The notes below the pieces were generated by a model. It was not told where the DNA came from. It searched no databases and saw only the letters and a program-made list of their open reading frames with translations. DNA of 64,000 nt, taken from assembly GCA_005772895.1 (NCBI GenBank), contig SXIH01000024.1:26428-90427 (forward strand). Direction: 5' to 3'. Of this stretch, positions 1 to 64,000 are shown piece after piece. The DNA is from Bacteroidota bacterium (GTDB lineage: Bacteria > Bacteroidota > Bacteroidia > 2-12-FULL-35-15). The translations under genes and the position numbers were made by a program. Positions within the stretch are counted from its first letter, which is position 1. Every line of letters starts with the position of its first letter.

Positions 1-198
1 TCGATGCATGGTGTGGATAAAGACATTACAATTGATGGAGTTGTAACTAAAAAGGGTGACGAAATCACTATTTCCACAAAATTCAAAATAAAAATTGCTG
101 AGTACGGTGTTAAAGTTCCGAGCTTGTATATTCAAAATATTGCAGAAATAGTAGATGTAAAATTAGATGCAGTATTAGCACCTTTTAAAAAGAATTAA
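1..198 (+). CDS. YceI-like domain protein, C-terminal part (cut by window edge)
   Basis: The frame is open from the first base, so this is the tail of a longer gene. The visible 65 residues have the closing pattern of YceI lipocalin-like domains: the HGVDKDITI strand, then alternating strands ending in VDVKLDAVLAP. YceI proteins are periplasmic beta-barrels that bind isoprenoid or other lipid ligands. The next gene begins three bases after the stop, so the two are probably co-transcribed. The signal peptide and barrel front are outside the window, so the family call rests on the C-terminal third only. Confidence 0.7.
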   Translation, partial: SMHGVDKDITIDGVVTKKGDEITISTKFKIKIAEYGVKVPSLYIQNIAEIVDVKLDAVLAPFKKN

Positions 199-201
199 TT
201 T

Positions 202-1170
202 ATGATACTTACAAAAAAAATAATTTTCATTTTTGGTTTTATTTGCTCTGGCTCTTTTATAGTTGCACAAGATGATATGTTGGCAATGCTGGACTCAGCA
301 AGTGGACCTAAAACACATGAGAAAGTTACTGCCAGTTTCAAAGGATCGAAGATTATAAATATGCAAACCACCGAAACGGTAAAAAAGAGAACAATGGATT
401 TCAGTGTTACTCACCGTTTTGGAAACATAGGAAAAGAAAGTGGTGGAGGCGGACATCAACTTTATGGTTTTGATAATTCTGCAGACATACGAATTGGTTT
501 TGATTTTGGAATTACAGATAATTTAACACTCGGAGTAGGAAGAAGTAAGCAAGCAGAGTTAATTGATGGCTTTGTAAAATATAGAATTCTTACACAAACT
601 AAAGACAATCATATTCCACTTTCTTTAGCGCTATATGCAGATGTGAGTTATACTCCTCAGGAAGCAAGTCAGTTTTACAGCGGAATGGTGGTTGATCCAG
701 AATTTAAACAAAACGACATTCATCGTTTTGCTTATACAACTCAATTATTAATTGCACGTAAATTCGGATGGCGTTTTTCAATGCAATTGACACCAACGTA
801 TCAGCACAGAAATTATGTGTTGGGAAGCATTAATGCAGATAATGATGCTGTAGAAACAAATGATTTGATATCAATGGGAGCTGGTTTCCGTTTTATGTTA
901 ACCAAACGTTTCGGAATTATTGGTGACTACTATTATACTTTTTCTGATTACCGAACTAACAATACTGCAAATCCTTTTTATAATCCATTGGCTTTGGGTA
1001 TTGAAATTGAAACAGGTGGACACGTATTTCATGTAAATTTCACCAATGCTTCCGGAATAATTGAAAACAATTATATCCCAAATACAACCGACAGTTGGTT
1101 GAAAGGAGGATTTAAATTTGGTTTCAATATTTCTAGGGTTTTCAATTTGGGTGGAAAGAAAAAACACTAA
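202..1170 (+). CDS. DUF5777-type outer-membrane beta-barrel protein
   Basis: 322 residues with a signal peptide (hydrophobic stretch, cleavage near IVAQDD at about residue 22). The rest is amphipathic beta-strand sequence rich in aromatic and glycine residues, as expected for an outer-membrane barrel, ending in a FNISRVFNLGG strand. RTMDFSVTHRFGN followed by a histidine-containing YGFDNSADIRIGFDFG block fits the DUF5777 barrel family, which in Bacteroidota often follows YceI genes, as here. The start is three bases after the upstream stop. A strong hairpin follows the stop. The ligand or substrate cannot be told from sequence. Confidence 0.72.
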   Translation: MILTKKIIFIFGFICSGSFIVAQDDMLAMLDSASGPKTHEKVTASFKGSKIINMQTTETVKKRTMDFSVTHRFGNIGKESGGGGHQLYGFDNSADIRIGFDFGITDNLTLGVGRSKQAELIDGFVKYRILTQTKDNHIPLSLALYADVSYTPQEASQFYSGMVVDPEFKQNDIHRFAYTTQLLIARKFGWRFSMQLTPTYQHRNYVLGSINADNDAVETNDLISMGAGFRFMLTKRFGIIGDYYYTFSDYRTNNTANPFYNPLALGIEIETGGHVFHVNFTNASGIIENNYIPNTTDSWLKGGFKFGFNISRVFNLGGKKKH

Positions 1171-1190
1171 TACTTTTTAAAACATATTTA

Positions 1191-1225
1191 AAAGAGGTTG
1201 TTCAAATGAGCAGTCTCTTTTTTTT
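1191..1225 (+). terminator. Rho-independent terminator after the YceI/DUF5777 pair
   Basis: AAAGAG pairs with CTCTTT around an inner GTTCA/TGAGC stem, followed by a run of eight T. It lies 20 bases after the DUF5777 stop. Confidence 0.75.
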
Positions 1226-1242
1226 ATTGCCGATAAAGCTTT

Positions 1243-2061
1243 GTGTGTCGAAATCCTTACCTTTGTTGCGATTTGCCAACTCAAGTAAAACATATTATTA
1301 CACCTTCCGATTCTTTAATTGGTTCTACTGTTTCCGATAGTAGCTTAACAACTTCTCTTTTTGAAGGGCATCTTTTAAATAAAAAATCAGATAGTCCGCA
1401 ACTACACATTACAAATTTTGATTTTGGAGTTGCCGCTGTTTTATTGTTTGCTTTTATTTTATTTGTTTGGCTTTATACTAATAACAGTAAAAGATTAAAC
1501 CAAATTGTAAAAGCTTTTTACATTAATAGATTTTCAAACCAATTGGGAAGAGATGAAATTACTTTTGGAAATAGAGTGTCTATTTTTTTATCTGCTTTAT
1601 TTATTATTTCATTTTCCCTTTTTATTTATCAACTTGCAAATTATTATGGAATTCAAACCAATAATAATGGAGTGATATTTTTCACACAATTATTGCTCAT
1701 TATTTCTGCCATTTATGGAATTAAGATTTTGTTGGTGCGTTTTTTTGGTTTTATATTTCAAAGTCAAAAAGAATCAGGTGAATATTCGATGATGATTTTC
1801 CTTTTTTGTAATGTTTTAGGGCTCTTTTTTCTACCAATAGTGGTTTGTATGACATTTGTGAAAGATGTTTCACCACTTATTTTCATTTATTCTGGATATT
1901 GTGTATTTGCTTTATTGTTGTTTATCAGGGTGTTACGTGGTTTTCTGATTGGTCTCAACAGCATAAGAGTTTCCAAATTCTATTTATTTTTATATCTTTG
2001 CACCCTTGAAATATTGCCTTTTGTAATTATGGTCAAGTTATTTATGATTAACATTAAATAG
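1243..2061 (+). CDS. DUF4271 integral membrane protein
   Basis: A multi-pass membrane protein with a hydrophobic segment near residues 62-80 and about five more after residue 115. In Bacteroidota, DUF4271 proteins sit directly upstream of hemD, and that arrangement is present here; the function is unknown. The start is unclear: the ORF opens with GTG at 1243, but a good -7 box lies at 1258-1265, and no in-frame ATG occurs before the first membrane segment. An in-frame TTG at 1273 is a possible alternative. The soluble N-terminus of about 55 residues has no recognisable motif. Confidence 0.72.
   Translation: MCRNPYLCCDLPTQVKHIITPSDSLIGSTVSDSSLTTSLFEGHLLNKKSDSPQLHITNFDFGVAAVLLFAFILFVWLYTNNSKRLNQIVKAFYINRFSNQLGRDEITFGNRVSIFLSALFIISFSLFIYQLANYYGIQTNNNGVIFFTQLLLIISAIYGIKILLVRFFGFIFQSQKESGEYSMMIFLFCNVLGLFFLPIVVCMTFVKDVSPLIFIYSGYCVFALLLFIRVLRGFLIGLNSIRVSKFYLFLYLCTLEILPFVIMVKLFMINIK
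1258..1265 (+). promoter_or_regulatory. Candidate -7 box for the DUF4271-hemD transcript
   Basis: TACCTTTG matches the Bacteroidota -7 consensus TAnnTTTG exactly. No TTTG -33 box is seen at the usual 19-20 base spacing. It lies just after the upstream terminator and inside the first codons of the annotated ORF, which suggests the true DUF4271 start is further downstream. Confidence 0.5.
1993..2000 (+). promoter_or_regulatory. Candidate internal promoter for hemD
   Basis: TATCTTTG followed by CACC is a classic Bacteroidota -7 box. It lies inside the 3' end of the DUF4271 gene, about 115 bases before the hemD start, so hemD may be transcribed separately from its upstream neighbour. Confidence 0.5.
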
Positions 2062-2113
2062 CCCCATTCAAAAGCAGTATTTATTTTGTTTGTTTCACTA
2101 AAAACGCACAAAA

Positions 2114-2863
2114 TTGAAAGTTAAAACTTTACTCGTTTCTCAGCCTAAACCCGAGGGGGATAAGTCACCATATTTGGACCTTGCAAAAAAATGCAATGTA
2201 AAAATTGATTTCCGTCCATTCATTCAAATAGAGGGTGTTTCAGCACAAGATTTTAGAAAAGATAAGGTAAACATTGCTGACCATACTGCTGTCATCATGA
2301 CAAGTAGAAATGCGGTTGACCATTACTTTAGAATGTGTCAGGAAATGCGAGTTACAGTTCCTGAAACCATGAAATACTTCTGTGTTTCTGAATCAACAGC
2401 ATTTTATTTACAGAAATATGTTTTATATCGTAAGCGTAAAATTTTCCACGGAAAACAAACCGTTACCGATTTAATGGACGTAATCAAAAAGCATAAAACA
2501 GAAAACTTTTTATTGCCTTGTTCTGATATTGCCAGAGAAGAGATTGCGGATAAGTTGGATGAAGCAAAAATTAAGTATTCAAAAGCTGTTATGTTTCGTA
2601 CAGTTGCAAGTGATTTAAGCGATTTGGCAGACGTAAATTATGATGTTTTAGTGTTTTTTACTCCTGCTGGAATAAAGTCTTTGTTCAAGAATTTCCCAAA
2701 ATTCAAACAAAATAAAACCCGCATCGCTTGTTTTGGTCCAACCACTGCAAAAGCTGTAAAAGAAGCTGGTTTAAATTTGGATATTCATGCTCCAAATCCT
2801 AAAGCTCCATCTATGACAATGGCTTTAGAGCAGTATATTACTGCTGCAAACAAAGCAAAGTAA
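2114..2863 (+). CDS. hemD: Uroporphyrinogen-III synthase
   Basis: 249 residues, the normal HemD length. HemD cyclises hydroxymethylbilane to uroporphyrinogen III with inversion of ring D in tetrapyrrole synthesis. Family features include VSQPKPEGDKSPY at the start, VIMTSRNAVDHYF, MKYFCVSESTAFYLQKY and the C-terminal VFFTPAGIKSL and CFGPTTAKA blocks. The only start that gives the expected N-terminus MKVKTLLVSQP is a TTG at 2114, preceded by an A-rich stretch; no nearby ATG is in frame. It sits between DUF4271 and rnpA, the usual Bacteroidota order. Confidence 0.93.
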   Translation: MKVKTLLVSQPKPEGDKSPYLDLAKKCNVKIDFRPFIQIEGVSAQDFRKDKVNIADHTAVIMTSRNAVDHYFRMCQEMRVTVPETMKYFCVSESTAFYLQKYVLYRKRKIFHGKQTVTDLMDVIKKHKTENFLLPCSDIAREEIADKLDEAKIKYSKAVMFRTVASDLSDLADVNYDVLVFFTPAGIKSLFKNFPKFKQNKTRIACFGPTTAKAVKEAGLNLDIHAPNPKAPSMTMALEQYITAANKAK

Positions 2864-2964
2864 TATTCTTGCCAAAGCACCAGAAACCATTTAACATTCT
2901 TTATATTGCTTCCATCACAATCTTATTGTGCGAACTAATTTTTTAAATTACTTTTATACTAGCA

Positions 2965-3333
2965 ATGCAAACTTTTTCAAAAAACGAACGTTTATGCAGT
3001 AAGATATTAATTGATCGATTGATTGAAACAGGAAAATCATTCAATCATTCGCCCTATAGAATTACATGGTTGCCAATAGCAGAAAGTTCAGCACCAATAA
3101 AAGTAGTGATTAGCGTTCCTAAACGTTCTTTTAAAAAAGCAGTTGATAGAAACAGATTAAAACGACAAACAAGAGAAATCTATAGAAAGCAAAAGCAAAA
3201 AGTATACGATGTGTTGGCTGAGAAAAAGATTTTGGTGATGATTGTTTATACTGCAAAAACAAAAATTGAATTTAAAGAGCTAGAGATAAAATTAAAAGAG
3301 GCATTGGAGCGTTTAAGTAAAACAGTTGCATAA
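2965..3333 (+). CDS. rnpA: Ribonuclease P protein component
   Basis: 122-residue basic protein. RnpA is the protein cofactor of RNase P, which trims tRNA 5' ends. The signature [13 protein letters not shown] is present around residues 59-71, and the N-terminus SKNERLCSK is typical of the phylum. A weak -7-like TACTTTTA (2949-2956) lies just upstream. The yidD start follows two bases after the stop, so the pair is an operon. No rpmH is adjacent, in contrast to the rpmH-rnpA order of many other bacteria. Confidence 0.95.
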
Positions 3334-3335
3334 AA

Positions 3336-3566
3336 ATGAAATGGATAGGCGCACCATTTAGTTATTTGTTCATTGGAATAATAAAGTTGTATCAATATAC
3401 CATTTCTCCGTTATTAGGTCCAGCATGCAGATTTCAACCTTCTTGTTCCCAATACGGAATAGAAGCTTTTAAGAAGCATGGGTTTTTTAAAGGATTTGGT
3501 TTAACAATAAAAAGAATTTCAAAATGTCATCCTTGGGGCGGACATGGACATGATCCTGTTCCATAG
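3336..3566 (+). CDS. yidD: Membrane protein insertion efficiency factor YidD
   Basis: 76 residues, normal for the family. YidD is a small amphipathic membrane-associated protein that helps YidC-dependent insertion. Diagnostic features are [20 protein letters not shown] and the closing [13 protein letters not shown], including the conserved cysteines. It is translated two bases after rnpA. A stretch of palindromic repeats separates it from the next gene. Confidence 0.95.
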
Positions 3567-3630
3567 ATGGGAGTGGGGAGAGAGGAGCTGGGAGACAATT
3601 TACGAAGAGCGATCTCAATCCTAAGTGTCA

Positions 3631-3706
3631 TTCCGTGCCGCGACACGGAATCTCCCAGTTGAGAGCAGTTCACACAATAATGAGATCCCGTGTCGTAGCA
3701 CGGGAT
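3631..3706. repeat. Pair of REP-like palindromes
   Basis: Two hairpins: TTCCGTG/CACGGAA (3631-3650, 6-base loop) and ATCCCGTG/CACGGGAT (3685-3706, 6-base loop). Their stems are related and lie in opposite orientation. They occupy the 180-base gap between yidD and the S41 protease. There is no T tract, so they look like dispersed intergenic repeats more than classical terminators. Confidence 0.6.
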
Positions 3707-3745
3707 GGCAGTAAAAAATAGATATCAATAGAAAAACATACTATT

Positions 3746-5461
3746 ATGAAAAAACTAATTTCAAAATTCAAATTATTAATCATCGCAGTTGTGATTTCAG
3801 GATATGCTTTGATTTCTTACAGCTTCGTAGATAACTTTTTCGAAGTGTCTAAAAATCTCGACATTTTTGCAACATTGTTTCGCGAACTGAATATTTATTA
3901 TGTTGATGAAACAAATCCGGGTGATTTGATGAAAAAAGGAATTGATGATATGTTGGGTTCATTGGATCCATACACCAATTTTATTCCTGAATCAGAAATT
4001 GAAGATTACCGTTATATGACAACCGGACAATACGGAGGAATTGGAGCCTTGGTCCGACAAGTTGGTGATTATGTTGTTATCTCTGAACCTTACGAAGGAT
4101 TTCCAGCACAAAAAGCAGATTTACGTGCTGGCGACAGACTTTTAAAAGTGAACGACATTGATGTAAAAGTGAAGAAAACAGATGATATCAGTAAATATTT
4201 AAAAGGACAGGCAAACACAGCCATTAAATTATTGATTGAAAGAGAAGGAGAATCAAAACCAATTGAAAAAACAATCGGTCGTGAAGACATAAAAATTAAA
4301 AGTGTTCCTTATTCAAGTATGATCAGTAAAAATGTTGGTTATATAAAACTTACAGGCTTTACAGAAAACGCTGCAGGTGAAGTGAAGGCAGCTTTACTTG
4401 AATTGAAAAAAAATCCTGAATTCAAATCTTTGATTTTTGATTTACGTGGAAATCCGGGTGGACTTTTAAAAGAAGCGATAGATATTGTAAACATGTTCGA
4501 AGAAAAAGGAACGGAGATAGTAAGCACAAAGGGAAAAGTAAAAGATTGGGATAAAGTTTATAAAGGAACAAATTCTCCAATTGATGTGAGTATTCCAATA
4601 GTTGTTTTGGTTGACAGAGGTTCGGCATCGGCTTCGGAAATTGTTTCAGGCTCTTTGCAGGATTTAGATAGAGGAGTGGTAATTGGTCAGCGTTCATATG
4701 GAAAAGGATTGGTTCAACAAACTCGTCCGTTAAGTTACAATGCTCAGTTAAAAGTGACAGTTGCAAAATATTATACACCAAGCGGAAGATGTATTCAGGC
4801 TTTGGATTATTCTCACCGTAACGATGATGGAAGTGTAGACAAAGTGCCTGATTCATTAATTACTGCATTCAAAACAAAAAACGGAAGAATAGTTTATGAT
4901 GGTGGTGGAATTGCTCCGGATATTGCTGTTGAGCCTCAAAAATTCTCCAGTATTTTAGGCAGTTTGGTTACAAAAAATTTAATTTTCAATTACGCTACTA
5001 AATATAGAATAGCACACGCTACAATTGCTCCGGCTAAAGATTTTAAATTAACCGATGCCGAATACGATGAGTTTGTTGCTTATTTGAATGATAAAGAATA
5101 CGATTATACCACTAAAACAGAAAAAGCTTTAGAGGACTTTACCAATGATGCAAAAAACGATAAATCTATAGATTTGATTGGCGCTGATATTGCTGCTTTA
5201 AAAACTAAAATAACTCATAATAAAAAAGACGACCTTGTAAAATATAAACCTGAAATAAAGCAATTTTTAGAAGAGGAAATTACTTCCCGCTATTATTTTC
5301 AAAATGGTCGTTTAGAAGCTTCTTTAAAAGATGACCAGGAACTTACGGAGGCATTTGCTTTGTTGAACGATACTGAGAAATACAATAAGATTTTGACCAC
5401 TGTTGGTACAACAGATAAGCCCTTGTACAACCCTGAAAAAGAGAAGAGTCCTAAGAAATAG
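3746..5461 (+). CDS. S41 family C-terminal processing peptidase (CtpA/Prc-like)
   Basis: 571 residues with an N-terminal signal/anchor segment (about residues 9-29), a leading helical region (YYVDETNPGDLMKKGIDDML), a PDZ domain around residues 85-165 (GIGALVRQVGDYVVI, LRAGDRLLKVNDIDV) and the S41 protease core. The catalytic serine is in GSASASEIVSG and the lysine in RSYGKGLVQQ. Such periplasmic proteases cut proteins at their C-termini. A 150-residue helical C-terminal extension follows the protease domain. It closes the conserved hemD-rnpA-yidD-S41 block. Confidence 0.92.
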   Translation: MKKLISKFKLLIIAVVISGYALISYSFVDNFFEVSKNLDIFATLFRELNIYYVDETNPGDLMKKGIDDMLGSLDPYTNFIPESEIEDYRYMTTGQYGGIGALVRQVGDYVVISEPYEGFPAQKADLRAGDRLLKVNDIDVKVKKTDDISKYLKGQANTAIKLLIEREGESKPIEKTIGREDIKIKSVPYSSMISKNVGYIKLTGFTENAAGEVKAALLELKKNPEFKSLIFDLRGNPGGLLKEAIDIVNMFEEKGTEIVSTKGKVKDWDKVYKGTNSPIDVSIPIVVLVDRGSASASEIVSGSLQDLDRGVVIGQRSYGKGLVQQTRPLSYNAQLKVTVAKYYTPSGRCIQALDYSHRNDDGSVDKVPDSLITAFKTKNGRIVYDGGGIAPDIAVEPQKFSSILGSLVTKNLIFNYATKYRIAHATIAPAKDFKLTDAEYDEFVAYLNDKEYDYTTKTEKALEDFTNDAKNDKSIDLIGADIAALKTKITHNKKDDLVKYKPEIKQFLEEEITSRYYFQNGRLEASLKDDQELTEAFALLNDTEKYNKILTTVGTTDKPLYNPEKEKSPKK

Positions 5462-5498
5462 AAATTGTTCATCTTTTTTCTGTTTTTAACGCAATTTT

Positions 5499-5520
5499 AT
5501 TGCAACATTTGCGTTGCAAT
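5499..5520. promoter_or_regulatory. Perfect 8-bp inverted repeat over the promoter region of the O-antigen ligase-like gene
   Basis: ATTGCAAC-ATTTGC-GTTGCAAT lies six bases before the ATG at 5526. Its loop supplies AACATTTG, one mismatch from the TAnnTTTG -7 box. The symmetry could be an operator or an RNA hairpin at the start of the transcript. It is visible in the sequence; the function is inferred. Confidence 0.35.
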
Positions 5521-5525
5521 TGGAT

Positions 5526-7094
5526 ATGAGGAAATCGCTACTCCCTGATAAGTACCATACTTACGTTTATATTTTCGCCTTAATTTTATTGGTGATAGGA
5601 ATGCCGCTATCAAAATTTTTGATGAGTCTCTCTCAAATTATTTTGGCCTGCAATTTTTTATTGGAAGGTGGAGTGATTGGAAAATTCAAAGCCTTCTTTA
5701 AAAATAAACCCGCACTCATTCTCAGTTCACTTTTTTTACTTCACGTAATAGGGTTACTATATACTTCTGATTTTGACTATGCATCAAAAGACATTCGGAT
5801 TAAAATGCCTTTGATTGTTCTTCCGTTGATTTTAGCTACTTCAAAACCGCTTTCTAAAAAAATAATTGATGTGATATTGCAATTTTTTGTTGCAGCCATT
5901 ATTGTTGGAACAATTATCAGCACACTTATTTTAACAGGAATCATTCACCGCGAACTGGTTGATATCAGAAGCGTTTCTATCTTCATTTCTCATATTCGTT
6001 TTGCATTATTGATTTGTATTGCATTGTTTGTATCGGGTTACTTCTTTTATCATTCAGTTAAACCGCTTCAAAAGGCACTCTGGATTTTAATAGGAGTTTG
6101 GTTGATATACTTTTTGATTTTAACCGAATCGATTACAGGATTATCTGCATTTTGTTTCGCAACACTAATAATTTGTATTTATTCCATCTTTAAATCAAAA
6201 CAAAAATTGATTCGGTTTTCCGGATTGTTACTGGTTGTATTAATTGGAATTTTTGTTTTTTATTTATTTAATCAACTTAATAAATCAAATCCTCCAACCG
6301 AAAAAATTGATTTATCAAAATTGGAAACAGCCACTTCTCGTGGAAATGCTTATGAACACGATTTAACAGGGAAGTTAACGGAGAATGGACACTTTATCTG
6401 GATTTATTTCTGTAACAAAGAATTAGAAGACTCATGGAATAAAAGAAGCGAACTAAAATTTTTTGAAAAAGATTTAAAAGGCAATCCACTCAATTTTACA
6501 CTTGTCAGATTTTTAGCATCCAAAGGTTTAAGAAAAGATGCAGATGCAGTTGAATCGCTTTCCGATGAAGAAATAAAAGCTATAGAAAGAGGAGTGGTGA
6601 ATGTCAACTATCAAAACATTTCGAGTTTAAAAAGAAGATTGCATGAAATAGCTTGGGAATTGGACACCTATAAAACAACAGGTGATCCAAGCGGACATTC
6701 ATTAACACAACGTTTTGAGTTTTGGAAAGCAGCTGTTGGAATTATTAAAGACAATCTTGTTTTCGGAGTGGGAACAGGTGATATTAAAAATGCATTTGAA
6801 CAACAATATGATAAAATGAATTCTCCGCTTACGAAAGAAACAAGATTACGTTCCCACAATCAGTACTTATCCATTGGAGTAGCATTCGGAATTGTTGGTT
6901 TGATTTGGTTTTTAATTACTCTTTTTTATCCAATGATATTGCAAGGGAAAACATTCGATTATTTATATATCAGTTTTTTATTGATTGCTATTGTTTCTTT
7001 CTTAACAGAAGATACACTTGAATCTCAGGCAGGAGTTACTTTCTATGCTTTCTTTAATTCTTTCTTTTTGTTTGTTATTAATAGGAAGGATTAA
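5526..7094 (+). CDS. O-antigen ligase/polymerase family membrane protein (Wzy_C-like)
   Basis: About 522 residues from ATG 5526; the track's TTG at 5514 lies in an inverted repeat and is less likely. Roughly ten membrane segments occupy the first 250 and last 90 residues, separated by a long soluble loop of about 190 residues. The loop ends in SLTQRFEFWKAA, FGVGTGDIKNAF and a SHNQYL motif, the usual arrangement of the Wzy_C superfamily that ligates or polymerises surface glycans. It ends two bases from a convergent glycosyltransferase, which fits a small cell-surface polysaccharide locus. Confidence 0.82.
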   Translation: MRKSLLPDKYHTYVYIFALILLVIGMPLSKFLMSLSQIILACNFLLEGGVIGKFKAFFKNKPALILSSLFLLHVIGLLYTSDFDYASKDIRIKMPLIVLPLILATSKPLSKKIIDVILQFFVAAIIVGTIISTLILTGIIHRELVDIRSVSIFISHIRFALLICIALFVSGYFFYHSVKPLQKALWILIGVWLIYFLILTESITGLSAFCFATLIICIYSIFKSKQKLIRFSGLLLVVLIGIFVFYLFNQLNKSNPPTEKIDLSKLETATSRGNAYEHDLTGKLTENGHFIWIYFCNKELEDSWNKRSELKFFEKDLKGNPLNFTLVRFLASKGLRKDADAVESLSDEEIKAIERGVVNVNYQNISSLKRRLHEIAWELDTYKTTGDPSGHSLTQRFEFWKAAVGIIKDNLVFGVGTGDIKNAFEQQYDKMNSPLTKETRLRSHNQYLSIGVAFGIVGLIWFLITLFYPMILQGKTFDYLYISFLLIAIVSFLTEDTLESQAGVTFYAFFNSFFLFVINRKD

Positions 7095-7096
7095 TT

Positions 7097-7843
7097 TTAC
7101 GAATACAACTCCCTCAACTTCTTATATTTTAAATACGAATGTTTTGCAGAAATTTTACAAATTGTAAATCCTGCGGTTCCATCTAAAATTCCGAGTTTAA
7201 AAAAGTAGTCGCTGATGAATTTTACAATCGGACTGAACCATAATTGTATTACAGATGCTTTCTTTCCTTTCTCAAATAAATTTTGTGCAGCAAGGGTAGA
7301 AAATTTTTCTACTTGTAAATGGTGCTGTTCTATTGTGTAGTAGCTGTAATGCAGACAATCACCATTTAACAAAATCGCTTCTTGTTTTGAATCTATAGCC
7401 AACTTCTCGTGAATAATGCCTTCCCATTTGGTAATTCTTCTGTCAAAGATTCTGATTTTTGTATCAGGATACCAACCGCAATGTTTTATCCAGGAACCAC
7501 AGTAATTGGTCAAACGGTGAAATTTATAGCTTTTTAATTCTTTTCCTTCTTTCGCTTTTAGAATTGATTTTTTTAATTCTTCCGATAATGCTTCATCTGC
7601 ATCCAAGGATAAAACCCAATCGTATTTTGCTTGTGCGTTTGCAAAATTCTTTGATGTAGAATAACCTTCCCATTTACGGGAAATAAAGTTTACGTTGTGT
7701 TTTTTAGAAATACTTTCTGTAGCATCTGTAGAAAAGGAATCCAATATCACCACATCATCCGCAATTACCTGAATGGATTCAAGGCAGCGGCCAATGTTTT
7801 TTTCTTCATTAAACGTAATAATGACAACGGATAGTTGGAGCAT
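7097..7843 (-). CDS. Family 2 glycosyltransferase (LPS core WaaE/KdtX-like)
   Basis: 248 residues with the GT-A fold of family 2: VVIITFNEEKNIGRCLESI at the N-terminus, VILDSFSTDAT, and the metal/nucleotide-binding SLDADEALS near residue 90. RKWEGYSTSKNFA and GWYPDTKIRIF are typical of the WaaE/KdtX-like subgroup acting on lipopolysaccharide cores. It is convergent with the O-antigen ligase-like gene, with a 2-bp gap. The sugar donor and acceptor cannot be deduced. Confidence 0.88.
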   Translation of the reverse strand: MLQLSVVIITFNEEKNIGRCLESIQVIADDVVILDSFSTDATESISKKHNVNFISRKWEGYSTSKNFANAQAKYDWVLSLDADEALSEELKKSILKAKEGKELKSYKFHRLTNYCGSWIKHCGWYPDTKIRIFDRRITKWEGIIHEKLAIDSKQEAILLNGDCLHYSYYTIEQHHLQVEKFSTLAAQNLFEKGKKASVIQLWFSPIVKFISDYFFKLGILDGTAGFTICKISAKHSYLKYKKLRELYS

Positions 7844-7880
7844 TTATAGATTGCTTTGTATTTCACAAAAGTAACACAAT

Positions 7881-8013
7881 TTTAACCACATAGGAACATA
7901 GAAAAGGAGGATAGTATAGAAAAATAAATTTTTACACAGAGAACTATGCGTGTACTTTATAATGGCTATGTTAAGCACCGCGCCTTTTTTATCTATGTTT
8001 CTATGTGGTTAAA
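7881..8013. repeat. 133-bp inverted-repeat element (MITE-like) upstream of meaB
   Basis: A 22-base arm TTTAACCACATAGGAACATA (7881 onward) is matched by its reverse complement at 7992-8013 with one mismatch. The roughly 90 bases between hold no ORF. It fills the gap between the divergent glycosyltransferase and meaB genes. No transposase is present. Confidence 0.6.
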
Positions 8014-8030
8014 TTTTCACATTTATATGC

Positions 8031-8038
8031 TATATTTG
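8031..8038 (+). promoter_or_regulatory. Candidate -7 box for meaB
   Basis: TATATTTG fits TAnnTTTG exactly and lies only five bases before the ATG at 8044, so transcription would begin about at the start codon. No clear -33 TTG is seen. Confidence 0.45.
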
Positions 8039-8043
8039 TAATC

Positions 8044-8946
8044 ATGTCAACAACCCAAACACTCATAAAACAATTACAGCAAGGCGATGAAAAAACATTG
8101 GCTCGTTGTATTACTATTGTTGAAAATGAGCTGGAGGGTTATGAAGAAATTCTGACATCCTTAAAATTCAATTCCAATATTCCTGTGGTTGGTGTAACGG
8201 GTCCTCCTGGTGCTGGGAAAAGTACATTAATAAATGCCGTTATTAAAAATCTAACCGCTCAGAAAAAGTCGGTTGGAATTATTGCGATTGATCCCACCTC
8301 TCCTTTTAACTATGGTTCTTTGTTGGGTGATAGATTAAGAATGGCAGAACATTTTAATAATGATAAAGTCTTTATCCGTTCTTTGGCAACACGTGGTTCT
8401 TTGGGTGGCTTGTCGGCAAAAACAATTGAGATTGTGGATGTGATGCGTGCTTTTTCATTTGATTATATTTTTGTGGAAACGGTGGGTGTCGGACAAAGTG
8501 AAGTGGAAGTGGTTGGTTTAGCAGATACAACAGTTTTAGTGCTTGTTCCTGAATCCGGAGACGATGTACAGGCGATTAAATCGGGAATCATGGAAATTGC
8601 AGATGTATTTGTGGTGAACAAATCGGATAGAGACGGAGCAAATACATTTATCAAAAATATTATTCAGTTAGTACATTCCAAAATGGCAAGTGATTGGAAC
8701 ATTCCCGTAATAAAAGGAATAGCAACCAAAGGCGAAGGTGTAGAGGAGTTGATTGAAGCGATTGACAAACACAATAAAGTAGGAGTAAACACAAAACGCT
8801 CTTATTTACTTGCAGAAAAAGCTTATCGTTTAATTCAGAATAAAAAAATGAAAGGTGTTTCGAAAATGGATTTGCAAAAACAGATTGATGCAGAATTGAA
8901 GAAGAAAGATTTTAATCTTTATAATTTTGTTAGGAGTTTGAAATAA
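8044..8946 (+). CDS. meaB: Methylmalonyl-CoA mutase-associated GTPase MeaB
   Basis: About 300 residues from ATG 8044. MeaB is a G3E-family GTPase chaperone that loads and protects the B12 cofactor of methylmalonyl-CoA mutase. Visible are the leading IKQLQQGDEKTLARCIT helix, the Walker A loop GPPGAGKST, the DPTSPF and ETVGVGQSEVEV switch segments and the base-binding NKSD. The track start at 8005 would place the promoter box inside the gene; MSTTQTLIKQL matches family N-termini. The mutase is not in this window. Its stop abuts that of the convergent murF-alr gene. Confidence 0.92.
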   Translation: MSTTQTLIKQLQQGDEKTLARCITIVENELEGYEEILTSLKFNSNIPVVGVTGPPGAGKSTLINAVIKNLTAQKKSVGIIAIDPTSPFNYGSLLGDRLRMAEHFNNDKVFIRSLATRGSLGGLSAKTIEIVDVMRAFSFDYIFVETVGVGQSEVEVVGLADTTVLVLVPESGDDVQAIKSGIMEIADVFVVNKSDRDGANTFIKNIIQLVHSKMASDWNIPVIKGIATKGEGVEELIEAIDKHNKVGVNTKRSYLLAEKAYRLIQNKKMKGVSKMDLQKQIDAELKKKDFNLYNFVRSLK

Positions 8947-11430
8947 TTACTCCTGATAGTATACCCTCTTCACTCTTCTCGAAACATTCGTTAACACTTC
9001 ATAAGGTATTGTTCCAATATCTTTTGCTACATCAGCAATCGGATTTTGATCTCCAAAAATAATTACTTCATCATTTTCGTTGGCCTGAATATCGGTAATA
9101 TCGATCATACACATATCCATACAAACATTTCCAATAATGGGTGCCTCTTTTCCTTTTACAATCATTTTCCCCGCTCCGTTACTGAGTTTACGGCTTAGTC
9201 CATCAGCATAACCTATCGGAACGGTTGCTATTTGTATGTCGCGGTTGGCAACACCTTTTCTGCTGTATCCGATGGTTTCTTTTGCTGGAATATTTTTGAT
9301 TTGTGAGATGCTAGTTTTTAATGTGCTCACATTTTGTAATTGTGTTTGTTCAGTTTTGTTTGCACCAATTCCGTATAATCCAATCCCTAATCTCACCATT
9401 TCAAATTGTGCATCCGGGAAACGGGAAATTCCGGCTGAATTTAAAATGTGTTTTAAAATCGGATAAGAAAAATGTGTTTTTATTTTTTCACTCATCTTAT
9501 TCAACTTCTTAATTTGTTGCCAAGTAAAATCATCGTGTTCATGTTCATCACTTGCCGCTAAATGTGAGAAAATGGATTTTATTGTAAGATGTTTGTTGTT
9601 GCTGATGCGGACAATCAATTCGTTTACTTCCTCTTCATCAAAACCCAAACGGTGCATTCCTGTGTCTAGCTTAATATGAATTGGAATGGGTTGAACATTA
9701 TTTCTTTCGCTGCGTTTTAATGTTTCTTCAAACAGGCTCAAGACTCTGAAACTGTAAATTTCAGGTTCTAAGTTGTATTGAATCATAGCATCATAACTTT
9801 GCTCTTCGGGATTCATTACCATAATCGGCATAGTGATTCCTGCTTTGCGTAATTCAATTCCTTCATCTGCATAAGCAACTGCCAAATAATCCACACGGTG
9901 AAACTGAAGAATGTTGGCTATTTCAAAACTTCCGCTTCCATAAGAAAACGCTTTTACCATTGCCATTACTTTGGTATCGGCTCTTAATTTTGAACGGTAA
10001 TAATTTAAATTGTGAACAATTGCATTCAAGTTAATTTCTAAAACTGTTTCGTGAGCTTTCTGTTGAATGATTTTACTAATAGCTTCAAAACTGAATGCAC
10101 GAGCTCCTTTCAAGAGAATGGTTTCATCTCTGAAAAAAGAATTATTGAAAGTCTGTAAAAATTCGGTAGTTGATTTATAAAAGCTTTTTTCGCAATTGAA
10201 CTGATTGGCTTGTGATGAAATTCCTTCACCAATTCCGATTAAACGGGAAATTCCTTTTTTGTGAATCAGCTCCGCAACTTCTTTGTAAAGTGTCGCATCA
10301 TTCTGTCCGCTCTGCAAAATATCCGAAAGAATAAGTGTTTTCTTTGGATGTTGTTTTTGCTGATTTAAAAAATCCAAAGCAATAGCCAAAGAACCTAAAT
10401 CAGAATTGTAACTATCGTTGATAATTGAACAGTTGTTGATCCCTTCTTTGAGTTCGAGTCGCATCGCAACCGGACTCAGGAACTTCATTCTTTCAGCAAT
10501 AACAACGCTTTCGTAACCTAAATAAAGCAAAGTAGCCCAGCAATGAATGGCATTTTCAATACTTGCTTCATCCGTAAACGGAATAGTAATACGAATAAAA
10601 TCATTTTTATAAACGCCTTGTATTTCGGTGTCAACTTCCGTTTTAGTAATTCGTCCAACCAATAAATCAGCACGCAGTTTTTTCGACCAGGTGAAAAATT
10701 TCGCTTCTGCAAAGGATTTATTGTTTGTTATTTCATCGTGAATTGTCAGATAATCTTTGCAATAAATCAATACTTCGGAATTCAAAAACAGTTTTAATTT
10801 TTCACAAACTTTTTGTTTTTGGTTTTCGAAATTTTCATCGTGTGCTTGTCCTATATTAGTAATAACGCCAATGGTAGGCTGAATAATATTTTCAAGCAAG
10901 CGCATTTCTTTTGGCTTGGAAATACCGGCTTCAAAAATTGCCAAATCATGTTCTTCGGAAATTTGCCAAACAGAAAGCGGAACACCAACTTGTGAATTGA
11001 AACTTTTCGGACTGCGAACAATATTTTTGTCTTCACGCATCAGCTGATACAACCATTCTTTCACAATGGTTTTTCCGTTACTTCCTGTAATTCCAACAAC
11101 AGGAATTTTAAATTGTTGTCGGTGATAAGCACAAAGTTGTTGAAGTGCAAGCAGTGTATCATTAACTAAAATAAAACTTGCATCGTTGAAAGCAGAAAGA
11201 TTATTCGGCAGAGAAGAAACAACAAAATGACGAACACCTTTTTCGAAAAGTTCGATTAAGTAAGCATGTCCATCATGACGTTCACCTTTTATAGCAAAAA
11301 ACAAAGACGTTTCTGCGTTGGAAAGTTTACGGCTATCAATCAATAAATTTTTAATAGAAGCAGTAGAAGCATTATTCCCACTGATGTTTCCATTAACGAT
11401 TGAAGATATTGCGGAGATGGAGTAATTCAT
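8947..11430 (-). CDS. Fused MurF ligase / alanine racemase
   Basis: A bifunctional protein of about 827 residues, a fusion characteristic of Bacteroidota. The N-terminal half is MurF, which adds D-Ala-D-Ala to the UDP-MurNAc-tripeptide: GITGSNGKT P-loop, FEAGISKPKEM, NDSYNSDLGSL. The C-terminal half (about the last 365 residues) is a fold-type III alanine racemase: PLP lysine in MAMVKAFSYGSG, substrate-side GMHRLGF, the tyrosine in TIGYSRKG and the MDMCMIDIT block. The ATG at 11430 (MNYSISAIS) is preferred over the track start because family members begin there. The same protein makes D-Ala and uses D-Ala-D-Ala. Confidence 0.94.
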   Translation of the reverse strand: MNYSISAISSIVNGNISGNNASTASIKNLLIDSRKLSNAETSLFFAIKGERHDGHAYLIELFEKGVRHFVVSSLPNNLSAFNDASFILVNDTLLALQQLCAYHRQQFKIPVVGITGSNGKTIVKEWLYQLMREDKNIVRSPKSFNSQVGVPLSVWQISEEHDLAIFEAGISKPKEMRLLENIIQPTIGVITNIGQAHDENFENQKQKVCEKLKLFLNSEVLIYCKDYLTIHDEITNNKSFAEAKFFTWSKKLRADLLVGRITKTEVDTEIQGVYKNDFIRITIPFTDEASIENAIHCWATLLYLGYESVVIAERMKFLSPVAMRLELKEGINNCSIINDSYNSDLGSLAIALDFLNQQKQHPKKTLILSDILQSGQNDATLYKEVAELIHKKGISRLIGIGEGISSQANQFNCEKSFYKSTTEFLQTFNNSFFRDETILLKGARAFSFEAISKIIQQKAHETVLEINLNAIVHNLNYYRSKLRADTKVMAMVKAFSYGSGSFEIANILQFHRVDYLAVAYADEGIELRKAGITMPIMVMNPEEQSYDAMIQYNLEPEIYSFRVLSLFEETLKRSERNNVQPIPIHIKLDTGMHRLGFDEEEVNELIVRISNNKHLTIKSIFSHLAASDEHEHDDFTWQQIKKLNKMSEKIKTHFSYPILKHILNSAGISRFPDAQFEMVRLGIGLYGIGANKTEQTQLQNVSTLKTSISQIKNIPAKETIGYSRKGVANRDIQIATVPIGYADGLSRKLSNGAGKMIVKGKEAPIIGNVCMDMCMIDITDIQANENDEVIIFGDQNPIADVAKDIGTIPYEVLTNVSRRVKRVYYQE

Positions 11431-11464
11431 ATTTTTTATCTGTTCAAATACAGATTCTTTATTT

Positions 11465-11509
11465 GTCACCCTGAGCATTCTGCGTAATAAGCAGACACTA
11501 TCGAAGGGT
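11465..11509. repeat. Degenerate member of the CACCCTGAGC/TCGAAGGG repeat family
   Basis: GTCACCCTGAGC at one end and ATCGAAGGGT at the other match the ends of the dispersed repeat seen at 29968, but the centre carries an extra block with its own partial dyad. It lies between murF-alr and tdk. Confidence 0.5.
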
Positions 11510-11513
11510 ATAT

Positions 11514-12089
11514 TTATTTTTTAGCTACTACAAAACAATCTCTGCAGAGAGGTTCATAATTATTGGTTTCACCTAATAACACAAGCGCTTCTTCGTCTGT
11601 TATACGGTGTGAATGATTTGCAATATTTCCACAGCGCATACAAATGGCATGAACTTTTGTAACGTGTTCAGCAATGGCAAGCAAAGCAGGAATTGGCCCG
11701 AATGGTTTTCCAAGGTAATCCATATCCAATCCGGCAACAATTACCCTTATTCCATTATCAGCAAGTTGGGTACACACATCCGGCAGTCCGGCATCAAAGA
11801 ATTGTGCTTCATCAATTCCAACAACTTCCACATCACTGGCCAATAGCAAAATATGAGAAGAGGCAGGAACAGGGGTAGAATGAATGGAATTTCCTTCGTG
11901 GGAAACCACTTTTACTGCATCGTAACGGGTATCAATTTCGGGTTTAAAAATCTCCACTTTTTGTTTTGCGTATTGTGCACGCTTCATTCTGCGGATAAGT
12001 TCCTCTGTCTTCCCCGAAAACATAGAGCCACAAATGACTTCAATGGAGCCTTTGCGTTTATTCGGATGGATAGTGTTTTCGAGGAACAT
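11514..12089 (-). CDS. tdk: Thymidine kinase
   Basis: 191 residues, normal for type II thymidine kinase, which phosphorylates thymidine in salvage. Walker A is [14 protein letters not shown] near residue 21, the Mg/catalytic DEAQFF lies near residue 95, and the zinc-binding lasso has CMRCGN and CRDC cysteine pairs. It lies upstream of murF-alr on the same strand with about 80 bases between, including a repeat remnant. Confidence 0.95.
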
Positions 12090-12157
12090 CGGTTTTTTGT
12101 TAAAAAATCTTGTATGAAGATACGTAATATTAATGTATATTTATTCGGAAAATGAGA

Positions 12158-12177
12158 CCCCGGATTTAGGTCCGGGG
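12158..12177. repeat. REP-like GC-rich hairpin
   Basis: CCCCGGA-TTTAGG-TCCGGGG, a perfect 7-bp stem. It lies between the divergent tdk and the following unknown gene, so it cannot be a terminator for either. A second dyad of GATTTTTTT/AAAAAAATC follows at 12192-12211. Confidence 0.55.
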
Positions 12178-12278
12178 CATCTAAAACTACAGATTTTTTT
12201 ACAAAAAAATCCTTGTTTTAGTATGCAACAAATTTAGTCAAAAAAGCGTTTTGTTTTTTAACCAAGTAAAATAATGTC

Positions 12279-12908
12279 ATGGATAAGTCCAACATCAGAA
12301 AAGAGATAGCCGCTTTGATTAACAGTATTAAGGAGCATTCCGACAATATTGGCGACAACAAGCATATTCCACAGTTGGAGCTGGAATTGATTTTGCATAA
12401 AATTGAAAAATTATACCAAAAATCCATCGTTTTTAACCATTTGAATTCTATGAATGGGGAAAGCGAAAATCAGGCTGTAGATTATAAACAGGTTGAGATT
12501 CCCAAAGTTGAGGTAAAGCAAGAGACAGTAAAACCTGTTATTTCCGAAAAAACAATTGATTTATTTGGAACCGAAATTCCGCCAGCAACAGAAAAACCAA
12601 AACAAGAAAAGAAAGTTGAGAAGCCTACCGACAAAACAGAAAAAGTTGTTGTAACAAACAAAATTCAAAAACCGGCTATTCAGGATATTTCAAAAGCGAT
12701 TGGCTTGAATGATAAATTTCAATTCGCCAATGAATTATTTGAAGGCAGTATGCAGGAATACAGTATAGCAATCCAGCAATTAAACGGAGCTGAGAGTTTA
12801 GAATCGGCAATGGATTATTTTAGCAACTTGCAACAATTGTATGAATGGGATATGGAGAAAGAAAGTGTGAAAAGATTGTTGGATTTGGTTGACAGAAGAT
12901 ACGGTTAA
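12279..12908 (+). CDS. Conserved Bacteroidota protein of unknown function
   Basis: 209 residues, soluble, no signal peptide. It has a helical N-terminal section (about residues 1-60), a charged low-complexity linker rich in Lys, Glu, Val and Pro (about 70-140), and a compact C-terminal domain starting at ISKAIGLNDKFQFANELFEG and ending in VKRLLDLVDRRYG. That C-terminal block is a pattern I associate with phylum-wide hypothetical proteins. No catalytic motif is visible. It is followed by an M28 peptidase on the same strand after 60 AT-rich bases. I do not propose a function. Confidence 0.75.
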   Translation: MDKSNIRKEIAALINSIKEHSDNIGDNKHIPQLELELILHKIEKLYQKSIVFNHLNSMNGESENQAVDYKQVEIPKVEVKQETVKPVISEKTIDLFGTEIPPATEKPKQEKKVEKPTDKTEKVVVTNKIQKPAIQDISKAIGLNDKFQFANELFEGSMQEYSIAIQQLNGAESLESAMDYFSNLQQLYEWDMEKESVKRLLDLVDRRYG

Positions 12909-12968
12909 AGAAATTATAAATTGTGAATTATAAATTATGAATTTTTGAGATTTCTATAATTGTTTAAT

Positions 12969-14297
12969 ATGTCGCTTTTTCGAAAATCATTACTTCCTTT
13001 ATTACTCTATTACTTTATCACCTTATCACTTTTTTCTCAGGAAATAAAAACAGGAGAAGTTTATGCTTACGCCCGTAAGATTGTTGATACAATGGCTTCT
13101 CAAAGCATGCACGGGAGAGGTTATGTGAATGGTGGAGACAGCATCGCAGCAAATTATCTCAAAAATGAATTTTCAAGAATAGGATTGAAATCTTTTGGTA
13201 ATGATTATTATCAGAGGATGAGTTTTCCGATTAATACATTTCCTGATAAGATAGAATTTGAAATTCGAAGTAGAGTAGCTCAATTTGAACACAATTGCAT
13301 TCCGGGAAAAATTTTTCTGATTGATGCATCTTGCAAAGGTGTATCCTCTGAATTCCGCATTAGATTTTTCGACTCTACAATGTGTTCTTCCAAAGCCCAG
13401 AAAAAATTTCTCAAAAAATTAAAGCCGGAGGATTTCATCTTGGTGGATGATCTTGATGTAAAAGACAAAACAAAAAAAGACGTCTTGAATAAAATCAAGA
13501 ATAACTCGATGAAGGCAAGCGGAATCATTGAACCAGTCACAAAATTGACTTGGCACCAGTCTCAGGTAGTTTCTGACTATTGCAAAATACAAATATTGGC
13601 AGATAGTACTTTCTTATACGATGAACGTTGGTTTGACAATGGAAGAATTCTTGTAGAAAACAAATTTATCACCAATCATAAATCCCAAAACGTCATTGGT
13701 TACATTCCTGGTTCCGTTTATCCTGATTCATTTATTGTTTACTCAGCACATTACGATCATTTAGGACATATGGGAAAAGATGTTTATTTCCCTGGGGCAA
13801 ACGACAATGCCAGTGGTTGCGCGATGTTGCTGAATCTTGCAAATTATTATTCAAAGCCCGAGAACATACCAAAATATTCTATTGCCTTCATGGCTTTTTG
13901 CGGAGAGGAAGTTGGTTTGTTGGGTTCAAAATATTATACCGAAAATCCATACTTCCCATTGAAGAATATAAAATTTGTTTTCAATATGGACATTATGGGA
14001 ACAGGAGAAGAAGGCATAACAGTAGTGAATGGAACAATTTTCCAAAAAGAATTTGATAAATTAAAAGAAATCAATACTCAAAATAACTTTATCAAAGACG
14101 TTAAAATAAGAGGCAAAGCAGCCAACAGCGACCATTACTTTTTTTCTGAAAAAGGAGTAAAAGCTTTTTTCATATATTCGATGGGTGGAATAAAAGCCTA
14201 TCATGATATTTATGATAGACCAGAAACATTACCTTTGAATGAATTTGAGAACATGTTTAAATTGATTACGAAGTTTGGCGAGAGTTTACAAAATTAA
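12969..14297 (+). CDS. Secreted M28 family zinc aminopeptidase
   Basis: About 442 residues with a signal peptide (LLPLLLYYFITLSLFSQE). The zinc ligands of an M28 metallopeptidase are visible: YSAHYDHLG, GANDNASG, the catalytic FCGEEVGLLGS, MDIMG and the final DHYFFSEKGVKAFF. The ATG at 12969 is chosen because the track start is a TTG three codons earlier. It probably trims peptides in the periplasm or outside the cell. No sorting domain is seen at the C-terminus, so periplasmic localisation is more likely. Confidence 0.9.
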   Translation: MSLFRKSLLPLLLYYFITLSLFSQEIKTGEVYAYARKIVDTMASQSMHGRGYVNGGDSIAANYLKNEFSRIGLKSFGNDYYQRMSFPINTFPDKIEFEIRSRVAQFEHNCIPGKIFLIDASCKGVSSEFRIRFFDSTMCSSKAQKKFLKKLKPEDFILVDDLDVKDKTKKDVLNKIKNNSMKASGIIEPVTKLTWHQSQVVSDYCKIQILADSTFLYDERWFDNGRILVENKFITNHKSQNVIGYIPGSVYPDSFIVYSAHYDHLGHMGKDVYFPGANDNASGCAMLLNLANYYSKPENIPKYSIAFMAFCGEEVGLLGSKYYTENPYFPLKNIKFVFNMDIMGTGEEGITVVNGTIFQKEFDKLKEINTQNNFIKDVKIRGKAANSDHYFFSEKGVKAFFIYSMGGIKAYHDIYDRPETLPLNEFENMFKLITKFGESLQN

Positions 14298-14307
14298 GAT
14301 GGAATAG

Positions 14308-14461
14308 GAACACGGATTTTTTATGATTTTTATGTTTTAAGATTATGATATATTATTGGGATTTATTTATGATGTAATTTATGTCAAATCATATTATATC
14401 ATAATCGCCTAAGGCGATAAAAATCTTTTTTATCATAAAAATCATAAAATATCTGCGTTCC
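14308..14461. repeat. 154-bp nested palindromic element
   Basis: Outer arms of 28 bases (14308-14335 and 14434-14461) are reverse complements with three mismatches. A perfect 12-bp inner dyad, GATTATGATATA, lies at 14341-14352 and 14395-14406, and a small perfect hairpin ATCGCCT-A-AGGCGAT is at 14404-14418. No ORF. It fills the gap between the M28 peptidase and rsmI. Confidence 0.65.
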
Positions 14462-14484
14462 AATAAAACATAGTAAAGCACGAA

Positions 14485-15189
14485 ATGAAACTATACATCG
14501 TCCCAACCCCAATCGGAAACCTCGAAGACATTACTCTTCGGGCTATACGTATTTTGAAGGAAGTGGATTTGATTTTGGCTGAGGATACTCGCAAGTCGGG
14601 AATATTATTGAAGCATTTGAACATTGACAAGAAGATGTTTGCTCATCACATGCACAATGAACATAAAACAGTGGAGATGATTTCGGAGCGGATTGCTAAT
14701 GGGGAAAAAATTGCGCTTATTACAGATGCCGGAACTCCCGGAATTTCCGACCCGGGATTTTTGTTGATCCGTGAATGTATTGAAAAAGGAATTGAAGTGG
14801 AATGTTTGCCAGGCGCAACTGCATTTGTACCTGCATTGGTGAATTCTGGTTTACCCACCGATACTTTTTGTTTCGAAGGGTTTTTGCCACAGAAAAAAGG
14901 ACGCCAGACAAAAATAAAAGCATTGGTAGATGAATCTCGCACAATGGTTTTTTATGAATCACCACACCGTTTAGTAAAAGCATTGGAACAATTTATTGAA
15001 TTTTTTGGTGCTGATAGAAATGCTTCTGTGTCGCGTGAATTATCGAAAATGTTTGAAGAAAATAAGCGGGGAACGTTAAAAGAGATTGCAGATTATTTCA
15101 AATCAAAAACTGTAAAGGGTGAAATTGTGATTGTAGTAGAAGGTAGGAAAGGGAAAGATAAAAAAAGCAAACACGATGAAGAAGAATAA
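14485..15189 (+). CDS. rsmI: 16S rRNA (cytidine1402-2'-O)-methyltransferase
   Basis: 234 residues of the tetrapyrrole-methylase fold. RsmI methylates the 2'-OH of C1402 in the 16S decoding centre with SAM. Signatures: VPTPIGNLEDITLRAIR at the N-terminus, AEDTRKSG, ITDAGTPGISDPGF, and GLPTDTFCFEGFLP. The C-terminus is a short lysine-rich tail without the longer extension of the E. coli protein. corA follows after 14 bases, so they are likely co-transcribed. Confidence 0.95.
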   Translation: MKLYIVPTPIGNLEDITLRAIRILKEVDLILAEDTRKSGILLKHLNIDKKMFAHHMHNEHKTVEMISERIANGEKIALITDAGTPGISDPGFLLIRECIEKGIEVECLPGATAFVPALVNSGLPTDTFCFEGFLPQKKGRQTKIKALVDESRTMVFYESPHRLVKALEQFIEFFGADRNASVSRELSKMFEENKRGTLKEIADYFKSKTVKGEIVIVVEGRKGKDKKSKHDEEE

Positions 15190-15203
15190 AACACATTGTT
15201 AGC

Positions 15204-16262
15204 ATGGTAGACAAAACAAATAAAACAGGCGCACCTCCAGGAACTTTGGTATACTTCGGTGATAAACAAACCGACAGAGTAAAAATTTCTTTGATTGAAT
15301 TCAATGAAACAGAATTTATTGAAAAGGAATTTTATGATTTATCAGAATGTCTTGATCATGTTGATCCAAAAATGGTACGGTGGATAAATGTAGATGGAAT
15401 ACACAATGTAGAATTTATTGAAGCTGTTGGAAAACGATTTAATATTCACCCGCTTACTTTAGAAGATATTGTAAACACGAATCAGCGAGCAAAGTTTGAA
15501 GATTACGACAACTATGTTGTTGCTATTATGAAAATGCTTTATTATGATAGTGAATTACAATCGGAGCAATTAACCGTGGTGTTGTTTGATGGAATGGTTA
15601 TTTCTTTTCAGGAAACACATGGAGGTGATGCATTTGATTTGATCAGAAACAGAATCCGTTTAGGAAAAGGCAGAATCAGAAGAATGGGCGCTGATTATTT
15701 AGCCTATGCTTTAATTGATGCTGTGGTAGATTGTTATTTTGGAATCTTGGAAAAAATAGGAGACAGGATAGAAATTTTAGAAGAAGATTTAGTGGATGAG
15801 CCGACTAAAGAAACGATGCGGCAATTGCACAATATGAAACGTGAAATGATTTTTTTACGAAAATCGGTTTGGCCAATGCGGGAGTTGATTAACAACATGG
15901 AGAGAAGTGAAACCGATTTAATAAAACCTACTACAGATATTTATTTGCGCGATGTTCACGATCATACAATAAGAGTAATTGATACTGTTGAAACATATCG
16001 CGATTTACTTTCGGGGATGATGGATATTTATTTGTCGAGCGTAAGCAACAAAATGAACGAAGTAATGAAAGTGTTAACCATCATTACTACTATTTTTGTT
16101 CCTGTTACATTTGTAGCAGGAGTGTATGGAATGAATTTTGAAGTAATGCCGGAGATTCATAGTAAATGGGGTCATGAGTGGGGATATACACTTGCATGGG
16201 TTATTATGTTAGTGATGATGATCTCAATGATTGTTTATTTCAGAAAAAAGAAATGGTTATAG
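15204..16262 (+). CDS. corA: Magnesium/cobalt transporter CorA
   Basis: 352 residues, typical for CorA, a homopentameric inner-membrane Mg2+ channel. The large cytoplasmic funnel (about residues 1-285) includes WINVDGI and HPLTLEDIVNTNQRAKFEDYDNY. Two C-terminal membrane helices follow, with the selectivity motif GMNF in VYGMNFEVMPE and a basic C-terminal end (FRKKKWL). It sits 14 bases after rsmI. Confidence 0.95.
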   Translation: MVDKTNKTGAPPGTLVYFGDKQTDRVKISLIEFNETEFIEKEFYDLSECLDHVDPKMVRWINVDGIHNVEFIEAVGKRFNIHPLTLEDIVNTNQRAKFEDYDNYVVAIMKMLYYDSELQSEQLTVVLFDGMVISFQETHGGDAFDLIRNRIRLGKGRIRRMGADYLAYALIDAVVDCYFGILEKIGDRIEILEEDLVDEPTKETMRQLHNMKREMIFLRKSVWPMRELINNMERSETDLIKPTTDIYLRDVHDHTIRVIDTVETYRDLLSGMMDIYLSSVSNKMNEVMKVLTIITTIFVPVTFVAGVYGMNFEVMPEIHSKWGHEWGYTLAWVIMLVMMISMIVYFRKKKWL

Positions 16263-16278
16263 CCCTAAAACATGCGCG

Positions 16279-16356
16279 CTTCTCGCCCTTCGACTCCGCT
16301 CAGGGTGACAAGCTAAAATGGCTGCGCGTAATGCCATTTCGAGCGGAGTCGAGAAG
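16279..16356. repeat. Inverted pair of CTTCGACTCCGCTCA-family repeats
   Basis: CCCTTCGACTCCGCTCAGGG (16286 onward) and, in inverse orientation, GAGCGGAGTCGAGAAG (16341-16356), framed by CTTCTCG. The arms can pair over about 15 bases. It follows the corA stop and may stop transcription. Confidence 0.6.
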
Positions 16357-16393
16357 ATTTTAAATCAAAAGCTAATTAGGAAATATTAATCAC

Positions 16394-17152
16394 ATGAAAA
16401 AAATTCTATTATTTATTTCAATTTTCTGTTTTACTTATTCTGTAAATGCAAATCCATTTGTTGTAAGCGATACCAACAAAACAAACAATGCAGGAAAAAA
16501 AGTTGGCTTGTGGAAAGAGAAAGCGGGTCAGAACGAATGTTATGGAAATTATGAGGATGGGAAAAAAGAAGGACAATGGGTTTGTTACCACGCAAATGGA
16601 ATGGTCAGCAATTTAGGAAATTATAAAAACGGAATGCTGAATGGAGTTTATATTCAAATTGATAAGTCGGGTTCCTGTTATTCAAAAGAGTCTTACAAAA
16701 ACGACACACTCGATGGGAAGAGCACAACTTTTTTTCTTAATGCTAAACCAATGGCTGAAATTGATTATAAAATGGGAATAATAGACGGAGTAAAAAAAGC
16801 ATATTATTCCGATGGAAAAATTCAGGAAGAAGGATTTTATAAAAAAAATGTAAGAGATGGGGTTGCTAAATGGTTTTATCCAGAAGGGCAAGTGAGTATT
16901 CAATATAATTATGTGAATGGTTCATTGGAAGGAGCTCAAAAAGCATTTTACAAAAACGGTAACGTAAACTCTGAAGTAAAATTTATTAATAACTTGGAAG
17001 AAGGAGAATACAAAGAATATTTTGAAAACGGGAAATTAAAAATTACAGGAAAATATATCCATGGAAAAAAAGAAGGTGATTGGAAAGAGATGGATGAAAA
17101 CGGGAAAGTAATTAAGACAGAAAAGTATAAGAACGGGGACTTGAAGAAGTAA
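16394..17152 (+). CDS. YwqK-family MORN-repeat protein (secreted)
   Basis: 252 residues with a signal peptide (ILLFISIFCFTYSVNA) followed by about eight MORN-variant repeats of the form G.YK.G...G....Y..G. (for example NYEDGKKEGQWVCYHANG, KYIHGKKEGDWKEMDENG). Databases label this the YwqK antitoxin family, but no toxin is next to it and the signal peptide argues for a periplasmic or exported scaffold-like protein. The in vivo role is unknown. Confidence 0.8.
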   Translation: MKKILLFISIFCFTYSVNANPFVVSDTNKTNNAGKKVGLWKEKAGQNECYGNYEDGKKEGQWVCYHANGMVSNLGNYKNGMLNGVYIQIDKSGSCYSKESYKNDTLDGKSTTFFLNAKPMAEIDYKMGIIDGVKKAYYSDGKIQEEGFYKKNVRDGVAKWFYPEGQVSIQYNYVNGSLEGAQKAFYKNGNVNSEVKFINNLEEGEYKEYFENGKLKITGKYIHGKKEGDWKEMDENGKVIKTEKYKNGDLKK

Positions 17153-17154
17153 GG

Positions 17155-17203
17155 AGGTGACTAAGTAACTAGGTGATTAAGTGATTAGGTGGGTGATGAC
17201 TAG
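17155..17203. repeat. Short degenerate tandem repeat
   Basis: About five imperfect copies of an 8-10 base unit resembling GTGATTAG/GTAACTAG directly after the YwqK stop. Not a CRISPR array: the units are contiguous and very short. Confidence 0.5.
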
Positions 17204-17229
17204 TAATGTTAATTAATCTTAATTAGAAC

Positions 17230-17288
17230 GTCATTGCGAGCCTGCCTGCGGTAGGTAGGTCCCGCTTTTAGCGGGATGTGGCAATCTC
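17230..17288. repeat. GTCATTGCGAG...GCAATCTC dispersed repeat
   Basis: The outer GTCATTGCGAG and GCAATCTC ends flank an imperfect CCTGCC/GGTAGG dyad and a perfect CCCGCT/AGCGGG hairpin. The form is typical of intergenic REP-like elements in this phylum. Confidence 0.55.
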
Positions 17289-17341
17289 TCAAGATGGGGA
17301 GAATAAGTTTTATAAGAAGGGAACATAGAAATAGAGCATTA

Positions 17342-17512
17342 TTATGAATGCATCGGGCAACGTTTACAACGCTTTTCCTTTTTATAATTTTTACAACATT
17401 TTTTCTTCAACTTTTTACACTCCATCGTTTCCGGATAGAAAGACCATAGATTGCAAGCCATTTCTTCCGTTATGGCTTTTTGAATAAAATAGGTATTTGG
17501 TTCAGTATTCAT
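17342..17512 (-). CDS. Small Cys/Lys-rich protein (56 aa), unannotated mini-gene
   Basis: Too short for the ORF track. ATG at 17512, stop at 17342. The N-terminal half is ordinary (MNTEPNTYFIQKAITEEMAC); the C-terminal half is a basic cysteine cluster, CKKLKKKCCKNYKKEKRCKR followed by CPMHS, with seven cysteines overall. The spacing suggests metal binding or nucleic-acid contact, but that is inference. It lies 57 bases downstream of the second CotH gene on the same strand, without an obvious terminator between, so it may be in that operon. I recall similar CCKKYKKGKRCKRCP-like tails in small proteins of this phylum but cannot verify it here. Confidence 0.6.
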   Translation of the reverse strand: MNTEPNTYFIQKAITEEMACNLWSFYPETMECKKLKKKCCKNYKKEKRCKRCPMHS

Positions 17513-17569
17513 TTACCCTACAAAATTGGGCAAATTCAAGGGTCAATTCAATACCTATAATGTGGTATT

Positions 17570-19651
17570 TTAGTCCATTTTCGTGACCTTTTTCACCAAA
17601 AACCCATTATCTGTAGCAATATTCAACAGATACATCCCATTTTTTAAGCTGATCGAATTCAGGTCAATTTCTATGGTGTTTTCTCCTTCTGAATAGTCTT
17701 TCTTCTCAATTTGTTTCACAACTTTTCCTAATACGTCCGTTAATTCCATTTTTATTGTTTGTGAGCTTGGTAAATAAAAACTCATTTTAAATGAATTGGA
17801 AAATGGGTTTGGATAAATTGTGAAATTATTTTCAGTAAATATATTTTCGTTTATTCCAACATTGCATGTTCCGGGTAAATTTGCGTCCATCCACAAAATT
17901 CTATCGTTGATCCAATTTTTAATTGCCAATATTTCTCCTGGATAATCTGCCGGAATAGGACTTGGATTTGGCCAGGTATAGGCGCCTAAAATTGGCCAAG
18001 CTGTAAAATGACGGGCTTGTGCTTCATCTAAATACAATGCTAAAGAATCTACATAATTATTTAAAACAGGAATACTCAAAGTTGTTAAACGCAATTCATC
18101 CCATCTGCAATGCAACTCAGCAACATATTGTGGATCTTGTAACAACCGTGCCCACCAAAAATTTGGCTGCCAGCCATCACCGCTACAAACAGATGGGAAA
18201 TTATAAGCCCAACCTGAAGTTACATCGCCTTGACAATAATCTGCATTCCACCAGGCAAGATTGAAATCCCATGCCGGACCAGCTTTTAACTTGCCGCCTT
18301 TACTTTGTTTGTCTTTGTAAAAAAATGTGCTCAAACGATAACCATCCACATTTTTACTCACTTCATTTAAAATAAAATAATCTATGAACGTATTCACGCC
18401 AATGTATTTTCTATAACCGTTAATAGGGTCAGCAAAAGTAGAACTCGCCAAAACGTCTTCCACCGTATCAACATAAGCCATAATGTAATTTCTTTGTTGA
18501 GTAACAATCACTCCATTTTCAGGATACACGTGCACAAAATTGATGGGCGATCCTGTCGGAGAAGGGTAGGGCGATGTCCAGTAACTTCCCGGACCATCAT
18601 CTCTGTCAACTTTAATAATATAGCCACCGGTTAAATCATCTCCGCTTATTTCTGTCGGATCAAGCTTAGGAACATTTATTCTGTTCGAATCGCGTTTTAC
18701 TTTTTCCATCAAAACATAAATTCCCTGATACTGATTATTAATTACCAATTCACAAAATTGCGTGCGTGATGCATAACGACCGGTTTTATTTGCAATGTCA
18801 TACGTAAGAACATTTCGCATACAGGTTTTATCATCGTAAGGAGCATACAAAATCCAATCGTGTTCTTCAGGCATTCCTAGTAAGATTGTATCTTTTTTTA
18901 TTCCAAGATTATCTCTAGTTTCGAAACCATAACTTTTTTGCGGGAACCAGGATGAACTGGAACCACGTGTTTCAATTCCTATTTTATTATTGTAATTATT
19001 ATGTGGGTCGGTCATGTAATTTCGTACACCAAAACCATTGTAAATAATTCCCATTTGTGCGGCCAACTTAGGTTCGTTTGGAATTGTCATACCGCCTGTA
19101 TTAACAACTACAATAGGTAAGTTGGAAGAAGTAAAGTTAAACGGAAGAGCAGGAGTGTTTCCAAATGTAATACTCCAGTCAATTAAATTTCCGGCATCCG
19201 CTCCGTAAGTATCTTCAATCAATAATTTCCAAACACCATTTGCATTTTGTCCGTTATTGAAAGCACCAATAAATCCTTGCGGACGAAAGGTTCCTGTAAA
19301 CGGAGCATTTTCAGTTACAATAGAATTTGCTGCAAAAGCATTTAAACAAGTATTGGTATAATTGTCTCCGTCACTACCATTCGCAATTGATAAATCCACA
19401 ATAGTTCCATCAGGCGATTGCAATGAAATATTTAAATCGGCATCCCAAGTATGTGTAATGTTAAAACAAATTGTTTCTATTCCGAAAATAGTATCAATGG
19501 TTGCCGGACTCAATCCTGAAACTGTCATCGGAAAATTTACCATCGGTCCGCCATCAGGAATCGGTCCGCCAGCAGTACTTGTATACGTTTGTCCAAAAGT
19601 TGGAACTGAAATAATTGTAAAAAAGAATAATATTATTTTTTGCATAATCAT
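17570..19651 (-). CDS. Secreted CotH-kinase family protein with P-domain and T9SS type A tail (copy 2)
   Basis: 693 residues. After a signal peptide come a proprotein-convertase-type P domain (about residues 25-165; FNITHTWDADLNISLQSPDG), a CotH-kinase domain (about 175-560; IETRGSSSSWFPQKSYGFET, LLGMPEEHDWILYAPYDDK, the GPAWDFNLAWWNAD block) and a type IX secretion type A sorting domain at the end (FTIYPNPFSNSF ... YLLNIATDNGFLVKKVTK). CotH proteins are atypical kinases that phosphorylate other secreted proteins. The gene overlaps the upstream paralogue in an ATGA, implying coupled translation; MIMQ gives two candidate starts. Confidence 0.9.
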   Translation of the reverse strand: MIMQKIILFFFTIISVPTFGQTYTSTAGGPIPDGGPMVNFPMTVSGLSPATIDTIFGIETICFNITHTWDADLNISLQSPDGTIVDLSIANGSDGDNYTNTCLNAFAANSIVTENAPFTGTFRPQGFIGAFNNGQNANGVWKLLIEDTYGADAGNLIDWSITFGNTPALPFNFTSSNLPIVVVNTGGMTIPNEPKLAAQMGIIYNGFGVRNYMTDPHNNYNNKIGIETRGSSSSWFPQKSYGFETRDNLGIKKDTILLGMPEEHDWILYAPYDDKTCMRNVLTYDIANKTGRYASRTQFCELVINNQYQGIYVLMEKVKRDSNRINVPKLDPTEISGDDLTGGYIIKVDRDDGPGSYWTSPYPSPTGSPINFVHVYPENGVIVTQQRNYIMAYVDTVEDVLASSTFADPINGYRKYIGVNTFIDYFILNEVSKNVDGYRLSTFFYKDKQSKGGKLKAGPAWDFNLAWWNADYCQGDVTSGWAYNFPSVCSGDGWQPNFWWARLLQDPQYVAELHCRWDELRLTTLSIPVLNNYVDSLALYLDEAQARHFTAWPILGAYTWPNPSPIPADYPGEILAIKNWINDRILWMDANLPGTCNVGINENIFTENNFTIYPNPFSNSFKMSFYLPSSQTIKMELTDVLGKVVKQIEKKDYSEGENTIEIDLNSISLKNGMYLLNIATDNGFLVKKVTKMD

Positions 19652-21702
19652 TGTGAAATTAATTTTCCTGTGGCAATAATTTTCTCTGAAGTTTTTAATT
19701 GATAAAAATACATTCCGGGATTCATTGCATCATTGTTAATAGTAATTGAGTTTTTCCCATTCGGAATAAATAATGTTTTTATTTTTTTACCAAGCATGTC
19801 GTAAATTTCTAATTCTTTTTCTGAAGCATGCTCATAAGTAAAAGTGAAAGTTGTACTTGATGAAAACGGATTAGGAAAAATTTTCACATTCGCTTTTTCT
19901 GAATTGTATTCCGGTGCCGAAAGGTTCCAGCACAGACTAGGCAAATTTACATCCATCCATTGAGAGCGTGCCTGAAACCACCATTTTAAATAATCAACTT
20001 CTTCCTGATAGTTGGCGCCAATAAAATAATTCCAGTTTACATAAGTTCCCATAATCGGCCACAAAGTAAAATTTCTCTGTTGCGATTCGTTGAGATATAA
20101 AGCTATGGAATCAATCCAAATATTAATTGAATCGGTATCTAAAATTCCCATTCTCAATTCTGTCCAGCGACATTTCACTTGGTTTGCATAAGCTGTATCT
20201 TGTAGCAAACGAGGCCACCAGTTGGGTGGTTCTGAAGTAAAGGTCGGACAAACAGTTGCAAAATTATATTGCCATCCTGTTGTATCAAAAGCATCACAAT
20301 AATCTGCGTTGCCATACGAAAGATTAAAATCCCACATCGGTCCGCAACTTAATTTTCCTCCTTTGCTGTCTTTATCTTTATACATAAAACTGCTGGAGCG
20401 ATAACCATCCACTGTTCTGCCTAATTCCTGCATAAGAAAAAAATCAACGAATGAACCTGTATTAATGTATGCTCTAAAACCCGTTGTTAAATCCGAAAAG
20501 GTTGGACCGTAAACTACATTTTCAAAAGTGGTCACATAATTTTTTATATAATTTAATTGTGGTACTGTCAGCTCAATGTCTTCCGGATCGTGATAAAGAA
20601 ATTTTACTTTTGGTTGGTAAGGCGAAGTCCATGTAGTAGAACTGCTTCCTGTTACTTTATCTACTTTAATAATGTATCCGCCCGTTAAAGAATCTCCTGC
20701 ATTATCATCCAAATCTAATTTTGCAATATCCACTCTGTTTTTATCACGCTTCACTCTTTCAAGCAATGTATAAACTCCCATGTACTGATTGTTTATCACC
20801 AATTCGCAATAAACATAACGTGGCGAATAAGGTTGCATTTTCGAAAACAAGTTGTAAGTGATTTCATTTCTCATCAATGTTTTATCCGGATAAGCGCCAT
20901 ACAAAATCCAATCGTTTTCACTTGGCATTCCTAATAATGAAACATTTACTTTTGCACCAAGTGCATCTCTTGTTTCTACTCCGTACGATTTTTTTGGATA
21001 TTGTTGTGATGTAGAACCTCTTATTTCAATGGCAATTTTTCCATTGTAATTATTAAAAGTATCTGTCATATAATTTCTAACGCCAACACCATTGTAAATA
21101 ATTCCCATGTCGCATGTAATTTTCGGATCATCAGCAATCGTTTGTCCCAAAGTATTTAAAACAACAATTGGAAGATTAGAAGAATAAAACGGAAATGGTT
21201 TTGAAGGTGTATTTCCGAAAGTGATATTCCAACTGATAAGGTTGCCGATATCGCCAAATGAATTATCGTTGATTAATAAATTCCAAACTCCGTTACCTGC
21301 TTGTCCGTTATTTAATGAACCAATATAACCTTGCGGACGAAAGGTTCCGGTAAACGGAGGAAATCCCAAGACAATGGAAGTAGCAGCGAATCCATTAAAA
21401 CAAGTATTGGTATAATCCGAACCGCCCCATCCATTGGAAACAGAAAGGTCAACAATGTTTCCATCAGGCGCCTGAATGGCAATTTGCAAGTCGGAAGCCC
21501 AGCTGTGACTGATATTAATACAAATACTTTCTAAACCGAAAATGGTATCAATAGTTGTAGGAGAAAGTCCGGAAACGGTTATAGGAAAAGCAACCTGCGG
21601 ACCGCCATCAGGAATAGAACCACCCGCAGCACTTGAATAAGTTTGTGCTTTTGAAAGGAATATCGAGAATACTAAAATAGTTAGCAGGTAAATCTTTCTC
21701 AT
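19648..21702 (-). CDS. Secreted CotH-kinase family protein with P-domain and T9SS type A tail (copy 1)
   Basis: 684 residues, a tandem paralogue of the next gene with the same order of parts: signal peptide, P domain (ISHSWASDLQIAIQAPDG), CotH-kinase domain (IEIRGSTSQQYPKKSYGVET, LLGMPSENDWILYGAYPDK, GPMWDFNLSYGNAD) and type A sorting domain (VKIFPNPFSSSTTFTF ... YFYQLKTSEKIIATGKLIS). The two differ along their whole length, so the duplication is old. The product is probably exported through the type IX system and processed at the tail. It is the first gene of the CotH operon and is divergent from higB. Confidence 0.9.
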   Translation of the reverse strand: MRKIYLLTILVFSIFLSKAQTYSSAAGGSIPDGGPQVAFPITVSGLSPTTIDTIFGLESICINISHSWASDLQIAIQAPDGNIVDLSVSNGWGGSDYTNTCFNGFAATSIVLGFPPFTGTFRPQGYIGSLNNGQAGNGVWNLLINDNSFGDIGNLISWNITFGNTPSKPFPFYSSNLPIVVLNTLGQTIADDPKITCDMGIIYNGVGVRNYMTDTFNNYNGKIAIEIRGSTSQQYPKKSYGVETRDALGAKVNVSLLGMPSENDWILYGAYPDKTLMRNEITYNLFSKMQPYSPRYVYCELVINNQYMGVYTLLERVKRDKNRVDIAKLDLDDNAGDSLTGGYIIKVDKVTGSSSTTWTSPYQPKVKFLYHDPEDIELTVPQLNYIKNYVTTFENVVYGPTFSDLTTGFRAYINTGSFVDFFLMQELGRTVDGYRSSSFMYKDKDSKGGKLSCGPMWDFNLSYGNADYCDAFDTTGWQYNFATVCPTFTSEPPNWWPRLLQDTAYANQVKCRWTELRMGILDTDSINIWIDSIALYLNESQQRNFTLWPIMGTYVNWNYFIGANYQEEVDYLKWWFQARSQWMDVNLPSLCWNLSAPEYNSEKANVKIFPNPFSSSTTFTFTYEHASEKELEIYDMLGKKIKTLFIPNGKNSITINNDAMNPGMYFYQLKTSEKIIATGKLISQ

Positions 21703-21781
21703 TTACTTAATTTTACACTAATGTAAGATTAAATTAACAGATATTCAAGAGTTTTTGGATAGCTGAATTCAGTTAAAAGAG

Positions 21782-21819
21782 TTTGAAATTTAAAACTAAT
21801 TGCTTACCTTTGGCGTAAG
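21782..21819 (+). promoter_or_regulatory. higBA promoter with overlapping dyad
   Basis: TTTG (21782-21785), a 19-base spacer, then TACCTTTG (21805-21812): a full match to the Bacteroidota -33/-7 arrangement. A 5-bp inverted repeat, CTTAC-N7-GTAAG (21803-21819), covers the -7 box, and a further CGTAA follows at 21825. The dyad is a candidate operator for autorepression by HigA, which is inference. Confidence 0.65.
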
Positions 21820-21836
21820 TAACGTAAAACGGCAGT

Positions 21837-22118
21837 ATGATTCTATCATTTGGCGACAAAGACACAAAGAAGATTTGGGAAGGCGAGCGAATAAAAGGTT
21901 TGTCGACTGAAATACAGGAAATGGCCAGAAGAAAGCTGAGAATGTTGAATAACTCACAGAATTTGGCTGACTTGCAAATTCCGCCTTCAAACCGATTGGA
22001 AAAATTGAAAGGAAATTTCAAAGAATTTTATTCAATCAGAATTAACAATCAGTGGCGAATAATTTTTAAGTGGAATAACGGAAATGCAGATCAAGTTGAA
22101 ATAATAGACTATCACTAA
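21837..22118 (+). CDS. higB: HigB-type (RelE/ParE superfamily) toxin
   Basis: 93 residues, typical for HigB, a ribosome-dependent mRNA interferase. Family features are IWEGERIKGLSTEIQEMARRKL, the PPSNRLEKLKG loop and YSIRINNQWRIIFKW. The toxin precedes the antitoxin, the normal hig order, with ten bases between. A well-formed promoter with a dyad lies upstream. Confidence 0.92.
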   Translation: MILSFGDKDTKKIWEGERIKGLSTEIQEMARRKLRMLNNSQNLADLQIPPSNRLEKLKGNFKEFYSIRINNQWRIIFKWNNGNADQVEIIDYH

Positions 22119-22128
22119 ACGAACGAAA

Positions 22129-22428
22129 ATGAAGAAACTAAAAAACATACATCCCGGAGAAATTCTTAATGAAGAATTTTTATTGCCATTGGAAATCTCT
22201 GCGTACAAACTTTCCAAAGATATTGGTATTCCTCAAACACGTGTTTCTGCAATCATAAAAGGGAACAGACGAATAACTGCGGATACTGCACTTCGACTAT
22301 CGAAATATTTCGGGAACTCCGCTAAATTTTGGCTCGGACTTCAGGATGACTTTGATATTGAAGAAGAAGTAAATCAAAAAAAAGCAGAATTGAATGCAAT
22401 TAAACAATGTACGCAAAACGCAGCGTAA
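22129..22428 (+). CDS. higA: HigA-family antitoxin
   Basis: 99 residues. HigA binds HigB and, through its Xre helix-turn-helix, represses the operon. The start IHPGEILNEEFLLPLEISAY and the helix-turn-helix (residues about 24-72; LSKDIGIPQTRVSAIIKGNR, TADTALRLSKYFG) are characteristic, as is FWLGLQDDFDIE. recJ follows after 15 bases on the same strand, so some read-through is possible. Confidence 0.94.
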   Translation: MKKLKNIHPGEILNEEFLLPLEISAYKLSKDIGIPQTRVSAIIKGNRRITADTALRLSKYFGNSAKFWLGLQDDFDIEEEVNQKKAELNAIKQCTQNAA

Positions 22429-22443
22429 AGAAGATAAAAGAAT

Positions 22444-24165
22444 ATGGAGAAAAGATGGAGCATAAATTCAAGTGCTGATGAGAAAGTTGTAAATCAACTA
22501 GCAGAAGAATTGAAAATTGAAAAAGTGTTGGCGAATTTATTGGTGCAACGTGATATTAAAACCTATGACGAGGCAAAAAAATTTTTCCGGCCTTCTTTAG
22601 ATAATCTGCATGATCCTTTTTTAATGAAGGACATGGATGTAGCTATTGCCCGTTTGGAAAAAGCAATTTCCAACAAAGAAAAAATTCTGGTGTTTGGTGA
22701 TTATGATGTGGACGGAACAACAGCTGTTGCACTTGTGTATTCGTTTTTGAAAACTTTACCTGAGTCAGAAGGCCTTGCGGATTATTACATTCCCGACAGA
22801 TATACCGAAGGTTACGGAATTTCTTTCATGGGAATTGATTTCGCGAAAGAAAATAATTTCTCATTAATCATTGCACTCGATTGCGGAATAAAAGCAATTG
22901 ATAAAGTGGATTATGCCAATGAACGCAACATCGATTTTATAATTTGCGATCACCATCGTCCGGGCGACACACTTCCAAAAGCTGTTGCAATTTTAGATCC
23001 TAAGCGTAACGACTGCAGTTATCCTTTTGACGAATTATGTGGCTGCGGAGTTGGATTTAAATTGGTGCAAGCCTACGCACAAAAAAATAATATTTCTTTC
23101 GAAGAACTTATTCAATACCTTGATTTAACTGCCATTTCCATCGCTTCGGATTTGGTTCCGATTGTTGATGAAAACCGTGCTTTGTGTTATTTTGGATTGG
23201 AGCAGATAAATAGAAATCCACGCAAAGGAATAAAAGCAATTTTAGAATTGGCGAACATCAAAAAAGAAGTAACGATGAACGAATTGGTGTTCACCGTTGG
23301 TCCGCGTATAAATGCAGCAGGAAGAATTGAGACAGGAAGAAATGCGGTTGCACTTTTGGTTTCCGATAATCATGCCGATGCAAAAACATCCGGAATAAAT
23401 ATCAATACTTCGAATACCGAACGCAGAGCATTGGATGTAAGCATCACACAACACGCTTTCAGTATGATTGATGAAAGTGAAGAATTAATCAAACGTAAAT
23501 CAACCGTATTGTTTCATCCCGATTGGCACAAAGGTGTGATTGGCATTGTGGCTTCTCGTTTAACGGAAAGATATTACCGCCCGACCATTGTTCTTACGGA
23601 GTCGAATGGAATGGCAACTGGTTCTGCACGTTCTGTAAAAGATTTTGATGTATACGATGCCATTGAAGCCTGTTCCGATTTGTTGGAACAATTTGGCGGG
23701 CATAAATATGCAGCCGGACTTTCTATGAAATTAGAAAACCTTGCAGCCTTCCAACAAAAATTTGAAGAAGTAGTTTCTGCAACCATAAAAGATTACATGC
23801 TGGTTCCTGAAATTGCCATTGATGCAGAATTAAAATTATCCGACATCACACCAAAATTTTTCCGAATCTTAAAACAGTTCGAACCATTTGGTCCAGGAAA
23901 TATGTCGCCAGTTTTCATGAGTAAGAACCTTGTCGACAAAGGTTATGTGCGTATTGTAGGAAACAACCATTTGAAAATGGATATTCAATCTGCCGAAAAT
24001 CCAAAAGAGACATTTTCAGCAATTGCTTTTTCTCAGGGACAGCATTTTGATGATGTGCTTCGCAAAAAAACATTCAGTGCTTGTTATGCGGTTGAAGAAA
24101 ATGAGTTTAATGGAAATGTGTCGCTTCAATTGAATGTGAAGGATATGAAGGTGGATAATCAATAA
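22444..24165 (+). CDS. recJ: Single-stranded-DNA-specific exonuclease RecJ
   Basis: 573 residues. RecJ degrades single-stranded DNA 5' to 3' in recombination and repair. DHH-family motifs are present: VFGDYDVDGTTAVAL, ALDCGIKA, the name-giving ICDHHRPGD, and the DHHA1 part with GPRINAAGRIETG and GGHKYAAGLSM. The C-terminal OB-like end NGNVSLQLNVKDMKVDNQ is repeated, diverged, 1.28 kb downstream (see the direct repeats and the chimeric ORF). The gene itself looks full length. Confidence 0.94.
   Translation: MEKRWSINSSADEKVVNQLAEELKIEKVLANLLVQRDIKTYDEAKKFFRPSLDNLHDPFLMKDMDVAIARLEKAISNKEKILVFGDYDVDGTTAVALVYSFLKTLPESEGLADYYIPDRYTEGYGISFMGIDFAKENNFSLIIALDCGIKAIDKVDYANERNIDFIICDHHRPGDTLPKAVAILDPKRNDCSYPFDELCGCGVGFKLVQAYAQKNNISFEELIQYLDLTAISIASDLVPIVDENRALCYFGLEQINRNPRKGIKAILELANIKKEVTMNELVFTVGPRINAAGRIETGRNAVALLVSDNHADAKTSGININTSNTERRALDVSITQHAFSMIDESEELIKRKSTVLFHPDWHKGVIGIVASRLTERYYRPTIVLTESNGMATGSARSVKDFDVYDAIEACSDLLEQFGGHKYAAGLSMKLENLAAFQQKFEEVVSATIKDYMLVPEIAIDAELKLSDITPKFFRILKQFEPFGPGNMSPVFMSKNLVDKGYVRIVGNNHLKMDIQSAENPKETFSAIAFSQGQHFDDVLRKKTFSACYAVEENEFNGNVSLQLNVKDMKVDNQ
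24131..24150 (+). repeat. Left copy of 20-bp direct repeat (end of recJ)
   Basis: TGAATGTGAAGGATATGAAG, within the last codons of recJ. It is identical to 25407-25426. The wider flanks are homologous but diverged. Confidence 0.85.
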
Positions 24166-24193
24166 TATTTTGTAGATTAAAAGTTTAAAAAAG

Positions 24194-25213
24194 ATGGATA
24201 AAGACATCATGCCGCAATCAAATGATATAATATTTTATTCATCACCCGATGGTGATGTAAGAGTAGAAGTGTTTTTTCAAGAAGAAACATTTTGGTTAAG
24301 CCAAAAGAAAATTGGAGAGCTATTTGGCAAATCGAAAGCCACTATTAGCGAACATTTAAAAAACATTTTCGAAACAGAAGAATTAAACGAAAAATCAGTT
24401 GTTCGGAAAATCCGAACAACTGCCGAAGATGGCAAATTATATCACACTAATTTTTACAACCTTGACGCAATTATTGCAGTTGGATACCGTGTAAACAGTT
24501 TTCAGGCAACACAATTTCGTATTTGGGCAACTAAAACGTTGAGGGAATTTATTATTAAAGGTTTTGTATTGGATGATGAACGTCTGAAACAAGGCAAACG
24601 CTTTGGTAAAGATTATTTTGACGAATTACTTGAACGTATCCGCGAAATTCGTGCAAGTGAAAGACGTTTTTATTTGAAAATAACCGACATTTATGAGCAA
24701 TGTAGTATAGATTATAAAAAAGACGCTGAGATAACACAAACATTTTTTAAAACAGTTCAAAATAAATTGCATTGGGCAACGACTGGTAAGACTGCTGCAC
24801 AAATAATTTCAGAACGAGCAAGTTCTATAAAGCCTAATATGGGTTTGCAGACTTGGAAGAATGCACCCAAAGGAAAAGTTTTAAAAACCGATGTTTCTAT
24901 TGCTAAGAATTATTTAATTGAAAAGGAAATTAAAGAACTGGAACGCGTTGTAACTATGTATTTAGATTATGCGGAAAATCAAGCGGCAAGGCAAATACCA
25001 ATGAAAATGACAGAGTGGATTACAAAACTTGATGCTTTTTTACAGTTCAATGAATATCAAATATTAAAAGACGCAGGTAATGTGAAACATGAAGTAGCAA
25101 AGCAATTAGCTGAAAATGAGTATGAAAAATTTAGAATAACTCAAGATAAGAATTTTGAAAGTGATTTTGAAAGTGAAACAAGAAAAATCTCGGACAAGAA
25201 AAAGAAAAAATAA
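24194..25213 (+). CDS. Virulence RhuM family protein
   Basis: 339 residues. The RhuM family pattern is clear: IIFYSSPDGDVRVEVFFQEE, WLSQKKIGELFGKSKATISE (helix-turn-helix-like), the YNLDAIIAVGYRVNS block, RIWATKTLREFIIKGF, and the long helical C-terminal half with EYEKFRITQDKNFESDF. RhuM proteins are common in accessory regions, and their biochemical role is not settled. It lies between the two copies of the recJ 3' end, so it arrived with that rearrangement. The ORF ends in an A-rich run; a neighbouring frame stays open there (EKEKIIAELKQYEKEKHK), so a small tail frameshift is possible. ATG 24209 is an alternative start. Confidence 0.88.
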   Translation: MDKDIMPQSNDIIFYSSPDGDVRVEVFFQEETFWLSQKKIGELFGKSKATISEHLKNIFETEELNEKSVVRKIRTTAEDGKLYHTNFYNLDAIIAVGYRVNSFQATQFRIWATKTLREFIIKGFVLDDERLKQGKRFGKDYFDELLERIREIRASERRFYLKITDIYEQCSIDYKKDAEITQTFFKTVQNKLHWATTGKTAAQIISERASSIKPNMGLQTWKNAPKGKVLKTDVSIAKNYLIEKEIKELERVVTMYLDYAENQAARQIPMKMTEWITKLDAFLQFNEYQILKDAGNVKHEVAKQLAENEYEKFRITQDKNFESDFESETRKISDKKKKK

Positions 25214-25231
25214 TCGCAGAGTTGAAGCAAT

Positions 25232-25438
25232 ATGAAAAAGAAAAGCACAAATAAAAATTTAACATCCTTCTCCGACCATTTGGACAAAGAATATGGAAGA
25301 CACGGAACCAAAAAGAGAGAAAAATTCGAAGAAGGGTTTGAAGCATTTAAACTTGGTGTTATGGCAAACAAAGAAAACGAAAACAATGGGAATGTTTCTT
25401 TGCAGATGAATGTGAAGGATATGAAGATGGAGAAATAG
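25232..25438 (+). pseudogene. Chimeric ORF: truncated Xre antitoxin fused in frame to a second recJ 3' end
   Basis: 68 codons. Residues 1 to about 45 (NLTSFSDHLDKEYGRHGT, REKFEEGFEAFKLGVM) match the N-terminus of the Xre antitoxins that accompany RelE-type toxins, but where the helix-turn-helix should begin the sequence switches to KENENNGNVSLQMNVKDMKM, a diverged copy of the RecJ C-terminus. The recJ-like codons differ from the genuine recJ end mainly at synonymous positions (GGA/GGG, GTG/GTT, TCG/TCT, CTT/TTG, CAA/CAG). So this is a recombination joint, not an intact antitoxin. Whether the fusion is translated is unknown. Confidence 0.8.
25407..25426 (+). repeat. Right copy of 20-bp direct repeat
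   Basis: Perfect copy of 24131-24150, in the same reading frame relative to the RecJ-like peptide. It closes a 1.28-kb segment holding RhuM and the antitoxin fragment. Confidence 0.85.
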
Positions 25439-25439
25439 A

Positions 25440-25724
25440 ATGGAAAATGGTTTAAATATTACAGCAATACTTTCTGGAATAACTTTTCCAGTATTTGTTT
25501 TTGCATTTATAATGCATTATAGATTATTAATAAGGTTAAATATTATCAATAATAGTGTTATGAAAGAAGAAAAATATTCATTTAGAGAGCTAAAAAAAAT
25601 AAAAAAACAATCGGTGAATTCCGAAGAGATAAAAATTATTGATAAAATAATTTTTTATGGAAGATTGAAAAATATATTTTTTGTTCCAATAATATATTTT
25701 TTAGTCTCTTTGTTTGTAAGGTAA
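25440..25724 (+). CDS. Small two-helix membrane protein, unknown
   Basis: 94 residues. One hydrophobic helix at each end (about residues 7-30 and 78-93) encloses a basic, charged middle (RELKKIKKQSVNSEEIKI). No family is recognised. The ATG lies two bases after the stop of the chimeric ORF, so it could be translated from the same message. It belongs to the accessory stretch between recJ and dnaG. Confidence 0.5.
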   Translation: MENGLNITAILSGITFPVFVFAFIMHYRLLIRLNIINNSVMKEEKYSFRELKKIKKQSVNSEEIKIIDKIIFYGRLKNIFFVPIIYFLVSLFVR

Positions 25725-25781
25725 ATTGAGTATAGAAAATATTTTTTTACAGATGAAGGTAAAGATCTATATTGACATTGG

Positions 25782-26189
25782 ATGACAAAAAATGAACTAA
25801 TAGAATTGCTTTTCGAAGCATATAAGAATGGATCTCTCGTGACCCCAAAACATAATCCCAAAGAGCTTTCGAAGGTTATGCCTAAATTCAGAACGGTTAT
25901 TTCTGATGAGGTATATGACAATCTTTATCATTGTTTAGAAACAGGAATCGAGAAAATATATGAATATCAAAATAGCAAAGGAGCCTACTATGAAATTTGT
26001 CTTAACTCAAAATATGAATTCGCATCTTCTGGTGTTCATGAGTATTGTCCTTTCCCTTTTGAGGGTTATAATAGAATAATTGCTGTATATGGAGAAAAGC
26101 GAAAGTGGCATATTTTCGGAGAAACAAGTACTAAAATTGAAGAGAAAATTAAAATAGGAGAACTAATCAATAAGGTTGAATTAGTGTGA
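25782..26189 (+). CDS. Orphan hypothetical protein (135 aa)
   Basis: Soluble and mixed alpha/beta by eye, without signal peptide or known motif. It begins with an amphipathic helix (TKNELIELLFEAYKNG) and has an aromatic-rich centre (YYEICLNSKYEFASSGVHEY). It lies after the RhuM region and convergent with dnaG, 17 bases apart. The position in an accessory stretch would suit an immunity- or defence-related protein, but nothing in the sequence shows this. Confidence 0.55.
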   Translation: MTKNELIELLFEAYKNGSLVTPKHNPKELSKVMPKFRTVISDEVYDNLYHCLETGIEKIYEYQNSKGAYYEICLNSKYEFASSGVHEYCPFPFEGYNRIIAVYGEKRKWHIFGETSTKIEEKIKIGELINKVELV

Positions 26190-26206
26190 AATAAAATTTA
26201 TTTCCA

Positions 26207-28204
26207 TTACTTCACCACAATCCTTCCCAACATATTGTTAAAAACTTTTTTCGCTTCTAATAAGGATTGTTGAGTTGCCATCAAGGCCATCATTTCTTCT
26301 TCGGGTGGGTTTTCTTTTAAACGTTTTTGATTGTCGTGAATCATCATTTCAATTTTACGGCTCTTCAATGCATAAATGGCATTGTAAAGAGAACGTTTTA
26401 AAATGTCTTCTTCTTTGGTTGGGTAAATTCCATGGTCTTCCCATTTGGAAAGAGAGTAGGGGCTACTTATCAAATCAATTGTAAGTGAACAGATAGCCGC
26501 ATTTTCGTGACTGATGAAATAATTGGTATCAGGCACAGAATCTTTTTCCAGGTGTTCAAGGAATTCGGAAAAGATGCTGTTGTATAATAAATTTTCAATC
26601 ACAATATTATCACTTTGTAATTCATGCGTTAATAAATACGCAACAGAAACTTCTATTTCAATATCTTCGCCTTCATCATTCTGGCTGTCTACTTTTACTG
26701 TGTTTGCTCCGTAATTAATTAACAAACGAATAATATCGCGCTCTTGATGTTCGGCATCCGCAATGGTATGCTCTTTTTTTTCAGGAAGAACAAATTCTTC
26801 TTCAGGAGCAACTTGATTTTGTTGTTGTGGATTGTTTCTCTTGTCGTTAAAATTTTTACTTCTGATTTTATTTAACTCACTCAATAAAATTTGTTCATCC
26901 ACTTCCATGATGCGGCTACATTCTTTCACGTATACAGAACGGTAAATGGCATCAGGAATAAGTGCAATACTTTCTACAATTTTTTTGATGGCCTCTGCTT
27001 TTTTCAAAGGATCGTTGTTTGTTCCTTTGGTTAAGATGTTGGCTTTATAGGAAATAAAATTCTGTGCGTTGTTAACGATAAAATCTTTTAAGTCCTGTGT
27101 GCTTACTTTTTTAGAATAGGAATCAGGGTCATCACCATCAGGAAAAAGAAGAACTTTTACATTCATTCCTTCTTCCAACAAAAGATCAATTCCTTTTAAT
27201 GCAGCATTTATTCCGGCCTGGTCACCATCGTATGAAATAATAATATCGTTTGTGAAACGTTGGATCAATTTTATTTGTCCTGCCGTTAAAGCTGTTCCGC
27301 TGCTGGCCACCACGTTCTCAACTCCGGCTTGATGCATTGCAATTACATCCATATAACCTTCCACAAGGAAACAGAATTTTTCTTTTACAATTGCATTTTT
27401 CGAATGATACAATCCGTACAAAACATCACTCTTGTGATAAATTTCCGTCTCGGGAGAGTTAACGTATTTCGAAGTTTTTATATCGGTGCGTAAAGTTCTT
27501 CCACCAAATGCAATTACTCTACCGCTTTGATTGTGAATCGGAAACATTACTCGTCCCCAAAAACGGTCGAGGTGTTTTGTTTCTTCCGGTTTAACAACTT
27601 CACCCGTCTCCGCATTTACTTCTGCTTCATTTTTGTATTCAATAGTCAATCCCGATTTAACAAGATATTCCATTTTATAACCTGTAGCAACAGCAATTTC
27701 AGTAAACGCATTTCTTTGATTGATGCTATAACCCAATTGGAATTTTTGGATGATGTCTTCACGCAAACCGCGTTCTTTAAAATATCCTAAGCCGATGGAT
27801 TTTCCTTCATCGGTATTGTATAAATTTTCGGAAAAATGTTTTTGTGCAAAAGAAGAAACAACCAATAAACTTTCTCTGTCGTTGTTATGTTGAATTTGTT
27901 CTGGAGTTTGTTCTGCTTCAACAATATCAATGTTGTATTTTTTTGCGAGGTAACGCAAAGCATCTGGATAAGTAAGCTTATCATGCTCCATAATAAAGTT
28001 AATCGCATGTCCGCCTTTTCCGCAACCAAAGCATTTGTAAATACCTTTTGCAGGAGAAACATAAAAAGAAGGAGTTTTCTCATTGTGAAAAGGACAGCAG
28101 CCAATTAAATTTGCTCCGCGTTTTTTCAGCGAAACATAATCAGCAACTACTTCCTCTACACGGGCAGCTTCAAAAATTTTGTCTATGTCTTCTTTGTTTA
28201 TCAT
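26207..28204 (-). CDS. dnaG: DNA primase
   Basis: 665 residues. DnaG makes RNA primers at replication forks. The CHC2 zinc finger (CCPFHNEKTPSFYVSPAKG, then YKCFGCGKGG) opens the protein; the catalytic core has FGGRTL, the TOPRIM EGYMDVIAMHQAG and SYDGDQAG. A DnaB-binding-like helical C-terminal region follows, including a Gln/Asn/Pro linker near residue 440. The start codon is part of an intergenic repeat that can fold into a hairpin (see 28201-28227). Confidence 0.95.
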   Translation of the reverse strand: MINKEDIDKIFEAARVEEVVADYVSLKKRGANLIGCCPFHNEKTPSFYVSPAKGIYKCFGCGKGGHAINFIMEHDKLTYPDALRYLAKKYNIDIVEAEQTPEQIQHNNDRESLLVVSSFAQKHFSENLYNTDEGKSIGLGYFKERGLREDIIQKFQLGYSINQRNAFTEIAVATGYKMEYLVKSGLTIEYKNEAEVNAETGEVVKPEETKHLDRFWGRVMFPIHNQSGRVIAFGGRTLRTDIKTSKYVNSPETEIYHKSDVLYGLYHSKNAIVKEKFCFLVEGYMDVIAMHQAGVENVVASSGTALTAGQIKLIQRFTNDIIISYDGDQAGINAALKGIDLLLEEGMNVKVLLFPDGDDPDSYSKKVSTQDLKDFIVNNAQNFISYKANILTKGTNNDPLKKAEAIKKIVESIALIPDAIYRSVYVKECSRIMEVDEQILLSELNKIRSKNFNDKRNNPQQQNQVAPEEEFVLPEKKEHTIADAEHQERDIIRLLINYGANTVKVDSQNDEGEDIEIEVSVAYLLTHELQSDNIVIENLLYNSIFSEFLEHLEKDSVPDTNYFISHENAAICSLTIDLISSPYSLSKWEDHGIYPTKEEDILKRSLYNAIYALKSRKIEMMIHDNQKRLKENPPEEEMMALMATQQSLLEAKKVFNNMLGRIVVK

Positions 28205-28227
28205 TTCTCGACTCCGCTCGAAATGAC
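28201..28227 (-). promoter_or_regulatory. Repeat-derived hairpin covering the dnaG start codon
   Basis: On the minus strand TCATTTC-GAGCGGAGTCGA-GAAATGA forms a 7-bp perfect stem whose 3' arm contains the dnaG ATG. The core GAGCGGAGTCGA is the dispersed repeat found elsewhere in the window. The hairpin is visible; an effect on translation is inference. Confidence 0.45.
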
Positions 28228-28284
28228 AAAAAAGGCATTCGAAAGGAACGCTAATTTACGAAAAAAATGCTTAAGAAAGAGGGC

Positions 28285-29718
28285 TTATTTTTTGGCTGGT
28301 TTAGCCATAAGTTTAGCCATTGCACGTTGGCCATCCTCGTTGTTGGGGTTGATTTTTAGAGACTTTTTATAGTTGCTGAGTGCTAATTCTTTTTGCCCCA
28401 TTTGTCGGTACGTTTCGCCTAATCCATGGTAAACTGCCCAGGAGTCTGGGTACTGTGTTTCAGTATGTTTAAAAAGTTTATGTGCTTCTTCGGTTTTGCG
28501 TGCTTTTAATAATTTGAATCCGATATCGTTAATATGGTCATCGTTATATGGATATTTAAATGGAGTTAATCCACTTAATTCTGTTTCAACAGATTTTACT
28601 TTCGACATAAAATAATCGAAAGGAATAACGCCATCAATAAAATCGTTTTCATATTTGGTGATACAATTTCCTAAGTAAGAACATTCATCATACGGTGCGC
28701 ATTTGCATGACATGTATGAGTTGTACATTCTGTCGCCATCAATTAAAAAAATGGAATCTTTATTCGCCATTATTATTTCATCGAAATTGCAAAATGCTGC
28801 CAATGCCAATTGAGAATAATTTTGTGATGCGTTTTTAAATCCACCATAAGAAGTTTGCCAAACGGTTTGTATCAATTGCATTCCACCTTCTGTAGGATTT
28901 ATTTTTCTGATAACTCCAGCAACATTTCCTGCACCTGCATGATACGAATGCAATACTAAAAGACGGAACCATAAATCTGTTTCATTATAAGTTACGTGTG
29001 CGCTGTCCAACATTGCTTTTGTATAAGGGATACAAATTCTGCTCAACAAACGTGAAGCACCCAATGCAGATTTTTCTATATCTGTTCTTTCATCAATTGT
29101 TTTATTTACAATCAAACCTTGTTTGCGTGCAACTGCTTTCATCAATTGGAACGGACCGTTTGCACCAACAGTTGATTTGGTATTCATTTTTCCCGGACTC
29201 TCAATCAACAAAATCGCTTGCGCATACCAAGGGTCCACACCATTCTGTTTAAACACATCAATAGAACGGTTGATAGTTGGCATTACTTTTTTGAATTCGT
29301 AGAAATCTTTTTTCCCGACTGTTACCAATATACTGATACTGTCAGCAACATTATTTGCTTTACGGATACTGTCTCTGTAAATATTTTTTTGAATGTCGGA
29401 TTGTTTGTTCCATTCTTTGGTAGAAACTTTTGTAAGCATTTGTCTGGTTCCGGCTACACTTATCATTGCGGAGTCGGGAGGAAGATTCATAATTTGTTGC
29501 CAAAATTTCGGTTGTGCTAAATTTTGCCATCCTTCACTGTAAAGAGTAGCATCATCTATAAATTTCATTTTGGTTACATCGTTATAACCAACTACATATT
29601 TTTCTACAACGGGAACACTACTGGCACCTTTTTGCGCTTTCGCAGAAATGCAGGAGAATAAAACACTTATAAATAGTGCTATTGAAAGAGAGGGAAATAT
29701 GTTTTTTATCCGGTTCAC
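28285..29718 (-). CDS. Lytic transglycosylase (SLT domain) with C-terminal TPRs
   Basis: 477 residues, GTG start at 29718, signal peptide ending near ISAKAQ. The lytic transglycosylase fold is shown by the catalytic glutamate near residue 173 in ILLIESPGKMNTKSTVGANG, followed by PFQLM, and by the later HSYHAGAGNVAGVI motif. This enzyme class cuts the glycan strands of peptidoglycan in the periplasm. About residues 385-470 form TPR helices (DSWAVYHGLGETYRQMGQKE). A four-cysteine cluster CKCAPYDECSYLGNC lies between the two parts and may form disulfides. Confidence 0.85.
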   Translation of the reverse strand: MNRIKNIFPSLSIALFISVLFSCISAKAQKGASSVPVVEKYVVGYNDVTKMKFIDDATLYSEGWQNLAQPKFWQQIMNLPPDSAMISVAGTRQMLTKVSTKEWNKQSDIQKNIYRDSIRKANNVADSISILVTVGKKDFYEFKKVMPTINRSIDVFKQNGVDPWYAQAILLIESPGKMNTKSTVGANGPFQLMKAVARKQGLIVNKTIDERTDIEKSALGASRLLSRICIPYTKAMLDSAHVTYNETDLWFRLLVLHSYHAGAGNVAGVIRKINPTEGGMQLIQTVWQTSYGGFKNASQNYSQLALAAFCNFDEIIMANKDSIFLIDGDRMYNSYMSCKCAPYDECSYLGNCITKYENDFIDGVIPFDYFMSKVKSVETELSGLTPFKYPYNDDHINDIGFKLLKARKTEEAHKLFKHTETQYPDSWAVYHGLGETYRQMGQKELALSNYKKSLKINPNNEDGQRAMAKLMAKPAKK

Positions 29719-30037
29719 AATCGAGAGATTTTATTTTTCCTAAAAATACTTTTCTAAAGTACCTATGAAACATGGTATTTGCAAACTTTTTAACAAACGT
29801 TTTCAACAATATAATATGTTATAACGAGATTCCCTCTGAGATGTTGCATTTTATGAGGATTCCCGACCAAGATACATTTGTGAGAGATGAACTCCGTTTT
29901 TATTCGTGATCTTGCAATAATCCCCCTAGCCCCCTTTTTAAGGGGGAATTGACTCTTCTTACAATTTGTCACCCTGAGCGGAGTCGAAGGGCGTAATATT
30001 CGTTTTTATTCGCTATCCGTACTATAATTTATTTACT
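29719..30037. other. Intergenic region with palindromic repeats, no gene seen
   Basis: Contains a perfect CCCCCTT/AAGGGGG hairpin (29930-29946), one CACCCTGAGC-GGAGTCGAAGGG repeat (29968-29992) and a direct repeat of CGTTTTTATTCG (about 29895 and 30001). It separates the divergent transglycosylase and acyl-CoA dehydrogenase genes. Confidence 0.6.
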
Positions 30038-30045
30038 TACTTTTG
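30038..30045 (+). promoter_or_regulatory. Candidate -7 box for the acyl-CoA dehydrogenase gene
   Basis: TACTTTTG fits TAnnTTTG exactly, 30 bases before the ATG. The -33 region is AT-rich without a clear TTG. Confidence 0.5.
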
Positions 30046-30074
30046 TTCCGCAAAAAATTTTAAAATTAATTACA

Positions 30075-31253
30075 ATGGCAACAGATAGATTTGAAGCTCA
30101 CGATTATTATTTGATGGATGAGTTATTGACTGATGAACATAAGTTAATCCGTGAAACAGCGCGTGCATGGGTGAAGAAAGAGGTTTCACCAATTGTGGAA
30201 GAAGCATGTCAGACAACAAAATTTCCTAAACAATGGATTAAAGGTTTAGCGGAAGTAGGAGCATTTGGTCCGTACATCCCTACAAAATATGGTGGTGCAG
30301 GCTTGGATCAAATTTCTTACGGATTGATTATGCAAGAATTAGAGCGTGGCGACAGTGGTTTGCGTTCAACAGCATCGGTACAAAGCTCATTGGTAATGTA
30401 TCCTATATATACTTATGGAACAGAAGAGCAACGAATGAAATATTTGCCAAAGTTGGCAACAGGTGAAATGATGGGCTGTTTCGGACTTACAGAGCCGGAC
30501 CACGGTTCAAATCCTTCCGGAATGATTACCAATATTAAAGATAAAGGCGACCACTATTTACTTAACGGAGCTAAGATGTGGATTTCAAATTCACCTTTTG
30601 CTGATATAGCAGTAGTTTGGGCAAAAGACGAAGCGGGTGATATCCGTGGAATGATTGTAGAAAGAGGGATGGCAGGCTTTACAACTCCGGAAACACACGG
30701 AAAATGGAGTTTACGTGCAAGTGCAACAGGCGAATTAGTATTCGATAATGTGAAAGTTCCTAAAGAGAACATTTTCCCTACGATAAAAGGCTTAAAAGGA
30801 CCATTAGGTTGCTTAAACTCAGCGCGTTACGGAATTGCCTGGGGTGCTATCGGAGCAGCAATGGATTGTTATGATTCTGCTTTGCGTTACTCTAAAGAAC
30901 GTATCCAATTTGGTCGTCCGATTGCTGGATTCCAATTGACTCAAAAGAAATTGGCTGAAATGATTACTGAGATTACCAAAGCTCAATTATTGACTTGGAG
31001 ATTGGGTGTTTTGAAAAATGAAAACCGCGCTACTCCAGCTCAAATCTCAATGAGCAAACGTAACAATGTGAACATGGCTTTACAAATTGCACGTGAAGCA
31101 CGCCAAATACATGGTGGAATGGGCATTACTGGCGAATATCCAATTATGCGCCACATGATGAATTTAGAATCGGTTATTACTTACGAAGGAACTCACGATA
31201 TCCATTTATTAATTACAGGTATGGATGTAACAGGCATTAACGCCTTCCAATAA
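30075..31253 (+). CDS. Acyl-CoA dehydrogenase, glutaryl-CoA dehydrogenase type
   Basis: 392 residues of the flavin-dependent acyl-CoA dehydrogenase family. Subfamily features match glutaryl-CoA dehydrogenase, which oxidises and decarboxylates glutaryl-CoA to crotonyl-CoA in lysine/tryptophan breakdown: RSTASVQSSLVMYPIY (with the substrate-side arginine), GCFGLTEPDHGSNPSGM, KMWISNSPFADIAVVWAK, NSARYGIAWGAIGAA, and the catalytic glutamate in TYEGTHDIH. Single-gene transcript: promoter box upstream, strong terminator downstream. Confidence 0.9.
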   Translation: MATDRFEAHDYYLMDELLTDEHKLIRETARAWVKKEVSPIVEEACQTTKFPKQWIKGLAEVGAFGPYIPTKYGGAGLDQISYGLIMQELERGDSGLRSTASVQSSLVMYPIYTYGTEEQRMKYLPKLATGEMMGCFGLTEPDHGSNPSGMITNIKDKGDHYLLNGAKMWISNSPFADIAVVWAKDEAGDIRGMIVERGMAGFTTPETHGKWSLRASATGELVFDNVKVPKENIFPTIKGLKGPLGCLNSARYGIAWGAIGAAMDCYDSALRYSKERIQFGRPIAGFQLTQKKLAEMITEITKAQLLTWRLGVLKNENRATPAQISMSKRNNVNMALQIAREARQIHGGMGITGEYPIMRHMMNLESVITYEGTHDIHLLITGMDVTGINAFQ

Positions 31254-31275
31254 TAGATTTTTCGATTTTAATCAG

Positions 31276-31307
31276 CACCCGGATACTAAAAGTGTTCGGG
31301 TGTTTTT
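31276..31307 (+). terminator. Rho-independent terminator after the acyl-CoA dehydrogenase gene
   Basis: CACCCGGATAC-TAAAA-GTGTTCGGGTG gives an 11-bp stem (with two G-T pairs), followed by TTTTTG and more T. Confidence 0.9.
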
Positions 31308-31458
31308 GTTTGTTTTTTTGTTGAAAATCAACAGGTTGTGTGCAGAAACAAATAAAATCAGTTTTAAACAGGCTTTCAATTACTAATAGTGGAAAAGAGT
31401 TAATAAGTAAGAAGGAAAAATAGCAGGTATTTTTAGTAAAAATTCACATTTTAGTGGA

Positions 31459-32259
31459 ATGGAGTATTTAGGATATTTTGCGGCTATTTTAATTGGTGTT
31501 TTATTGGGGCTGATTGGTGCAGGTGGTTCCATTCTTACAATTCCAGTTTTAGTTTACTTAATAGGCATTGAACCTGTTCATGCTACTTCATATTCCTTGT
31601 TTATTGTAGGCGTATCTGCGCTTATTGGCGGATTGCGTTATATGAAGAACAACCTGATTTGTATGCGTACCATGTTGGTATTTGGAATACCATCAGTGAT
31701 AAGCATTTTTTTTACCAGAAAATATTTACTGCATAAAATCCCCGATCATTTATTTTCCTGTTGTTCAATTAATATCACCAAAGGTGCAGCATTGATGATA
31801 CTTTTAGCAGTATTGATGATTATTGCAGCTTACACAATGATTCGCAAACCATCATCAGTCCGTGCCGATTTACACAAACATAACAATGAACAGTACCGGT
31901 ATTTTTTAATTTTTCAGCAAGGAGTAATTGTAGGAACTTTGGTTGGATTGGTAGGAGCAGGAGGAGGTTTTTTAATTATTCCGGCATTGGTTGTTTTGGC
32001 TAAATTGCCGATGAAAAAGGCTGTTGGAACTTCTTTAGCCATCATTGCTTTAAATTCATCTATAGGATTTTTGAGTGATTTTGGAACACATCAATTTGAT
32101 TGGAAATTCATCTTCATTTTTTCAGCTTTTGCAATAACAGGAATTATTTTAGGAAGTTATCTTTCAAAATATGTAAGCGGTTCAAAGCTTAAGCCGGGAT
32201 TCGGATGGTTTATATTAGTGATGGGCGTTTATATAATTAGTAAAGAGCTCTTTTTTTAA
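31459..32259 (+). CDS. TauE/SafE family sulfite/sulfonate exporter
   Basis: 266 residues, about eight membrane helices in two homologous halves, each starting with a glycine-rich motif (GLIGAGGSILTIPVLVY and GLVGAGGGFLIIPALVV). The family exports small sulfur oxyanions or organosulfonates. It precedes a persulfide dioxygenase-like gene by 54 bases, and that context points to removal of sulfite made during persulfide oxidation. Confidence 0.88.
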   Translation: MEYLGYFAAILIGVLLGLIGAGGSILTIPVLVYLIGIEPVHATSYSLFIVGVSALIGGLRYMKNNLICMRTMLVFGIPSVISIFFTRKYLLHKIPDHLFSCCSINITKGAALMILLAVLMIIAAYTMIRKPSSVRADLHKHNNEQYRYFLIFQQGVIVGTLVGLVGAGGGFLIIPALVVLAKLPMKKAVGTSLAIIALNSSIGFLSDFGTHQFDWKFIFIFSAFAITGIILGSYLSKYVSGSKLKPGFGWFILVMGVYIISKELFF

Positions 32260-32291
32260 CATATGTAAAAAAACAAACGAACAATATTTAA

Positions 32292-32299
32292 TACCTTTG
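32292..32299 (+). promoter_or_regulatory. Candidate -7 box for the persulfide dioxygenase-like gene
   Basis: TACCTTTG, an exact TAnnTTTG, 14 bases before the ATG. It could drive the three rhodanese-type genes apart from the exporter gene. Confidence 0.5.
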
Positions 32300-32313
32300 T
32301 AAAAAGAAACAGA

Positions 32314-33699
32314 ATGTACATCGAACAACTTTATACCGGATGCTTAGCTGAAGCAGCATATTACATCGAATCGGATGGGGAAGTAGCAATTATCGACCCT
32401 TTACGTGAAACGGAACCTTATATCGAATTAGCAAAAAAACGTAACGCAAAAATTAAATACGTTTTTGAAACGCATTTTCATGCTGATTTTGTTTCGGGTC
32501 ATGTGGACTTAGCACGTAAAACAAATTCTTCTATTGTTTTCGGACCAACTGCAAAAACAGGTTATGATACAATTGTTGCAAAAGACGAAGAAGTATTTAC
32601 TATCGGAAAAATAAAATTAAAAGTATTACATACACCAGGACACACATTGGAATCATCTTGTTTTTTATTGATAGATGAAAACGGAAAAAATCATGCTGTG
32701 TTTACAGGTGATACATTGTTTGTAGGAGATGTTGGTCGCCCCGACTTAGCAATCAAAAGCGATTTAACAATTGATGATTTAGCAGGAATGATGTATGATT
32801 CTTTGAATTCAAAAATCAAACCTTTAGCTGACGATGTAATTGTTTATCCCGCTCACGGTGCTGGTTCATCTTGCGGAAAAAATATCGGTAAAGAAACTTT
32901 TTCTACTATCGGAACTCAAAAGCAAATGAATTATGCAATGCAAACAATGAGCAAAGCAGAATTTGTAAAAGCAGTTACCGAGGGATTATCAGCTGCTCCA
33001 AATTATTTTGCTTGGGATGCTAAATTAAATAAAGAAGGTTATGCAAACATTGATGAGGTGCTGAAGAAAAATACAAAAGCATTATCGGTTGAAGAAATGG
33101 AAACAGAAATTTCGAAAGGAGCGCTGGTATTAGATGTTCGTTCACCCGATGATTTTGAAAAAGGATTTATTCCTAATGCAATTAATATTGGATTAAACGG
33201 GCAGTATGCGCCATGGGTAGGAGCTTTGATAGATCCTAAAGTTTCATTGGTTTTAGTTACAGATGAAGGCAAAGAAACAGAAGCGGTTTTACGTTTAGCA
33301 AGAGTGGGTTACGAAAATGTAAATGGTTATTTGAATGGAGGAATTACTTCCTGGAAAAATGCAGGAAAGAAAACCGATACTATTGAAAGTATTTCTGCAG
33401 AAAAATTTGTTGCTGAATTAAATAGCGACACTAATGTTTTGGATGTCAGAAAGCCGGGTGAAGTAGAAGGTGGGATGATTGAAAATGCAAACCATATTTG
33501 TTTGTCGCAATTACAAAGTAAATTAGATACCTTAGATAAAAATACGCATTACACTATTCACTGTGCAGGTGGTTATCGTTCGATGATGGCTGCTTCCATT
33601 ATGAAACAAAAAGGATTTAATAAAGTTACCAATGTATTGGGTGGAATGGGAAAAATTAAAGCTACTGGCATAAAACTTGTTTTGCCGGAAGTGGTTTAA
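32314..33699 (+). CDS. CstB-like persulfide dioxygenase fused to two rhodanese domains
   Basis: 461 residues. An ETHE1-type metallo-beta-lactamase domain (about residues 1-250; THFHADFVSGH, HTPGHTLESS, FTGDTLFVGDVGRPDL, YPAHGAGSSCG) is followed by a first rhodanese-like domain whose active loop reads VTDEGKETEA, without cysteine, and a second with the active loop HCAGGYRS. This order (dioxygenase, pseudo-rhodanese, rhodanese) is that of staphylococcal CstB, which oxidises persulfides to thiosulfate/sulfite. Part of a four-gene sulfur cassette. Confidence 0.9.
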   Translation: MYIEQLYTGCLAEAAYYIESDGEVAIIDPLRETEPYIELAKKRNAKIKYVFETHFHADFVSGHVDLARKTNSSIVFGPTAKTGYDTIVAKDEEVFTIGKIKLKVLHTPGHTLESSCFLLIDENGKNHAVFTGDTLFVGDVGRPDLAIKSDLTIDDLAGMMYDSLNSKIKPLADDVIVYPAHGAGSSCGKNIGKETFSTIGTQKQMNYAMQTMSKAEFVKAVTEGLSAAPNYFAWDAKLNKEGYANIDEVLKKNTKALSVEEMETEISKGALVLDVRSPDDFEKGFIPNAINIGLNGQYAPWVGALIDPKVSLVLVTDEGKETEAVLRLARVGYENVNGYLNGGITSWKNAGKKTDTIESISAEKFVAELNSDTNVLDVRKPGEVEGGMIENANHICLSQLQSKLDTLDKNTHYTIHCAGGYRSMMAASIMKQKGFNKVTNVLGGMGKIKATGIKLVLPEVV

Positions 33700-33708
33700 A
33701 TCTGAATT

Positions 33709-34011
33709 ATGAGTTTTTTAAAAAAATTATTTGGAATTTCATCTAACAAAGCTGATGTAAAAGCTTTGGTAAATAATGGTGCAAAAATTATTGATGTTAG
33801 AACAGCTGCAGAATTTTCAGGTGGCCATATAAACGGAGCTATAAATATTCCTTTAGATAAAATTTCATCAAACATTAATAAAATAAAAAATTACAACAAA
33901 CCAATTGTACTTTGTTGTGCTTCTGGAATGAGAAGTGCTCAGGCAACAAATCAACTGAAGCAAAATGGAGTTGAAGCCTATAATGCTGGTGGCTGGAAAA
34001 ATTTAAATTAA
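33709..34011 (+). CDS. Cytoplasmic single-domain rhodanese
   Basis: 100 residues, no signal peptide. Rhodanese fold with IIDVRTAAEFSGGHINGAINIP and active loop CCASGMRS, the cysteine that carries the persulfide. It begins ten bases after the CstB-like gene and probably passes sulfur between cellular acceptors and that enzyme. Confidence 0.92.
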   Translation: MSFLKKLFGISSNKADVKALVNNGAKIIDVRTAAEFSGGHINGAINIPLDKISSNINKIKNYNKPIVLCCASGMRSAQATNQLKQNGVEAYNAGGWKNLN

Positions 34012-34030
34012 TCTTTAAAACAAATATAAA

Positions 34031-34429
34031 ATGAAAAAATTACTTTTAGTATTGATTGCTCTTGTTTCAATAAATGTGAGCAATGCACAATCGAAGGATG
34101 CTGTTATTACTAATCTTTCTTCAGAAAGATTTAAAGCAATAATTGCAAACGATAAAGGTGGAACAATAATCGATTTGAGAACAACTGAAGAGTTGGAGAA
34201 AAAAGGTTATATCAAAGGAGCAGTTCAACTGGATTATTTAGCGAAAGATTCAGAAAAACAAATTGATAAGCTGGATAAAAATAAAACGTATTACATCTAT
34301 TGTGCAGGCGGAGGAAGAAGTTCAGAATGCGCTACATATATGGAGAAACATGGTTTCAAAAGAGTATACACTCTTGAAAAAGGATTATCCGAATGGTTGC
34401 AAAAAGGATTTCCTGTAGAAAAAAAATAG
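34031..34429 (+). CDS. Exported single-domain rhodanese
   Basis: 132 residues with a signal peptide (LLLVLIALVSINVSNAQS), so it acts in the periplasm. The rhodanese domain has IIDLRTTEELEKKGYIKGA and active loop YCAGGGRSSECA. Nineteen bases after the cytoplasmic rhodanese, last gene of the cassette. A perfect inverted repeat follows the stop. Confidence 0.9.
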   Translation: MKKLLLVLIALVSINVSNAQSKDAVITNLSSERFKAIIANDKGGTIIDLRTTEELEKKGYIKGAVQLDYLAKDSEKQIDKLDKNKTYYIYCAGGGRSSECATYMEKHGFKRVYTLEKGLSEWLQKGFPVEKK

Positions 34430-34441
34430 CCTCTTGCTTGT

Positions 34442-34492
34442 CTTCGACTCCGCTCAGACTGACGCATGTCGTCACACTGAGCGGAGTCGAAG
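34442..34492. terminator. Perfect 16-bp inverted repeat between convergent genes (dispersed repeat family)
   Basis: CTTCGACTCCGCTCAG (34442) and CTGAGCGGAGTCGAAG (to 34492) flank a 19-base loop. It lies between the rhodanese stop and the stop of the convergent lipoprotein gene, so it could end both transcripts. It is built from two facing copies of the window's common repeat. Confidence 0.65.
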
Positions 34493-34506
34493 TGTAAGGG
34501 CGGATG

Positions 34507-35514
34507 TTAATTTATAATTTCTGCTTTGCTGATATTTATATCAAACCATTTAATATTCCCAAAAGAAATTCTTTTTCTGGGTTGCCGTCTTAAATAATCC
34601 ATCGGACCAACCCAATAGCCCATTCCGTCATCTCTCGAAAGTCCATCGTGATCATACACTTCAATTCCAATACTGTCTTTTAAATAATAATGGTATAAAT
34701 CAAAAGTGTCAGAACCTTCATATCTGTCAGTAGATTTTTCATAATCTGTTTGAGCATAAAATCTATCGGATGGATACAGAATTGTCCAATATATATCAGG
34801 ATAACTGCTGTTCCAAATGGTGTTGTCCATTCCTACGGGGCTGAAAGTAGAATCGTTTTTCAATTGCAGTCCGTAACCAATAACTGTGCTTTTATAAATA
34901 GGTGGAACTTGTATGTCGAATTTTATTTTTGCATCAAATAAAGATTTTGTAGCATAGTTGCATTGTCTTATTTTCTGTTTTTCAATAATAGTATCATGAG
35001 CAGAACCATGAAATGTGTCTTGCCATATATGCAATTCTATTGTTTGTTTCCCTTGCTTCAGATTGTGAAAGGCATAGAATGGAATTTGATATATTACTTC
35101 ATTATCTGTTCTCAGATAAAGTGTGTCGCTAACAAATTGTAGTGAATCTTTTATAATACGGAGATAATTGTCTTGATACTCCGTGTTTTTATTTTTATTG
35201 AAATTGGATGCAATAATTTTATTGTTGCAATAAAGGTCAAAATTAAATGCAGTAAAAAATAAAGTATCATTTTCTTTTGCTACAACTGGAAAAGGAACAT
35301 CTTTCATTGCTTTTAAATTCATTCTTATGTTTAAAAAATGATTGGAAGAATCAATCGTAATTTTGAAATATTTTTTATTGCAATGAGGAGTTCTTGAAAC
35401 AACTGTGTATTCAATCTCTCTGGGCTTTTCTTTCTTTTCTTTAGAGGAAGGGAAATAACAGCCTGCTGAAGTTGTGATAAGGAGTAGAATAAATATTTTA
35501 GAAAACATTTTCAT
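34507..35514 (-). CDS. Hypothetical lipoprotein
   Basis: 335 residues. The N-terminus is a lipoprotein signal (FILLLITTSAGC) with the lipid-accepting cysteine near residue 19, followed by a charged linker. The body is beta-rich; the C-terminal half has YDHDGLSRDDGMGYWVGPMD, an acidic cluster that could bind calcium in a C2-like way (inference). No family is named with confidence. It sits alone between the sulfur cassette and the sdh operon. Confidence 0.8.
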   Translation of the reverse strand: MKMFSKIFILLLITTSAGCYFPSSKEKKEKPREIEYTVVSRTPHCNKKYFKITIDSSNHFLNIRMNLKAMKDVPFPVVAKENDTLFFTAFNFDLYCNNKIIASNFNKNKNTEYQDNYLRIIKDSLQFVSDTLYLRTDNEVIYQIPFYAFHNLKQGKQTIELHIWQDTFHGSAHDTIIEKQKIRQCNYATKSLFDAKIKFDIQVPPIYKSTVIGYGLQLKNDSTFSPVGMDNTIWNSSYPDIYWTILYPSDRFYAQTDYEKSTDRYEGSDTFDLYHYYLKDSIGIEVYDHDGLSRDDGMGYWVGPMDYLRRQPRKRISFGNIKWFDINISKAEIIN

Positions 35515-35532
35515 TACATCAAATGTATAAAA

Positions 35533-35563
35533 TAAAAAACCAACCTCGCATGAGATTGGTTTT
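35533..35563 (-). terminator. Rho-independent terminator of the sdh operon
   Basis: On the minus strand AAAACCAATCTC-ATGC-GAGGTTGGTTTT gives a 12-bp stem with one wobble pair, followed by T residues, about 20 bases after the sdhB stop. Confidence 0.85.
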
Positions 35564-35582
35564 CTATAAAATGTAAATCTAA

Positions 35583-36341
35583 TTACGATTTAATATTTGC
35601 AACAAAATATTCGCGGTTCATGCGTGCTATGTTCTCTAATGAAATCCCTTTCGGACATTCAATTTCGCAAGCGCCTGTATTTGTACAGTTTCCAAATCCT
35701 TCTTCATCCATTTGTGCAACCATATTTTTTACACGTGTTGTTGCTTCAACTCTTCCCTGAGGCAATAAAGCCAACTGAGAAATTTTTGCAGAAACAAATA
35801 ACATTGCCGATGAATTTTTGCAAGTTGCAACACAAGCACCGCAACCAATGCAAGCAGCCGCTTCAAACGAAGCATCTGCATCCGGTTTTGGAATAGGAAT
35901 ATTATTTGCATCCTGAGCATTTCCTGTATTCACAGAAATAAATCCACCCTTAGCAATAATTCTATCAAATGCTGAGCGGTCAACTGTTAAATCTTTTATC
36001 ACCGGAAATGCTGCAGCTCTCCATGGTTCTACAACAATTGTATCTCCGTTTTTGAAAGAACGCATGTGTAACTGACAAGTAGTAACTCCGCGTTTTGGTC
36101 CGTGTGGGCGACCGTTAATAAACATACTGCACATTCCACAAATTCCTTCTCTGCAATCGTGATCAAATGCAATTGGTTCTTCGCCTTTATTGATTAACTC
36201 TTCGTTTAAAACGTCAAACATTTCAAGGAATGACATATCCGGAGAAATATCTTTCACAGGATAAGTAACTAATTTCCCCGTTTCTTTGTCGTTTTTCTGA
36301 CGCCAAATTTTTAACGTCAAGTTCATGTTTCCGTGACTCAT
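35583..36341 (-). CDS. sdhB: Succinate dehydrogenase/fumarate reductase iron-sulfur subunit
   Basis: About 252 residues from the ATG at 36341; the longer track ORF would overlap sdhA. The protein relays electrons from SdhA to quinone. The [2Fe-2S] site is CREGICGMC with a later CQLH; the two other clusters are bound by [13 protein letters not shown] and [14 protein letters not shown]. Last gene of sdhCAB, ten bases after sdhA. Confidence 0.95.
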
Positions 36342-36351
36342 AATTTTCAAA

Positions 36352-38331
36352 TTATTTATAACTTCTCGCTGCAATTTTAATTGCTTCAAATTTCAATTCT
36401 TCTTTATGCATTTCATAGGTGTGATTGCCTTTGTTTTCCCAAGCAGCAACGTATGCAAACTCTTCATCTTTACGCATTGCTTCACCTTCTTCAGTTTGTG
36501 ATTCTTCACGGAAGTGACCACCACAAGATTCTGAACGATTCAATGCATCCATACACATCAATTCTCCAAGTTCAATAAAATCAGCAACTCTTCCTGCTTT
36601 TTCTAATTCCGGATTAAAATCATTTGCTGTTCCCGGCACACGCACATCTTTCCAGAATTCTTCTCTCAATGCACGAATTTCAGTAATCGCTTCTTTCAAT
36701 CCTTTATCGTTACGAGCCATTCCGCATTTATCCCACATAATTTTTCCCAAACGTTTGTGGAAATGGTCAACCGATTTTGTTCCTTTTATTGCAAATAATT
36801 TATCGATGATTGCTTGTGCATCTTTTTCTGCATTTACGAATGCTTCGTGATCTGTTGAAATTGCTTTTACAGAAATTTCTTTTGATAAATAAGCGCCAAT
36901 AGTATATGGAATTACAAAATAACCATCCGCTAAACCTTGCATCAATGCTGATGCTCCAAGTCGGTTAGCACCGTGGTCAGAAAAATTTGCTTCACCCAAT
37001 GCATACAATCCGGGAACAGTAGTCATCAAATTATAATCCACCCAAAGTCCGCCCATTGTATAATGTACAGCTGGATAAATTCTCATTGGAACTTCGTATG
37101 GATTTTCTCCTGTAATTTGTTCGTACATCTCAAACAAGTTTCCGTATTTTTCTTCTACTACTTGTTTTCCGAAAACACGAAGTTGTTCGGCAGTTGGATT
37201 GGAAATATTTAATTTTTTTGCTTGAGTTTTTCCGTAACGTTCAATCGCTGCTTTGTAATCTAAGTAAACAGCCATTTTAGAATTACCTACTCCGTAACCA
37301 GCATCACAACGCTCTTTGGCAGCACGTGAAGCAACATCACGTGGAACTAAATTTCCGAATGCAGGATATCTTCTTTCTAAATAATAATCTCTTTCGTCTT
37401 CCGGAATTTCATTTGCTTTACGGGTATCGCCTTGTTTTTTCGGAACCCAAATTCTTCCATCGTTACGAAGTGATTCACTCATCAACGTTAATTTTGATTG
37501 GTGATCTCCTGAGACAGGAATACAAGTCGGGTGAATTTGAGTGAAGCAAGGATTTCCAAAGAATGCACCTTTTTTATGTGCTTTCCAAGCTGCAGTCACA
37601 TTGCTTCCCATTGCATTTGTAGAAAGATAAAACACGTTTCCGTATCCACCTGTACACAATAAAACTGCGTGACCAAAATGACGTTCCAGTTTTCCGGAAA
37701 TTAAATCGCGTGCAATAATTCCTCTGCATTTTCCTTCAATGTTTACCACTTCCAACATTTCGTGGCGTGCAAACATTTCTACTGTTCCTAATCCTACTTG
37801 TCGTTGCAATCCACTGTATGCGCCTAATAATAATTGTTGTCCTGTTTGTCCGGCAGCATAAAAAGTTCGTTGAACTTGTGTTCCACCGAATGAGCGGTTA
37901 CTCAACATTCCACCATATTCACGTGCCAATGGAACGCCCATTGCCACACATTGATCAATGATGTTTGCACTTACTGATGCTAAACGGTAAACGTTTGCTT
38001 CACGTGCCCGGTAATCGCCACCTTTAATAGTATCATAAAATAAACGATAGGTGCTATCACCATCATTCTGATAATTTTTTGCAGCATTGATTCCACCTTG
38101 TGCAGCAATAGAGTGCGCTCTACGTGCAGAATCCTGAAAACAAAAAACTTTTACTTTGTATCCCATTTCAGCCAAAGACGAAGCAGCAGAAGCTCCTGCT
38201 AATCCGGAACCAACAACTATTACTTCTAAACTTCTTTTGTTTGCAGGGTTTACAAGAGCAACGGAAGATTTATATTTTTCCCATTTCTGCTCTAATGGTC
38301 CTTCAGGAATTTTTGAATCTAATTTTGACAT
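36352..38331 (-). CDS. sdhA: Succinate dehydrogenase/fumarate reductase flavoprotein subunit
   Basis: 659 residues. It oxidises succinate to fumarate with covalently bound FAD. Visible are the dinucleotide motif [19 protein letters not shown], the FAD-linked histidine in [16 protein letters not shown], and the [12 protein letters not shown] substrate region. The C-terminal helical domain follows. Middle gene of the operon, 18 bases after sdhC. The protein resembles the long epsilonproteobacterial/Bacteroidota type that works with a five-helix cytochrome b. Confidence 0.96.
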
Positions 38332-38349
38332 ATCTTGAAAATTCTAATT

Positions 38350-39027
38350 TTATTTAACTATACCGAAGTAAACACTTATTGGCATTGCTGCAAAAACTAT
38401 GGTGATAAGAATAGAAAACCATAATCCTGCTAATTTAACTAATGGAGTATATTTTGGATGATTTAGCCCTAATGTCTGAAAAGAAGATTGGAATCCATGT
38501 GCTAAGTGATATCCCAAAGAAATGACACCTAGCAAGTAAACCAGCACAATTAATGGATTGTGAAATACTTCGATAATTTCAATATATGTATTATGTTCGT
38601 CAATTGTTCCACCAAATTGAGCCGCTTTTGTACCAACCCAAAAATGAGATAAATGGATAACTAAAAACATCAATAGTAAAGAACCTAAAATTCCCATTGA
38701 GCGGGAATACCATTTACTGTTTGCTTTGCCGTCATTTACAGCATATTTAACCGGACGCGCTTTTTGGTTTTTCAATGTTAAAACTAGTGCCTGCACAATA
38801 TGTAAAATGATTCCAATAAATAAAACAATTTCCATTATTCGTATAATTGGATTTGTAGCCATAAAATGTGCCCCTTGATTAAACAGGTCGCCACCATCCA
38901 TAGCAAAAATAAATGAGTTAAGCGTTGCGTGAACTACAAGAAATGAAATTAAAAATAAACCTGTCAGGCCCATTAATAACTTTTTTCCGAGTGATGATTG
39001 AATAAAATTTGCGGAGGAATTACTCAT
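38350..39027 (-). CDS. sdhC: Succinate dehydrogenase cytochrome b subunit
   Basis: 225 residues with five membrane helices, the single-anchor (b558) type, so no sdhD is expected. Conserved histidines for heme are visible in the helices (LVVHATLN, GIILHIVQAL, LVIHLSHFW, SLGYHLAHGFQSSFQTLGLNHP). First gene of sdhCAB. A good -7 box lies about 35 bases upstream of the start. Confidence 0.95.
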   Translation of the reverse strand: MSNSSANFIQSSLGKKLLMGLTGLFLISFLVVHATLNSFIFAMDGGDLFNQGAHFMATNPIIRIMEIVLFIGIILHIVQALVLTLKNQKARPVKYAVNDGKANSKWYSRSMGILGSLLLMFLVIHLSHFWVGTKAAQFGGTIDEHNTYIEIIEVFHNPLIVLVYLLGVISLGYHLAHGFQSSFQTLGLNHPKYTPLVKLAGLWFSILITIVFAAMPISVYFGIVK

Positions 39028-39060
39028 AAGAATAAAAATTATTTTTCAGTTTTTCGTGAA

Positions 39061-39068
39061 CAAACGTA
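39061..39068 (-). promoter_or_regulatory. Candidate -7 box of the sdhCAB operon
   Basis: TACGTTTG on the minus strand, an exact TAnnTTTG, 34-41 bases upstream of the sdhC ATG. The upstream tract is T-rich; no strict TTG at -33. Confidence 0.55.
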
Positions 39069-39438
39069 CACAAAAAAATCAGTAATAAAAATTGTAATTA
39101 TCCAATTTTGGGATTTTAGAAAAATGATTTTAGAAAAAGATTTTGTTGGAAATTTTAATTTATTTTATGTCAAAAAAGAGTAAAAAAACCAAAATTTTTG
39201 AAGCTGTTTTTAATAACACAATTTCTCAGCGTTTTTTCAGCTTTAAGAACGGATTATTTAACCTAAAAAATGCATTTTAACTATTTGATAATCAAATATT
39301 TGAAAAAAAATATGTTTATTTGAAAATAATATTTTAAATTCGTGCAACTATATATGGTTTTTTGACATCTACTAGTACGTATACTCTCGTTCATCAGTAA
39401 AAAATATGTAATTGTCGAAATTAAATTATAAAAACAAA
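39069..39438. other. AT-rich intergenic region between sdhC and the first adhesin
   Basis: Non-coding by eye: the short track ORFs here have no family features. It carries the promoter regions of two divergent transcripts and the leader element at 39343-39363. Confidence 0.6.
39343..39363 (+). promoter_or_regulatory. Leader element shared with the paralogous adhesin gene
   Basis: TGCAACTATATATGGTTTTT is matched upstream of the second adhesin (43471-43490) with a single difference. It lies about 75-95 bases before the start codon in both cases. No exact TAnnTTTG box is seen beside it, so it could be an alternative promoter part, an operator or a 5' leader motif. Confidence 0.5.
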
Positions 39439-42216
39439 ATGGTAAAAAGTAAATTACTCCTAAGTTGCACGCTACTCCTGGCGTTCTCTTTATTAAAAAC
39501 CAATTCAAATGCTCAGGTATGGCCAGTTGGCCCTGATGTTTATATTCAGGGAACAAGTGTAGAATTTGGAATCCGCGGTATTGGCGGGTTTGAAGGAATT
39601 GATGTTGCAACATCTCCTGTTCCACTTGGAATGCACTTGCGTTCTGCAAACAACTTGTTTGGATTCGTTGCTAATCCTCAATTAAATGCTTGGGCAGGTT
39701 CTGCATTTGATGGCGATTTCTTTACTCCTGGAAGTCCTGAAAATGGATGGGGGTATGAAATCGGAACTACAGGAACTGTAGCAGCGGGAACTCTAGGCGG
39801 TAATAACTGTGCTTATTTACAGCAAATAGATGGCGCAATGACAGGTACAAATACAATTTTTAGTTGTTACGAAGCTGATTGGGAAGGCGATGCTACAACA
39901 GGAACTGATCTTCATTTTAAAATAAATTACTTTTTGCAAGCTGGTGATTTATTTTATACAACCACTGTATCTATTACCAATAACACATCTGCAACAATTC
40001 CAGAGATGTACTACTATAGAAATTTGGATCCGGATAATAACCAGGAAATTGGTGCTGGTTTTACTACTAATCAAGAGATTGTAGATAACCCTCCATCATC
40101 TTTATGTAATCTTGCTCACGTAGCAGCAACACAAACTACCCCATGGAATAATTATCTTGGATTAGCGGCTATTGGCCCTAACTGGAGGGCATGTTACGGA
40201 GGTTTCTCTAATCGTGATGGTTCTGATTTATGGAATGCAGTTGGTTTTACTCAAACAGTAGGTGCTACAAATACTGCTGATGAAGGGATTTCACTAGCGT
40301 ATAAAATTACAAACTTAGCTCCAGGGGCAACAGAAACATTTAAATTCTTAATCATTTTGGATGCAGCATCTGCAAACAACGCGATTAACAACTCATTATA
40401 TTTTACTTATCCCGGATCTTCAGGAGCACCTCCTTCTGTATGTACACCTTACGTAGATACTGTTATGACTTGTGGAGGACCTGTGCCAATTTCAATTACC
40501 GGTCCAATTGTAAATGATTTTTCTTGGTCTTGGACACCAACAGCAGGATTAACGCCAGCAACAGGGCCAACTGTTGTTGCCAACCCGTCTGTTACTACTA
40601 CTTATACCGCTACCGGAACACCACTGAATTCATGTGTTAACCCGGTTACACTGACATTTGTCGTGATGGTTACTCCGGGTGGAGGTAATAACCCTGTTAT
40701 TACTGCCGTCCCTCCGATGTGCGTCTCCGATCCGGCCGTCACATTTGTGGCCGATACCGCTGGCGGAATGTGGTCTGTTACTCCAAGTTGTGGTGGATGT
40801 TTGAATGCCACAACAGGTGTGTTTGACCCTTCATTAGCAGGGGCAGGAACATATTTGATTACTTATACAACTACTAATACATGTAATTCAACAGATACAA
40901 TGAATGTGGTTGTAAATGGTACAGATCCTACAATTGCTGCTACAACGCCTGTTTGTGCGGGTTCAGCACCATTTACTATGACAGCTGCTTCAGGCGGTGG
41001 AACATGGTCAGCTACATGCGGTAGTTGTATTAATTCATCAACAGGATCGTTTGACCCAACAACTGCCGGAACATTTACGGTGACATATTCAATTGCCGGA
41101 ACATGTACTGCTGTGGATACACAATTAGTTGTAGTAAATCCAACGGTCCCTCCTACAACTGGTTTCTCTTATAATAGTCCGGTTTGTATAGGTGGTCCGA
41201 ATCCAACATTAACTACTGTTGCAGGATTTACAACAGGAGGTGTGTTCTCTGCAACACCTGCAGGTTTATCTATTAACTCTGGAACAGGTGCTGTGGATTT
41301 ATCTACTAGTTCAGCTGGAACATATACGATTACTTATTCGTATGCTGCTACAGGTTGCGGACCTGCTGGTTCAAGTACTTCCACATTGGTGGTTGATCCA
41401 CTGATTGTACCGGTACTTGGATTCTCATATCCTCAAACTTGTGCTACTGATACAGCTGATGCATCACCAACACCAGTGGCTGGTTTCACAACTGGTGGAA
41501 CATATACTTCAACTCCAGCCGGACTAGTGATTGATGCTATTACCGGTGTGATTGATGTAAATAACAGTACACCTGGAACATATACAATTACTTATTCTGT
41601 TGTTGGTTCTACTGTATTATGTACTGCATCAGGAAGCGGAACAGCTTCATTTACAATTAATCCTTTACCAGTTATAATGATGGGTGGTGAACAAACTGTT
41701 TGGATAGGAGATGGAACATGGATTTATGCAGCTGGTGGTGCTACTTATTCTTGGAGCCCTACACAATATTTAGGTTGTCCTACATGCGATAGTACTACAG
41801 CAACTCCACCACAAACAACAGAATATTGTGTTACAGTAACTACTGCAGCAGGTTGTATCGACAGTGCTTGTGTGAAAGTAAATGTTGAAATACCTTGTCC
41901 AAGCAATAGAAACTTAGGTCTACCAAACGCATTTAGTCCTAATAATGATGGCTTTAACGATGGCTTCTGCTTGAATGGTTGGGGTGATTGTATCGCTAAA
42001 TTTGAAATAGTAATCTTCGATCGTTGGGGAGAAAAAGTTTACGAATCACATGACCCTGATTTCTGTTGGGATGGTGTATACAAAGGAAAAGCTTTAGATC
42101 CTGCTGTGTTTGTTTATTTCGTTAAGGCGACTTATGAAACTGCTGGAACAACACCTATTAGTCCTAAAGGGACAGTGGATGTAAATAAAACAGGAAATAT
42201 TTCTCTTGTCAGATAA
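39439..42216 (+). CDS. Giant secreted adhesin with gliding-motility type (type B) C-terminal domain, paralogue 1
   Basis: About 925 residues from ATG 39439 (the track's TTG at 39412 precedes a less typical N-terminus). Signal peptide ending near NSNAQ; an N-terminal domain of about 340 residues shared with the second adhesin (FGFVANPQLNAWAGSAFDGD, AYKITNLAPGATETFKFLII); then Ig-like repeats of 65-75 residues with paired cysteines; finally the type B sorting domain (LPNAFSPNNDGFNDGF, IFDRWGEKVYES). Export through the type IX system to the surface is the known role of that tail. porP/sprF follows after 35 bases. Confidence 0.88.
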   Translation: MVKSKLLLSCTLLLAFSLLKTNSNAQVWPVGPDVYIQGTSVEFGIRGIGGFEGIDVATSPVPLGMHLRSANNLFGFVANPQLNAWAGSAFDGDFFTPGSPENGWGYEIGTTGTVAAGTLGGNNCAYLQQIDGAMTGTNTIFSCYEADWEGDATTGTDLHFKINYFLQAGDLFYTTTVSITNNTSATIPEMYYYRNLDPDNNQEIGAGFTTNQEIVDNPPSSLCNLAHVAATQTTPWNNYLGLAAIGPNWRACYGGFSNRDGSDLWNAVGFTQTVGATNTADEGISLAYKITNLAPGATETFKFLIILDAASANNAINNSLYFTYPGSSGAPPSVCTPYVDTVMTCGGPVPISITGPIVNDFSWSWTPTAGLTPATGPTVVANPSVTTTYTATGTPLNSCVNPVTLTFVVMVTPGGGNNPVITAVPPMCVSDPAVTFVADTAGGMWSVTPSCGGCLNATTGVFDPSLAGAGTYLITYTTTNTCNSTDTMNVVVNGTDPTIAATTPVCAGSAPFTMTAASGGGTWSATCGSCINSSTGSFDPTTAGTFTVTYSIAGTCTAVDTQLVVVNPTVPPTTGFSYNSPVCIGGPNPTLTTVAGFTTGGVFSATPAGLSINSGTGAVDLSTSSAGTYTITYSYAATGCGPAGSSTSTLVVDPLIVPVLGFSYPQTCATDTADASPTPVAGFTTGGTYTSTPAGLVIDAITGVIDVNNSTPGTYTITYSVVGSTVLCTASGSGTASFTINPLPVIMMGGEQTVWIGDGTWIYAAGGATYSWSPTQYLGCPTCDSTTATPPQTTEYCVTVTTAAGCIDSACVKVNVEIPCPSNRNLGLPNAFSPNNDGFNDGFCLNGWGDCIAKFEIVIFDRWGEKVYESHDPDFCWDGVYKGKALDPAVFVYFVKATYETAGTTPISPKGTVDVNKTGNISLVR

Positions 42217-42251
42217 CGTTTAAGAGAGATAAGAGGGAAGAAAATTTAAAT

Positions 42252-43322
42252 ATGAAAAAAGTAATTTTAATTATTGGAGGGGTTTTCGTAGTAGGGGGAA
42301 GTGCATTTTCGCAAGATTTGCACTTTTCTCAGTACAACGAAAATCCTTCTCTGCTTAATCCGGCTCTTACAGGTTCTTCCTATGTAATGAGAGCATCTGT
42401 TATTTATAAAGATCAGTGGCGTAGTGTTACTGTTCCTTATAAAACATTTGGTGCTTCTTTTGACATGAAGTTCAAAGCAAGTAGTTGGGATAAAGTGGAT
42501 CCGTTTAAAACAAGAACATTTAAAAAATCTTTTAATAGAGTATCTGGCGGATTAGCGTTTTATAGTGATAAAGCGGGTGATGGAAACATGGGAACTAACC
42601 TTGTGAATCTTTCATTGGCTACATTTATCAAAGCAGGAGACCACTCTTCATTTTCATTAGGGTTGCAAGGAGGAGTGGTTCAAAAAACAATCGACTATTC
42701 TAAATTGATTTTTTCTAATCAATATAATGGTTCAACCGGATATGATCAAACAATTCCCAATGGAGAACAATACGGCTCTAAAAGCTTTGTGTATGCTGAT
42801 TTTGCAGGTGGTTTGCTTTGGAATTATTCACGAGAAGAATCTTCTATTGGAGAAAATAATCAGATAAAAGCAGACGCTGGTGTTGGTGTTTTTCACATCA
42901 ACAGACCAAAACAAAAATTTTTAGTTGGAACAAATGAAAAATTATTTTCTAAATATGTTGTTCACGGAAAATTATTGATGGGAATTCCTCATTCAAATGT
43001 TGGGTTAGCTCCAAGTATTATTTATCAAGTTCAAGGACCTACTAAAGAAATTATAGGTGGATTGATGATTAAGTATTACCTAAAAGATGATTCGAAATAT
43101 ACTGGTTATATAAAGAGATCTTCTATAGGATTAGGTGTTTATTATCGTGCTAAAGATGCTGTTATTGCTAATATTCTTATTGAAATGGGGCAATATGCAA
43201 TAGGTTTCAGTTATGATATAAATACCTCTAACCTTAGTAAAGTAAGTACTTTAAGAGGTGGTCCGGAAATTATGTTGAGATTTAATTCGGCAAATCCATA
43301 CCTATTCCAAAAACGATATTAA
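42252..43322 (+). CDS. PorP/SprF family type IX secretion membrane protein
   Basis: 356 residues with signal peptide, starting the mature part with QDLHFSQYNENPSLLNPALTG, the hallmark of the family, followed by outer-membrane barrel strands. PorP/SprF proteins help specific type B tailed proteins through the type IX translocon. Its position between two such proteins suggests it serves them. It ends at a strong terminator, so the first adhesin and this gene form one transcript. Confidence 0.93.
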   Translation: MKKVILIIGGVFVVGGSAFSQDLHFSQYNENPSLLNPALTGSSYVMRASVIYKDQWRSVTVPYKTFGASFDMKFKASSWDKVDPFKTRTFKKSFNRVSGGLAFYSDKAGDGNMGTNLVNLSLATFIKAGDHSSFSLGLQGGVVQKTIDYSKLIFSNQYNGSTGYDQTIPNGEQYGSKSFVYADFAGGLLWNYSREESSIGENNQIKADAGVGVFHINRPKQKFLVGTNEKLFSKYVVHGKLLMGIPHSNVGLAPSIIYQVQGPTKEIIGGLMIKYYLKDDSKYTGYIKRSSIGLGVYYRAKDAVIANILIEMGQYAIGFSYDINTSNLSKVSTLRGGPEIMLRFNSANPYLFQKRY

Positions 43323-43345
43323 TACCACTGTTTTAAAATTTTTTT

Positions 43346-43376
43346 AGCCCTGAGGTTCAACCTTAGGGCTTTTGTT
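43346..43376 (+). terminator. Rho-independent terminator after porP/sprF
   Basis: AGCCCTGAGGT-TCA-ACCTTAGGGCT, an 11-bp stem with one G-T pair, then TTTTGTTTTTT. Confidence 0.9.
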
Positions 43377-43470
43377 TTTTGTAGTTTTTAAGCTACCCTT
43401 TCGAAACCTAAGAATGAACCATAATAGACTTCCAAAACTGCTCATTTAATTGAAATTTATCTTACTTTTA

Positions 43471-43490
43471 TGCAACTATATCTGGTTTTT
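43471..43490 (+). promoter_or_regulatory. Leader element, second copy
   Basis: TGCAACTATATCTGGTTTTT, the near-identical partner of 39343-39363. A -7-like TACTTTTA (43463-43470) is directly upstream, so the element could mark the transcript start. Confidence 0.5.
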
Positions 43491-43553
43491 AATCGTCTAT
43501 GATATACTAAAACTGAGCAAGAAATTACCAATTAATATATAGAAGAATTTAAG

Positions 43554-46493
43554 ATGAATAATTCACTATCAAAAAACAGAATGATTTTAAATGCAATTTT
43601 TATTGTTGCATTTTCTTTCTTTCAATATACTGTTGCTAAAGCGCAGATTTATCCTGTTGGTCCGGACATGTACGTTAAAGGTACAAGCATAGAATATGGA
43701 ATTGATGGTTTAGGTGGTTACGAAGGGGTAGATATTATGGCTTCTCCTGTTCCGGGTGGTATGCACTGGCGTTCAGGTAACCAACTTTTTGGATTTATGG
43801 CTAACCCACAATTAAATTCATGGGCTGGTTCTGCATTTGATGGAGATTTTTTTACACCCGGTAGTCCGGAAAACGGCTGGGGTTTTGAAATTGGAACAAC
43901 CGGTGGAATTTCTCAAGGAAACAATTGTGCATATCTTCAACAAATTGATGGTGCAATCACAGGAAGCAGTACAGTTTTTAACTGCTACAATGTAGATTGG
44001 GAAGGAGACGCAACTTCAGGAACTGATTTGCATTTCAAAATTAATTATTTCTTACAGCAATCAGATTTATATTATACTACAACAGTTTCCATTACTAACA
44101 ATACTACTGCAACTATTCCGGAATTATACTATTACAGAAATGTTGACCCGGATAACAATCAACCAATCAGTGGAACATTTACAACCAATCAGGAAATTGT
44201 AGATAATCCTCCAACATCATTGTGTAACCTTGCACACGTGAGTGCAATTATGACAACTCCTTGGTCGTCATACCTTGGCTTTGCAGCTATTGGTGCTAAT
44301 TGGAGAGCTTGTTACGGAGGTTTTTCTAATCGTGATGCTTCTGATTTATGGAATGGATCAGCTCCATTTACACAAGCTGTAGGTGCTACAAATACTGCTG
44401 ATGAAGGAATTTCATTGGCATACAAAATTACGAATCTTGCTCCGGGAGCTACAGAAACATTTAAGTTTTTAATTATCCTGGATGCAGCATCTGCTAATAA
44501 CGCAATCAACAATTCATTATATTTCTCATATCCAGGTTCTGCAACAGCACCTCCATCAGTATGTACTCCATATGCTGATACTGTCAGAACTTGTGGTGGT
44601 CCGGTTCCTATTACAATCACTGGCCCTATTGTGGGAGATTATTCTTGGTCTTGGACGCCAACAACCGGACTATCTCCTACTACAGGACCATCGGTTGTTG
44701 CTAATCCTGCTACTACAACCACTTATACAGCTACCGGAACACCTCTGAATACTTGTGTGAATCCTGTTGCGCTTACTTTTGTTTGCTTGGTAACTCCAAG
44801 TACTGGCGCTAATCCTGTGATTGTTCCTGTCGGACCTTCCTGTCAGGGAGATCCTGCATTTAATCTTGCAGTCGATTCTACAGGTGGATTATGGTTAGGT
44901 ACCGGAATCACAAGTACAACTTTAGGAACGTTTGATCCAACAGTTGCCGGACCGGGAACTCATTTGATTACCTATTACACTAGCAATCCATGCAACAATA
45001 TTGATACAATCAACATTACAGTATTGAGTTCTGCAAGTGCAACTATTACTCAACCTGCTCCAGTTTGTGAAGGAACTGCTCCGTTTAATTTAGGTGCTGC
45101 AGCTCCAGGAGGAGTTTGGTCTGGAACAGGAATTACAAATACTTCTTTAGGAACATTTGATCCTACAGCTGCTGGTACCTATACTGTTCAATATGATATT
45201 TCAGGGACTTGTCCTTCAACAGATACAGCAATTGTTACCGTGAATCCTATTTTTGATGCAACAATTACTCAACCACCTGTTCAATGTATCGCTTCTCCTG
45301 CGTTTAACTTAACTGCAGTAGATGGTGGAGGTGCTTGGACTGGTACTGGTATTACAAGTGTTCCTGCTGGAACATTTAATCCGGCTATTGCAGGTGTAGG
45401 AACACATATTATTACTTATACTATTTCAGGACCTTGTCCGGCTATAGACACAGTTGTTATTACTGTTTTAGCTGTATTCAATGCAACTATTACCAACGTG
45501 AATCCGATGTGTGTGAATGCTCCTGCATTTCTTATGACAGCAGCTTCTCCGGGTGGTGCTTGGACAGGAACAGGAATTACCAACTCAGCAACAGGAACAT
45601 TTGACCCGGCTACAGCTGGTGCAGGTATTCATACTGTTACTTATACTATTGCCGGAACATGTGGTACGAGTGATACAACAGTTGTAACAGTTGTAGCATT
45701 GCCTGTTATAACACTTACTCCTGATACTACAGAAGGTTGTGATCCTAAAGTAATTTCTTTTGTTGGAACAGATGATCAACCGGGCGGAGTGTATGATTGG
45801 GATTTTGGAGTATTAACTACTTTAGGAGATACTTCACATTTATCTAATCCTACGTATCAATATTCTACTGGTGTTTATACAGTAACAATGACTTATACAA
45901 ATTCTATTGGATGTGCGAGCACAATAGTTGCTACAAATTTAATTACTATACATGCCCGTCCTACTGCGATGTTTACTTCAACGCAGCCTGCCGATATTAT
46001 TGAACCAACTATTTATTTTACCGATCAAAGTGTAAGCATTGGAGCAATTACAAACTGGGCATGGATATTTGAACCGGGAGCAACATCTATATTGCAGCAT
46101 CCGAATTACTCATATTCTCAAGAAGGAATTTATCCTGTAGAGTTGACCATTACCAATGTTTATGGCTGTAAGGATACTGTTGAAAATAATGTGGTAGTAA
46201 ATCCAGTTTACTTACTGTATGCACCAAATGCATTTACTCCAAATGCTGATGGACTAAACGATGTATTTATTGTTCAAGGTGAAGGAATAGATCCTGATAA
46301 TTTCGAGATGTTAATTTTTGATCGTTGGGGTGAGCGCATCTTTAAAACTACCGATTTACATACCGGTTGGAATGGCGCTAAAAATAATTCCGGCACATTG
46401 GTTCAGGAAGATGTATATGTTTATAAAATTGTGCTGAAAGACTGGCAAGGAAGACGACACCAATACATTGGTCACGTAACGATAGTGAAGTAA
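43554..46493 (+). CDS. Giant secreted adhesin with type B C-terminal domain, paralogue 2 (Ig-like repeats and PKD)
   Basis: 979 residues. Signal peptide (to about AKAQ), the same N-terminal domain as paralogue 1 (FGFMANPQLNSWAGSAFDGD, AYKITNLAPGATETFKFLII), then four tandem repeats of about 70 residues (PAFNL..., GGAWTGTGIT..., GTFDP..., TC....DT...VTV), two PKD-like domains (GVYDWDFG, TNWAWIFEPG) and the type B tail (APNAFTPNADGLNDVF, IFDRWGERIFKT). The repeats each keep two cysteines. The two adhesins share the front, but their middles differ in repeat type. Confidence 0.9.
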   Translation: MNNSLSKNRMILNAIFIVAFSFFQYTVAKAQIYPVGPDMYVKGTSIEYGIDGLGGYEGVDIMASPVPGGMHWRSGNQLFGFMANPQLNSWAGSAFDGDFFTPGSPENGWGFEIGTTGGISQGNNCAYLQQIDGAITGSSTVFNCYNVDWEGDATSGTDLHFKINYFLQQSDLYYTTTVSITNNTTATIPELYYYRNVDPDNNQPISGTFTTNQEIVDNPPTSLCNLAHVSAIMTTPWSSYLGFAAIGANWRACYGGFSNRDASDLWNGSAPFTQAVGATNTADEGISLAYKITNLAPGATETFKFLIILDAASANNAINNSLYFSYPGSATAPPSVCTPYADTVRTCGGPVPITITGPIVGDYSWSWTPTTGLSPTTGPSVVANPATTTTYTATGTPLNTCVNPVALTFVCLVTPSTGANPVIVPVGPSCQGDPAFNLAVDSTGGLWLGTGITSTTLGTFDPTVAGPGTHLITYYTSNPCNNIDTINITVLSSASATITQPAPVCEGTAPFNLGAAAPGGVWSGTGITNTSLGTFDPTAAGTYTVQYDISGTCPSTDTAIVTVNPIFDATITQPPVQCIASPAFNLTAVDGGGAWTGTGITSVPAGTFNPAIAGVGTHIITYTISGPCPAIDTVVITVLAVFNATITNVNPMCVNAPAFLMTAASPGGAWTGTGITNSATGTFDPATAGAGIHTVTYTIAGTCGTSDTTVVTVVALPVITLTPDTTEGCDPKVISFVGTDDQPGGVYDWDFGVLTTLGDTSHLSNPTYQYSTGVYTVTMTYTNSIGCASTIVATNLITIHARPTAMFTSTQPADIIEPTIYFTDQSVSIGAITNWAWIFEPGATSILQHPNYSYSQEGIYPVELTITNVYGCKDTVENNVVVNPVYLLYAPNAFTPNADGLNDVFIVQGEGIDPDNFEMLIFDRWGERIFKTTDLHTGWNGAKNNSGTLVQEDVYVYKIVLKDWQGRRHQYIGHVTIVK

Positions 46494-46514
46494 TTTAAAA
46501 AACTAAGAAAAACT

Positions 46515-46539
46515 GTCACACTGAGCGTAGTCGAAGTGT
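46515..46539. repeat. CACTGAGCG/AGTCGAAGTG repeat, single copy
   Basis: GTCACACTGAGCGTAGTCGA followed by AGTGT, a member of the dispersed repeat family, directly before a terminator hairpin. Confidence 0.6.
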
Positions 46540-46576
46540 AAAAACCTTCCCGATACATCGGGAAGGTTTTTCTTTT
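46540..46576 (+). terminator. Strong Rho-independent terminator after adhesin 2
   Basis: AAAAACCTTCCCGAT-AC-ATCGGGAAGGTTTTT, a 15-bp perfect stem followed by CTTTTT. The A and T flanks mean it can work in both directions. Confidence 0.92.
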
Positions 46577-46621
46577 TGTACGGAATGAGTATATTTACAA
46601 AAATAATTAATCATTAATTCT

Positions 46622-47908
46622 ATGAAGTATTCAGCCATTAACAACAATTTATTTATAGAAAACCGTAAACGTTTTGCAGCGAGTTTAAAACCTAATTCAA
46701 TTGCTTTATTTACTAGCAATGATATTATGCCAACCAATGCTGATGGCTCGATGGGATTTGTGCAAAATTCGGATTTGTTTTATTTAAGTGGTGTTGATCA
46801 GGAAGAAACTCTATTATTGATTTATCCAGATGCTGTTAACGGAGCATTCAAAGAAGTTTTATTTGTGAAAGAAACCAGCGAGTTGATTGCAATTTGGGAA
46901 GGTGCAAAATTGAATAAACAACAAGCAACTGAAACATCGGGAATAAAAAATGTAATGTGGAACAAAGATTTCGATATGTTTTTGCAGTCCGTTATTTTTC
47001 AAGCTGAACATATTTATTTAAACAGTAACGAACATACCCGCAGACACATTGATACAGAAACATTGGAAATGCGTTTTAATAAAAAAATTACTTCTAAGTT
47101 TCCTTTACATAAAGTTGAGCGCTCTGCACCAATCATGCACAAATTACGTGCGATCAAATCGAAATATGAAGTTGAACTTATTCAGCAAGCTTGTAACATT
47201 ACTGAAAAAGGATTACGCAGATTGTTAGGTTTTGTAAAGCCAGGAGTAATGGAATACCAAATAGAAGCAGAATTGGTACACGAATTTATTTCAAACCGTT
47301 CACGCGGATTTGCATACGGACCAATCATAGCATCGGGTGGAAATGCGTGTGTGTTACATTATGTTGAGAACAACAAAGAATGTAAAGCAGGAGATGTGAT
47401 TTTATTAGACGTAGCTGCTGAATATGCTAATTATGCAAGTGATTTAACACGTTGTTTGCCGGTAAGCGGAAAATTTACTACTCGACAAAAACAAGTTTAT
47501 AATGCTGTGCTAAGAGTTATGAAAGGTGCAACGGCAATGTTGACTGTTGGAAATCTGATTCCTGAATATCACAAAGCAGTTGGTACAATGATGGAAAAAG
47601 AATTGGTGGATTTAGGTTTGATAACAATGGACGATATCAAAAAACAAAATCCAGAATGGCCAGCCTACAAAAAATATTTTATGCATGGAACTTCTCACTT
47701 TTTAGGACTGGATGTGCACGATGTTGGAGATTTCAACCGTAAACTAGAAGCTGGAATGGTGTTTACATGTGAGCCTGGAATATATATTCCTGAAGAAAAT
47801 TTAGGAATCCGTTTAGAAAACGACATTTTAGTTACTGCAAACGGTCCTGATGATTTGATGAAAAATATTCCCTTGGAAGCTGAAGAGATAGAATCGTTGA
47901 TGAATTAA
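46622..47908 (+). CDS. pepP: Xaa-Pro aminopeptidase (aminopeptidase P, M24B)
   Basis: 428 residues. It removes the N-terminal residue before proline. The AMP_N domain (about residues 1-140, GFVQNSDLFYLSGVDQEE) precedes a pita-bread catalytic domain with the metal ligands visible: VAAEYANYASDLTRC, HGTSHFLGLDVHDVG, TCEPGIYIPEE and IRLENDILVT. A single gene flanked by terminator-like hairpins. Confidence 0.93.
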   Translation: MKYSAINNNLFIENRKRFAASLKPNSIALFTSNDIMPTNADGSMGFVQNSDLFYLSGVDQEETLLLIYPDAVNGAFKEVLFVKETSELIAIWEGAKLNKQQATETSGIKNVMWNKDFDMFLQSVIFQAEHIYLNSNEHTRRHIDTETLEMRFNKKITSKFPLHKVERSAPIMHKLRAIKSKYEVELIQQACNITEKGLRRLLGFVKPGVMEYQIEAELVHEFISNRSRGFAYGPIIASGGNACVLHYVENNKECKAGDVILLDVAAEYANYASDLTRCLPVSGKFTTRQKQVYNAVLRVMKGATAMLTVGNLIPEYHKAVGTMMEKELVDLGLITMDDIKKQNPEWPAYKKYFMHGTSHFLGLDVHDVGDFNRKLEAGMVFTCEPGIYIPEENLGIRLENDILVTANGPDDLMKNIPLEAEEIESLMN

Positions 47909-47930
47909 TCTTCTAAATATATTTCTCACA

Positions 47931-47979
47931 CTTCGACTCCGCTCAGTGTGACGCCTCGTCAGTCTGAGCGGAGTCGAAG
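47931..47979. terminator. Perfect 16-bp inverted repeat between pepP and the hydrolase gene
   Basis: CTTCGACTCCGCTCAG and CTGAGCGGAGTCGAAG around a 17-base loop. Its loop is close to the reverse complement of the loop at 34442-34492, so the two are the same element in opposite orientation. Confidence 0.65.
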
Positions 47980-47997
47980 ACTAGACGTATTCGAAAA

Positions 47998-48804
47998 ATG
48001 AGTTTTGCAGAATTTAAAAAATCAAAAGTACATTATACCGACTCAGGCAAAGGCCGGGTATTGGTTTTGATACATGGATTTTTGGGTTCACATGAAGTGT
48101 GGAGCGAATTCGTAAAAAAACTTTCCAAAAAATTTCGAGTTATTACTGTTGACTTGCCAGGACATGGTCAAACACCTTCTATTGGCTATTATCACAGTAT
48201 GGAACTATTGGCGCAAAGTGTAAAAGCAGTTTTGGACAAAGTAGGAGTGAGGCGTTATATTATTACCGGTCATTCCATGGGTGGATACGTTGCTTTAACT
48301 TTTGCAGAATTGTATCCCGAAAATGTAAGTGGAATATGTTTGTTTAATTCTACATCTTATGCCGATTCCGAAGAAAAGAAAAAGGAACGCGATAAAGTTA
48401 TTCGTTTGGTAAAAAAGGAACACAAGCATTATGTTGCTGAGGTGGTAACTTCTTTGTTTGCCGAAGAAAATCTTTCTAAAATTCCGAATGAAGTAGAGAA
48501 AGTAAAAAAGATAGCTGTAAAAATTTCCCAGCAGTCTATTATTAATAGTCTGGAAGGAATGAAAGAAAGAAAGAGCCGTGATTTGATTTTAAAATTTGCA
48601 GAATTTCCTATTTTATTTATTATCGGGAAAAAAGATGGAGTAATTAATTTCGAAACAATGTATCCTCAAATGGCATTGTGTAAATATCCATCGGTATTGA
48701 TGTTGGAAAATTCAGGGCACATGAGTTTTTATGAAGCACCCAAAGAAACACTAAAAGAGTTGGAATTATTTGCGACACGAACGTATCGAAATCAATTCAA
48801 TTAA
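47998..48804 (+). CDS. Alpha/beta hydrolase
   Basis: 268 residues of the alpha/beta-hydrolase fold. Oxyanion region LIHGFLGSHEVW, nucleophile elbow GHSMGGY (serine near residue 97), acid in IIGKKDGVI, and catalytic histidine in ENSGHMSF. The cap region is lysine-rich and the substrate is unknown. No signal peptide, so cytoplasmic. It overlaps the convergent mini-gene at 48801 by four bases. Confidence 0.88.
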   Translation: MSFAEFKKSKVHYTDSGKGRVLVLIHGFLGSHEVWSEFVKKLSKKFRVITVDLPGHGQTPSIGYYHSMELLAQSVKAVLDKVGVRRYIITGHSMGGYVALTFAELYPENVSGICLFNSTSYADSEEKKKERDKVIRLVKKEHKHYVAEVVTSLFAEENLSKIPNEVEKVKKIAVKISQQSIINSLEGMKERKSRDLILKFAEFPILFIIGKKDGVINFETMYPQMALCKYPSVLMLENSGHMSFYEAPKETLKELELFATRTYRNQFN

Positions 48805-49046
48805 TTTTTTTGAAAACGCGATTTACAAAGCTGATCACCATCAATTATACAAAGCGTATAAGTTCCCTTCGGTAATTCTTCTATAAGAAGTTTATTGTTT
48901 TTAAGACAACTGTATTCACCTCGTTTCATCACATTTCCTCCAAAATCAGCTATTGAATAGGTTACTTGTGTTGTTTTACACAAGTAATTAAGTTCCAGAG
49001 TAGTATTATTTACGGATGAAATCATATCCAATGTAGCTGTTGTCAT
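48801..49046 (-). CDS. Free-standing sorting-domain-like beta protein (81 aa)
   Basis: From ATG 49046 the protein has 81 residues; the track's TTG start at 49085 would add a cysteine-rich leader and is less likely. It looks like a type A type IX tail fold on its own: LELNYLCKTTQVTYSIADFG, then a NKLLIEELPKGTYTLCIIDG strand pair and a short SRFQKN end. There is no signal peptide and no passenger domain. It could be an orphaned tail or a small cytoplasmic beta-sandwich. A severed tail fragment lies just upstream (49142-49204). Confidence 0.55.
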   Translation of the reverse strand: MTTATLDMISSVNNTTLELNYLCKTTQVTYSIADFGGNVMKRGEYSCLKNNKLLIEELPKGTYTLCIIDGDQLCKSRFQKN

Positions 49047-49141
49047 AGGCTTAGTTATACAACAGATACAGGGAATATGTTCCAAAGATTAGACGAATTT
49101 GGTGTTTTTAGCTACCAAACCGACTATCTATTTCATAAAGA

Positions 49142-49204
49142 TTATTGTTTAATAAATCGCTTGGTTACGGAATTGTTACCATCTTGTAAATTCAATAGGT
49201 AGCC
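49142..49204 (-). pseudogene. Remnant of a T9SS type A sorting-domain tail
   Basis: On the minus strand, starting one base after the stop of the 1746-residue adhesin and in another frame, 20 codons read GYLLNLQDGNNSVTKRFIKQ and then stop. This is the usual last strand pair of a type A tail (GxYLLxL.dG...vKRfiKq). No start or passenger precedes it, so it is the end of a deleted gene. Confidence 0.65.
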
Positions 49205-49205
49205 G

Positions 49206-52200
49206 TTATTTCACTAATGTTACTGTCCCAACATATTTATTTTCTTCACCATTTGTCATTGTTACTTTTATTTTATAAACATAAACTAGCGGTTCAACCA
49301 GTCTGCTTTTGTAGATTCCATTCCAGCCTACATTTTTGTCGTTAGATTGAAATATTTCATCTCCCCAACGATTAAAAATTAACATTTGAACCGATTCAAT
49401 GTCATCGCCTTTTACTATAAACGCATCATTCAATCCATCGTTGTTTGGTGTAAATGCATTTGGGATAAACACTGAACTTTCGTCACTTATAGAAACTAGC
49501 ACACTATCAGAATTCACACAACCATATCTATCAGTTATAGTCAAATAAAAATATTGCGATTGAGTAATAGTAAATGTTGGATCATTACAATTATTGCAAC
49601 TTAAAACAGTAGATGGTGTCCATAAAAAAGTACCAGCTCCGCTACCATTTAATTGTCCTGATTCTCCTAGTAATAATGTGAAATCCGTACCAGCATCTAC
49701 ATAAGGTAATGGATTTACGTAAACCGTAATACTATCAGAAGCTGTTCCGCACATATTTGATGTTTGAACAAAATACAATGTGCTGGATATTGGAGTTACA
49801 AATATTGTTGAGGAAGTGTATCCATTATTCCAAACTAAAGAACCAATACTACTTGTTGCACTTAGAGTTGCCGTATCACCTGCACAGATAGTTACATCAG
49901 CACTGCTAGTTAATGTTGGAGGACTTACGACTTCAATATCAAAACTTCCGGTATCGCTCACGCAATATCCATTTACTATAACTAATGAATATGTTCCGCT
50001 GTTGCTTGTTGTTATTGGAGAAATACTTGGTGAAACTAAACTGGAAGTAAATCCTCCTGGTCCTGTCCAGTAATAAGTGTAACCTACTAAATTTGTTGCT
50101 AAAAGATTTAAAGTATTTCCAACACATAAGCTATCACTCACACTTGTTAATGGTGAAGCAATAGGTGGAATAATAGAAATTGTAATTGTGTCTGCAAGAC
50201 TTGTACATCCGTTTGTATCCGTTACTTCAACTATTAATGTTGTTGCAGTTAATGCAGAACTTATTGAATAAGAATATCCAGAAGTCAAAAAATTATGTTC
50301 GTCATCATACCAGTTAACAATTAAACTTGAATCAGTTGTAGCAACAAAATTTAATGGAGTTGTTGCACAAACAGCAGTATCAGAAATTGGATTTAGAATT
50401 GGAGCAGATAACACAATTAAATTTGTTGTATCCGAATAAGCAACACATCCAATTGAATCGGTGTAAGTGTAATAATATGTTCCTGCTTGTGAAACATAAT
50501 TACTTGTTTCTATACTTCCATCATTCCATAAATACGAGCCTATAAGCGTATCCGTTAAAAGTGCTATTGAATCGTATTGACAAATTGTAAAACTACTGCT
50601 AGAAAAATTTTGCAAAGATGGATCGTTAACTAAAACAGTAATGCTATCTGAAAGACTTGTGCACATTCCGTTGTAAGCTATTACCCAATATGTGCCAGCT
50701 AAAGATGGAGTAATTGGATACACAGATAAATTTGTAGAATCAAAAGGTGTAAGTCCTGGTCCGTTCCAAGTATAAATTATTCCTACTTGAGGATTGTCAA
50801 CTTCTAATTGTAAGGTATCACCAGCACATAAATGATTTGTACCTAAAATAGTTGGTCTTTGAGAACCATTAAAAATAAATACATCAACAGGAACAAGAAC
50901 ACTTGGACAAGTTCCAGTAAAATTGGAAATATAAAACGTGCTATCATTTTGTCCCATGGTTATTCCCAAAGAATTTCCAGTAGAAATTAAAGTACCAGAA
51001 AACAAATCATCGTACCAAGATATTGTTCCAGTTCCTGAAGCATTGAGTGTTAAAGAAGTTCCAGGACAAACAGTTGTGTCACTTGCAGTTGGTGGATCAG
51101 TTGGAGGATAAGAATAAATTGTGATGCTATCACTGCTTAAACATCCTTCCATGTTCGTTGCTTGTAAAAAATAAGTTCCAGGTCCGGTTGTTGTATACAC
51201 TTGACCTAATTCCATTGAAGGGAACCAAGTGTAATCGGTGTAACCATTTGTTCCTAATAATACAACTGTGTCTTGCGGACAAATTGTATCATTTCCCCAA
51301 TAGATAATATCAACAGGAGTTCCTGATCCGCTTGTGATAGTAATGTTTGCAACAGTTGTGATGCCACATGAATTAACACTTACAGAATACGTTCCAGGAG
51401 AAGTAACTGTTTGGGTCAATGCACTTCCACTAAATGGAGTTGCCCAATTTATTAATGAGCTTTCATTTGTTTGCAAACTAATGATTACTGAACCCATAGC
51501 ACAAATACTAGTTCCGGGTGCAGCATCTAAGTAAGGAGTGCTGTATTCTTTTACTTCAACCATTTCTGAAACAAGTGCGCAACCCGTTGAAGAAATAAAT
51601 GTGTAATAATAAATTCCAGGAGTGCTTACCCAAATATCTTGAGTTGTTGAAATTGCTATCCCAGTGGGTCCATACCAAACATAACTGCTCCCTCCAACTT
51701 CAGCACTAAGTAAAACAGAATCGAAAGGACAAATAGTTCCGTTTAATGGTGTCATTGTTACCAGTGGCGCAGGCATTGATGCCAAATTAAATTGAGTAGA
51801 TGCATAACTTGTACAACCCAAAACAGTATCAATTGTCATTGAATTTAAAAAATATGTTCCTAAAAGATTAACAAGAGCCGTATCGTTTGTTGGAGAATTA
51901 ACTTGTAAAACTCCTGGTCCAGTCCAAGAATAATTATCGCCACCACTAGCGGTTAATATTACTGTATCGCCAGGACAGAAATAATTAGCACCACTAATTA
52001 GAGGGTTGTTTGGAGGAGCTTCATGAACATCTAAATAAAAATTTCGAGAAACAGAACCGAACACAGCTCCAGATATAGGATCTAAAATAGTTGCTGTAGC
52101 TGTACAATTTCCACTATATAGAGCTTGAAAGTTTTGTACATGAGATCCAAAAGTTGTTGGGAAAGATAAGTATGGAAAAAAATTATATCCACCCACAATA

Positions 52201-54446
52201 CTCCAGCTTACAAAAGTGTTAAGTGGAGTTGGTAATCCAGCTGCAAATAATGCTGGGTCAACTAATTGCATTTCAAATAAATCAAGTTTGCAAACAGTAA
52301 CTGTATCGGTTGCATTAAAAACACTATTAGTAAAAACGATTGCTGGAGTATATGTTGGAAGGGTGCATCCACCTGAGCCCGTTGTCCAAATTGAAAGTTC
52401 AACACAATTATAATTGTTACATAATCCACCAGGACTAGTTGATATAAGTGAATATACGCCAGCAGTAGATGCGTATATTGTATCGCTGGTGCTTGTTCCA
52501 CCGCCAGGAAGTGTCCACAGAAATGAATACCCTGCAGGAATGTTAGAAGCAACAAATGTTGCAGTATCGCCCAATAGAATTGTTGCTTTATTTAAACATG
52601 ATCCATATGGAATTGCAGGCATCATCAATGCATTGTATGCCGTTATTAATGGTACTGGAGGAGTTGCATAAATTTGAACATAAAACGAGTCAACAAATTT
52701 TCTGCATTCATCAACATAACCATAACTAATGTATTGCCACCCAGATGTTAAAAAAACTGCTGTATCAAGCGTTGATCCATTAGACCAATTGTATTCCCAG
52801 TCCGGTGCTTGTAAACTATCTTTTGTTGTGGGAGTTGCTATCATCATGTTAACTTTGTCGCATCCCGAAATGGTGTCGCCCATTGGATATCTGGAAGGCA
52901 TGAGTGTATCTAAAGAACATGTTCCACTAATTCTTTGAAAATAATCGTATAAGGGAGAATTTGTATTTACTGGTCTAGAAATTAAAATGTCTTTATTTCC
53001 CCAACCTTTTTGTGTGATGAAACTTCCGTATAATCCGTTGCCGCATATTACTGAGCCGAAATTAGAGTTGCTCGTGCTTAAATTATTTACGTGACTAACA
53101 AAATTAAAACCGTTAGGAGTATTAAAATTTTTAGTGTAGCTACCAGAAAAAACGGGTTGATTTGTAAAAAAGATACTTAGTGATGTTGGATAATCATCTC
53201 CAATTCCGCCATATTGTTTCTCCCAAACTCTATTTAATAAACTGTCATATTTTATTAAATAAACATCTCTGAATCCAACACTATTAAAAATTCCGTTTCC
53301 ATGAATGTTTGAAAAAGAAGTAAGTGAACATTTGAAATACCCAGTAGTGAAAATGTTGTTTTGTTCATCTATAGTTATTCCTCTTGATGACAATGCATTT
53401 TCACTTCCTTCACTGGTTCCTGCTAAAAAATTTCCGTAAGAAGTTTGAGCTTTTATTGCGAATGATTTATAAGGAAATGAGTTTGTAACATAATTATTAG
53501 GAGTTCCAACATAAACTAATGTTCCTTGAAAATCTCCAGTTAACCAAATGTTAGTTCCTTCAACTTTCATATCATACATCATAAATTGAGAAGAGATTAA
53601 TCTTCTGAACCAAATTTCATTTCCAGTACTATCAATTTTCATAACAAGTCCTGCATTGAAAGCATTATTATTATAGGTTCCTGTAAAAGTAAGGGTGTCA
53701 GAAAATTGTCCACAAACAAATATATTTGCCAATGCATCCAATTCAACTTTTAAAATTCTGTCATCATAATTTGCAGCACCTTGTTTTGCCCAAATAACAG
53801 TTCCAATAGAATTTGTTTTAAAAATAAGTGCATCATAAGAAGGAAGTCCTCCGCTTGATGGCATAGATAAAGGATAGTTTACAGAAGTAAATGTATATCC
53901 TCCAAAACTGGAAGTTCCTTTAAATTCTCCTACTGCAGTTATATTTCCACTTGCATCAACGGCTATGTCTGTGGTTAAGTCGGTGTCAGCTCCTCCGTAT
54001 CCTTTTGCCCAAATAAAATTTCCGCTGTTGTCGAGTTTTGCGATAAATATATCTTGCGATCCGCTCACAGATGTTAATGTAGTTGCTCCAAAAGGTGATA
54101 TTCCTCTGAAAACGCCAGTAATAAATATTTCACCGGCAGCATTAACAGTAATTCCAGTAGCCTTTTCATCTTGAATTCCACCGGCATTTACCACCCATAA
54201 ATAAGTTCCTAGAGAATCTTGCTTGGCAACAAATATATCGCTCATTCCTGATGATGGAATAATAATATTATCGAAACGTGCTGCCTGACTAAAATATCCT
54301 GTTGAATAAACATTCCCATATTGGTCGTGTGTTATTGCTAGTGCTTCATCATTTGCATTTCCTCCAGCACCTTGAAGCCAATTTTGTTGAGAAAATGAAT
54401 TTAATACAACTGAGTAAAGCGTGAAAAGTAGGATGTATTTTTTCAT
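49206..54446 (-). CDS. Very large secreted adhesin (1746 aa), propeller-like front, Ig-like repeats, type B tail
   Basis: Signal peptide (ILLFTLYSVVLNSFSQ). Residues about 20-460 consist of SBBP/NHL-like repeats (DQYGNVYSTGYFSQ, NAAGEIFITGVFRG, DASGNITAVGEFKG, DEQNNIFTTGYFKC), suggesting a beta-propeller. About 560-1650 are roughly a dozen Ig-like modules with the pattern IC.GDT..L.A....Y.W..G....T.....GTYY. The end is the type B gliding-motility tail (IPNAFTPNNDGLNDAF, IFNRWGDEIFQS). It should be exported by the type IX system and displayed or released. A 795-base non-coding stretch lies upstream. Confidence 0.9.
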   Translation of the reverse strand: MKKYILLFTLYSVVLNSFSQQNWLQGAGGNANDEALAITHDQYGNVYSTGYFSQAARFDNIIIPSSGMSDIFVAKQDSLGTYLWVVNAGGIQDEKATGITVNAAGEIFITGVFRGISPFGATTLTSVSGSQDIFIAKLDNSGNFIWAKGYGGADTDLTTDIAVDASGNITAVGEFKGTSSFGGYTFTSVNYPLSMPSSGGLPSYDALIFKTNSIGTVIWAKQGAANYDDRILKVELDALANIFVCGQFSDTLTFTGTYNNNAFNAGLVMKIDSTGNEIWFRRLISSQFMMYDMKVEGTNIWLTGDFQGTLVYVGTPNNYVTNSFPYKSFAIKAQTSYGNFLAGTSEGSENALSSRGITIDEQNNIFTTGYFKCSLTSFSNIHGNGIFNSVGFRDVYLIKYDSLLNRVWEKQYGGIGDDYPTSLSIFFTNQPVFSGSYTKNFNTPNGFNFVSHVNNLSTSNSNFGSVICGNGLYGSFITQKGWGNKDILISRPVNTNSPLYDYFQRISGTCSLDTLMPSRYPMGDTISGCDKVNMMIATPTTKDSLQAPDWEYNWSNGSTLDTAVFLTSGWQYISYGYVDECRKFVDSFYVQIYATPPVPLITAYNALMMPAIPYGSCLNKATILLGDTATFVASNIPAGYSFLWTLPGGGTSTSDTIYASTAGVYSLISTSPGGLCNNYNCVELSIWTTGSGGCTLPTYTPAIVFTNSVFNATDTVTVCKLDLFEMQLVDPALFAAGLPTPLNTFVSWSIVGGYNFFPYLSFPTTFGSHVQNFQALYSGNCTATATILDPISGAVFGSVSRNFYLDVHEAPPNNPLISGANYFCPGDTVILTASGGDNYSWTGPGVLQVNSPTNDTALVNLLGTYFLNSMTIDTVLGCTSYASTQFNLASMPAPLVTMTPLNGTICPFDSVLLSAEVGGSSYVWYGPTGIAISTTQDIWVSTPGIYYYTFISSTGCALVSEMVEVKEYSTPYLDAAPGTSICAMGSVIISLQTNESSLINWATPFSGSALTQTVTSPGTYSVSVNSCGITTVANITITSGSGTPVDIIYWGNDTICPQDTVVLLGTNGYTDYTWFPSMELGQVYTTTGPGTYFLQATNMEGCLSSDSITIYSYPPTDPPTASDTTVCPGTSLTLNASGTGTISWYDDLFSGTLISTGNSLGITMGQNDSTFYISNFTGTCPSVLVPVDVFIFNGSQRPTILGTNHLCAGDTLQLEVDNPQVGIIYTWNGPGLTPFDSTNLSVYPITPSLAGTYWVIAYNGMCTSLSDSITVLVNDPSLQNFSSSSFTICQYDSIALLTDTLIGSYLWNDGSIETSNYVSQAGTYYYTYTDSIGCVAYSDTTNLIVLSAPILNPISDTAVCATTPLNFVATTDSSLIVNWYDDEHNFLTSGYSYSISSALTATTLIVEVTDTNGCTSLADTITISIIPPIASPLTSVSDSLCVGNTLNLLATNLVGYTYYWTGPGGFTSSLVSPSISPITTSNSGTYSLVIVNGYCVSDTGSFDIEVVSPPTLTSSADVTICAGDTATLSATSSIGSLVWNNGYTSSTIFVTPISSTLYFVQTSNMCGTASDSITVYVNPLPYVDAGTDFTLLLGESGQLNGSGAGTFLWTPSTVLSCNNCNDPTFTITQSQYFYLTITDRYGCVNSDSVLVSISDESSVFIPNAFTPNNDGLNDAFIVKGDDIESVQMLIFNRWGDEIFQSNDKNVGWNGIYKSRLVEPLVYVYKIKVTMTNGEENKYVGTVTLVK

Positions 54447-55241
54447 AAGAGTAGTTTTTAAAAAACCAGGGATGATTATTTATGCTGGTAAGCTTTTACA
54501 AATGTCATTTGATTTATTTTTAATTGAAAAATTAAATAATATAGATTGTACTAGTTCAAACAATATCTTCGTATAGTATGCTAATAAATTAGGGCTAATA
54601 CCTATTTTATTCTTACTCGTTCAGTTTTGTTATTTTAATTTTATGGGGAATGTTTTTTTGTTTGATACGTGAATTTAATTTTTATTGTCCGATTTTTATT
54701 GCTTAACTATTTAGTGGTTGAATTTGATTTGTAAACGGCAACATTTCAAACGTAATTGTGAGCTTATTATTATTTGTCTTTTTAAATTTGCCCTAGCTTA
54801 GCTTGTTGCCGAACAACATCCCCATGTTTCATGCAACAAGCCGAGCCAAAGCATTTAACTGATACAAACCTACATCATAAAAACGCCCTTCATTTAGCAT
54901 ATTGAGCCAATTATATACATGTCAAAAATTAGCATATTTGCTTGTAATAATTGATATAATTGAATTTATTGGTTTATAATTATACATATGAAGCATTTTT
55001 TCAACTTTTATTATATTTATACATGTCTAAATCACTCATTTTTTAGTAAATAATTGCAAATACACTATGATATCTAATAAATAATAAGTAATTTAGTTAC
55101 ATGTTTGCTGTGTAAATTCTATATAAGTGCTATAAATAAAGATAATAATGGATTGTCGTGTGGAACGATTTCAAAATTGCTGCTTAATTAAGTGCCAAAT
55201 AACAGGCTAAAGGAATAAAACAAAATATCTCAAAAATATAC
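54447..55241. other. 795-bp AT-rich non-coding region with structured elements
   Basis: No ORF on either strand has coding character. It holds a hairpin at 54801-54841 and four ACATGT palindromes between 54917 and 55245. It must contain the promoters of the divergent adhesin (minus) and 516-residue protein (plus); I see no exact TAnnTTTG box close to either start. Confidence 0.6.
54801..54841. promoter_or_regulatory. Long intergenic hairpin with ACAT-CCCC-ATGT apex
   Basis: GCTTGTTGC (54801-54809) pairs perfectly with GCAACAAGC (54833-54841); inside, AACAT-CCCC-ATGTT forms a second stem. The 16-mer AACAACATCCCCATGT recurs at 57147-57162. No T tract on either side, so it is not a terminator. 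Confidence 0.55.
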
Positions 55242-56792
55242 ATGTCAAACACTCCATCAGACCATTTGTTTAAATTGATAAAATCACTCAATAAATCCGA
55301 GAAAAGGTATTTTAGTTTATATGCTTCTCGTCATACACTGGGAGAAAAAAACAATTATGCAATATTGTTTGAGGCAATTGATAAACAAAAGGAGTATGAT
55401 GAAGATGCACTTATAAAACAATTTAAAAAAGAAGCATTCGTCAATAAATTTTCGATTACAAAAGCTCGTTTGTATGATACCGTATTAAATAGTTTAACCG
55501 CTTTCCATTCTGCCAGCTCCATTGATGCTCAATTAAAACGTGATTTACATTGTGCTGAAATTTTGTATAAAAAAACTTTGTATGAGCAATGTGCAAAAAT
55601 GCTTTCTAGTACAAAAAAAGTGGCAACTCGTTATGAGAGACACTCTTCCTTATTAGAGATTAGTTTGTGGGAGAAAAAATTAATGGAAACCGAAAATTAT
55701 GCGGGTAAAAAAGATGCCGATATTTTGTTGATGTTAGAAGCGGATGATTTAATTGGTGAAAAAATTAAAAACTTTAACGATTATTGGAATATTAAAAGTC
55801 GCTTTTTCTCCATATTAAATAAGCAAGGAAAAGTTCGGAACGATGAGGAATTATTGAAGTTTAAAAAAATTATTGATAATACTTTGTTAAAAGGTGAAGA
55901 CAAAGCTTTGTCTACAGAAACGCGTTATCTTTTTTATCATATTTATAGTGCTTATTATTTTGGAATTGGTGATTATAAAAAGAGTCACGAAAATTTAGTA
56001 AAAAACGTTCAGTTAATTGAAGACCATCCGGATATTTTTAAAGAAGAACCGAATATTTATTTTTCTGTTCTGACAAATGAAATTTATGTTGGAAGTCAGT
56101 TAAAGAAATACAAAGAAGTATATGCAAGTTTAAAAAAGCTACGCTCTTCACTGGTACAATTTGAAAATGGCAAGAATGAAGATTTGGAAGTGAAACTTTT
56201 TTCGAGCGCAACAAGTATTGAGTTGTCGATTTACATGCAAACCGGGGAATTTGAAAAAGGATTGGAGTTGGCTCCGAAAATAGAGGAGAAGTTGGCAAAA
56301 TATCCGGGAAAGTTTACCAAGTTGCGTGAAGCGTATTTCTATTTTAACATGTCGGCCATGTTTTTTGGTGCAGAAAAATATACCCAGGCACTAAAGTGGA
56401 TTAATAAATTGTTGAACAGCCCGAACTTTGAAGAGAGCGAAAATATTTATTGTTTTGCTCAAATTATGAGTTTGATTATTCATATAGAGTTAAAACATGA
56501 TGATTTTGTTCCACATGCGTTTAAGAGTGTTCATCGTTATTTGAGTTCACGTAACAGGGTTTATAAATTTGAAACGGTGATAATGGAGTTTATCGGTAAA
56601 ATTTTAAAGACTACTAAAAGAGAAGAGCAAAATAAATATTATAAAGAATTAAAAAATGCATTGGTTGATTTAAAAGCAGATTCGTTTGAACGGGCAGCAT
56701 TTGAATATTTTGATTTTATCTCTTGGACGGAAAGTAAAGTGCAAAGAGTGCCATTCAGAGTGATTGTAGAAGAAACTGCGGGAATGAAGTAG
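55242..56792 (+). CDS. Helical-repeat (TPR-like) protein of unknown function
   Basis: 516 residues, soluble, almost entirely alpha-helical. The N-terminal 90 residues have a recurring phylum pattern (LIKSLNKSEKRYFSLYAS..., KARLYDTVLNSL). The rest consists of TPR-like helix pairs (RYLFYHIYSAYYFGIGDYKK, SIELSIYMQTGEFEKGLELA). No enzyme motif. Such proteins may be scaffolds or sensors. The gene stands alone between a long non-coding stretch and a hairpin. Confidence 0.8.
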   Translation: MSNTPSDHLFKLIKSLNKSEKRYFSLYASRHTLGEKNNYAILFEAIDKQKEYDEDALIKQFKKEAFVNKFSITKARLYDTVLNSLTAFHSASSIDAQLKRDLHCAEILYKKTLYEQCAKMLSSTKKVATRYERHSSLLEISLWEKKLMETENYAGKKDADILLMLEADDLIGEKIKNFNDYWNIKSRFFSILNKQGKVRNDEELLKFKKIIDNTLLKGEDKALSTETRYLFYHIYSAYYFGIGDYKKSHENLVKNVQLIEDHPDIFKEEPNIYFSVLTNEIYVGSQLKKYKEVYASLKKLRSSLVQFENGKNEDLEVKLFSSATSIELSIYMQTGEFEKGLELAPKIEEKLAKYPGKFTKLREAYFYFNMSAMFFGAEKYTQALKWINKLLNSPNFEESENIYCFAQIMSLIIHIELKHDDFVPHAFKSVHRYLSSRNRVYKFETVIMEFIGKILKTTKREEQNKYYKELKNALVDLKADSFERAAFEYFDFISWTESKVQRVPFRVIVEETAGMK

Positions 56793-56801
56793 AATTCTTA
56801 T

Positions 56802-56842
56802 AAAAAGTGAGAGCGGCACCTGCTCTCAAAGGTACCGCTCTC
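56802..56842 (-). terminator. Rho-independent terminator of the small membrane-protein gene
   Basis: GAGAGCGG...CCGCTCTC, an 8-bp stem extended by ACC/GGT after one mismatch. On the minus strand it is followed by ACTTTTT; on the plus strand there is no T tract. So it serves the minus-strand gene at 56881-57051. Confidence 0.75.
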
Positions 56843-56880
56843 GGGGGTCTAAACTAAACTAAACAAACAAAAATGAAATA

Positions 56881-57051
56881 CTAGAATGCGTTATAGATGC
56901 TAAAGAATATAATTGCTACTGTAGCGATCGCTAACAAAATGGTTACGGTTCCGATACCCTCTTGGTGGTAATTATGACCGTGTCGGGTTGATGTTTTTCT
57001 GTTCATGGCTTTTGAAATTAAGTTGTTAAATTCGAGTAGTTCTGTTGCCAT
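56881..57051 (-). CDS. Small single-helix membrane protein (56 aa), unannotated mini-gene
   Basis: Missed by the ORF track because of its length. ATG at 57051, TAG at 56881. It reads MATELLEFNNLISKAMNRKT, a polar basic stretch with three histidines (TRHGHNYHQEG), then a hydrophobic helix (TVTILLAIATVAIIFFSIY). The first half suggests a cytoplasmic tail, the second a membrane anchor. A terminator of the right strand follows 40 bases after the stop, and a structured element lies upstream, so the locus looks like a complete transcription unit. Function unknown. Confidence 0.6.
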   Translation of the reverse strand: MATELLEFNNLISKAMNRKTSTRHGHNYHQEGIGTVTILLAIATVAIIFFSIYNAF

Positions 57052-57118
57052 CTTATTAAAATTTTAAATTTCTTATTTATATGTTTTTCCGCTTTTCGGA
57101 TTATTTTCTTTTAAGTAA

Positions 57119-57193
57119 GGTGTGGTCGGTTTGCCAATTAATAAAACAACATCCCCATGTGCCAATTAATTTTGTTACAAACCTCCCTACACC
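57119..57193. promoter_or_regulatory. Structured intergenic element with direct and inverted repeats
   Basis: Outer arms GGTGT..GGTTTG (57119) and CAAACC..ACACC (to 57193) are inverted repeats; inside are two copies of GCCAATTAAT and the ACAT-CCCC-ATGT dyad. It contains the 16-mer shared with 54811-54826. It lies 68 bases upstream of the mini-gene at 57051. Confidence 0.5.
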
Positions 57194-57422
57194 TGCTCTT
57201 GTTTATTTGATCAATAATTGAATGAACTTCTGACCAATATTACGACACAAAAAGGCATAAGTATACCCATAATGAGTAAATGGCAGGTTCACTTATTTAA
57301 TGGTAGGAATTAGAATTTAAGTGGTGGAACCGGATTTAGGTGTTTTTGTGATAAATGGGTGTAATTCAATGAAATTAGGTGTTTTAGGGATTGTGAGCGA
57401 TTTGGTACGAGGGGATAAACGG

Positions 57423-58172
57423 CTATAAATGGGAGAGTTTTTCCAGAAAATCGGTCTTATTCCTTCTTGAAACTTCCACCTGTGAATTGTCGCTCATTAC
57501 AACGTATCCGCCTTCTCCTTTTATGTACTTTTTTACGTGCTCCAGGTTGATTAAATGGGAGCGGTGGACGCGGAAAAAGTTGTCATCGGCAAACATTTGC
57601 TCATATTCCCCTAAAGTACGGGAGGCAATTATTTTTTTGCCATTGGTAAGGATAAAAAAGGTGTAATTTCCATCTGAATCGCAGCGTACGATATCAGAAA
57701 GGTTAATAAATATCAAACCATCACCATCAGGAATGCCTACTTTTTTAAGTTTGTTTTCGGGTCTGGCGTTAGATAAGAGTGTTTTAAATTGTTTGTCTAG
57801 TGTGTTTTTTTGTCCTGATTGATTTTCAAAACGTTTTACTGCAGTAATTAGCTCCTCCGGGTCAATAGGTTTTAAAATATAATCTACAGCGCTGAATTTT
57901 ATGGCTTTAATTGCATAATGATCATAGGCTGTTGTGAAAATAATATTGAAATTGATTTTTTTGAATTTCTCTAATAAATCAAAGGCATTTCCATTGGGCA
58001 TTTCAATGTCTAAAAAAACCAAATCAGGTTCTTTGTTGGTAATTGCTTCAAATGCACTTAACATTGAATCTACTTTTGCAATTACTTCAATTTGTTTGCA
58101 ATTTTTTTCAATCATTTTAGATAATGATTCGCGTGCGCCTAATTCATCATCTACTATTATAGCCTTTATCAT
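57423..58172 (-). CDS. LytTR-family response regulator
   Basis: 249 residues. The receiver domain (about 1-120) has the acidic pair VDDE, the phosphorylated aspartate in LVFLDIEMPNG and lysine in ILKPID. The LytTR DNA-binding domain (about 150-249) includes VRCDSDGNYTFFILTNGKK and FFRVHRSHLINLEHVKKY. It works with the kinase encoded 52 bases upstream. LytTR regulators bind direct repeats; targets are not evident. Last gene of the thiL-kinase-regulator set. Confidence 0.93.
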   Translation of the reverse strand: MIKAIIVDDELGARESLSKMIEKNCKQIEVIAKVDSMLSAFEAITNKEPDLVFLDIEMPNGNAFDLLEKFKKINFNIIFTTAYDHYAIKAIKFSAVDYILKPIDPEELITAVKRFENQSGQKNTLDKQFKTLLSNARPENKLKKVGIPDGDGLIFINLSDIVRCDSDGNYTFFILTNGKKIIASRTLGEYEQMFADDNFFRVHRSHLINLEHVKKYIKGEGGYVVMSDNSQVEVSRRNKTDFLEKLSHL

Positions 58173-58224
58173 ATACTACGAATATATTAATTATTATTCG
58201 ACATTTTACTTTCTTTCTCTGCTT

Positions 58225-61185
58225 TTAATTATCGGTTGCGTCCAAAGGAATAATTAATCTGACTTTTGTTCCTGAAGCTTTCCCGTTTTCAAATATATCA
58301 ATGATCTCTGCATTAATATTACTATTTAGACTGGAATTTAAAATGTCCAATCGCTCTTTAGTAATACTCATTCCCATCGACTTATGTTGTTGCACTCTGT
58401 TCTTTTTAAATTCTTTTGATTTTTCTCTTCCTATTCCATTGTCTTCAATGATACATAAAATGGTATCATTTTGTTTATCCATGGTGATGGATATTTTTCC
58501 GTTTGCTTCAAGGGGAAGTAATCCATGAATAATTGCATTTTCAACATATGGCTGAATCAACATAGAAGGAATACGGTCATATGTTTGATCTATTTCTTTA
58601 TCTATCGTAATCGTGTAAACGAATTTTTTATCAAAACGCATTGTTTCTAGTTCAAGATATAATTCCAATGCATTTAATTCTTCTGCAACAGAAATCATTT
58701 GCTGTTTAGAGTTATCCATTATTTTACGCATCAACTTTGCGAACTTTGATAAATATTTTAAAGCAGCATCCGTATCGTTATTGGAAATATAATGCTGTAT
58801 AGAACTTAATGTATTAAAAATAAAATGCGGATTCATTTGAGCGCGTAAAGCTTGGGACTCAATGTTTGCAATTTTTTTATTGAGTTCTGTCTTGCGTTTT
58901 TCACGATTTTTAATTCTTCTGATACGGAAGCGAATAGAGAAAATTAAGGCTAAAATAAAAAAGGAAGAGCTCAAAATTATAAAAGCCCAGGTTTTCCAAA
59001 ATGGACGGTCAATAGTAAAAGTAAAGGTTGCAGGAATTTTATTCCAAACACCTTCGTTGTTCGAACTAATTACTTTAAAAGTATAAGTGCCTGGAGGTAA
59101 GTTTGAATAAGTTGTAAACCGATCTTTTGATGGAGGAGACCAGTTGCTTTCAAATTCTTCAAGAATATGTGAATATTTTACTTTAGAAGGATTGGTTAAA
59201 CAAATTCCTGAAAAATTAAAAGTAATACTGTTGTCATCATAATTCAAATGCATGTTGTTTGTAAAAACAGTATCCTTATAAAACAAGCGATACTTCGAAA
59301 TACTTATCCGTGATTCATATGGATTTGGAATGTATTCATTTGGGTCGTATTTAATAACACCATATACGGTACCAAACCAAATAGCGCCATCTTTGTCGAC
59401 AAATGTTCCATTGCTATTACACTCAACACCAGAAAATCCTTCTTGTTTTCCAAATGGAATAATATTTTTTATCCCATTCTTTTTGTAATCAGCAATATCA
59501 AGTTTATTTATTCCCTGATTTGTACCAACCCAAATTTCATTTTGAGATGAGCCAAAAGTAAGTGAATACACAAGATCGGAGCTCATTCCATCTTTTTCAC
59601 TAAAATTTGTCGGTTGTTTATCTAAGCTGTTTGGATTTATCATCCACAATCCATCAAGTGCCCCAAAGTATAAATTTCCTTCAGTATCAATTAATGAAGT
59701 TAAGTAGGTGTCGTTTTTTAAACCTAATTGTTTACTGCATTCATGAAAAGTATTCCCATCCAATTTAAACAACCCTCCTAAATAACTTCCAGCCCAAATA
59801 GTTCCTTTTTTGTCTTCTACAAATGTCCAAACATCACACTTATCTGATAATCCAATCAGAGGATAGTAAGTGAATTTTACTCCATCATACTTAAAAATTT
59901 TACCCTTGCTTCCTAACCATATATTATTTTTTGAATCTTTATAAATAGCATTGATAACCTCTTTCCAAGCAGAGGAAGTATCATTTTGTTGCCTAGTAAA
60001 TTTTTTGCCATCGTAAATCGTTAAACCTTTATCCGTTCCTAACCATAATGTACCCGGACTGTATTCATAGATCATGTTTACAGCATTTGCATCCAGCCCA
60101 TTTTCATTATTATATTGTGAAAAATATCCATCTTCGTATAAATATAATCCACCGCCTTGAGAGCCCACCCAAAGATTATTTTTTGAATCGCGGGTTATTC
60201 CAAAAATAAAATTGCTCGTTAATCCATCATGTATTCCGTAGCTGGTGAATGGATTTCCCCGATATTTAAACAATCCCGAATAAGTTCCTATCCATAAGTT
60301 GTGCTCAAAATCTTCATATAGGAAACTTACTAAATTGCTATTCTGGTCTCTTTTTATCGAATACCGGGTAAACTTTCCATCAACAAATTTCATCAGTCCT
60401 TTTCCTGTTCCAACCCATACTATATTTTTATAATCGCATAAAACGGCAGTAACATTATTGTCAACTAATCCTTGCTCAGTAGTATAAGAAGTGAAAATAT
60501 TATTGCTACTAATTTTGCATATACCATTGGAAGTTCCAATCCAAAAATTATTTTCTTTATCTTGAGTAATTGATGTGATAGAATTTGAAAGGAGTCCATT
60601 TGCTGTAGTAACAGGAGTAAAGGTTTTACCATTAAAAATGCTTATTCCATCAGTTGTTCCAATCCATATTTTACCTTCTCTGTCCTGAAACAAACACTTA
60701 ATAAAGTTTCCAACCAATCCATCTTTTGTTGAAAAATTAATGAATGTTCCTTCTGTTAATTTGCTGATTCCTTTTTCTGTACCAAACCAAATATTTCCTT
60801 TTGAATCTTTTAATGATGTGGTTATCGCATTGTTGATGAGTCCGTTTTTTGTTGTATATCCAGTAAATGTTTTAGAATCGTATTTATTAACTCCACTGAT
60901 AGTTCCAATCCATAAATTTCCTTGGTTGTCTTCAGAAATAGAAGTTACAAAGTGATTTAAAAGACCTTCTTTAGTAGCGAAATTTGTAAATGAGATACCA
61001 TCAAACTTGCTGAGACCGCCATAACCACCACTCCATAAATTTCCTTTACTATCTTGAAAAATAGTAGAAACATTGATGAACGGTAAACCATCTTCAACCG
61101 AGTAATTTCTAAAAAAAGTAGATTGAGCCGCACTATTTATAGTGAGGAAAAGAAAAAAGTGAAGAAATAAATGTTTTACTTTCAT
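58225..61185 (-). CDS. Hybrid sensor: two-component propeller with LytS-type histidine kinase
   Basis: About 986 residues from ATG 61185 (the track's TTG is two codons earlier). Signal peptide, then two seven-bladed propellers built from repeats such as DSKGNLWSGGYGGLSKFDG and DNQGNLWIGTISGVNKYD (to about residue 620), a Y_Y_Y domain (PPGTYTFKVISSNNEGVW), one membrane helix (WAFIILSSSFFILALIF), a His_kinase domain (LRAQMNPHFIFNTLSSIQHY) and an HATPase (ENAIIHGLLP, DNGIGREKSK). It senses a periplasmic signal, unknown here, and phosphorylates the LytTR partner. Confidence 0.92.
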   Translation of the reverse strand: MKVKHLFLHFFLFLTINSAAQSTFFRNYSVEDGLPFINVSTIFQDSKGNLWSGGYGGLSKFDGISFTNFATKEGLLNHFVTSISEDNQGNLWIGTISGVNKYDSKTFTGYTTKNGLINNAITTSLKDSKGNIWFGTEKGISKLTEGTFINFSTKDGLVGNFIKCLFQDREGKIWIGTTDGISIFNGKTFTPVTTANGLLSNSITSITQDKENNFWIGTSNGICKISSNNIFTSYTTEQGLVDNNVTAVLCDYKNIVWVGTGKGLMKFVDGKFTRYSIKRDQNSNLVSFLYEDFEHNLWIGTYSGLFKYRGNPFTSYGIHDGLTSNFIFGITRDSKNNLWVGSQGGGLYLYEDGYFSQYNNENGLDANAVNMIYEYSPGTLWLGTDKGLTIYDGKKFTRQQNDTSSAWKEVINAIYKDSKNNIWLGSKGKIFKYDGVKFTYYPLIGLSDKCDVWTFVEDKKGTIWAGSYLGGLFKLDGNTFHECSKQLGLKNDTYLTSLIDTEGNLYFGALDGLWMINPNSLDKQPTNFSEKDGMSSDLVYSLTFGSSQNEIWVGTNQGINKLDIADYKKNGIKNIIPFGKQEGFSGVECNSNGTFVDKDGAIWFGTVYGVIKYDPNEYIPNPYESRISISKYRLFYKDTVFTNNMHLNYDDNSITFNFSGICLTNPSKVKYSHILEEFESNWSPPSKDRFTTYSNLPPGTYTFKVISSNNEGVWNKIPATFTFTIDRPFWKTWAFIILSSSFFILALIFSIRFRIRRIKNREKRKTELNKKIANIESQALRAQMNPHFIFNTLSSIQHYISNNDTDAALKYLSKFAKLMRKIMDNSKQQMISVAEELNALELYLELETMRFDKKFVYTITIDKEIDQTYDRIPSMLIQPYVENAIIHGLLPLEANGKISITMDKQNDTILCIIEDNGIGREKSKEFKKNRVQQHKSMGMSITKERLDILNSSLNSNINAEIIDIFENGKASGTKVRLIIPLDATDN

Positions 61186-61198
61186 CAACAATAAAGTT

Positions 61199-62242
61199 CT
61201 ATTTTTTCAAAAACGAATCCCATCCTTGTGCCGTTAATGGAATAGACGTTCCGGCTTTTGAAATTAAATTAACTCCTTCTTTGCTATTCGTTAAATGACC
61301 AATTACGGTTATATCAGGATTTGCTTTTACTTTTGGAAAATCTGCCTGATCAATTGTAAAAAGTAATTCATAATCTTCACCACCGCTTAATGCACACACA
61401 GTTGGGTCTAGATTAAATTCCCGGGCCATATTATATGTAGAAGGGTCAATTGGAATTTTTTCTTCGTATAAATTACATCCTACTAGTGATTGTGTGGTGA
61501 TATGTAAAATTTCAGAAGCTAATCCATCCGAAATATCTATCATAGCTGTTGGCTTTACTTCTAATTTTTTTAACAGCAGAGGAATATCTTTTCTTGCTTC
61601 CGGTTTAAGTTGACGTTCTAAGATGTAATCATTTCCTTCTAAATCAGGTTGAACGCCCGGTGATTCCATGAAAATTTTCTTTTCTCTTTCCAGTAACTGT
61701 AAACCAACATAAGCAGCACCCAAATCTCCTGTTACACAAAGTAAATCTCCTTCTTTTGCAGTATTTCTGTATACAATATCATCGCTTTCCGCTTCGCCAA
61801 TAGCAGTAATACTAATAACTAATCCGGATTTAGAAGAAGTTGTATCACCACCAATAATATCAACATTGTGTTTTTTGCATGCCATCATAAATCCTGCATA
61901 CAATTCTTCTAATGCTTCAACTGAAAAACGATTTGATATAGCTAATGAAATGGTAATTTGCTTTGGTATAGCATTCATTGCATATATATCCGAAAGATTT
62001 ATGGAAACAGATTTGAAGCCTAAATGTTTAAGCGGCATATAAGCTAAATCAAAATGAACACCTTCCACAAGCATATCAGTAGAAACAACGGTTTGTTTGT
62101 TTTTATAGTCAATAACCGCAGCATCATCGCCAATGCCTTTGATAGTACTTTCGTTTTTAATTTCAATGAATTGAGTGAGGTGTTTAATCAATCCAAATTC
62201 ACCTAAACTGCTTAATTCGGTCCGGCCGGTATTTTCTAACAT
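61199..62242 (-). CDS. thiL: Thiamine-monophosphate kinase
   Basis: 347 residues. ThiL phosphorylates thiamine monophosphate to the diphosphate cofactor. Motifs of the family: RTELSSLGEFGLIKHL, KGIGDDAAVI, STDMLVEGVHFD, the SVSINLSDIYAMNA block, GGDTTSSKSGLVIS, TGDLGAAYVGL, DISDGLASE and LSGGEDYELLFTID. It is the first gene of a minus-strand set, 13 bases before the sensor kinase, an unusual partnership. Confidence 0.95.
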   Translation of the reverse strand: MLENTGRTELSSLGEFGLIKHLTQFIEIKNESTIKGIGDDAAVIDYKNKQTVVSTDMLVEGVHFDLAYMPLKHLGFKSVSINLSDIYAMNAIPKQITISLAISNRFSVEALEELYAGFMMACKKHNVDIIGGDTTSSKSGLVISITAIGEAESDDIVYRNTAKEGDLLCVTGDLGAAYVGLQLLEREKKIFMESPGVQPDLEGNDYILERQLKPEARKDIPLLLKKLEVKPTAMIDISDGLASEILHITTQSLVGCNLYEEKIPIDPSTYNMAREFNLDPTVCALSGGEDYELLFTIDQADFPKVKANPDITVIGHLTNSKEGVNLISKAGTSIPLTAQGWDSFLKK

Positions 62243-62260
62243 AAATGTATAATTATAGAG

Positions 62261-62268
62261 TAAAAGTA
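62261..62268 (-). promoter_or_regulatory. Candidate -7 box for the thiL operon
   Basis: TACTTTTA (one mismatch to TAnnTTTG) with TTG 20 bases upstream on the minus strand, about 20 bases before the thiL ATG. Confidence 0.35.
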
Positions 62269-62372
62269 AGGCTTATCTGTGAACGGGACAACACAAAACG
62301 CTGCAATCATTGTATTATTTTGATATATCTGTTTTTTAATTAATTTTAGCTTGTTAAAAAGGCAATAATACT

Positions 62373-63992
62373 ATGTCTAAAAAAGAAAAACAACAAGTCA
62401 AATCACAGGCAACAACTAAAAGCACCGCATCTGCAATTGGTCGTAAATCCGATCTTTTTGATAAGATAGAATCCTGGTTTGGGAAGCATCATTCAAAAGT
62501 TTTTTATTCTTTTCTTATAATTTCTACGTTGTTTTCTTATATTTTGTTTGATTCTAAAGTGTCGGATGGTGGGGATGATTCTTCTTATATAGAGAGAGCG
62601 TGGTCCTTGCTTCACGATGGGAAGTTCCCTTATTTCCAAGGACCTGGGTACCCAATTTTTTTATCCATTGTTGTAAAATTGTTTGGATTAAATGTAATTG
62701 CCCTAAAAATATTTTCGGTGGTTTGTCAGTTCGGATTTGTTTGGTTTACCTATAAAGCATTTGTAAAACGAATTCCTTATACTGTGTTATTCGGATTAAT
62801 TTCTTTTATTTCTGTTAACTCTTTCATTCAATATTATTCCAGCCAAACATTTACAGAAACATTTTTTCTTTTTATTCAAGCTATCAGTTTTTATATTGTT
62901 TTTAAGATTATTGATGCTATAAAACCGGAACAAAATTTTATTTCAAGCTTGAAAGAAAACTATTTAAAATGGATTTTATTTGGACTACTATTTGTTTTGT
63001 TGAGCATTTCTAAAAGTGTTGCCATTGTTGCTATTGTAGCGGTGGTAATTTATTTTGTTTTGAAAAAAAATTACAAACAAGTTGTGTTTGCATTGGTAGC
63101 ATTTGTAATTATCCGTTTGATATACCAATACATTACCACAGCAATGTATGGAGCTTCCAATTCTGATCAGTTTGAAATGATTTTAAGAAAGGAATTGTAT
63201 AAACCAGAATTAGGGTATGAAAATTTTGGCGGAATGCTCACTAGATTTTTTAATAATTGCAACACTTATTTTTCACTGCATATTTATCGTATTATGCATT
63301 TAAGGCCTGATAAATACGATATAACCAGTTTTGTTCCGTTTTTCGCTTTTCTAACATCGATGTATATTCTTGTTTGTACTTTTTTAGGATACAAAAAAAA
63401 TAAATTCATGTTTTTCTCTGCAATATATGTTGTGATATTATGCGGAGGAATATTTTTTGGTATTCAAGCACAAAATATGCAGGACAGATTAATTATAATT
63501 GTAATGCCATTTATTTTTTTACTGCTGTTTTATTGGATGTACATGTTGGCAAAAAAATATTCCGGAATGCAAACAATTTTTATTCTTTTTGTAAGTGGAA
63601 TGTTGGTGTGGAATGTATTTTGTTCTGTCAACAAAGTAAAAGAAAACGCCAAAACAGCTGCCTATACACCTGATTGGCAGAATTTTTTAGAAATGAGCAA
63701 ATATTGTGCTGATAGTTTACCTGATAGTGCGCAAGTTTTATCCCGTAAACCTTCTATGTCGTTTTTATATAGCGGAGGTAAAAAATTTGTAGGACAGTTT
63801 GTAACTACATCAATGAATGCAGATACTGTTTTAATGAATTGGAAAAAACAAAATGTTAAGTATGTGATATTGGGAAATTTAAGAATGAATCCTACAAAAA
63901 ATAATGGCAGAGTAATAAATACAATTCATAGAATGATTGGTCCAGTTTACAAAGCGTATCCTCAAAAAATACGTTTGGTAAAATCAATCTGA
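62373..63992 (+). CDS. Multi-pass membrane protein resembling GT-C (ArnT/family 39-like) glycosyltransferases
   Basis: 539 residues. A polar, lysine-rich N-terminus (about 1-45) precedes roughly ten membrane helices. The first outer loop has SDGGDDSSYIERAWSLLHDG, an acidic motif where GT-C enzymes bind lipid-linked donors, followed by GPGYPIFLSIVVKLFG, also family-like. The C-terminal soluble part is short (about 120 residues; DSAQVLSRKPSMSFLYSGG). Transfer of a sugar from a polyprenyl carrier in the periplasm is the likely chemistry; substrate unknown. It is divergent from thiL and ends eight bases before the window edge. Confidence 0.72.
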   Translation: MSKKEKQQVKSQATTKSTASAIGRKSDLFDKIESWFGKHHSKVFYSFLIISTLFSYILFDSKVSDGGDDSSYIERAWSLLHDGKFPYFQGPGYPIFLSIVVKLFGLNVIALKIFSVVCQFGFVWFTYKAFVKRIPYTVLFGLISFISVNSFIQYYSSQTFTETFFLFIQAISFYIVFKIIDAIKPEQNFISSLKENYLKWILFGLLFVLLSISKSVAIVAIVAVVIYFVLKKNYKQVVFALVAFVIIRLIYQYITTAMYGASNSDQFEMILRKELYKPELGYENFGGMLTRFFNNCNTYFSLHIYRIMHLRPDKYDITSFVPFFAFLTSMYILVCTFLGYKKNKFMFFSAIYVVILCGGIFFGIQAQNMQDRLIIIVMPFIFLLLFYWMYMLAKKYSGMQTIFILFVSGMLVWNVFCSVNKVKENAKTAAYTPDWQNFLEMSKYCADSLPDSAQVLSRKPSMSFLYSGGKKFVGQFVTTSMNADTVLMNWKKQNVKYVILGNLRMNPTKNNGRVINTIHRMIGPVYKAYPQKIRLVKSI

Positions 63993-64000
63993 ACGAAAGA

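Follow-up and report, generated by a model that had tools for sequence, protein, structure and literature searches.

Within the 64,000-nucleotide stretch of Bacteroidota DNA analyzed here (the window), two hairpin-forming elements were found, each preceding a gene on the minus strand. Hairpin A (54790-54852, minus strand) lies upstream of the gene for a 1746-amino-acid (aa) T9SS adhesin (49206-54446, minus strand), which matches Pfam CHU_C and Ig_7 and NCBIfam TIGR04131 and has a type IX sorting domain (CHU_C/Bac_Flav_CTERM). Hairpin B (57118-57194, with an extended outer pairing at 57113-57199, minus strand) lies upstream of the gene for a 56-aa membrane protein (56881-57051, minus strand) that has a single hydrophobic stretch, no Pfam or NCBIfam match, and a homologue in 29 of the 36 genomes of the genus. 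An earlier note on this DNA had named an adhesin and a small membrane protein as the next minus-strand genes, and these are the genes found. On the far side of hairpin B is a LytTR response regulator gene (57423-58172, minus strand; PF00072 and PF04397), which is almost always the upstream neighbor of this hairpin. The space between the two elements holds a plus-strand gene of 516 aa (55242-56792) that is BT2802-like (207 bits against NF058569, short of its curated cut-off of 550) and that in several species has CGTCCCC or CATCCC about 34 nt ahead of its start. It converges with the 56-aa gene, and the inverted repeat GAGAGCGGCACC/GGTACCGCTCTC between them (56809-56842) is probably a shared terminator.

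The two hairpins share the 16-mer AACAACATCCCCATGT, exact copies of which were located at 54812-54827 and 57145-57160 in a scan of the window; the earlier note had both copies, with coordinates (54811 and 57147) that were off by 1 and 2. Searching the whole genome for the 16-mer had been set beforehand as a refutation test. The copies proved few, each upstream of genes, and no third exact copy exists elsewhere in the 3.54-Mb genome. Of 36 genomes from the same genus, 24 contain the exact 16-mer; all 23 genomes from other families lack it. A covariance model of hairpin B and its orthologues (type B) found members in 29 of the 36 genus genomes at E-values up to 1, the weakest of which, with E above 0.01, may be chance matches; the same model matched in 1 of 196 genera of the class. 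Diverged members in five genomes (G003, G004, G014, G021 and G034) retain GGGGATGTTG, and in G026 a hairpin with GUGGGGAUGUC stands ahead of a diverged small gene. When public genomes and viral contigs were scanned for the 16-mer, most matches were scattered over unrelated taxa, as chance would produce at this length; exact matches in L213, L214 and L215 lack the stems and were dismissed as chance. None of the 4227 models of Rfam release 15 matched the window at the gathering threshold, and an E-value search of this region returned microRNA matches only, at chance level (E 2-4).

On the minus strand, the apex reads ACAU-GGGG-AUGUUGUU and forms the tip of a long hairpin. In B the invariant apex ACAUGGGGAUGUUGUU (57145-57160) consists of a GGGG tetraloop with CAU/AUG closing, and the apex of A (54812-54827) is identical to it over all 16 nt. 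Both 16-mers had been placed at the apex of a larger inverted repeat, as they indeed are, within 54790-54852 and 57118-57194. The two GCCAATTAAT copies ascribed to one of the elements also exist (57133 and 57161); they are direct repeats whose ATTAAT parts make up the upper stem of B. As minus-strand RNA, hairpin A folds at -33.0 kcal/mol (z -6.5) and hairpin B at -28.0 kcal/mol (z -3.8), with no shuffled sequence as good in either case. The GGGG has an unpaired probability of 0.99-1.0 in all hairpin types. Hairpins A and B lack a downstream U-run on the minus strand, as judged by direct reading of the sequence for an intrinsic terminator or attenuator.

Orthologues of hairpin B occupy the same place in most species, and at the place syntenic to hairpin A relatives carry one of three hairpin types. 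The stems of type A (GGCUUGUUGC/GCAACAAGCU), type C (CCACCUGCUG/CAGCAGGUGG) and type D (CACCUGCCGGA/UCCGGCAGGUG) are mutually unrelated, type D having CACCTGCCGGA/TCCGGCAGGTG as a third, unrelated stem. Type D stems also hold the words CCTGCCGG/CCGGCAGG, which recur in a CCTGCCGGCAGGCAGGCAGG repeat in the B leader of G035 (at about 10050-10100 of L206, minus strand), so that a dispersed repeat may be the origin of the D stem. Type B was found without exception upstream of the 56-aa membrane-protein gene, at 38-125 nt from annotated full starts, and nearly always behind the LytTR regulator gene; in G024 the hairpin and the small membrane-protein gene are duplicated as a unit. Types A, C and D lie upstream of type IX-secreted adhesin genes at the same locus, and some type C copies sit directly behind the stop codon of the previous adhesin gene, between tandem adhesin genes.

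Covariation analysis of the flanks, proposed in the earlier note with lack of covariation as a refuting outcome, revealed strong base-pair covariation in B and in A/C, with stems that vary around a fixed apex as that note had described. In the B alignment (A3), which was fitted to its own model and includes two antisense rows, 95.5% of cells were paired, 9 of 20 pairs showed double-sided changes, and none of 500 shuffles was as good. The middle helix of A and C showed double-sided changes in 7 of 9 pairs. In the A and C alignment, built without structure, 99.2% of cells in the chosen helices pair, and this fell to 27-59% when partners were slid by 1-3 columns. Type D was omitted from these pair counts because MAFFT failed to register it with A and C. 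In their predicted folds, long hairpins with changing, always complementary stems thus carry an invariant CAU-GGGG-AUGUUG in which the four Gs are unpaired. The elements combine a conserved place and orientation upstream of genes with compensatory changes, as is typical of structured cis-regulatory RNA leaders. Judged from sequence, type B is the leader of the 56-aa gene, and T9SS adhesin genes have types A, C and D as their leaders.

The strand of the RNA follows from several observations. G-U pairs next to the apex are conserved, and these would be A-C mismatches on the opposite strand. Together with the fixed orientation and the operon-internal copies, they identify the minus strand as the RNA; better folding also favors that strand, the plus-strand folds of A and B being the weaker ones. 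A short upstream open reading frame in the apex (AUG GGG AUG UUG, encoding MGML) was considered and rejected, as its silent positions are invariant and G021 loses the first AUG while keeping GGGGATGTTG.

Promoter-like and regulator-binding sequences were found near both hairpins. A -7-like box of the presumed B transcript, TAATATTG (57235-57242, minus strand), is conserved in most species about 71 nt upstream of the upper stem. Upstream of hairpin A, the sequence contains a -7-like box, TATAATTG, within GACATGTATATAATTG (54908-54915, minus strand), and the A, C and D leaders of relatives have a similar GACATGTATA...TTG box. Among 8-mers, TATATTTG shows the strongest enrichment upstream of genes in this genus, and it agrees with the -7 box of flavobacteria, reported as TAnnTTTG (PMC9723704). 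Upstream of promoter B lie three LytTR-type direct repeats, ACCACTTAA/ACCATTAAA/GCCATTTAC (57276-57325, minus strand), spaced 21 and 20 bp in the layout ACCACTTAA-12-ACCATTAAA-11-GCCATTTAC. The interval from hairpin A to the adhesin gene holds two more, GCCGTTTAC/ACCACTAAA (54710-54739, minus strand), at a spacing of 21 bp, an arrangement repeated in L199, L206 and L210. The direct-repeat form of LytTR sites has been described (PMC6193735); near both elements, and outside the 16-mer, the sequence has two ACCACTTAA-like repeats with a spacing of about 21 bp, upstream of a promoter. LytTR-type pairs occur in 12 of 20 B leaders against 0.01 expected; in the window they occur solely at the two elements, and a further 400 kb of this genome contained none. 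Since such pairs stand at both elements and nowhere else that was searched, LytTR probably controls the locus through the direct repeats and not through the 16-mer. As a separate observation, CGTA[AT]CA[AC]GC occurs downstream of hairpin A in L199, L206, L210 and L211, about 80 nt past the LytTR repeats and just ahead of AATCATCCC; it is perhaps a second adhesin promoter with a transcript starting near the motif.

The earlier note had read the shared apex as a conserved recognition loop or protein site and had suggested the nearby LytTR regulator as the protein that binds it. A fixed apex on varying stems at envelope genes was upheld; binding of the 16-mer by LytTR was not, given that the LytTR-type repeats (57325-57276 and 54739-54710) do not fall within the hairpins. 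The same finding weighs on the idea that the elements act as DNA, whether as a LytTR operator, a recombination site or a REP-like mobile repeat. Inverted repeats, a LytTR gene next door and a stem type that has CCTGCCGG/CCGGCAGG, like dispersed repeats, would suit such an element. However, copies are few per genome and fixed in place and orientation, no transposase is nearby, and stem covariation and conserved G-U pairs favor RNA. We consider the DNA-level explanation largely refuted and give it a very small chance.

An invariant apex on covarying stems is also the usual look of a protein-bound hairpin. An RNA-binding protein might read CAU-GGGG-AUGUUG in cis and control translation or decay, and an apex-recognizing protein of this kind is the main rival to a base-pairing model. 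We take the apex UGGGGAUGU to resemble the GGA-loop hairpins bound by CsrA, which would count in favor of such a leader. However, a PF02599 gene was found in 0 of the 36 genus genomes, with 3 of 14 control genomes positive, and CsrA/RsmA was rejected as the ligand. Under this explanation the AATC[AG]TCCC motif described below would be a separate site, and the complementarity of the apex to that motif and to the start regions of unrelated genes is left unexplained. We hold a protein-binding leader to be rather unlikely.

The base-pairing model draws on a linear motif, AATC[AG]TCCC, that is complementary to the hairpin loop over 6-7 bp. As RNA, AAUC(A/G)UCCC(C/U) is complementary to GGGGAUG and precedes the start codons of a set of exported-protein genes by about 32 nt; this set includes the adhesins behind the hairpins. 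The window adhesin has such a site, AATCATCCCT (54468-54477, minus strand), 31 nt upstream of its start codon, with a predicted apex duplex of -11.2 kcal/mol. We treat AATCATCCC as the putative loop-pairing site of the adhesin leader. In 22 of 25 cases AATC[AG]TCCC fell at -28 to -38 of a start codon. Of its 22 copies in this genome, 7 are intergenic; all 7 are in the sense orientation and precede start codons, mostly those of exported proteins with signal peptides. In addition, the reverse complement of the apex occurs at the start codons of unrelated exported-protein genes, and several genes have CATCCCC ahead of ATG, a pattern that matched 31 times where its reversed form matched 5 times. 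Predicted apex duplexes at matching or near-matching sites range from -10 to -14.5 kcal/mol. As in small RNAs (sRNAs), an accessible seed is thus complementary to sites near target starts, over 6-7 bp in general and over 15 of 16 nt in the start region of a 217-aa exported protein, where the predicted duplex reaches -25.9 kcal/mol. At the -32 sites a U-U mismatch comes after the 6-7 bp match, and pairing would require the AUG side of the apex to open. As the apex is invariant, covariation is uninformative on its pairing with targets.

In four hairpin genomes, 15 of 80 copies of the motif stood at -25 to -40 of starts; in five genomes with no detected apex, none of 75 did (Fisher 3e-5, uncorrected for species relatedness). 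These five include G026 with its diverged hairpin GUGGGGAUGUC and G013, whose locus may be cut by a contig end, and G020 has lost the kinase beside its thiL gene. The apex-negative genomes are scattered across the ThiL tree. General 5' regions show no enrichment of CATCCC, with 2 of 228 and 3 of 226 genes, and the motif therefore marks a subset of genes. These results bear on whether the -32 motif serves the genus generally, as a translation or promoter signal that is complementary to the apex by coincidence. Its very constant distance to the start codon and the presence of CATCCCC directly before ATG in several unrelated genes would fit such a signal. The lack of general 5' enrichment and the absence of start-associated copies from the five genomes that lack the exact apex do not, and some copies are not promoters, since they are located between genes of an operon. 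We find a general signal most improbable. 16S rRNA, which presumably holds a similar GGGGAUGA, was likewise rejected as the partner of the motif, since 16S is universal and the motif is not.

Two further gene families were noted. A TonB-like 105-aa gene (L326, L327, L329 and L331; genomes G032, G009, G018 and G008) has an ECF-type promoter, GTAACTTT...CGTC, and in four species has at its start codon AACAACATCCCCATGAAA, the full complement of the hairpin apex. A conserved ...CLSxEQLQxY... gene (364 aa in L323; also L354, L355 and L279) carries [AT]C[AG]TCCCC beside its start codon in several species and is a possible further target.

Most hairpin-bearing adhesin leaders, including that of the window adhesin, have CATCCC or CGTCCC before the start. 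This arrangement is compatible with a switch that works in cis only, in which the GGGG loop would pair with the CAUCCC of its own mRNA as a long-range pseudoknot, or would sense a ligand, with no action in trans. Genes that lack a hairpin nevertheless have the motif at the same distance, and the B leader itself is a hairpin without a loop-complementary motif, so that we judge the cis-only switch improbable. The motif is also absent behind some other hairpins, namely at the 430-aa gene of L190 and the 957-aa gene of L191.

With its loop fixed on free stems and matching a site ahead of many exported-protein genes, the family probably provides switches for the cell surface, as far as sequence comparison can tell. 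The overall proposal is that both elements belong to one genus-restricted family of structured minus-strand RNA leaders, that LytTR switches it, and that its G-tetraloop pairs, both in cis and in trans, with C-rich sites of surface-protein mRNAs; as a joint claim, we regard this as evenly balanced between right and wrong. In the proposed sequence of events, the neighboring LytTR two-component system would switch on the hairpin transcripts, and the exposed G-tetraloop would pair with C-rich sites close to where ribosomes load, in cis within the adhesin mRNA and in trans within other surface-protein mRNAs. Loop pairing would then adjust translation or stability, and the B transcript would be a dual-function RNA that acts as riboregulator and encodes the small membrane protein. 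We put forward tentatively, at a little under even confidence, that an invariant G-tetraloop "plug" on unrelated stems, under LytTR control, pairs in cis and trans with a C-rich "socket" that precedes the starts of type IX-secreted and other exported proteins by about 32 nt. Our guess is that the effect is repression rather than activation, since structure close to start sites usually reduces initiation in Bacteroidota (PMC6847099).

Compared with the earlier note, the minus-strand leader orientation, the complementary motif at exported-protein genes and the operon-internal copies are new. Post-transcriptional control in Bacteroidota is, to our knowledge, poorly known, with few rules for mRNA finding without Shine-Dalgarno pairing. 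Here sequence alone defines a new RNA family, points to its probable transcriptional controller and supplies candidate targets; a base-pairing code for surface-protein control thereby becomes directly testable with a few mutations. If true, the proposal would describe a loop-and-socket surface regulon in a phylum that lacks Shine-Dalgarno sequences, and it offers a possible role for a conserved 56-aa membrane protein of no known family.

Among known systems, compared by description and with no relatedness claimed, the family works most like Rfp18 and LhrC (PMC9723704, PMC4132741). Rfp18 of Flavobacterium psychrophilum is a strongly structured RNA from the same phylum, one stem-loop of which is predicted to pair with several secreted-protease mRNAs and an adhesin mRNA, one predicted target site being intergenic within an operon (PMC9723704). 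Unlike the elements described here, Rfp18 is an independent sRNA and not the leader of a protein gene, and no family with a shared apex on changing stems was reported for it. The LhrC sRNAs of Listeria monocytogenes are multicopy, two-component-controlled RNAs with short redundant motifs that repress a surface adhesin (PMC4132741). They belong to Bacillota, share no homology and pair with mRNA through CU-rich motifs, whereas here a G-rich loop would meet a C-rich target that precedes the start by about 32 nt, and the phylum lacks Shine-Dalgarno sites. Dual-function RNAs such as VcdRP of Vibrio cholerae (PMC8672173) and SgrS combine a regulatory RNA and a small protein on one transcript, as we infer for the B transcript. 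Finally, LytTR-regulated promoters have ACCACTTAA-12 bp-ACCGCTTAT-type direct repeats upstream of the promoter, beside a LytTR gene (PMC6193735); the putative site at hairpin B shares this layout and differs in having three repeats, 21 and 20 bp apart, together with a Bacteroidota -7 box.
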